From positions 1 to 27,019 of IMG/VR virus record IMGVR_UViG_3300021364_000384: 27,019 bases of DNA; one strand, given 5' to 3'. The notes under the pieces were generated by a model that saw only the letters and a list, made by a program, of their open reading frames with translations, was not told where the DNA came from and did no database searches. Of the stretch, positions 1 through 27,019 are shown piece by piece. This DNA is from a virus. Position 1 is the stretch's first letter; every line of letters starts with the position of its first letter. The translations under genes and the position numbers were made by a program.

Positions 1-1112
1 AGTTGTATCCTCAAGCATTCCCCGGTGCTAGGTTTCGTGAAGTTGAAAAGGTTTGGACTTTTCCTTCAGGAGCTAAAATAGAATTTGGCTTCTTAGAAAA
101 AGATGCTGACGTATATCGTTATCAAGGACAAGCATATAGCTGGATTGGTTTTGATGAGATAACTCACTTACCAACAGAATTCGGCTGGAACTATTTGGCA
201 TCTAGACTTCGTACAACAGACCCAGAAATAAAAACCTATTTACGTTGTACAGCTAACCCCGGTGGTGTTGGTGCTCATTGGGTTAAAAGACGTTACATTG
301 AACCAGCTGACCCAAACAAATCTTTTGAAGGCTCTGATGGTCTAACCAGAAAGTTTATTCCAGCTAAACTATCAGATAACCCTTACTTAGCAAAAGATGG
401 TGTTTATGAAAAAATGCTGGAATCTTTACCAGCGACACAAAGAAAACAACTCTTAGAAGGTAATTGGGAAGTTGCAGAAGGTGCAGCATTTGCTGAATTT
501 GATTTAAATGTTCATGTTGTTGACCCTTTTCAGTTTCCTTTTCATTGGGAAAGAATGAAAGGAATCGACTATGGTTATGCCTCAGAATCCTGTTGTTTAT
601 GGGGTACAGTAGACCAAAATGACGGAACTTTGATAATTTATAGGGAATTATACCAAAAAGGCTTGACAGGAGAGGAATTAGGCTATATAATATCAGATAT
701 GGAAAAAGAAGACCCTTTTTCTGTTCCGGGTGTGTTGGATACAGCAGCTTGGGCTAAAACAGGAGCATCGGGTCCGACTGTAGGTGAAGCTTTACAAAAG
801 ATGGGTCACAAGCTTAGAAGAGCAGACAAAAACAGAGTACAAGGAAAAATACAAATACATGAGTATTTAAAGGTTCAACCAAATGGTAGACCTAAACTAC
901 AAATATTCAGCAGTTGTAAAAACTTGATAAGAGAATTACAAAGCATTCCTTTATCAAAGAATAATTCCGAAGATGTTGATACTCATGCTTCTGACCACGC
1001 ATATGATGCATTGCGTTATATGATTATGAGTAGACCTTCAGTGTATGGTACATTGCAAAGACTAAGAGATATAAAACAATATGTACCATCAGATTCAACA
1101 TTTGGATATTAA
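1..1112 (+). CDS. Terminase large subunit, 3' part (5' end outside the window)
   Basis: This is the DNA-packaging motor: an ATPase that drives the genome into the procapsid plus a nuclease that cuts the concatemer. Only about the last 369 codons are present, in the frame beginning at base 3. The N-terminal Walker A loop lies upstream of the window. The Walker B motif is visible as IGFDE (D51-E52 of the visible part), and the coupling motif is TANPGG (83-88). The RNase H-like nuclease domain follows, with acidic candidates D189 in GIDYGY, D246 in VLDTAAW, and D331/D335 in SDHAYDALRYM. This arrangement matches the Terminase_6 type. The stop lies three bases before the portal start, so the two genes are probably translated together. 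Terminase followed directly by portal differs from the T7 gene order. Confidence 0.95.
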   Translation, partial: LYPQAFPGARFREVEKVWTFPSGAKIEFGFLEKDADVYRYQGQAYSWIGFDEITHLPTEFGWNYLASRLRTTDPEIKTYLRCTANPGGVGAHWVKRRYIEPADPNKSFEGSDGLTRKFIPAKLSDNPYLAKDGVYEKMLESLPATQRKQLLEGNWEVAEGAAFAEFDLNVHVVDPFQFPFHWERMKGIDYGYASESCCLWGTVDQNDGTLIIYRELYQKGLTGEELGYIISDMEKEDPFSVPGVLDTAAWAKTGASGPTVGEALQKMGHKLRRADKNRVQGKIQIHEYLKVQPNGRPKLQIFSSCKNLIRELQSIPLSKNNSEDVDTHASDHAYDALRYMIMSRPSVYGTLQRLRDIKQYVPSDSTFGY

Positions 1113-1115
1113 GGA

Positions 1116-3350
1116 ATGGCAGAAGACAACAACACATTTTTAAATGCTGATTACATCTACGAAGATGTTGAAGGTGAAGCAGGAAAAAGTCTTAATTTAA
1201 TTGAAGACCAAAAAAACAATTTGGTAGGACTTATTCAAAGTCGTTTTGCTGTTGCTGAAGAATCCAGAGATGCAGACGAAAGAAGATGGCTTGAAGCCTA
1301 CGAAAACTATAGAGGGCTTTACGGCAAAAGAGTAAAGTTTAGAGAATCCGAAAAGTCCCGTATCTTTATTAAGATAACAAAAACAAAAGTATTAGCTGCT
1401 TTTGGTCAATTAGTCGATGTACTATTTGGCACAGGTAAATTTCCTATTGGTATTAGTGAAACTAAAATACCTGAAGGTGAAAAAGCAAATGCTTATTTAG
1501 ATTTTCAAAATCCTCAACCGGGTATTGAAACATCACAACCTGTAGAAGATATATTAGACAACATAGGGAATTTAAAAGGTGGTCCGTTTGATATTGGTTA
1601 TCGAGGAGATGGTAAGGTACTTAAACCCGGAGCTACATTTGGCGATGGAATGTTTGAAGACTCAGAGCAGTCTTTGGAAGACAAAGCTGAAGAGCTTGGT
1701 GTCTTAAGAGAAGGTACAACACCAGACCCACAGAAACCAGAACTATCTCCAGCACAAAGAGCTGCAAGGAGAATGGAAAAATTAATCCATGACCAAATTG
1801 AAGAATCAAATGGTTCTTCTGAAATTAGAAGTGCATTGCTTGAGGCAGCACTATTAGGAACAGGAATTATTAAGGGTCCTTTTAATTACAACAAAACTCT
1901 TAATAATTGGAAAGTTAATGATGAAGGTGAAAGAGAATATTCACCTATACAAGTTAGAGTACCACGAATAGAGTTTGTTAGTTGCTGGGACTTTTATCCA
2001 GACCCCGGTGGAACTAACATAGATGAATGTGAATATGTAATTCATAGACATCGTATGAATACTTCACAGCTTAGGGCATTAAGAAATATGCCTTATTTTG
2101 ATAAAGATGCTATTCGTGAAGCAATTCAAGAAGGTCCTAATTATCTTGAAAAAGATTTTGAAAGTCAATTAAAAGATGATTACGATACTGAAGAAGCATA
2201 TTCAAATGCTTTTGAAGTAGTTGAATATTGGGGTATCATGGATGCCCAGTATGCTAGAGAAGTAGGTATCGAACTTGATGAAGACATTGATGATTTAGAT
2301 GAGGTACAAATCAATGCATGGATATGTGGTAATAAACTACTAAGAGCAGTTATCAATCCATTTACTCCATACAGAATACCTTATCATGCTTTCCCATACG
2401 AAAGAAATCCTTATAATTTCTTTGGTGTTGGAATAGCTGAGAATATGAATGACTCTCAGCAAATTATGAATGGTCATGCAAGAATGGCGATTGATAATTT
2501 AGCATTATCTGGTTCATTAGTTTTTGACATAGATGAATCAGCACTTGTTGCTGGTCAAAATATGGAAATATATCCCGGTAAAATCTTTAGAAGACAAGCT
2601 GGGATGCCGGGACAAGCCATTTATGGTTTAAAGTTCCCAAACACTGCACCTGAGAACATGATGATGTTTGATAGGTTTAGACAGTTAGCCGATGAGCAAA
2701 CAGGCATACCAAGTTACTCGCATGGTCAAACAGGAGTACAAAGTATGACTAGAACTGCTTCCGGTATGTCAATGTTATTAGGAGCAGCAAGTTTAAACAT
2801 TAAAACAGTTGTTAAGAATCTTGACGACTTTTTATTGAAGCCTTTAGGCGAAGCATACTTCCAGTGGAACATGCAATTCTTTGAAGGCGATTTAGACGTT
2901 AAAGGTGATTTAGAAGTTAAGGCTACTGGTACCAATAGCTTGATGCAGAAAGAAGTTAGAAGTCAGAGATTGACAATGTTCTTACAAACTGCACAAAGTC
3001 CAGCTATCGCACCATTTGTTAAGATTTCTAAGTTGATTAGTGAACTTGCCTACAGCTTAGACTTGGACCCTGATGAAATACTCAATGACCCAGAAGAAGC
3101 TGCAATGATGGCACAAATAATAGGTATGCAAAATGTTAGACAAGAAACTGGCGAAGAAGCTCAACCTGTTGGTGAACAACAAGGAGCTATGGGAGGCATT
3201 CAAGGAGCACCTGAACAATCAGCGGAACTTGGACCTACAGGCACTGGTGGTGGCAACATCGGAATTGGAAATGTACCGGTTGCAGGGGAAACTACGTTTA
3301 GTGGGACAATTGGAGCAGCTGGAGCTGCAGGTCAAGGAAGCCCTGAATAG
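1116..3350 (+). CDS. Portal protein
   Basis: Predicted portal (head-to-tail connector), the ring at one capsid vertex through which DNA enters and leaves. It has 744 residues, long for a podovirus portal and closer to the P22-like size class. The assignment rests on its place directly after the terminase and on typical portal features: an N-terminal helical start, a WDFYPDPGG-type segment around residue 292, and the long central wing/stem region ending in helical sequence rich in M and Q. Residues roughly 125-200 look like a low-complexity insertion rich in G, P and acidic residues. The last 70 or so residues are a Gly/Gln/Ala-rich tail that is probably disordered. The start ATG follows the terminase stop by three bases. 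The last 14 bases of the gene, including its stop, are repeated before the scaffold gene. Confidence 0.88.
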   Translation: MAEDNNTFLNADYIYEDVEGEAGKSLNLIEDQKNNLVGLIQSRFAVAEESRDADERRWLEAYENYRGLYGKRVKFRESEKSRIFIKITKTKVLAAFGQLVDVLFGTGKFPIGISETKIPEGEKANAYLDFQNPQPGIETSQPVEDILDNIGNLKGGPFDIGYRGDGKVLKPGATFGDGMFEDSEQSLEDKAEELGVLREGTTPDPQKPELSPAQRAARRMEKLIHDQIEESNGSSEIRSALLEAALLGTGIIKGPFNYNKTLNNWKVNDEGEREYSPIQVRVPRIEFVSCWDFYPDPGGTNIDECEYVIHRHRMNTSQLRALRNMPYFDKDAIREAIQEGPNYLEKDFESQLKDDYDTEEAYSNAFEVVEYWGIMDAQYAREVGIELDEDIDDLDEVQINAWICGNKLLRAVINPFTPYRIPYHAFPYERNPYNFFGVGIAENMNDSQQIMNGHARMAIDNLALSGSLVFDIDESALVAGQNMEIYPGKIFRRQAGMPGQAIYGLKFPNTAPENMMMFDRFRQLADEQTGIPSYSHGQTGVQSMTRTASGMSMLLGAASLNIKTVVKNLDDFLLKPLGEAYFQWNMQFFEGDLDVKGDLEVKATGTNSLMQKEVRSQRLTMFLQTAQSPAIAPFVKISKLISELAYSLDLDPDEILNDPEEAAMMAQIIGMQNVRQETGEEAQPVGEQQGAMGGIQGAPEQSAELGPTGTGGGNIGIGNVPVAGETTFSGTIGAAGAAGQGSPE
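3337..3350 (+). repeat. 14-base direct repeat, copy 1 (portal stop)
   Basis: GAAGCCCTGAATAG forms the last codons and stop of the portal gene. An identical copy lies at 4850-4863. After each copy comes a purine-rich ribosome-binding stretch and a start codon in the context ATGGCTAA, so similarity continues loosely into the next gene. The two copies bracket the 470-codon gene. Confidence 0.85.
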
Positions 3351-3367
3351 AAAAGAGGAAAACAATA

Positions 3368-4780
3368 ATGGCTAAGAAAAGTTTATTAAATAAAGATTTA
3401 GCAGATTTAAATAACGATGGCAAACTATCTTCTTATGAAAAAAGAAGAGGAATGGCTATCGAAGAATCTATGCAAGAAAGAGAACCTTACAAATTAGGTA
3501 AATTAGTAAATAAAGCTTTAACAAAATTACAACAAGAACATAAAAAATTTGTTAAAGAAGCTTTTCCTATGGAAAAAAATGTTCCTGCACCAGATTATTT
3601 AAATTTTAAAGGTGAAATGATAGAACCAAATGAAGCAGATTTGTTATATAAATTTTTACGAGATAAAGTTAGAAATGTAGATACTACTGTAAGCCCAATG
3701 AGTTCTAAAAATAAATTAGCCTTAAATGAACAATTAGCCTTAGAAGAATTAAAAATTATTTCTCAATCAAAAAATCCTGAAAAATCAAAATTATTTGGAA
3801 TCTTTTTAGATGATAGAACTAAATCTATTGATGATTTTATTCAAAAAAACTTAGATGATTTAATGGAGCTAGATTTAGATGAAGCTGAAAATTTAATGCT
3901 ATTACAAGAATTAGAACCAGTATCAAGAGCAATAAACAATCAAGGAGGTTTATTAGCCTCTGATGATTATAGAATGGGTTTTGCTGAAGGTCAAAACGAT
4001 GCTGAAATGCAAAACTATAGAGTAATACTTGCTGGTCTTAGACAATTACCTGAAAATGAATTACCACAAGTTTTAGCTTTAGCTCAAGAAGGTAAATCAT
4101 TACCAGAACAATATATGGTAGAAGAAAAAGCTGGAGTAGTTATGAATCCTATTGATGCTCAAAAAAATCATCCAGATTTATTTATGAAAGCTTTAAATTT
4201 CTTACAAGAACCAAGAGAACAACAAAACGAAGGTGGCGAAATGGAAATGCTACCTGACGAAGAAATGGAACAAAACTTTATAGACTTTGTAGTGGACGAA
4301 GCACTATCCGATGAAGAAAAGTCTATGTTAGAAGAACAACTAGAAGCTAATCCTGAGTTGAGTGTATTATTCGACAAAGTGATTGAAAGAGCTTCCGAGT
4401 TTACTGGAGCCGGTCCTGTTGATGGTCCGGGGACAGGCACTTCAGATGATATACCTGCTAGGTTATCAGATGGAGAATTTGTCTTTACTGCCAAAGCAGT
4501 TGAGCAGATTGGTGCAGACAACCTCATGAAAATGATGAAGGATGCCGAAGCTGCTTACGATGCTGGTGGTGAAAGAAAAGGCTATGCGAATGGCGAAGAG
4601 GTTATTCAAGATGAAGATATTAATAAAGGTATTAAAAAAGTTGAAGTTGAATATTCTGTTCAACAACAACCTACTTCTACTGAATCTTTATTCGGTCAAC
4701 CTCTTTATGAAGAAGATGAATCTTCTAAAAAAAATAAAGAATTGATGAGAGTAAATCCAACTCGTCATGTGTATAGTTAA
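3368..4780 (+). CDS. Mosaic virion-type protein with EF-hand-like loop and GTSDDIPARLSDGEF module
   Basis: A 470-residue protein of unknown exact role, probably virion-associated from its place between portal and scaffold. Three parts can be told apart. Residues 1 to about 285 are very AT-rich in codon use and mostly helical; they open with DLNNDGKLSSYE (13-24), which fits the 12-residue EF-hand calcium loop (D1, N3, D5, G6, hydrophobic 8, E12). Residues about 292-415 use less AT-rich codons and carry an acidic helical stretch followed by GPGTGTSDDIPARLSDGEF and VFTAKAVEQIG (about 349-382), a module I recall from many marine phages. The last 55 residues are AT-rich again. The ribosome site GAGGAAAA precedes the ATG. 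Calcium binding is a motif-based inference only. Confidence 0.75.
   Translation: MAKKSLLNKDLADLNNDGKLSSYEKRRGMAIEESMQEREPYKLGKLVNKALTKLQQEHKKFVKEAFPMEKNVPAPDYLNFKGEMIEPNEADLLYKFLRDKVRNVDTTVSPMSSKNKLALNEQLALEELKIISQSKNPEKSKLFGIFLDDRTKSIDDFIQKNLDDLMELDLDEAENLMLLQELEPVSRAINNQGGLLASDDYRMGFAEGQNDAEMQNYRVILAGLRQLPENELPQVLALAQEGKSLPEQYMVEEKAGVVMNPIDAQKNHPDLFMKALNFLQEPREQQNEGGEMEMLPDEEMEQNFIDFVVDEALSDEEKSMLEEQLEANPELSVLFDKVIERASEFTGAGPVDGPGTGTSDDIPARLSDGEFVFTAKAVEQIGADNLMKMMKDAEAAYDAGGERKGYANGEEVIQDEDINKGIKKVEVEYSVQQQPTSTESLFGQPLYEEDESSKKNKELMRVNPTRHVYS
4230..4243 (+). promoter_or_regulatory. Possible internal ribosome site and in-frame start (ATG at 4241)
   Basis: AAGGTGG (4230-4236) lies four bases before an in-frame ATG at 4241, residue 292 of the 470-residue protein. 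The position coincides with the change from very AT-rich to more balanced codons. Starting here would give a protein of 179 residues containing only the conserved SDGEF module. The Shine-Dalgarno match has one mismatch to AAGGAGG and the spacing is short, so this is a candidate only. Confidence 0.35.
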
Positions 4781-4872
4781 AGATTAACCGAAAGGCGACC
4801 TTTGCAAGACAAGCCCTGCCCGTACAGCAGCTACCTTGTAATATTTGTTGAAGCCCTGAATAGGAGAAAAAG
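4781..4872 (+). other. 92-base intergenic region with potential RNA structure
   Basis: This is the largest non-coding gap in the window and is distinctly richer in G+C than the genes around it. AAAGG-CGA-CCTTT can form a five-pair stem with a three-base loop near its start, and ACAAG further on can pair with CTTGT about 20 bases later, enclosing a CTG/CAG pairing. No T-run follows, so it is not an obvious intrinsic terminator. The gap ends with the second copy of the 14-base direct repeat and the scaffold ribosome site GGAG. It could hold a promoter, an RNA processing site or a recombination remnant; the sequence alone does not decide. Confidence 0.5.
4850..4863 (+). repeat. 14-base direct repeat, copy 2 (before scaffold gene)
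   Basis: GAAGCCCTGAATAG is identical to the portal 3' end at 3337-3350, offset by 1513 bases. Here it does not end a long reading frame. It sits nine bases before the scaffold ATG and overlaps the scaffold ribosome site. Removing the segment between the copies would place the portal stop directly ahead of the scaffold gene with its ribosome site intact. Confidence 0.85.
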
Positions 4873-5724
4873 ATGGCTAAAGAAGAAAAAGCTAACCCGT
4901 ATAATGCGGATAAAAGTTGGCACAAAGTAGAAGAAAAAGTTTTTGTTAATTCAAACAACTTATTTTTTCAAGAGCCTGAAGCAGAAACTGAAGAAGTAGA
5001 AGCTACAGAAGTTCAAGAAAAAAAAGAAGTTAAAGAAACAAAAACACCCTACAAGCGACCCGACTATAAAAAACGTTACGATGACTTAAAGAGGCATTAC
5101 GATAGTAAGCTTAATGAGTTTAAACAGAGAGAGTTAGAGTTGTTAGACCAAGCCCGTGAGGGACAAGTTAAATACACTCCACCTAAATCTGCAGAAGAAC
5201 TTGCTGAGTTTAAACAAAAATATCCTGATGTCTACGATGTAGTAGAAACTGTTGCAAACATGCAAAGCGAAAGCCGAGCAAAAAGTCTTGAAGAAAAAAT
5301 TAAACTTCTTCAATCTAGAGAGCAAGAGTTAGTAAGACTAGATGCTGAGAAAGAACTTAGGTCTAAGCATCCTGATTTTGATGATATCAGAAACAGTGAT
5401 GACTTTCATGACTGGGCTAAATCTCAACCTGAGTCAATTCAAAACTGGATTTACAGTAATGCAAATGACCCAGAAGCAGCAAGTCGAGCACTAGATTTAT
5501 TTAAGTCTGACATGGGTGTAAATAGCAATCCGAAAAAGTCATCGGCAGGTTCTAAATCCAAAGCTTCAGCGGCTGACATGGTTTCTGCAAAGACAACCAA
5601 CGTTGAGCCACAACAAGCTAAAGTTTGGACCGAAAAGGAGATTCTATCTTTATCTCCAGCCGAGTTCGATAGACTTGAAAAAGAAATCGACAAAGCTTGG
5701 GAAGAGGGTAGAATTAGTAGATAA
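4873..5724 (+). CDS. Capsid scaffolding protein
   Basis: Predicted internal scaffold that guides coat assembly and leaves the procapsid before DNA packaging. It has 283 residues and is highly charged and helical, with almost no hydrophobic core residues in its first half. K/E/R/D-rich coiled-coil segments run from about residue 55 to 175. A flexible Ser/Lys/Ala-rich linker (about 215-240) leads to a short C-terminal helix of the AEFDRLEKEIDKAWEEGRI type; such basic-acidic terminal helices are typical of the coat-binding end of scaffolds. It lies immediately upstream of the capsid gene, as scaffolds usually do. The GGAG ribosome site is well placed before the ATG. No protease-like residues are evident. 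Confidence 0.85.
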   Translation: MAKEEKANPYNADKSWHKVEEKVFVNSNNLFFQEPEAETEEVEATEVQEKKEVKETKTPYKRPDYKKRYDDLKRHYDSKLNEFKQRELELLDQAREGQVKYTPPKSAEELAEFKQKYPDVYDVVETVANMQSESRAKSLEEKIKLLQSREQELVRLDAEKELRSKHPDFDDIRNSDDFHDWAKSQPESIQNWIYSNANDPEAASRALDLFKSDMGVNSNPKKSSAGSKSKASAADMVSAKTTNVEPQQAKVWTEKEILSLSPAEFDRLEKEIDKAWEEGRISR

Positions 5725-5754
5725 ACTTTTATATTAACCCAAAAGGAGTAAAAA

Positions 5755-6726
5755 ATGGCACAGTATTTTGAACCAACCCCAGATACAAATGCAAACTTTG
5801 GTAGCTCCGTTAGTGGTCAGAATAATAGTTTCTTCCTGCCTTCCATATATTCTGCTAAAGTTTTAAACTTTTTCAGAAAGGCATCAGTGGTAGAAGCTAT
5901 TACAAATACTGACTACTCCGGAGAAATCAGCAATTATGGTGATTCTGTTAAAATTATCAAAGAGCCAGTAATCTCAGTGTACGACTACACAAGAGGTTCT
6001 GACACAACTCAAACCAAGCTAACAGACGAAGAGCTAACACTCGTAGTCGATTCAGCAAAAGCTTTCAAATTCATCGTAGATGATATTGAGAGAGATATGT
6101 CTCACGTCAACTTTAAAGAAGTTGCAACATCTTCAGCAGCTTATGCTCTAAGAGATTCTTTCGATGCAGCAGTTATCGAATCAATGTTCTCAGGTGTTTC
6201 TTCTTCTACACCAGACCATGTACTAGGTGCAGACTCAGCTACAAAACTAGCAGCTGACGTTTACGATGGTGCAGGTTCTATTGACCTAGGTGTATCTAGT
6301 GAAACAGACCCATTAAACGTACTTGCAAGAATGGCAAGACTATTAGACGATGCTAATGTTCCTGAAGAAGGAAGATGGTTTGTAGCTTCTCCAGAATTTT
6401 ATGAGCAGCTATCACAATCCAGCTCAAAACTTCTTTCTGTTGACTTCAACGCAGGACAAGGCTCAATCAGAAATGGTCTAGTATCTAGCGGTAAGTTAAG
6501 AGGTTTCAACATGTACAAATCTAATAACATTGCAGCTGTTTCAAATGCTACAGGAAAATGTCTAGCTGGACATATTTCTTCAACAGCAACAGCTCAAACA
6601 ATCATCTCAACTGAAGTCCTAAGAGACCCAAGTTCATTTGGTGACATTGTTAGAGGCTTACATGTATATGGAGCAAAAGTATTGAGAGACGATGCATTAG
6701 TATCAGCTTTCTACACTATTGACTAA
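5755..6726 (+). CDS. Major capsid protein (HK97 fold)
   Basis: The coat protein forming the icosahedral shell, 323 residues, in the size class of T7 gp10-like coats. The N-terminal arm (about 1-45) is followed by a segment typical of T7-like coats (SAKVLNFFRKASVVEAITN and GDSVKIIKEPVI), an E-loop-like region, and a central helical part with a conserved-looking EEGRWFVASPEFYEQL stretch (about 204-219). The ending VLRDDALVSAFY is typical of an HK97-fold core strand. A strong ribosome site (AAGGAG) precedes the ATG. Codons are visibly more C-ending than in neighbouring genes, as expected for a very highly expressed product. The gene follows the scaffold by 30 bases and ends just before an intrinsic terminator. 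Confidence 0.94.
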   Translation: MAQYFEPTPDTNANFGSSVSGQNNSFFLPSIYSAKVLNFFRKASVVEAITNTDYSGEISNYGDSVKIIKEPVISVYDYTRGSDTTQTKLTDEELTLVVDSAKAFKFIVDDIERDMSHVNFKEVATSSAAYALRDSFDAAVIESMFSGVSSSTPDHVLGADSATKLAADVYDGAGSIDLGVSSETDPLNVLARMARLLDDANVPEEGRWFVASPEFYEQLSQSSSKLLSVDFNAGQGSIRNGLVSSGKLRGFNMYKSNNIAAVSNATGKCLAGHISSTATAQTIISTEVLRDPSSFGDIVRGLHVYGAKVLRDDALVSAFYTID

Positions 6727-6736
6727 TTATAGTTAC

Positions 6737-6764
6737 GGGGGAGTCTTCGGACTCCTCCATTTTT
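6737..6764 (+). terminator. Intrinsic terminator with UUCG loop after the capsid gene
   Basis: GGGGGAGTC and GACTCCTCC form a nine-pair stem (one G-T wobble) closed by a C(TTCG)G tetraloop, followed by a run of five Ts. It lies 10 bases after the capsid stop and three bases before the ribosome site of the next gene. As downstream genes have no obvious separate promoter, partial readthrough here probably lowers transcription of the tail genes relative to the capsid. Confidence 0.88.
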
Positions 6765-6779
6765 ACAAGGAGAGATAAA

Positions 6780-7055
6780 ATGAAAAAAAGAAACATGGGA
6801 GTTCCTGTAAGTAAAGGTTCTGGTATGGGTATAATCCGTCAAAGAATAAGACCTTTAGCACCTGCAAAACCTAAAGGTAAAAGAGATAGCGAAGGTATGT
6901 ATGGATTTAGTAAAGGCGGACATGTTAAAAAAGTTGACGGCATTATGGATGGTAACAAAGCAGCTAGACGTGAAAACATGTATGGCGGTGGACGAATGAA
7001 GTACAACGCAGGTAAGCTTGTTAAAAAAGCTATGAAAAAGGCTATGCCTTGCTAA
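6780..7055 (+). CDS. Small basic Gly/Lys-rich protein, function unknown
   Basis: A 91-residue, strongly basic protein, with Lys and Arg making up about a quarter of the residues. It carries KGGHVKKVDGIMDGNKAARR in its middle and ends KLVKKAMKKAMPC, with a single terminal Cys. I recall similar short GG-x-VKK-DGI proteins next to capsid genes in marine phages, without known function. Possible roles are binding packaged DNA or decorating the capsid; neither is shown. The AAGGAG ribosome site lies just after the terminator, so translation is strong even though transcription is probably reduced. It ends one base before the next ATG and forms a pair with the 48-residue gene. Confidence 0.8.
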   Translation: MKKRNMGVPVSKGSGMGIIRQRIRPLAPAKPKGKRDSEGMYGFSKGGHVKKVDGIMDGNKAARRENMYGGGRMKYNAGKLVKKAMKKAMPC

Positions 7056-7056
7056 C

Positions 7057-7203
7057 ATGAAAGTACCAGCACCTAAAGGATATCATTGGATGAAAAGCGG
7101 TAAAAGCTTTAAACTAATGAAAGACCCTGTTGGCGGTTATAAGCCACATAAAGGAGCCAGTAAATCAGCAAACTTTGAAATTCAAAAAATACATAAAAAA
7201 TAA
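7057..7203 (+). CDS. Small basic protein of 48 residues, function unknown
   Basis: This short reading frame begins with ATG one base after the previous stop and ends in TAATG, sharing one base with the start of the tail adaptor gene. The product starts MKVPAPKGYHWMKSGKSFKL and ends in a basic tail. I recall a recurrent small-protein motif of the APKGYHWM type with a later PHKGAS in marine phages, and both are present here. The exact fit of the frame between two genes supports real coding. It is rich in Lys and His, has no membrane segment and no Cys. The role is unknown; a small virion or DNA-associated protein is possible. Confidence 0.75.
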   Translation: MKVPAPKGYHWMKSGKSFKLMKDPVGGYKPHKGASKSANFEIQKIHKK

Positions 7204-7970
7204 TGGCAACAACATATTTAGATATAACTAACGAGGTTCTAAGAGAACTAAACGAAGTACCACTTACTGCAGCAAACTTTGCAAGTGCGATAGGACTACA
7301 AAAGTTTGTGAAAGATTCAGTCAACAAAGCATTGTTTGACATAGCTAATGAAGAACCTCAGTTGCCTTTTTTCTCAGCAGGATTAAGTGGTAGTACAGAC
7401 CCTTTTTATGGGAATGTTACAGTAGAAACAGTAGCAGGTACCAGATGGTATTTGTTAAAGTCAGGTAGTTCCAGTATTACAACAGACTATGCATCAATAG
7501 ACTGGGACGACTTTTATCTGACAACAATTAATGTCTCAGGTGAATCAGCACCTTATGTCTCACAAGGTTTGAAATATTTAGACCATGCAGACTGGGCAAG
7601 ATACTACAGAGACCAAGAAAATGAAGACGATGCAAACGGACAAAAATATGGTGAACCAAAATATGTTATACAATCACCAGATGCTAGGAAATTTGGTCTA
7701 AGTCCTATACCAGATAAAGCATACAATGTGCATTTTTATGCCTTTGACAGACCAACAGCTTTGTCAGCTTATGACGACACAATAGTTTTACCAGAACAAT
7801 ACAGTAATGTCATTACTTCAAGAACTAGATATTATGTTTGGCAATTTAAAGAATCTCCACAACAAGCAGCATTTGCTTTAGAGGACTTTAAAAAAGCTAT
7901 GAAATACATGAAGTCAAACTTAATCAATCAAGCTCCGTCAAGAATGACAGACGACAGAACTTATTTTTAA
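7203..7970 (+). CDS. Tail-tube adaptor (T7 gp11-like tail tubular protein A)
   Basis: Predicted adaptor that joins the portal to the tail nozzle in short-tailed phages. The 255-residue length and the opening TTYLDITNEVLRELNEVPLT, followed by a helix containing VKDSVNKALFDIANEEPQLPFF, fit the gp11-like adaptor family. A beta-rich middle (about 60-150) contains the strand-like GTRWYLLKSG. A later segment of the type YVIQSPDARKFGLSPIPDKAY resembles the conserved half of this family. The start overlaps the preceding stop by one base. The next gene follows after three bases, suggesting coupled expression of adaptor and tail protein. No tail terminator or sheath gene is present, consistent with a podovirus tail. 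Confidence 0.78.
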   Translation: MATTYLDITNEVLRELNEVPLTAANFASAIGLQKFVKDSVNKALFDIANEEPQLPFFSAGLSGSTDPFYGNVTVETVAGTRWYLLKSGSSSITTDYASIDWDDFYLTTINVSGESAPYVSQGLKYLDHADWARYYRDQENEDDANGQKYGEPKYVIQSPDARKFGLSPIPDKAYNVHFYAFDRPTALSAYDDTIVLPEQYSNVITSRTRYYVWQFKESPQQAAFALEDFKKAMKYMKSNLINQAPSRMTDDRTYF

Positions 7971-7973
7971 TTT

Positions 7974-9581
7974 ATGGCACGTTCACAACCTTATACAGTA
8001 GCTTGTAGTGGTGGTTTAGTTAAGTCAGCTAACTCTATAGACTTATTAAGAACTCCCGGTGCAGCCACAGTTTTACAAAACTTTGAAGTGGCTATTGAGG
8101 GTGGCTACAGAAGAATAAATGGTTTTGCTAAGTTTGGTGGTGCTAGTTCGACACAACCAACAGGAGGAGCTACTGAAATATTTGGTGTTAGACCTTATGC
8201 CGATGGAGTCGTAGTTGCAGCAGGTGATGCTTTATATTTTAGTCAAGACGGCATTACATGGTTACAGATAAATAAATTGTCTGCAACAGGTGGTGATAAT
8301 TATACTACTTTTGTTGGTAAATCACCCTCCGTAAGAACAGGACAAGAACAAGCAACTTTTGCTTTATTTGAAAGTTCTGGTATGGATTATGGTGAAATAT
8401 TTATTGCTGATAATTCTACTGCAGATATTTTTTCATTTAGAATGGAAGGTACTGGAGATTTAACAACCAGAACATTTTTTGCTAAAGAAATACAACCCAA
8501 TGGAGCCAATACTCCAGTAAGATTTATTACATCGCATGACCACCACCTAATAGCAGCAGGTGTTGAAGATGAGGAAACTACTGTTTATTACAGTGTTTAT
8601 AATGACCCTAATAACTTTACAGGAGTTGGAGCAGGAAGTGTAGCAATATCCGATACTATTGTTGGTATTAGAGGTTTCCGTGAAGACTTAATTATTTTTT
8701 GTGAAAACAGTTTACATAAATTAATAAATATAAACGATTCAGGAAATGTTAGAATTGACCCGATTGCAGAAAATGTAGGTTGTTTAAGTGGCTTTAGTAT
8801 TCAAGAGATTGGTGGTGACTTAGTATTCTTAGCACCAGATGGTATTAGAACAGTGGCTGGTACTGCAAGAATTGGTGACGTTGAGTTGGGTACAGTATCA
8901 AAACAGATACAACCGATATTGAATGAATTAGCAAGAAACGTTAATGATTATGTTATTAGTAGCATGGTGCATAGAGACAAGTCACAATATAGATTGTTTT
9001 ATAGCAATAGAGGAGCAGCAGAATCAGCTCAAAGAGGTATTATAGGAACACTAAGACCAGATGGCTTTCAATGGTCAGAAACACAAGGTATAGAAGTTAC
9101 AGCAATTGGTACAGCTTTTAATGAAATAGGTATTGAAGAACATTATCATGGCTCACAAACAGGTTACATATATGAGCATGATATTGGTGATGATTTTGAT
9201 GGTGCTAATATAGATGCTAGGTATCAGACACCTAATTACGATTATGGTGACTTTGGTACTTTAAAAACTTTACATTACATTAAAATGTCGATTGGACCAG
9301 AAAATGATATTCAACCGACACTAAGAGTTAGATTTGATTACGATAGTAATGAAATACCACAACCTGATGATATTGTTTTGGATTCTGTTCCAGCACCGGC
9401 TAATTTTGGTACAGCAATATTTGGCACAGCTAAATTCGGTGCAGCTGAACAGCCTTTAGTGAGAATACCATTAATAGGTAGTGGTTCAAGTAACAGTTTT
9501 AGGGTATTAAGTGATGATACTAATGCACCTTACATTATAAATGGATTTTATGTAGACTATATACCATCAGGAAGGAGATAA
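7974..9581 (+). CDS. Tail protein, probably nozzle or stabilising protein
   Basis: A 535-residue protein rich in beta-strand-type sequence. Its start, with NSIDLLRTPGAATVLQNFEV then EGGYRRINGFAKF, is a pattern I recall from tail proteins of marine and P22-like podoviruses that follow the gp11-like adaptor. Repeated short strands with GxxxFV and DDLIIF-type turns suggest a beta-propeller-like body. Its place between adaptor and fibre fits the nozzle (T7 gp12) or tail-stabilising (P22 gp10) role, but it is shorter than T7 gp12 (about 800 residues). There is no clear ribosome site; the ATG follows the previous stop by three bases, so translation probably depends on coupling. Confidence 0.7.
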   Translation: MARSQPYTVACSGGLVKSANSIDLLRTPGAATVLQNFEVAIEGGYRRINGFAKFGGASSTQPTGGATEIFGVRPYADGVVVAAGDALYFSQDGITWLQINKLSATGGDNYTTFVGKSPSVRTGQEQATFALFESSGMDYGEIFIADNSTADIFSFRMEGTGDLTTRTFFAKEIQPNGANTPVRFITSHDHHLIAAGVEDEETTVYYSVYNDPNNFTGVGAGSVAISDTIVGIRGFREDLIIFCENSLHKLININDSGNVRIDPIAENVGCLSGFSIQEIGGDLVFLAPDGIRTVAGTARIGDVELGTVSKQIQPILNELARNVNDYVISSMVHRDKSQYRLFYSNRGAAESAQRGIIGTLRPDGFQWSETQGIEVTAIGTAFNEIGIEEHYHGSQTGYIYEHDIGDDFDGANIDARYQTPNYDYGDFGTLKTLHYIKMSIGPENDIQPTLRVRFDYDSNEIPQPDDIVLDSVPAPANFGTAIFGTAKFGAAEQPLVRIPLIGSGSSNSFRVLSDDTNAPYIINGFYVDYIPSGRR

Positions 9582-9586
9582 AAATT

Positions 9587-12500
9587 ATGGCAGGTTATAC
9601 ACGACAAAGTACATTCGCAGATGGCGATACCATCACAGCTGCGTTATTTAACAATGAATACAATCAATTAGTAAATGCATTTAGCAATACTTCAGGACAC
9701 GCACACGATGGCACAGCAGCCAATGGTCCTGTTATAGGACTGATAGGTGATGCAGGTGAAACTGCACCAAACAATAAAGTAGTTATAGATACTACCAACA
9801 ACTACATAGAATTTTATGTTGAAGTATCTAGTAGCCCTGTTCAACAACTTTATATCGCTGATGGTGCAATAATTCCTGTCACCGATAATGACATCGACTT
9901 AGGTACTTCTTCTTTAGAATTTAAAGACTTATATATTGATGGTACTGCCACCATAGATACTCTAACAGTTGATGAAGCTGCTACAATCGGTACAACTTTA
10001 GGAGTTACTGGAGCTACCACATTATCCAGCACATTAGGTGTCACAGGTGCTACCACTCTTTCCAGCACTCTTGATGTCACAGGTGCAACAACTCTTAGCT
10101 CAACCTTAGCAGTTACTGGTACATCCACACTTACAGGTAATGTTACAACTACCAATGATTTATCAGTTGGTGGTAATCTGACTGTTACTGGTAATGCCAC
10201 CATATCTGGTAATTTGACATTTGGTGATGCCGATACCGATAGCATTACTTTGACAGCCGATGTAGCTTCCAATATTACACCAGATGTTGATGATACTTAC
10301 GACTTAGGTACAGCGACAAAACAATGGCGAAACCTTTACATAGATGGTACAGCAGAAGTCGATACTTTATCTATTGATGGCACAGCAGTTACCTCAACAG
10401 CAGCAGAACTCAATATTCTTGATGGAGTTACTGCGACAGCAGCTGAAATCAATACTTTAGATGGTATTACTGCAACTGTTGCTGAACTTAACATTCTTGA
10501 CGGAGTTACATCAACAGCTACAGAACTCAACATTGTAGATGGCGATACAGCAGCTACTGCTACCACCTTAGCAGATGCTGACAGAGTTGTTGTCAACGAT
10601 GCTGGAGTAATGAAGCAAGTTGCTCTAACAGACTTTGAAACTTATTTTGAAGGAGCTTTAGATACGCTATCAAACGTAACAACAGTTGGAGCTTTAAATG
10701 CTGGTAGCATTACGTCAGGCTTCGGAGCTATCGACAATGGCTCATCAAACATTACAACAACCGGGACTGTTACTTATGGTTCACTATCAGATGGAGTGAT
10801 AACCATTACAGCTTTTGCTGATGAAGACGATATGGTTTCAAACTCAGCAACACTAATCCCAACCCAACAATCCGTTAAAGCTTATGTCGATTCACAAGTA
10901 GCAACAGCTAATGAGCTATCAGAATTGACAGATGTTAATTTAACAACCCCTGCAGATGCTTCATTATTATTCTACGATACTACAACTTCAAAATGGATTG
11001 ACAATGTAGTGTCAGGCGATATTACTATTGCCGATACTGGTGTGGCAGCTATTAGTTCAGGTGTTATAGTCAATGACGATATTAATGCCAGTGCAGCTAT
11101 TAGTGTTTCTAAAACAGCTTTAACAGCTGGTACAGGCTTAACACTTTCTACCGACACCTTAGCCATAGATTCTACAGTGGCTACACTGACAGGCACACAG
11201 ACTTTAACTAATAAAACACTTACAAGCCCAGTGTTAAATACTGGAGTTTCAGGTACAGCTTTCTTAGATGACGATACTTTTGCTACAGCTACTGCAAGTA
11301 CCTTAGCTTCTTCGGAGTCTATTAAAGCTTATGTCGATTCTGTAGTTGGCGGTGTATCAAGCAATTCTATTGCAGATGCCGATGGCGATACCAAAATTCA
11401 AGTAGAAGAATCAGCCGATGAAGATATTATCAGATTTGATGCTGCTGCTGCCGAAATTATGACGATTGATAGCTCAGGTGTAGACATTTCAGGTGATTTA
11501 ACAGTAGATACTAATAGATTATATGTTGATTCAACAAATGATAGAGTAGGTATTGCCTTATCAACACCACCACATAGGTTTTCAGTAGGTGCAGCTAATG
11601 ATGATGGTATTGCCTTATACGATGGCACAAATGATTTAGCAACCATATTCAGAGAAAATAACGACCAAGCTAGATTCAGTTTATTAGACACTGGTACTGT
11701 CAAAGTCAGATTATCTTCAAAGCCAAGTGATGCTAATTACATCAATAATGGTGGCAACGTAGGTATTGGTACAAGTAGTCCAGACCAACTATTGCATATT
11801 TCAGCAGCAGCCGACCCAGCAATCAGAATAGAAAATACCGATACAACAGCAACAGCAGGGCAAACAATAGGTAAGATAGAATTTGAAGGACAAGATGCTT
11901 CAACAAATGCTGCTGGTGTTAGGGCATTAATAGATGCTCAGTATGCAGGAGTAGGTGGTCAAGGTAGGCTTAAATTCCAATTAGCACAAGAGAATAGTGC
12001 TAGTCTAAGCGATTCTTTACATCTTAATTATGGGCTACAGCAGTTCTTTACAAATGGCTCAGAAGCTATGCGTATTGACTCATCAGGCAACGTTTTAGTA
12101 GGCAAAACCTCTTCTGACAATGGTGCAACAGTAGGTATAGAAATGACTGCTACCGATAAGCTGTATGTAACCGATAGTGCTAGTTCTCCAATAATTGCCA
12201 ATAGATTAGCTTCTGATGGTAATGTGATTGCAGTGCAAAAAGATGGCACTTCAGTTGGTGTTATAGGCACACAAAACTGGGGTATTGGTACAACTAGTCC
12301 AGATAGAGCACTTAAAATTCATCAAGATAATGCTTACGTTTGGATTGCTGATGCAGCAGGGGGAGATGTTGGGTTTATCGGTGGAAGTGGTGCAAACGAT
12401 GGCTTAGTGCGTTTATATGAAGGCACAGGTCATACAGCTAAAGTAGAAATACACAGCAACTCTGACAGTTATTTTAATGGTGGCAACGTAGGTATTGGGA

Positions 12501-13930
12501 CAAATAGTCCTCAAGGCACACTTCATGTAAAGAATACTAGCGATAGTGCTACATTAACATCAGTAAGCGATTCTATTGTTTTAAGCCATCAATCAGGCTC
12601 ATATACAGATGGCAATTATTATGGAGTGCTTGGTTTTTCTAAAGCCAACTCAAATGGTGCTACTTTAGGTGCAGCTATTGCACCAGTAATGGATGGAACT
12701 GGTGCTGGTACTGATTTAACTTTTTCTACTGCACTTGCTGGGGGTACTTGTTTTGAGAAAATGCGTATTACAGACACAGGCAACGTAGGTATTGGTACAA
12801 CAAGTCCTTCATTCCAAAATGGTAATGCAGGTTTGCATATTGTAGATGCGACTTCTCCTGCTATTAGATTACAAGATTCAAACGCAGTTAATTCAGATTT
12901 TGAAATTTATTCACCAGATGGAGTTAATACCTTAAGAATTGCTAAAGCTGGTACAGACTTTATGTCGCTTGACAGTTCTGGAGTTGGTATTGGTACAAGT
13001 AGTATTGCTAGAGAACCACTTCATGTTCATAGGTCATCTACAGCTGATTGTCAGATTCACATGACCAATACCAGCACAGGAACTAGCTCAAGCGATGGTA
13101 TGACTATATTTGCTAATAGTACTGCATCAGGCATTTGGCAAAGAGAAAACACTTATTTCAGAATCGCAACCAACAACACAGAACGCTTGAGGATTGGGTC
13201 TACAGGACAGCTTGACATTTCACCAAGCACAGGAGTCACAGCCATTAATCTAAAAGATGGCGGAACAGGTGGCACAAACTACGGCTTTATCGGTGGCGGT
13301 AATGCTCTTAAATCAGGTGGTAGTGCTAATGACTTTTCATTTAGAACAGATACAGGAAATATTGATTTCTATACCAATGGTCAAAACTTAAGACAAAGAA
13401 TTACTTCTGGTGGAGTTACTTTAGTTAATACTACTGCAGCTTTTAGTAGTGGAACATTAGATGTGCAAGGTAGTGGTGGAAATACTGTAGAAGCTATGGG
13501 TGTTAAAAATAACAACTCTGGTTCATTCAATGTGATGATGAAGTTTTATACCAGTGCTGGTGCTGTTGGCAGAATAGACTGGGATAATACAGGTTCAGCT
13601 ATGGGCTTTACTAATCTATCGGATGGTAGGTTAAAAAATGTTACAGGTGAAGCCAAAGGTCTTGAACTTATCAATAAGTTAAATCCAGTCAAATATTATT
13701 TCAAAGACAACGATTGGGAATCAGAAGGTTTAATTGCTCAAGAAGTAGAACAAACTTTTGAAGAACTAGATATGCCTGTTAAGGGTGTAAGAAAACCAGA
13801 TGAAGATAATGAACACTACATGCTTGATTATTCTGTCTTCACAACCAACTTAATCAAAGCGGTTAAGGAATTATCAGCAGAAGTTGATAAACTTAAAAAT
13901 GAAATTAAGCTATTAAAAGGAGGAAACTAG
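9587..13930 (+). CDS. Tail fibre with C-terminal S74 self-cleaving chaperone
   Basis: The receptor-binding fibre, 1447 residues. The N-terminal 60 residues (FADGDTITAALFNNEYNQLV, then SGHAHDG with H38 and H40) form the probable tail-attachment region. A repetitive shaft follows: four 12-residue units (137-184), four 13-residue units (272-323), and several scattered NVGIGT-x-SP motifs (about residues 723-1140) that usually mark trimeric beta-helical fibres. The last 104 residues are an intramolecular chaperone of the peptidase S74 type, opening with LSDGRLK. S1345 and K1350 have the five-residue spacing of the known Ser-Lys dyad, and GLIAQEVEQ is the typical helix after it. A coiled coil ends the protein. 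The chaperone is expected to help trimerisation and then cut itself off before S1345. A good ribosome site (AAGGAG) precedes the ATG. Confidence 0.92.
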   Translation: MAGYTRQSTFADGDTITAALFNNEYNQLVNAFSNTSGHAHDGTAANGPVIGLIGDAGETAPNNKVVIDTTNNYIEFYVEVSSSPVQQLYIADGAIIPVTDNDIDLGTSSLEFKDLYIDGTATIDTLTVDEAATIGTTLGVTGATTLSSTLGVTGATTLSSTLDVTGATTLSSTLAVTGTSTLTGNVTTTNDLSVGGNLTVTGNATISGNLTFGDADTDSITLTADVASNITPDVDDTYDLGTATKQWRNLYIDGTAEVDTLSIDGTAVTSTAAELNILDGVTATAAEINTLDGITATVAELNILDGVTSTATELNIVDGDTAATATTLADADRVVVNDAGVMKQVALTDFETYFEGALDTLSNVTTVGALNAGSITSGFGAIDNGSSNITTTGTVTYGSLSDGVITITAFADEDDMVSNSATLIPTQQSVKAYVDSQVATANELSELTDVNLTTPADASLLFYDTTTSKWIDNVVSGDITIADTGVAAISSGVIVNDDINASAAISVSKTALTAGTGLTLSTDTLAIDSTVATLTGTQTLTNKTLTSPVLNTGVSGTAFLDDDTFATATASTLASSESIKAYVDSVVGGVSSNSIADADGDTKIQVEESADEDIIRFDAAAAEIMTIDSSGVDISGDLTVDTNRLYVDSTNDRVGIALSTPPHRFSVGAANDDGIALYDGTNDLATIFRENNDQARFSLLDTGTVKVRLSSKPSDANYINNGGNVGIGTSSPDQLLHISAAADPAIRIENTDTTATAGQTIGKIEFEGQDASTNAAGVRALIDAQYAGVGGQGRLKFQLAQENSASLSDSLHLNYGLQQFFTNGSEAMRIDSSGNVLVGKTSSDNGATVGIEMTATDKLYVTDSASSPIIANRLASDGNVIAVQKDGTSVGVIGTQNWGIGTTSPDRALKIHQDNAYVWIADAAGGDVGFIGGSGANDGLVRLYEGTGHTAKVEIHSNSDSYFNGGNVGIGTNSPQGTLHVKNTSDSATLTSVSDSIVLSHQSGSYTDGNYYGVLGFSKANSNGATLGAAIAPVMDGTGAGTDLTFSTALAGGTCFEKMRITDTGNVGIGTTSPSFQNGNAGLHIVDATSPAIRLQDSNAVNSDFEIYSPDGVNTLRIAKAGTDFMSLDSSGVGIGTSSIAREPLHVHRSSTADCQIHMTNTSTGTSSSDGMTIFANSTASGIWQRENTYFRIATNNTERLRIGSTGQLDISPSTGVTAINLKDGGTGGTNYGFIGGGNALKSGGSANDFSFRTDTGNIDFYTNGQNLRQRITSGGVTLVNTTAAFSSGTLDVQGSGGNTVEAMGVKNNNSGSFNVMMKFYTSAGAVGRIDWDNTGSAMGFTNLSDGRLKNVTGEAKGLELINKLNPVKYYFKDNDWESEGLIAQEVEQTFEELDMPVKGVRKPDEDNEHYMLDYSVFTTNLIKAVKELSAEVDKLKNEIKLLKGGN
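9995..10138 (+). repeat. Four 36-base units in the fibre gene
   Basis: Four tandem 12-residue units of consensus TL-x-VTGATTLSS (fibre residues 137-184). The first three are nearly identical in protein and the fourth is diverged (VTGTSTLTG). Synonymous differences between units show that they have been kept at the protein level for some time. Such units are common in trimeric fibre shafts. Confidence 0.85.
10400..10555 (+). repeat. Four 39-base units in the fibre gene
   Basis: Four tandem 13-residue units of consensus AAELNILDGVTAT (fibre residues 272-323). The ELN(I)LDG core is kept in all four. This motif is widespread in marine phage fibres and probably forms successive turns of the shaft. 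Confidence 0.85.
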
Positions 13931-13931
13931 A

Positions 13932-14300
13932 ATGGCTATATCATACTTATGGGATGTAAAACAAGTGGACACATATCCTAGCCACACAGATAGTCAAGAC
14001 CCAGCCAATACTGAGTCTGACGTAGTTTATAATGTTCACTGGAGACTAACAGGTGAAGATGATGCTAATAACGATTCAGATGGCAACCCACAAAGAGGCG
14101 AAGTCTATGGCTCAGTAGGGCTTGATGTCTCTGACTTATCAAGCTTTACAGCCTTTGCAGACTTAACAGTATCTGATGTTCAAGCTTGGGTTGAAGCAGC
14201 TTTAGGAGCTGACGAAGTACAAGCTTATAAAGATAATATTGATGCTCAGATTGCAGAGAAAGTAACACCAACATCAGTTAGCAGAGTAATAGGTAGTTAA
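13932..14300 (+). CDS. Small protein after the fibre, function unknown
   Basis: A 122-residue acidic protein. It opens with AISYLWDVKQVDTYPSHTDS, has a strand-rich first half (VVYNVHWRLTGED), and ends in helices containing VSDVQAWVEAALGADEV. I recall a phage family with this layout (start MAI-Y-W-V, then V-WVEAALG), listed as a domain of unknown function, often encoded directly after fibres. A fibre accessory or tail role is possible from position only. The ribosome site AGGAGG lies inside the end of the fibre gene, with only one base between the fibre stop and this ATG. The next gene also follows after one base. Confidence 0.75.
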   Translation: MAISYLWDVKQVDTYPSHTDSQDPANTESDVVYNVHWRLTGEDDANNDSDGNPQRGEVYGSVGLDVSDLSSFTAFADLTVSDVQAWVEAALGADEVQAYKDNIDAQIAEKVTPTSVSRVIGS

Positions 14301-14301
14301 A

Positions 14302-14553
14302 ATGGATATTCTAACACCATACATTATTTGGAATGCTTTTATAACTTTAATACTAGCTCCAATTATGTATAGTATTAGACAAAATACTTCAGAGCTTAAA
14401 AGACAAGACATATTGCTTAATAAGACTCGTGAGGAGATTGCTAAACATTATGTGACTAAAAATGAATTATTAAACAATATGGATGCAGTCATGGATAGAC
14501 TTGAAAAGCTTGATGAAAAGATTGACAAGCTATTTGAATTAAAGTATAAGTAA
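14302..14553 (+). CDS. Small membrane-anchored coiled-coil protein
   Basis: An 83-residue protein. Residues about 6-24 (YIIWNAFITLILAPIMYSI) form a single membrane segment. The rest is a charged helix with a heptad pattern: TREEIAKHYVTKNELLNNMD, then MDRLEKLDEKIDKLFEL. I recall similar proteins with the EEIA-x-x-YVTK-x-EL motif in many podoviruses; they have no assigned function. An N-terminal anchor with a long charged helix would also suit an inner-membrane spanin subunit or lysis accessory, but the gene sits far from the lysis block and the helix is short. No ribosome site is clear; it probably relies on coupling to the gene just upstream. Confidence 0.75.
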   Translation: MDILTPYIIWNAFITLILAPIMYSIRQNTSELKRQDILLNKTREEIAKHYVTKNELLNNMDAVMDRLEKLDEKIDKLFELKYK

Positions 14554-14573
14554 ATATAAAATAAGAAGGAATT

Positions 14574-17522
14574 ATGGCAAGGAAAAGAAAAAACAATCTA
14601 AAAGATATAATGGATGTAATTACTAGAACAGCTTTTCAAAAAGGCGGACCTAGTTATGGTGATGTACCTCCCGGTACAAAACCCGGTTTTGGTGGAACAG
14701 AACCAGATGTAGGTGATAAGCCTATTATTATTGATACTCCAGAACCTAGCCCAGCTCCTTCTCCAACACCAGCTCCAAGCCCTACACCAGCTCCTTCTCC
14801 AACACCGGCTCCAAGCCCTACACCATCTCCAGCACCGGGACCTAGACCAACTCCAGCACCGGGACCTCAACAACAAACTACAGGTGTCGATATAGGTGGC
14901 GAAGGTTATGCTTACAAACCACCACTGTTAGAAGGTAGAACCCCATCAGATAATATTTATGACTATTACACACCATTTGGTGATAAACCAACAGATGCTG
15001 GTATGTCTCTGGCAGAAATGCAAAGACAATACAGAGCTAGAGGAGCTGGAGAACTATTAGATAAAATTTCTAAAGGACAAATAAATTTAGCAGATTTAGG
15101 TCTTGAAGCAAAAGCAGCTTTACTTGGTCAAGCTTATGAAGATGAAATTATTCCATCAGGAACAGGTATTATATCTGAAGATGTTGACTTAGCTTTAAGA
15201 GCAGCAGCAGATATTCGTAGCAAACCTTTAGCTCAAGGAGAATCTGCTAAAGCAAGATTACCGGCTCGAAGAGCTGTAGTAAAAATGGAAGCATCTGAAA
15301 TAGAAGATACTCCAGACTTTGAAGCAGCTTATGGTCAGTTATCTGATGATTCAAAAATGAAAGTTCAAGAAATTAGAAAACTTTCAGGTCCTGCTCAAGC
15401 AGCACAAATTACTAGACAGGCTGTTGAATCTTCTAAAGCAGCAACAGTTGATGCAGCAATATCATCTGGAGCTTTTGTTCCTGAAGTTGTTGGAGTAGCT
15501 GCTCAATTATCTCAAACACCTCAAGCTGAAATAAGAGAAAGAGAAGCTATCACAGGCGAAGCAGCAACAGGCATGGCTGCTGAAATAATTAATAAAGCAG
15601 GTTTTGAAGCTGCACAAAGAAGAACAGTAAAAGGTGAAGCAGCTAAAAGTGCTGCCACACAAATGATAGCAGAAACTGCTGATGTTCCTCAAGACATCGC
15701 AGCAGCTATTGTTGATGACCCTGCAACTGTTACAGCACAATTAGATACAGCAGACACAAATGTACAAGCAGCTGTCGCAGCATTACCAACCGAAGCTTTA
15801 GTATCTTCACAGATGGAAGCATTGCTTGGTGGTCTCGAATCAGGTGAAGTACCTTTATGGGCTAAACCAGCTGTCGATACTGTTAATAGCATTATGGCTC
15901 AAAGAGGTATATTAGCTTCGACAGTAGCAAGAGATTCTTTATTTAATGCTATTATTCAAAGTGCTTTGCCTATGGCACAGTCCAATGCTCAAGCTATACA
16001 GCAAAGAGCTGCACAGAATCTTAGCAACGAACAACAAGCAAATCTTCAAGCTGCTCAACAAGACCAACAAGTAAGATTACAAAACTTAAGTAATAGACAA
16101 ACAGCCGAAAGTCAATCAGCACAGTTTGCTCAAGAACTAAAAGTCTTAACAGGTCAGTTTGAACAACAAGCTGTTTTAACAACAGAACAACAAGAACAAC
16201 AAGTACGAATAGCTAACTTACAAAATAGACAACAAGCAGCAACACTTAATGCTCAACAAAAACAGGCTATGGATGCTCTAAATCTTAACAATGAGCAACA
16301 AGTAGAATTAGCTAATCTGCAAATCATGAATGAAACAGAACGTGAAAACATGTCTGCAGAACAACAATCAAGATTAGTTGAATATCAAATAGCAGCTGAC
16401 TTCTTATCTAAGAATGCTGCCTTTAAACAAGATATGGAAAAATCTAATCTATCGGCTGAACAGCAAATTAGATTAGCAAACTTAACTGCTCAAAACCAAG
16501 CAGAAGCACAAAACTTATCAGCAGCACAGCAAACTGAACTAGCTAATTTAACAGCTAGAATGAACATGAACATTAAGAATGCTGAACTTGCTCAACAGAT
16601 GGGTATAGCAAATCTTAATGCTGCTCAACAAAGAGCTATGTCTAATGCTAACATGATAGCTAATATGGACATGGCTAAGTTTAACAATGCTCAACAAGTT
16701 GAATTGGCTAATAGTAAATTTATGCAAAGTGCAACTTTAGCAAACTTTAATGCCGAGCAACAATCGGTTATGCAAAATGCTACAGCACTAGCTCAGTTAG
16801 ATTTAGCTGCAGTTGACCAAAGAACTAAAGTAGCTGCTCAACATGCTCAAGCATTTTTACAAATGGATATGACTAATGTAAGCAATGAACAACAAGCTGT
16901 TATTCTAAAAGCTCAACAAGAGCAACAGGCTTTATTGTCTAATCAGTCGTATCAAAATGCAGCTGCTCAGTTTAATGCTCAAAATGAAAACCAATTAAAT
17001 CAGTTCTGGGCAAACTTAGGAGCACAAATGAATCAATACAACGCAAGTCAGCAAAATGCTATGAGACAATTTAATGCTGCTCAATACAATCAGAAAAAAG
17101 CACAAGAGCTTGGTATCGAAGCAGATTTAAATAAGTTTAATGCACAGTTAGCAGCAAGTATTGACCAAGCTAAAATGAATCAAGAGTTTTCTAGAGAAAC
17201 TTTCAATGCTCAAAATGCTATGATAATCGAACAGTCAAATGTTGAATGGCGAAGAAAAATATCAACAATGGATACCGCAGCACAAAACCAAGTAAATATG
17301 ATGAATGCTCAGAATGCTTTTGGTTTAACAAGTACAGCATTGGCTACATCTTGGCAGGAGCTTAGAGATGAATTTGACTACATATTCAAGTCTTCAGAGA
17401 ATGCCAAGGATAGAGATGCTAACATTGCTGTTGCAGGTATGCAAGGTGGTGATAACAGTGCACTACAAGATAATGCACATTTAGTTAGGTTACAAAACTT
17501 TTTAGCACTATTCCAAAAATAA
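14574..17522 (+). CDS. Internal virion protein with proline-rich linker and 41-unit hendecad array
   Basis: A 982-residue protein, probably internal to the virion and released on infection, from its place at the head of the ejection block. Residues 1-50 are basic, then Gly-rich. Residues 56-99 are a (PAPSPT)-type extended linker. Residues about 145-470 are Ala-rich helices. Residues 471-921 are 41 consecutive eleven-residue units with no insertion or deletion, of consensus NL-x-x-x-QQ-x-x-LA; Asn opens 28 of 41 units and Gln occupies the sixth place in 21. The C-terminal 60 residues are mixed and lack the pattern. Gln and Asn are very abundant and Cys is absent. A ribosome site AAGGA precedes the ATG. 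It has no sequence likeness I recognise to T7 core proteins; the ejection role is inferred from position and helical architecture. Confidence 0.8.
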   Translation: MARKRKNNLKDIMDVITRTAFQKGGPSYGDVPPGTKPGFGGTEPDVGDKPIIIDTPEPSPAPSPTPAPSPTPAPSPTPAPSPTPSPAPGPRPTPAPGPQQQTTGVDIGGEGYAYKPPLLEGRTPSDNIYDYYTPFGDKPTDAGMSLAEMQRQYRARGAGELLDKISKGQINLADLGLEAKAALLGQAYEDEIIPSGTGIISEDVDLALRAAADIRSKPLAQGESAKARLPARRAVVKMEASEIEDTPDFEAAYGQLSDDSKMKVQEIRKLSGPAQAAQITRQAVESSKAATVDAAISSGAFVPEVVGVAAQLSQTPQAEIREREAITGEAATGMAAEIINKAGFEAAQRRTVKGEAAKSAATQMIAETADVPQDIAAAIVDDPATVTAQLDTADTNVQAAVAALPTEALVSSQMEALLGGLESGEVPLWAKPAVDTVNSIMAQRGILASTVARDSLFNAIIQSALPMAQSNAQAIQQRAAQNLSNEQQANLQAAQQDQQVRLQNLSNRQTAESQSAQFAQELKVLTGQFEQQAVLTTEQQEQQVRIANLQNRQQAATLNAQQKQAMDALNLNNEQQVELANLQIMNETERENMSAEQQSRLVEYQIAADFLSKNAAFKQDMEKSNLSAEQQIRLANLTAQNQAEAQNLSAAQQTELANLTARMNMNIKNAELAQQMGIANLNAAQQRAMSNANMIANMDMAKFNNAQQVELANSKFMQSATLANFNAEQQSVMQNATALAQLDLAAVDQRTKVAAQHAQAFLQMDMTNVSNEQQAVILKAQQEQQALLSNQSYQNAAAQFNAQNENQLNQFWANLGAQMNQYNASQQNAMRQFNAAQYNQKKAQELGIEADLNKFNAQLAASIDQAKMNQEFSRETFNAQNAMIIEQSNVEWRRKISTMDTAAQNQVNMMNAQNAFGLTSTALATSWQELRDEFDYIFKSSENAKDRDANIAVAGMQGGDNSALQDNAHLVRLQNFLALFQK
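14751..14870 (+). repeat. Proline-rich 36-base repeats
   Basis: Two near-identical 36-base units (14751-14786 and 14787-14822, one visible difference) encode PAPSPTPAPSPT twice. Degenerate PAPGP-type units follow up to about 14870. The near identity of the DNA suggests recent duplication, unlike the hendecad array in the same gene. The product is an extended, rigid or flexible linker. Confidence 0.85.
15984..17336 (+). repeat. Array of 41 eleven-residue (33-base) helical repeats
   Basis: Residues 471-921 of the 982-residue protein divide without a single break into 41 units of eleven residues, from NAQAIQQRAAQ to NAQNAFGLTST. Typical units are NLNNEQQVELA, NLSAEQQIRLA and NLSAAQQTELA. Codons differ freely between units, so the register is kept by selection on protein, not by recent DNA duplication. 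The hydrophobic places (2 and 10) with Gln at 6 give the 3-4-4 spacing of hendecad coiled coils. Confidence 0.9.
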
Positions 17523-17543
17523 CGATAACGGAGGAAAAGATAA

Positions 17544-18938
17544 ATGGGATATTTAAAAAAACAATTTAAAAAAATATTTAAAGGAATTAAAAAAACTTTA
17601 GCACCTATAGGTAAAGCATTGAAAAATGGTTTAGGAGAAGTAGGTAAGTTTTTTGGTAGTATGGGTCCTTTAGGTACTTTAGCACTTACTTTGATGCTTC
17701 CGGGAATAGGAGCTGCGTGGACGAGCTTTGGAGCTTGGGCAGGAGCACAAGGAGGCTTAATAGGTGGTGTTATGAATGGTATCGCTCAAGCAGGTAATTT
17801 AGCTGGTAAAGTTTATTCTTCTGTTAGTGGAATGATAAGTGATACTGTTGGTACTATTGCTGGTAATACTATTGGTAAAATACCTGTTGGTGCTAATAGA
17901 AACTTAACAGATGTTTATAATGGTTTTACAAAGTTTGTTGGTAATAAATTAGATGATGTTAGAATGGCTCTAAATCTTCCAACCTCTAATATTACTGCCG
18001 AAACTATAGCAGCCGATGCAGCTAAACTAGATGGTGAATTAGTAGATAGAGGATATACAGAATCAATAGATATAAAACCACCAAGTTTGTTAGAACCAGA
18101 TATCAAATCTCCAAAATTAACAGGTAATTATTTAGATGACCCAATTAATGCTAAAATGAATAAATTTAAAGCAGAAGATTGGGATGAGCTAGGTATTGAC
18201 CCGTTTGTTGATAGAGATTTTACTCAAGCCGAATTAAATAAAATTAAAGATTTTAAACCTGATGTGTTTGGGCAAATAGACTCTACACCAGAATTTGAAA
18301 TAAAACCGATGGCTAATCGTCAAGCTGAACTAGATAGAATAAAATTAGAAGCTGAAGATAATTTAACAGATGTTGTTGTTGGTTTTGATAAAAATGTTAA
18401 ATATGTTGGAGCTGATGGTAAAGAAATATTTGAACTTACACCACAATATAGAAGTGTTCCAACAAATATTCTTTCTGATGAACAAATAAAACTTAACAAT
18501 CGTTTAAATAATTTTACTGATTATAATAATAAAAGGATTGCAGGTTTTGAAAGTTTTGCTGGTAAAGAAGGTTTAGACAATATAGGTGCAGATAAAGTTT
18601 CACAAGTTATGGCTCAATACGATGCTAGTCGTATGGCAGAAGTAGGTAGTGGGTTTATGGGAGTTCAAACTAGCTTAGATGAAATGAGTGCAGGTCAAGA
18701 AGTTGTTGGCGGTGGCGGATATATTAATGTTCCACCTTTACAAACAGATACAAGTTCTTATAATGATTATAGCAGAAATGTATATCCTACCTATGTTCAA
18801 AATGGTTACAGAGGAGCACCTAATATACAAAACATGTATGAAGCAGGATATTATGGCGATGATGTCTTTTCAAAGTTTATGAGAGATTTTAAAGCTTATC
18901 AAATCCCAACACCTACAGTATCTTTAGGAGGACAATAA
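17544..18938 (+). CDS. Candidate ejection protein with cationic amphipathic N-terminus
   Basis: A 464-residue protein. Residues 1-35 are strongly basic (ten Lys, one Glu) with an amphipathic helix pattern, opening MGYLKKQFKKIFKGIKKTL. A hydrophobic Gly/Ala-rich region follows (about 39-85, with MGPLGTLALTLMLPGIGAAW), then a second Gly-rich stretch to about 115. This looks membrane-active. The remainder is AT-rich, acidic and of unknown fold, ending in a Tyr-rich region (about 400-464). I recall similarly built proteins encoded after NAQQ-repeat proteins in marine phages. A role in the envelope channel formed on infection is likely but inferred. The ribosome site GGAGG is strong and well spaced. 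The next gene begins one base after its stop. Confidence 0.75.
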   Translation: MGYLKKQFKKIFKGIKKTLAPIGKALKNGLGEVGKFFGSMGPLGTLALTLMLPGIGAAWTSFGAWAGAQGGLIGGVMNGIAQAGNLAGKVYSSVSGMISDTVGTIAGNTIGKIPVGANRNLTDVYNGFTKFVGNKLDDVRMALNLPTSNITAETIAADAAKLDGELVDRGYTESIDIKPPSLLEPDIKSPKLTGNYLDDPINAKMNKFKAEDWDELGIDPFVDRDFTQAELNKIKDFKPDVFGQIDSTPEFEIKPMANRQAELDRIKLEAEDNLTDVVVGFDKNVKYVGADGKEIFELTPQYRSVPTNILSDEQIKLNNRLNNFTDYNNKRIAGFESFAGKEGLDNIGADKVSQVMAQYDASRMAEVGSGFMGVQTSLDEMSAGQEVVGGGGYINVPPLQTDTSSYNDYSRNVYPTYVQNGYRGAPNIQNMYEAGYYGDDVFSKFMRDFKAYQIPTPTVSLGGQ

Positions 18939-18939
18939 A

Positions 18940-19497
18940 ATGGCAGGTAGACAAGTATTATCTCAAGAGTCTTTACAGCAAATGATGGATTATGCTGGAC
19001 CAGTTCCGGGACAATCCTTAACAAACTCAACAGATGTTTCTTATGCATGGGAACAACCACCTCAGTTTACTAATAGACGTGAAGCTGAAATATATATCTT
19101 AGAAGAGCTTACAGAGAAAGAAGCTTTTAGACAAATAACAGATATGATTATTGAGGGTATTCCTATTGAATCTATTGCTAGAACATATCTCTTGTCTGGT
19201 TATTCAAGAGGTCTTTGGACTGTAGACATGATATTGTTATTGGCTGAATCTGTTGGTTTTATTATCATGGCTTTGGCTGAAAAAGCTGGATTAGACTATG
19301 AGTTATATACTGGTGAGAATCAAGAAGCTGATGCAGATAAAGAAGCAGAAGTAACAAATAAAGCTGTAGATATTATGAAGAATCAAATTAGAAAAGCAGC
19401 TTCACAAGATTTAAAAGCACCTGATTTTGTTAGTCCAGAATTAAATGAAGCAGTACAAGAAGTTGATGTAAAAAGTTTATTAGAGAGGAGTGAGTAA
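18940..19497 (+). CDS. Unknown protein in the ejection block
   Basis: A 185-residue protein I do not recognise. The first 45 residues are polar and probably extended (SQESLQQMMDYAGPVPGQSL), followed by charged helices. A moderately hydrophobic stretch lies near residues 91-115 (LWTVDMILLLAESVGFIIMA), which could be one membrane segment or a buried helix. The C-terminal third is highly charged and acidic. Its place between two candidate ejection proteins and the tight spacing (one base upstream, two bases downstream) suggest that it is part of the same virion assembly. Its size and single hydrophobic helix are reminiscent of T7 gp14, but that likeness is in layout only. Confidence 0.65.
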   Translation: MAGRQVLSQESLQQMMDYAGPVPGQSLTNSTDVSYAWEQPPQFTNRREAEIYILEELTEKEAFRQITDMIIEGIPIESIARTYLLSGYSRGLWTVDMILLLAESVGFIIMALAEKAGLDYELYTGENQEADADKEAEVTNKAVDIMKNQIRKAASQDLKAPDFVSPELNEAVQEVDVKSLLERSE

Positions 19498-19499
19498 TA

Positions 19500-21884
19500 A
19501 TGAAAGCATATAAACCCGGTGATATATATAAAACAAACCCTATTTTAAGAAGGGCTACTGGTCAAGATAAAACTAACTTTGATAAATTTTTAGAAGTTGC
19601 TGGTACTGTTAAAAGTAGTGTTGAGAATATATTCAACAATAGAATAGCCGACAACATTCAAAGGCTAGAAGAAGAAAAAGAATTTGACAAGATTAATGCC
19701 AAGGCACAATTAGCTCATTTAAGTCAGTTTGGTAATATCCAAAAAGACATCGAAACAAAATACAAAAATGATGTTAATGCTTGGGCTAGAGACTATGCTA
19801 GAGAAGAAGTTGATGATGACTTTATTAGAAAACAAGGCATGAACATGTCTCCAGAAGATTTAAATAATGTTGTCAAGCAACCTACAGCAGCTTATGGTGA
19901 TTATCTCAAAAATAGAGAAGAAGAACTCGTCAATGCTTATAATGCTATTTTAGGCGATTTAGATAGCCTTGGAGTTCCTTACAGAGATTTAGATGCTTCA
20001 AAGAAATTTATTGATGAATCTTACGAAAACATATTTAACAATATGGAAGATGATAATAGATTTAATCTAATAGGAGGTATTGGTTCATTTTTAAGAGGTA
20101 ATGGTTTCAATACTACTGATTATAATGAACTTGCAAAACAATATGAAAAGAATGCATTTCAAGCTAAATTGTCTGATATTGAAGATGTAAATAATAAATT
20201 TAAATCTTTATATGCTATGTCTCCTGCATTAGCTGCACAATTTGAAAAGACTGTAGAAAGTATTGATTATAAAGTTATGGGTGAAACAAAACTTGATGTT
20301 CAGCAATTACCTGATGGTGCTGGTATTATAGTAACAAACATACAAAACTATACAGATAAAAATGGTAATCCTCAAATGGTACAAAAACAAGAGGTTATTA
20401 CTAATCCAGCTCAAATAGAAATAATAAATCAAAAATCAAAAACTTTTGAGGCTCAACAAAACTATATGGAATTTTTAACTCCAAAAGGTCAAGAAGTATT
20501 TACAAACAATCTTAAAGATAAAGAACAAACTATTCATGATGCATTTTTGAATGTTCCACCAGAACATAAAATTCCTTATGATGAAGTTATAGCCAGAGCA
20601 ACTTATGAAAAAAATCTAGGAGCTATTGTTGGTTCATATGATGATATTATGGAACAAAAGTTTTATGAAAAAGATTCGTTAGGAAGAATGGTAGCTATCC
20701 CAGTTCTACAAGCTTATATTAATGGTACAGGTCCTAAACCAGCTGGATATTATGATACTCCTTATGAATTTGCAAAGTCCTTAATACCTAATTTGAATTT
20801 AGGAGATTTTAATAGAATTGTATATCCAGATACTGAGACAACAACAACTCAGCCTTATTCTAATTCTTATCAAGTTGAGATGGAAACAGCAGCGGATAAT
20901 GATGTCGTAATGGTAGTAGATGAAGTTAAACAAGCATTATTTAATGGTGATGATGCTAAGATAGCTGATTATCAATCATCATTTGAAGGAGGCTCTTCAT
21001 TAAAAGGTGTTGATAAAGAAGGTAATTATTTTGGTGATGGAGCTTCTACTTTTAGTGGTACTCCAGAACAAGTTATAGCTGCATTGCCTCAATTATCAGA
21101 TACTATTCTAAACAATTCTGCATTAGCTCAATCAAAAATAGTTAGTGTTGGTTATAATATTAAAGACGATAGAATTGTTCTTAAACCCGGAAGTGCTATG
21201 ATGGACGTAGGAGAAGGCGAAGGAACATCTGAAGAATTAACTCAATTTGATAAAAGAAGAAGAATATTAGAAACTAGATTAGAAGAAGCCGAATTTTTAA
21301 ATCAAGATAAAAAAGTTTCTTTGCTTAAAAATCAATTAGAAGAACTAGGGATTATAGAAGAAAGAGCAAAAGCTCGTGATGAAAAACTAGAATTTGAAAA
21401 AGGCGGTTTAATGAAAGATAAAGCTGCAGGTCGAAATATCACTGACGAAGCTATTGAACAAGTTGCTATGGGTGATAAAGCTGTAGAAACATTTTTAACT
21501 GAAATTGCTAATATTGAATCTAAATTTGGTAGAGATAATAATACTTTTAAAGGAGCTTCTAAAGGTATCTTTCAAATTGACCCTATAGCCTTTGAAGAAG
21601 TTCAACGAAGACTTGAAGAAACCAATGAAAAAGACGGAGCTACAACAAGACTTTACAATGAACAACTCAAGCAAAACTTAGACCTTGATTTATCTCAGTT
21701 AAGTTATCAAGATTTAGATAAACCATTAGTCGGAGCTGCTTTTGCTAGAGCTTATCTTCTAGGTTTCGCAGAAGCTATTCCTGAAACTGTACTTGGTAGA
21801 GCTAAATATTGGAAAAAATATTATAATACTGAAGCAGGTAAAGGCACAGCTGAAAAATATCTGAAAGAAAACACTCGTTTATAA
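19500..21884 (+). CDS. Internal virion protein with C-terminal lytic-transglycosylase-like domain
   Basis: A 794-residue protein. Residues 1 to about 640 are mainly helical and charged, with no clear motif, and resemble a core protein. The last 138 residues carry a lysozyme-like fold: a candidate catalytic Glu at E673 in EIANIESKFG, followed by GASKGIFQIDP (685-695), which matches the G-A-x-G-x-F/L-Q-I motif of SLT-type lytic transglycosylases, and a Tyr/Trp-rich ending (AKYWKKYYNTEAGKG). It should cut peptidoglycan glycan strands locally when the phage injects DNA, not at lysis, because it sits among virion genes and a separate endolysin exists. The ribosome site GAGAGGAG lies within the end of the previous gene. 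The next gene starts two bases after its stop. Confidence 0.82.
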   Translation: MKAYKPGDIYKTNPILRRATGQDKTNFDKFLEVAGTVKSSVENIFNNRIADNIQRLEEEKEFDKINAKAQLAHLSQFGNIQKDIETKYKNDVNAWARDYAREEVDDDFIRKQGMNMSPEDLNNVVKQPTAAYGDYLKNREEELVNAYNAILGDLDSLGVPYRDLDASKKFIDESYENIFNNMEDDNRFNLIGGIGSFLRGNGFNTTDYNELAKQYEKNAFQAKLSDIEDVNNKFKSLYAMSPALAAQFEKTVESIDYKVMGETKLDVQQLPDGAGIIVTNIQNYTDKNGNPQMVQKQEVITNPAQIEIINQKSKTFEAQQNYMEFLTPKGQEVFTNNLKDKEQTIHDAFLNVPPEHKIPYDEVIARATYEKNLGAIVGSYDDIMEQKFYEKDSLGRMVAIPVLQAYINGTGPKPAGYYDTPYEFAKSLIPNLNLGDFNRIVYPDTETTTTQPYSNSYQVEMETAADNDVVMVVDEVKQALFNGDDAKIADYQSSFEGGSSLKGVDKEGNYFGDGASTFSGTPEQVIAALPQLSDTILNNSALAQSKIVSVGYNIKDDRIVLKPGSAMMDVGEGEGTSEELTQFDKRRRILETRLEEAEFLNQDKKVSLLKNQLEELGIIEERAKARDEKLEFEKGGLMKDKAAGRNITDEAIEQVAMGDKAVETFLTEIANIESKFGRDNNTFKGASKGIFQIDPIAFEEVQRRLEETNEKDGATTRLYNEQLKQNLDLDLSQLSYQDLDKPLVGAAFARAYLLGFAEAIPETVLGRAKYWKKYYNTEAGKGTAEKYLKENTRL

Positions 21885-21886
21885 TA

Positions 21887-24800
21887 ATGTCTATAGAAGA
21901 CTTAAGACAAAATGTCAAACCTACGACAGGAATAGAAGCCTTAAGACAAGGACCTTCTTCTGTTATGTCGGAAGATGAAGCAATTCAATATGCCTTAAAA
22001 ATGGGTTTCACAGACTCATGGCGAGGCATACAGCAAATGTACGGACAAATCACAGGCTCCGATGACCTTTTAGAAAAACTATCTGCTAAAAATAAAAAGC
22101 TTGAAGAAATATTTAAAAATCCTGAATATGGCGACAAAGCTTTTGGTTTTTATTTAGGTGGTGCTTTTGGCGACCCTATAGGCTTTATACCCTTTTTAGG
22201 CTGGGGTAAAAAAATAAATGGTATAGGTAAAGCTACAGCATTTGGTACAGGAGTAGGAGCTTTTCAAAGTGGTATTGCTTATACACCAGAAGAGCAAGAC
22301 AGAGGTATGAATGCTCTTACAGGAGGTACAATAGGTGGTGTTTTAGGTTTGGGTGGTTCAGGTATTGCTCAAGCGATAGCAAAAGCTAAAGGTGCTAAAC
22401 CTATGAAGTTTGCTAGAACAACAAGGCAAAGACAAGAAGATATTATTGAAGAACAAGCTAATCTCGTCAAATCAGGACAGGCTGTTTCATCAGAAAAAGA
22501 AATAGAAGAATTAACAAGAAAAACTTTAGAAGAATATAAAAAAGCTCCTAAAAAAACTTTAGGTACCAATATAGAGAAATTCTGGGCTGATAATGTTGGC
22601 GATAAAGTTTGGGACCTTGTAGGTAAAAACTGGGGTTCTGCTTTAGCTGGTACATTTGGTAGTGTTGCTGGTTATAATGCATGGAATGACCCAGAGTCTA
22701 CTGAAGCCGAAAAAATGTTTGCTGCTTTTTTAATGGGAGCAGGAGGTATAGGTGTAACCAAACTAGGAGGTCAAATACCTGTAGGCGATATCAAGCTAAA
22801 AGAATTAATGGCTAAAGGATTGGTCGATAATTATGGTTTACCTAAAGAATACCTTGCTCTTAAAAAAGGCACGTTTGGTGAGGTAAATGCTTTATCTACT
22901 AAATTTGCAGAAGCCTCTAAACTTATTTCTACACTTCCTAAAAAAGAAAGAAAAATCGTCAATGCTATGATTACAGGCGATTTAGATTCTTTAACCAATA
23001 AAGACCTTGTTGGTTTCTCACAAAAATCCAGAGACATTATAGACAAGACAGGACAAGAGCTTGTTGATGTTGGTTTATTATCAGAAAAAGTTTATAGAAA
23101 AAATGTTGGTAAATATTTACACAGAAGCTATACAAAGCATTTAAAAGGTGAATCTCCTCAAGAGGCTGTACGAGGAGCTAGATATTTAAAGATAATTGGC
23201 GATGAATTAAGACCAAGAGGATACAGCAAAACCATTGACCAAAAAACATATTTAAGAGAAATAGACAACTACAAAGAATGGGAAGTTGTTGATGAATTTA
23301 CAGTTGGTAAAGGTAAAAAACAAAAAACTCGTGTAACTTTAAGAAGAGATTTAACAAAAGCAGAAAGACAAGCGAGAGGCGAAATAGAAGATGCAGCCTT
23401 TAATGTTGCTGAGACTGGTCGAGTAATGACCAATGATTTAGCAGTCTATAAGCTTTATTCTAATGTATCTAAAAATAATAACTTTGCTTTAGATGAAAAA
23501 TTATTTGAACAAAAATTATTAGCTGGAGAACTAAGAGAGCAAGATTGGGTACAAATGCCTGACACCATTGTTCGTGGTTTAAAGTTTGGTAAGAATCCTG
23601 TTAAAACTTACGGACAACTTGCTAATAAATTTGTACCAAAAGAAATACACGATGATTTAGTCAAGATAAATGCTTTTAAAGAAAAAGAAACTAAAAATGT
23701 CTTTGATGCCTATTTAGATATTAACAGATTTTGGAAGAAATCTAAAACTGCTTGGAATCCGACAGTTCATGTCAACAATACAATATCTAATGTTCTGTTA
23801 ATGGACTTTGCTGGAGGCTCCTATAAAGCTATTCCTAAAGGCTATTCTGAGCTTTTAAAAGGCTTAGATGGAGACCCTAAAGCAACTATGTATAAACTTG
23901 CAAAGGAATACGGAGTATTTGATGTTGACTTAGTATCCAAAGAATTAACAGGTGACACAAGAGATGCCTTACAAAAAGTATTAAGAGAACTAGCTGATGA
24001 GGGTAGTTTAGAACTAAAAAATGCTACCGAATATAGTAAAAAATTATATCAAAGACTAGCTGAGAAAGGCTATGAAATGACTGCTGGTAAATTAGAAAAG
24101 TTTTATCAGTTAGAAGACCAAGTCTTTAGAATGGGCTTATTTATTGACAGGCTTGAAAAGGGCTTTGATGTCAATAAAGCAGCAGCTGATGCTAAAAAGT
24201 GGTTCATAGACTACGATATCAATGCACCATTTATAGACTTTATGCGTAGAGCACCTACACCTTTCATATCCTATACATATCGTGTTGTACCTCTGTTAGC
24301 AGAGGCAGCAGTTTATAGACCTTGGAAGTTCGCTAAATGGGCTGCCATAGGTTATGGAATGAATGAAGTAGGTAAAGGTAAAATACCTTTTGCTGAAGCA
24401 ATTAGTGAAGACCCAGACTTCGGTAGAATTAAAGAAGAGATAGGCAACGAAGAAGCAGAAAGACTTTTAATGCGTAAAAACATGCAGGATAAACTATTTG
24501 GTTTGCCTTTTATGCCTGAAACATTAATTAAGACTCCATTTGCTTCTGGTATTTCAGAAAGAAAAGGAGAAGAAGTACCACTATATATTGATGTTAAACG
24601 TTTCATTCCCGGTGGTGATGTGCTTAATGTTGGTGATAAGGGCTTTGGTATTCCATTAGACTTCTTAGGCTTTAAAGATAAACAAATAGATTTACCAACT
24701 GTATTATCACCTAACTTTGGTGCAGCTGGTGAAATCATGATTCCTATACTTACTGGAGTAGACCCATTTACTAAACAAAAAATAGATGGGTTAGGTTTAG

Positions 24801-25783
24801 GAAATGATGGTGCAGTCTTAACACAACACATACTTAATAGACTTATACCTAATATTCCAACGTCAGCATTTACAGTTCCTTTCTTAGGACCAGATAATGT
24901 TATTGATGACTATAGTCCGTTTAAAAATTCTTTCGGTTCTAAAAAGATTCAAGAAGCATTTAGACAAGCTAGAGATGGTACTCAAGAAGAATACGGAACT
25001 GAGTTTAGCCCATTTGAAGCTATACTGAGTACCTTTGGTTTTAAACTTACACCTGTCGAGGTTGAAAAGCTATTAGGTATTAAGAGTGTAGAATTTAGAA
25101 AACAATATGGCGAAATGAGACAGTCTATTTATGCTATACAAAGACAAATAGTTGAAGGTAAATTAAGTAAAGAAGCAGGTGAAAAGCAAATAAATGATTT
25201 AGTTGAAAAAATAGAAACCTTAGCAAATAGATTAGAACTAACTGAGACAAGATTTAGAGAACTAAAAAGAACAGGTGGTCTTGTTAGTGACGTTGAAGAA
25301 GACCCAGCAGACCGAACAAATCCTTACACAGGAGTAAGCTATGCTGATACAGCAGATGTATTTACACAGATGGAAAAAGCTTTAAAAGAAATGCAAGAAG
25401 AAACAGAAAAGATAGCTCCTATTGATAGCCAAATGAGTCAGCTAAGAACAAATTTTTTTGAAGGTACAACACCTGATATGATTAATTTTAAATTTTTAAA
25501 CGATTGGCATGAAACAAATTTTACAGATGTAGATGAATTTAAAGGAACTTTAGATAAACAATTAAAAGGGAAAAAAGTTTCTATGAGATTAAGTACTTTT
25601 GAAATAGATGGTAAAACTTATATTCTACCTACTTATGCAAAAGGTATTGGTAAAATATTAGCTGACGAAACATTTAAACAAGATATTAAAGATGGTAAAA
25701 TAATAGGATATGAAACAAAAGAGGAAGCTGACAAAAAATTAAGATTTTTAAGAAATAAAATTATTAATAAACAAAAACTATAA
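21887..25783 (+). CDS. Large internal (ejection) protein
   Basis: A 1298-residue protein, the largest after the fibre. The N-terminal 70 residues are helical. Residues about 85-165 and 248-292 are Gly-rich, hydrophobic stretches (for example GFYLGGAFGDPIGFIPFLGW) that could enter membranes. A long charged helical region follows. Residues about 773-826 contain APFIDFMRRAPTPFISYTYR and then a PLLAEAAVYRPWKFAKWAA segment; I recall this from large polyvalent-type phage core proteins (LPD38-like). The last 110 residues are compositionally different (very AT-rich) and contain IDGKTYILPTYAKG, resembling a small domain appended to many phage internal proteins. By size and position it corresponds to T7 gp16, but it has no transglycosylase motif of its own. 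Its stop overlaps the next start by one base. Confidence 0.78.
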   Translation: MSIEDLRQNVKPTTGIEALRQGPSSVMSEDEAIQYALKMGFTDSWRGIQQMYGQITGSDDLLEKLSAKNKKLEEIFKNPEYGDKAFGFYLGGAFGDPIGFIPFLGWGKKINGIGKATAFGTGVGAFQSGIAYTPEEQDRGMNALTGGTIGGVLGLGGSGIAQAIAKAKGAKPMKFARTTRQRQEDIIEEQANLVKSGQAVSSEKEIEELTRKTLEEYKKAPKKTLGTNIEKFWADNVGDKVWDLVGKNWGSALAGTFGSVAGYNAWNDPESTEAEKMFAAFLMGAGGIGVTKLGGQIPVGDIKLKELMAKGLVDNYGLPKEYLALKKGTFGEVNALSTKFAEASKLISTLPKKERKIVNAMITGDLDSLTNKDLVGFSQKSRDIIDKTGQELVDVGLLSEKVYRKNVGKYLHRSYTKHLKGESPQEAVRGARYLKIIGDELRPRGYSKTIDQKTYLREIDNYKEWEVVDEFTVGKGKKQKTRVTLRRDLTKAERQARGEIEDAAFNVAETGRVMTNDLAVYKLYSNVSKNNNFALDEKLFEQKLLAGELREQDWVQMPDTIVRGLKFGKNPVKTYGQLANKFVPKEIHDDLVKINAFKEKETKNVFDAYLDINRFWKKSKTAWNPTVHVNNTISNVLLMDFAGGSYKAIPKGYSELLKGLDGDPKATMYKLAKEYGVFDVDLVSKELTGDTRDALQKVLRELADEGSLELKNATEYSKKLYQRLAEKGYEMTAGKLEKFYQLEDQVFRMGLFIDRLEKGFDVNKAAADAKKWFIDYDINAPFIDFMRRAPTPFISYTYRVVPLLAEAAVYRPWKFAKWAAIGYGMNEVGKGKIPFAEAISEDPDFGRIKEEIGNEEAERLLMRKNMQDKLFGLPFMPETLIKTPFASGISERKGEEVPLYIDVKRFIPGGDVLNVGDKGFGIPLDFLGFKDKQIDLPTVLSPNFGAAGEIMIPILTGVDPFTKQKIDGLGLGNDGAVLTQHILNRLIPNIPTSAFTVPFLGPDNVIDDYSPFKNSFGSKKIQEAFRQARDGTQEEYGTEFSPFEAILSTFGFKLTPVEVEKLLGIKSVEFRKQYGEMRQSIYAIQRQIVEGKLSKEAGEKQINDLVEKIETLANRLELTETRFRELKRTGGLVSDVEEDPADRTNPYTGVSYADTADVFTQMEKALKEMQEETEKIAPIDSQMSQLRTNFFEGTTPDMINFKFLNDWHETNFTDVDEFKGTLDKQLKGKKVSMRLSTFEIDGKTYILPTYAKGIGKILADETFKQDIKDGKIIGYETKEEADKKLRFLRNKIINKQKL

Positions 25784-26148
25784 TGTATAAATATTTTAAA
25801 AAAGAAGAACTAGCATGTAAGCACACAGGAGAGTGTCATATGGATGATGCTTTCATGGCAAAGCTTGATGCTATTCGAGAGGAGTGCGATTTTCCTTTTT
25901 TTATTAGTAGTGGTTATCGTTCTCCAGAACATCCTATCGAGGCTAAGAAAGCCTCACCGGGTGCTCATGCGTCAGGAAAAGCTGTAGACATACTCGTTAG
26001 TATGGAAGAAGCTTATATCCTCGTTGAGGTTGCTCTCAAGCATGGAATACCTCGTATTGGTATTTCACAGAAAGGACCAGTTGGTTCTAGATTTATTCAT
26101 TTAGACATGGATACATCACGAGCAGCACCTCGTATTTGGAGTTACTAA
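25783..26148 (+). CDS. M15-type zinc peptidase endolysin
   Basis: A 121-residue single-domain enzyme expected to cut peptide cross-links of peptidoglycan at lysis. It has the M15_3 layout: FISSGYRSPEH (40-50), then GAHASGKAVDI with zinc ligands H62 and D69, and FIHLD with H106 as the third ligand. The length is typical of the family's compact phage form. There is no signal peptide, so it needs the holin downstream to reach the wall. The gene starts on the last base of the preceding stop (TAATG) and ends in the same way on the next gene, suggesting coupled translation. The exact bond cut (D-Ala-D-Ala or L-Ala-D-Glu type) cannot be told. Confidence 0.9.
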   Translation: MYKYFKKEELACKHTGECHMDDAFMAKLDAIREECDFPFFISSGYRSPEHPIEAKKASPGAHASGKAVDILVSMEEAYILVEVALKHGIPRIGISQKGPVGSRFIHLDMDTSRAAPRIWSY

Positions 26149-26402
26149 TGGTTCTTTATACCGAAGCACAACTTGATATGGCTTGGCAACAAGACTGTAA
26201 GAATAGAGCAAGAAAAGAAAAGCCTTGGTTACACCGAGAAACCTACAGAGATTTATTTGAAGCCTGTTTAGACTTAGAAATCTCAGGTATGGATGAAAAG
26301 TCTCAATATTATTTAAAGACTTTTGATGTTGATATTCCTAATGAAATATTAAACTCTATAAAAGAAGTTATAGATTTAGAATTGGAGTTAAACGATGATT
26401 GA
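26148..26402 (+). CDS. Small acidic protein in the lysis block, function unknown
   Basis: An 84-residue protein that I do not recognise. I chose the ATG at 26148, which overlaps the endolysin stop by one base (TAATG), instead of the in-frame TTG at 26136, because the same overlap is used by neighbouring genes and the TTG lies inside the endolysin gene. The product is helical, with a basic segment (QDCKNRARKEKPWLHRETYR) followed by an acidic tail ending LELELNDD. There is no membrane segment or signal. Its end overlaps the holin start by eight bases. Position suggests a lysis or host-interaction accessory, but nothing in the sequence shows it. Confidence 0.72.
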   Translation: MVLYTEAQLDMAWQQDCKNRARKEKPWLHRETYRDLFEACLDLEISGMDEKSQYYLKTFDVDIPNEILNSIKEVIDLELELNDD

Positions 26403-26781
26403 TAAACTAATAGAACCAGTAAGTCAGATACTGGACAAATTCGTAGCCGATAAAGATTTAAAGGCTAAACTACAACATGAACTTAATACTGAACTACATA
26501 AAGCAAACATGGCTCAACTTGAAGTTAATAAAGTTGAAGCTGCTCACAAAAACATGTTTGTTGCTGGATGGCGACCATTTGTTGGCTGGTGCTGTGCTTC
26601 TGCACTTGCGTATCACTTCATTCTTCAACCAATACTGGTTTTTGTCCTATCCATTTCAGGCTATCAGGTGGCTCTTCCGGAGTTTGACATGAGCAGTCTT
26701 ATGACTGTTCTGTTGGGTATGCTCGGATTAGGAGGCATGAGAACTCTAGAAAAAGTTCAAAAAGTTTCAAGAGAAAAGTGA
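26395..26781 (+). CDS. Holin-like membrane protein (GTA_holin_3TM type)
   Basis: A 128-residue protein. The first 45 residues are a charged helix (MIDKLIEPVSQILDKFVADK). A WRPFVGW motif precedes membrane segments at about 56-83 (GWCCASALAYHFILQPILVF) and about 99-116 (SSLMTVLLGMLGLGGMRTLE), and a short basic tail follows. The W-R-P-x-x-G-W motif and the late LLGxLGLGGMRTxEK motif are the marks of the 3TM holin family first described for gene-transfer-agent release. It should form lesions in the inner membrane that let the endolysin out. It begins eight bases before the previous stop and overlaps the next start, fitting a coupled lysis cassette. Which segments cross the membrane is not certain. 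Confidence 0.85.
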   Translation: MIDKLIEPVSQILDKFVADKDLKAKLQHELNTELHKANMAQLEVNKVEAAHKNMFVAGWRPFVGWCCASALAYHFILQPILVFVLSISGYQVALPEFDMSSLMTVLLGMLGLGGMRTLEKVQKVSREK

Positions 26782-27019
26782 AGACATGGTTAGTCTTACT
26801 TTCGTGTTTTAGTCTTTATGCTGATAAACCAGACATATACTGGAAGATTACTAAAGCACCCTACAGTAAAGAATACTTAGAAAAAATACACTATAAAGAA
26901 CCTGTCTTTGAAACAAAAAAATTCAATATTAAATTAGAAGAAAAAGAAACAGTGTCTCCTTGGCACTGGAAAGTTTTCTGGACCCTACAAGCTTTAGATG
27001 TCTACACAACTGTTAAAGG
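26778..27019 (+). CDS. Secreted or lipoprotein-like protein, 5' part (cut by the window end)
   Basis: An open frame starting with GTG at 26778, overlapping the holin stop (GTGA), and running to the window end (at least 80 codons). The start reads MKTWLVLLSCFSLYADKPDI: one early Lys, then a short hydrophobic stretch. LLSC could be a lipobox with Cys at residue 10; alternatively signal peptidase I could cut after LYA. The mature part is polar, with SPWHWKVFWTLQALDVYTT near the cut end; I recall this DVYTT-type segment from small membrane proteins beside phage lysis genes. It may act in the outer envelope during lysis, perhaps as a spanin-type subunit, but that is inference. No ATG lies in frame near the beginning. 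Confidence 0.65.
   Translation, partial: MKTWLVLLSCFSLYADKPDIYWKITKAPYSKEYLEKIHYKEPVFETKKFNIKLEEKETVSPWHWKVFWTLQALDVYTTVK

Follow-up and report, generated by a model that had tools for sequence, protein, structure and literature searches.

A 982-residue protein encoded in a 27-kb viral fragment carries 41 consecutive eleven-residue repeats (hendecads) in a single register, and it belongs to a family of HMO-2011-type podovirus proteins in which the length of such arrays varies widely while their phase stays fixed. We propose, with a probability of about 0.5, that these phages carry the array protein inside the virion and eject it as a pilot protein, which would work like the phiX174 H protein and pack its two-sided helices in a many-helix assembly. 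HMO-2011-type phages are widespread in the sea, with SAR116, Roseobacter and SAR11 bacteria as hosts. The stretch of DNA that was analysed (the window, 27,019 nucleotides, ~35% G+C) is a viral fragment from IMG/VR. Its closest relatives are the Pelagibacter phages HTVC103P, HTVC104P and HTVC115P, and a SAR11 host is therefore likely for the window phage, as judged from sequence similarity.

Register and faces of the hendecad array

The open reading frame of the array protein spans positions 14574–17522, on the + strand like all other features of the window described here, and homologues were found for it. Its residues 471–921 (15984–17336) divide exactly into 41 × 11 residues. An earlier note on this DNA had claimed that these units follow one another without a register break, and the claim is borne out by a leave-out sliding register scan, in which phase 0 wins every 44-residue segment overlapping the array. 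Identity within the array is 0.20 at lag 11 and 0.25 at lag 22, compared with a 99.9% shuffle maximum of 0.156. When modelled with an HMM in which slips are permitted, the array occupies residues 467–916 (40.9 units), which indicates that the last one or two of the 41 units are weak. The residue counts of the note were also reproduced, with Asn at place 1 in 28 of the units and, at place 6, Gln in 21 and either Gln or Asn in 28; place 7 is Gln in 23/41 units. Where the same amino acid recurs at lag 11, the codon is identical at 53 of 90 positions, against 53.2 expected from codon usage. There is thus no residual recent DNA repeat, and the register is kept by selection on the protein, as had been suggested.

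The N-terminal region of the protein is highly variable. It contains a Pro-rich, PAPSPTP-type segment with a tandem repeat (residues 57–100; 14742–14873), in place of which aligned relatives have Gly-rich or other linkers, or nothing. Alignments further define a conserved N-module (residues 395–466; 15756–15971), with the sequence ...ALVSSQMEALLGG...WAKPAV...ALPMAQ and an AlphaFold pLDDT of ~55–75, immediately upstream of the array, and a conserved C-module (residues 889–951; 17238–17426), with the sequence SNVEWRR...WQELRDEFDY...SSENAKDR. The C-terminal part of the array, approximately units 23–41 (16710–17336), is common to the whole family and is the sole array remnant in the shortest relatives.

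The helical nature of the array, assumed in the earlier note, is supported both by composition and by an all-helix AlphaFold2 model of low confidence. Among 63,158 array residues in the family there are eight Pro and no Cys, and 193 of 200 arrays lack Pro entirely. A β-solenoid, considered on account of power at period 2.2, was rejected given the near absence of Pro, the low Gly content, the abundance of Ala, Gln, Glu, Met and Leu, and the all-helix model. When the residues are placed on an 11/3 wheel, one hydrophobic lobe lies at ~98–164° (places 2 and 10, with Gln at place 6 between them) and a second lobe lies opposite, at ~262–327° (places 11, 4 and 8). The faces between the lobes are formed by amides (places 3 and 7) and by Asn plus charged residues (places 1, 5 and 9). 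At 3/11, the share of the periodic Fourier power is 0.00 both for the window and for the family, which excludes an ordinary one-sided amphipathic helix. The single Gln-containing core stripe at places 2, 6 and 10 that had been envisaged was consequently not confirmed, as a comparable 4/8/11 stripe runs along the opposite side and the 3/11 moment is close to zero. Two-sided helices of this kind should touch other helices on both sides, as in bundles, sheets or α-barrels.

Family distribution and steps in array length

Searches with tblastn returned homologues in 26 phage isolate records, all of them HMO-2011/CHOED/phiM6-type podoviruses, among which are phages of Pelagibacter, Roseobacter, Puniceispirillum, Vibrio, Aeromonas, Pseudoalteromonas, Rhizobium and Sinorhizobium. 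An alignment-based scan showed that at least 573 IMG/VR stretches encode relatives. The homologues are listed as hypothetical proteins, apart from that of MW202701 (L020:8359-10950), which carries an automatic ‘huntingtin’ annotation, probably because it is rich in Gln. Comparison of the array protein with Pfam, NCBIfam, PHROGs and PDB sequences gave no informative match. In the literature we found neither a description of the family nor virion proteomics for any of its members. A scan of GTDB genomes with P0001 returned no relative, suggesting that close kin have no prophage copy. The window protein has the features by which the family is defined, namely the N-module, a fixed-phase hendecad array and a C-module with SNVxWRR, followed by a gene for a 185-residue protein. 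HMO-2011 gene phage1322_25 and Vibrio phage CHOED_013 (hypothetical) are true homologues, alike in anchors, array and neighbours, although their arrays are shorter than that of the window (~23 and ~20 units, respectively, by HMM). The array protein of Roseobacter phage CRP-235 (L024:7477-10008) carries a LysM domain at its N-terminus and a Peptidase_S74 domain at its C-terminus, and the proteins of seven HMO-2011-like members (L013, L150, L168, L171, L174, L179 and L184) end in a CWVAREVYG tail that is preceded by a Gly-zipper-like GSAIGGLIGTLGSA.

Array length was measured between two conserved anchors, the P of SALPIAQ, which precedes the array, and the W of SNVxWRR, close to the end of the array. 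This distance equals 8 modulo 11 in 199 of 200 distinct arrays, and the only exception (L197) is one residue longer. The number of units between the anchors is 12–16 (23 arrays), 19–21 (86), 25, 27 (4), 28 (23 exact, with L197 one residue off), 30, 32, 38 (34, window included), 48 (13), 58 (8), 68, 78 (3) or 88; array sampling follows the search queries, and the sizes of clades are not to be over-read. The full array is about three units above the anchor count (41 for 38), so that the family ranges from ~15 to 91 units. Relatives with many indels that are not multiples of eleven, which the earlier note had named as evidence against its reading, were not seen. Many such indels do arise in wide pairwise alignments, where repeats are misaligned; close pairs and anchor distances give clean multiples.

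A FastTree tree of the flanking modules, which is approximate and includes the last nine units, requires 30 length changes, 16 of which amount to 10, 20, 30 or 40 units. Of 15 independent close pairs from the long-array group, 12 have a length difference that is a multiple of 10 units (110 residues). When the closest of these pairs are aligned, they prove to differ by one clean indel, of 110 or 330 residues, or by indels of 110 plus 220 residues, and the remaining close-pair indels measure 121, 121 and 66 residues, all multiples of 11. These clean indels hold between pairs that are 76–88% identical and are independent of the tree. All of them sit at least 223 residues before the W anchor, and the C-terminal stretch is thus constant in these pairs. 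The difference between 38- and 28-unit arrays is likewise exactly 110 residues. In the window, units 9–18 (residues 559–668; 16248–16577) comprise two 55-residue super-repeats and correspond to a block of ~110 residues that HTVC104P, a relative with 28 units, lacks. A fixed phase combined with length steps of 110 residues appears to be new.

Long arrays show a super-repeat of five hendecads (55 residues), with the consensus NLqEkNAADsA NMTAENQfRLq nLNtlVdfkkr NAqLaQQMeLA NLSnEQQmELA, and its subtypes alternate, which results in a period of 110 residues. The first unit of each five lacks the hydrophobic residues at places 8, 10 and 11, and the unit after each lapse opens with an N-cap-like [NS]-hydrophobic-[TS] motif. 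Long arrays are similar to themselves at lag 110, and nucleotide identity in their best 330-nt segment reaches up to 0.69 at lag 330 or 660. Both observations agree with an explanation in which the 110-residue steps are an artefact of recombination only, a 330-bp tandem block being gained or lost by unequal exchange and having no structural meaning. Such an explanation has a considerable chance of being correct, if somewhat short of even. However, identity at a lag of ten units is not raised in 38-unit arrays, and yet the 38/28-unit pairs show the same exact step; furthermore, steps of 55 residues would also be available but are absent among the 15 independent pairs. The preference for 110 residues may stem from pairs of hairpins, or it may simply show the block size on which unequal recombination acts.

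The AlphaFold2 model, calculated for a monomer with an alignment of 29 sequences, renders the window array entirely helical at low confidence (pLDDT ~40–65). The helix is broken at residues 528–536, 591–594, 646–649, 696–699 and 741–751, at or beside units 6, 11, 16, 21 and 26, i.e. five units apart. These predicted breaks match the 55-residue super-repeat, a pattern of the long arrays that was not given to the model, and the agreement is suggestive. A model raised in the earlier note, as an example of how the protein might extend on ejection, has the whole array as an unbroken coiled coil, straight or slightly right-handed, which crosses the periplasm as a rod or tube about 68 nm long. The absence of Pro and the strict modulo-11 phase would suit an uninterrupted helix, and the model draws the last 165 array residues (752–916) as a single helix of ~25 nm. 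Against this, array length varies about sixfold, and at 0.15 nm per residue straight rods would measure from 25 nm to 150 nm in related phages, the latter for ~91 units. The hydrophobic pattern moreover lapses once per 55 residues in long arrays, at the points where the model breaks, and the net amphipathic moment is zero. We therefore prefer a fold-back of the added blocks, and consider a single straight rod unlikely. A dependence of array length on the host, with the wide periplasm of SAR11 in mind, was rejected because the array of Pelagibacter phage HTVC033P is among the shorter ones.

Gene neighbourhood and comparison with known systems

The array gene is located in a late structural operon, after a tail-fibre gene with an S74 domain. 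It is followed by a gene for a 464-residue protein (17544–18938; homologues in 98 loci) with an N-terminal cationic amphipathic helix (MGYLKKQFKKIFKGIKK...) and a subsequent Gly-rich hydrophobic stretch, features that make this protein a candidate membrane-active ejected protein. Next comes the gene for the 185-residue partner (18940–19497), homologues of which were detected at 250 loci. At all 143 loci that were checked, the array gene has this partner no more than 2.4 kb downstream, and the two genes occur in nearly identical sets of isolate phages. The predicted structure of the partner has a confident helical core and represents a new fold, with no relative among solved structures. Its identification as T7 gp14 was rejected for lack of a match. 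A 794-residue protein (19500–21884; phrog_3108, function unknown) takes, by location and size, the position of T7 gp15. That of T7 gp16 is taken by a 1298-residue protein (21887–25783), which weakly matches phrog_342 (E = 2e-6), an internal virion protein family with an endolysin domain. The array gene occupies a position in the ejection gene cluster, as indicated by synteny and size and, as the sole profile match, by the weak hit to phrog_342. The structural or ejection neighbourhood proposed earlier is thus supported by gene order and by the genes in the gp15 and gp16 positions. In HTVC115P, a gene annotated as toxin-activating lysine-acyltransferase (L016:10732-11181) lies between the array gene and the 185-residue partner gene, and CRP-235 also has such a gene nearby.

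The adjoining S74-bearing fibre gene is also compatible with a location of the array protein outside the virion, as a trimeric tail needle or fibre shaft that is not ejected. A few members carry fibre-type C-terminal modules, which count against the pilot reading: an S74-type module is present in CRP-235 (by Pfam) and in L271 (by motif), and the CWVAREVYG tail in the seven members mentioned above. The best PHROG names for the S74 segment of CRP-235 mix DNA ejection protein and tail fibre. However, both ends of the array protein and its neighbours are kept across the 26 isolate records despite very different fibre genes, and, by inference, a helix that is two-sided and rich in amides does not resemble the known trimeric shafts. 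A fibre shaft is in our view quite unlikely. The ‘DNA ejection protein’ match of CRP-235 was in turn dropped as evidence for the pilot reading, as it sits in the C-terminal S74 domain and not in the array. A head-internal ruler or core scaffold, with array length setting the size of a virion part, is very improbable: variable numbers of 11-residue units are known from siphophage tape-measure proteins (PMC3271669), but the phages considered here are podoviruses with short tails, and, among a small number of isolates, array length showed no positive relation to genome size, with unit number running opposite to it (28 units at ~54 kb, 13–16 at 63–68 kb), and no link to capsid size, as MQM1, with its 70.6-nm capsid, is among those with shorter arrays.

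The statement in the earlier note that no described ejection protein is built in this way has to be revised, as hendecads are present in phiX174 H (PMC7354561) and 11-residue repeats in tape-measure proteins (PMC3271669). Residues 151–271 of H form a decameric tube of 17 nm with three hendecads and eleven heptads (PMC7354561; PDB code 4JPP), in which Gln, Asn or Arg occupies 18 of 23 inward places (PMC7354561). Its lag-11 identity exceeds that of shuffled sequences. H and the array protein are alike in their helical, Gln/Asn-rich hendecads, and the array helix also has an amide-rich face. They differ in that H, from an ssDNA phage, has three hendecads and then heptads over 121 residues, whereas the array proteins of these dsDNA podoviruses have 15–91 hendecads, and no sequence or profile relationship was detected between the two (hhalign probability 0.2%). 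Since H is partly hendecad and amide-lined, the array design nevertheless has a precedent. Siphophage tape-measure proteins share with the array family a helical structure and length changes in whole 11-residue units (PMC3271669), but they have Trp/Phe as marker residues and serve to set tail length in phages with long tails, whereas the array family has Asn/Gln markers, short tails and steps of 110 residues. Sf6 gp12 is a decameric channel, the stem of which accommodates the H structure (PMC4755594). The place in the late operon and the small/middle/large set of neighbours match those of T7 gp14-15-16, P22 gp7-20-16 and Sf6 gp12 (PMC8954989, PMC4755594). The ejection proteins of T7, P22 and P-SSP7 have no lag-11 repeat, P22 gp7 and gp20 gave no profile match with the array protein, and homology to a known ejection protein was not found beyond the S74 segment of one member. 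The elements of the array protein thus have precedents; the number of repeats is far above that of phiX174 H.

A possible role in genome entry

A pilot role is the best-supported reading, given the synteny, the helicity, the amide richness and the precedent of phiX174 H. The two-sided helices would line up next to one another as a many-helix bundle or barrel, not as a plain two-stranded coiled coil, and the amide face (places 3 and 7) would be a plausible DNA-contacting lining, as in the H tube. The C-terminal 13–19 hendecads may represent the ancestral, family-wide part, ~21–31 nm long if formed by one helix, and this constant part would be the better candidate for a continuous conduit. Longer members add, N-terminally, mostly blocks of 110 residues, each comprising a pair of 55-residue helical segments, and these blocks probably fold back rather than lengthen one straight rod. 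During genome entry, the array protein might act together with the 464-residue and 185-residue proteins and with the proteins in the gp15 and gp16 positions.

A more specific model is that of an expandable pilot, in which a conserved C-terminal hendecad helix of approximately envelope width is combined with a variable number of 110-residue hairpins (2 × 5 hendecads). These would have to be added in pairs to keep the up-down polarity, would pack in a two-sided, amide-lined manner and would unfold on ejection. We offer this model tentatively, as it is less likely to be right than wrong. If true, it would be a new principle for constructing DNA-delivery devices, in a marine phage group that ranks among the commonest.

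The array protein is a clear candidate for mediating the passage of DNA through the envelope in HMO-2011-type phages, and the 185-residue protein, uncharacterised so far, can be named as its partner, being encoded adjacent to it in all loci checked. The family follows a strict structural grammar, in which the phase is fixed modulo 11 and the length jumps between close relatives are mostly of 110 residues. These observations raise two questions: do dsDNA podoviruses have a counterpart to the hendecad, amide-lined conduit of the ssDNA phage phiX174, and would such a device still function when its length changes about sixfold?
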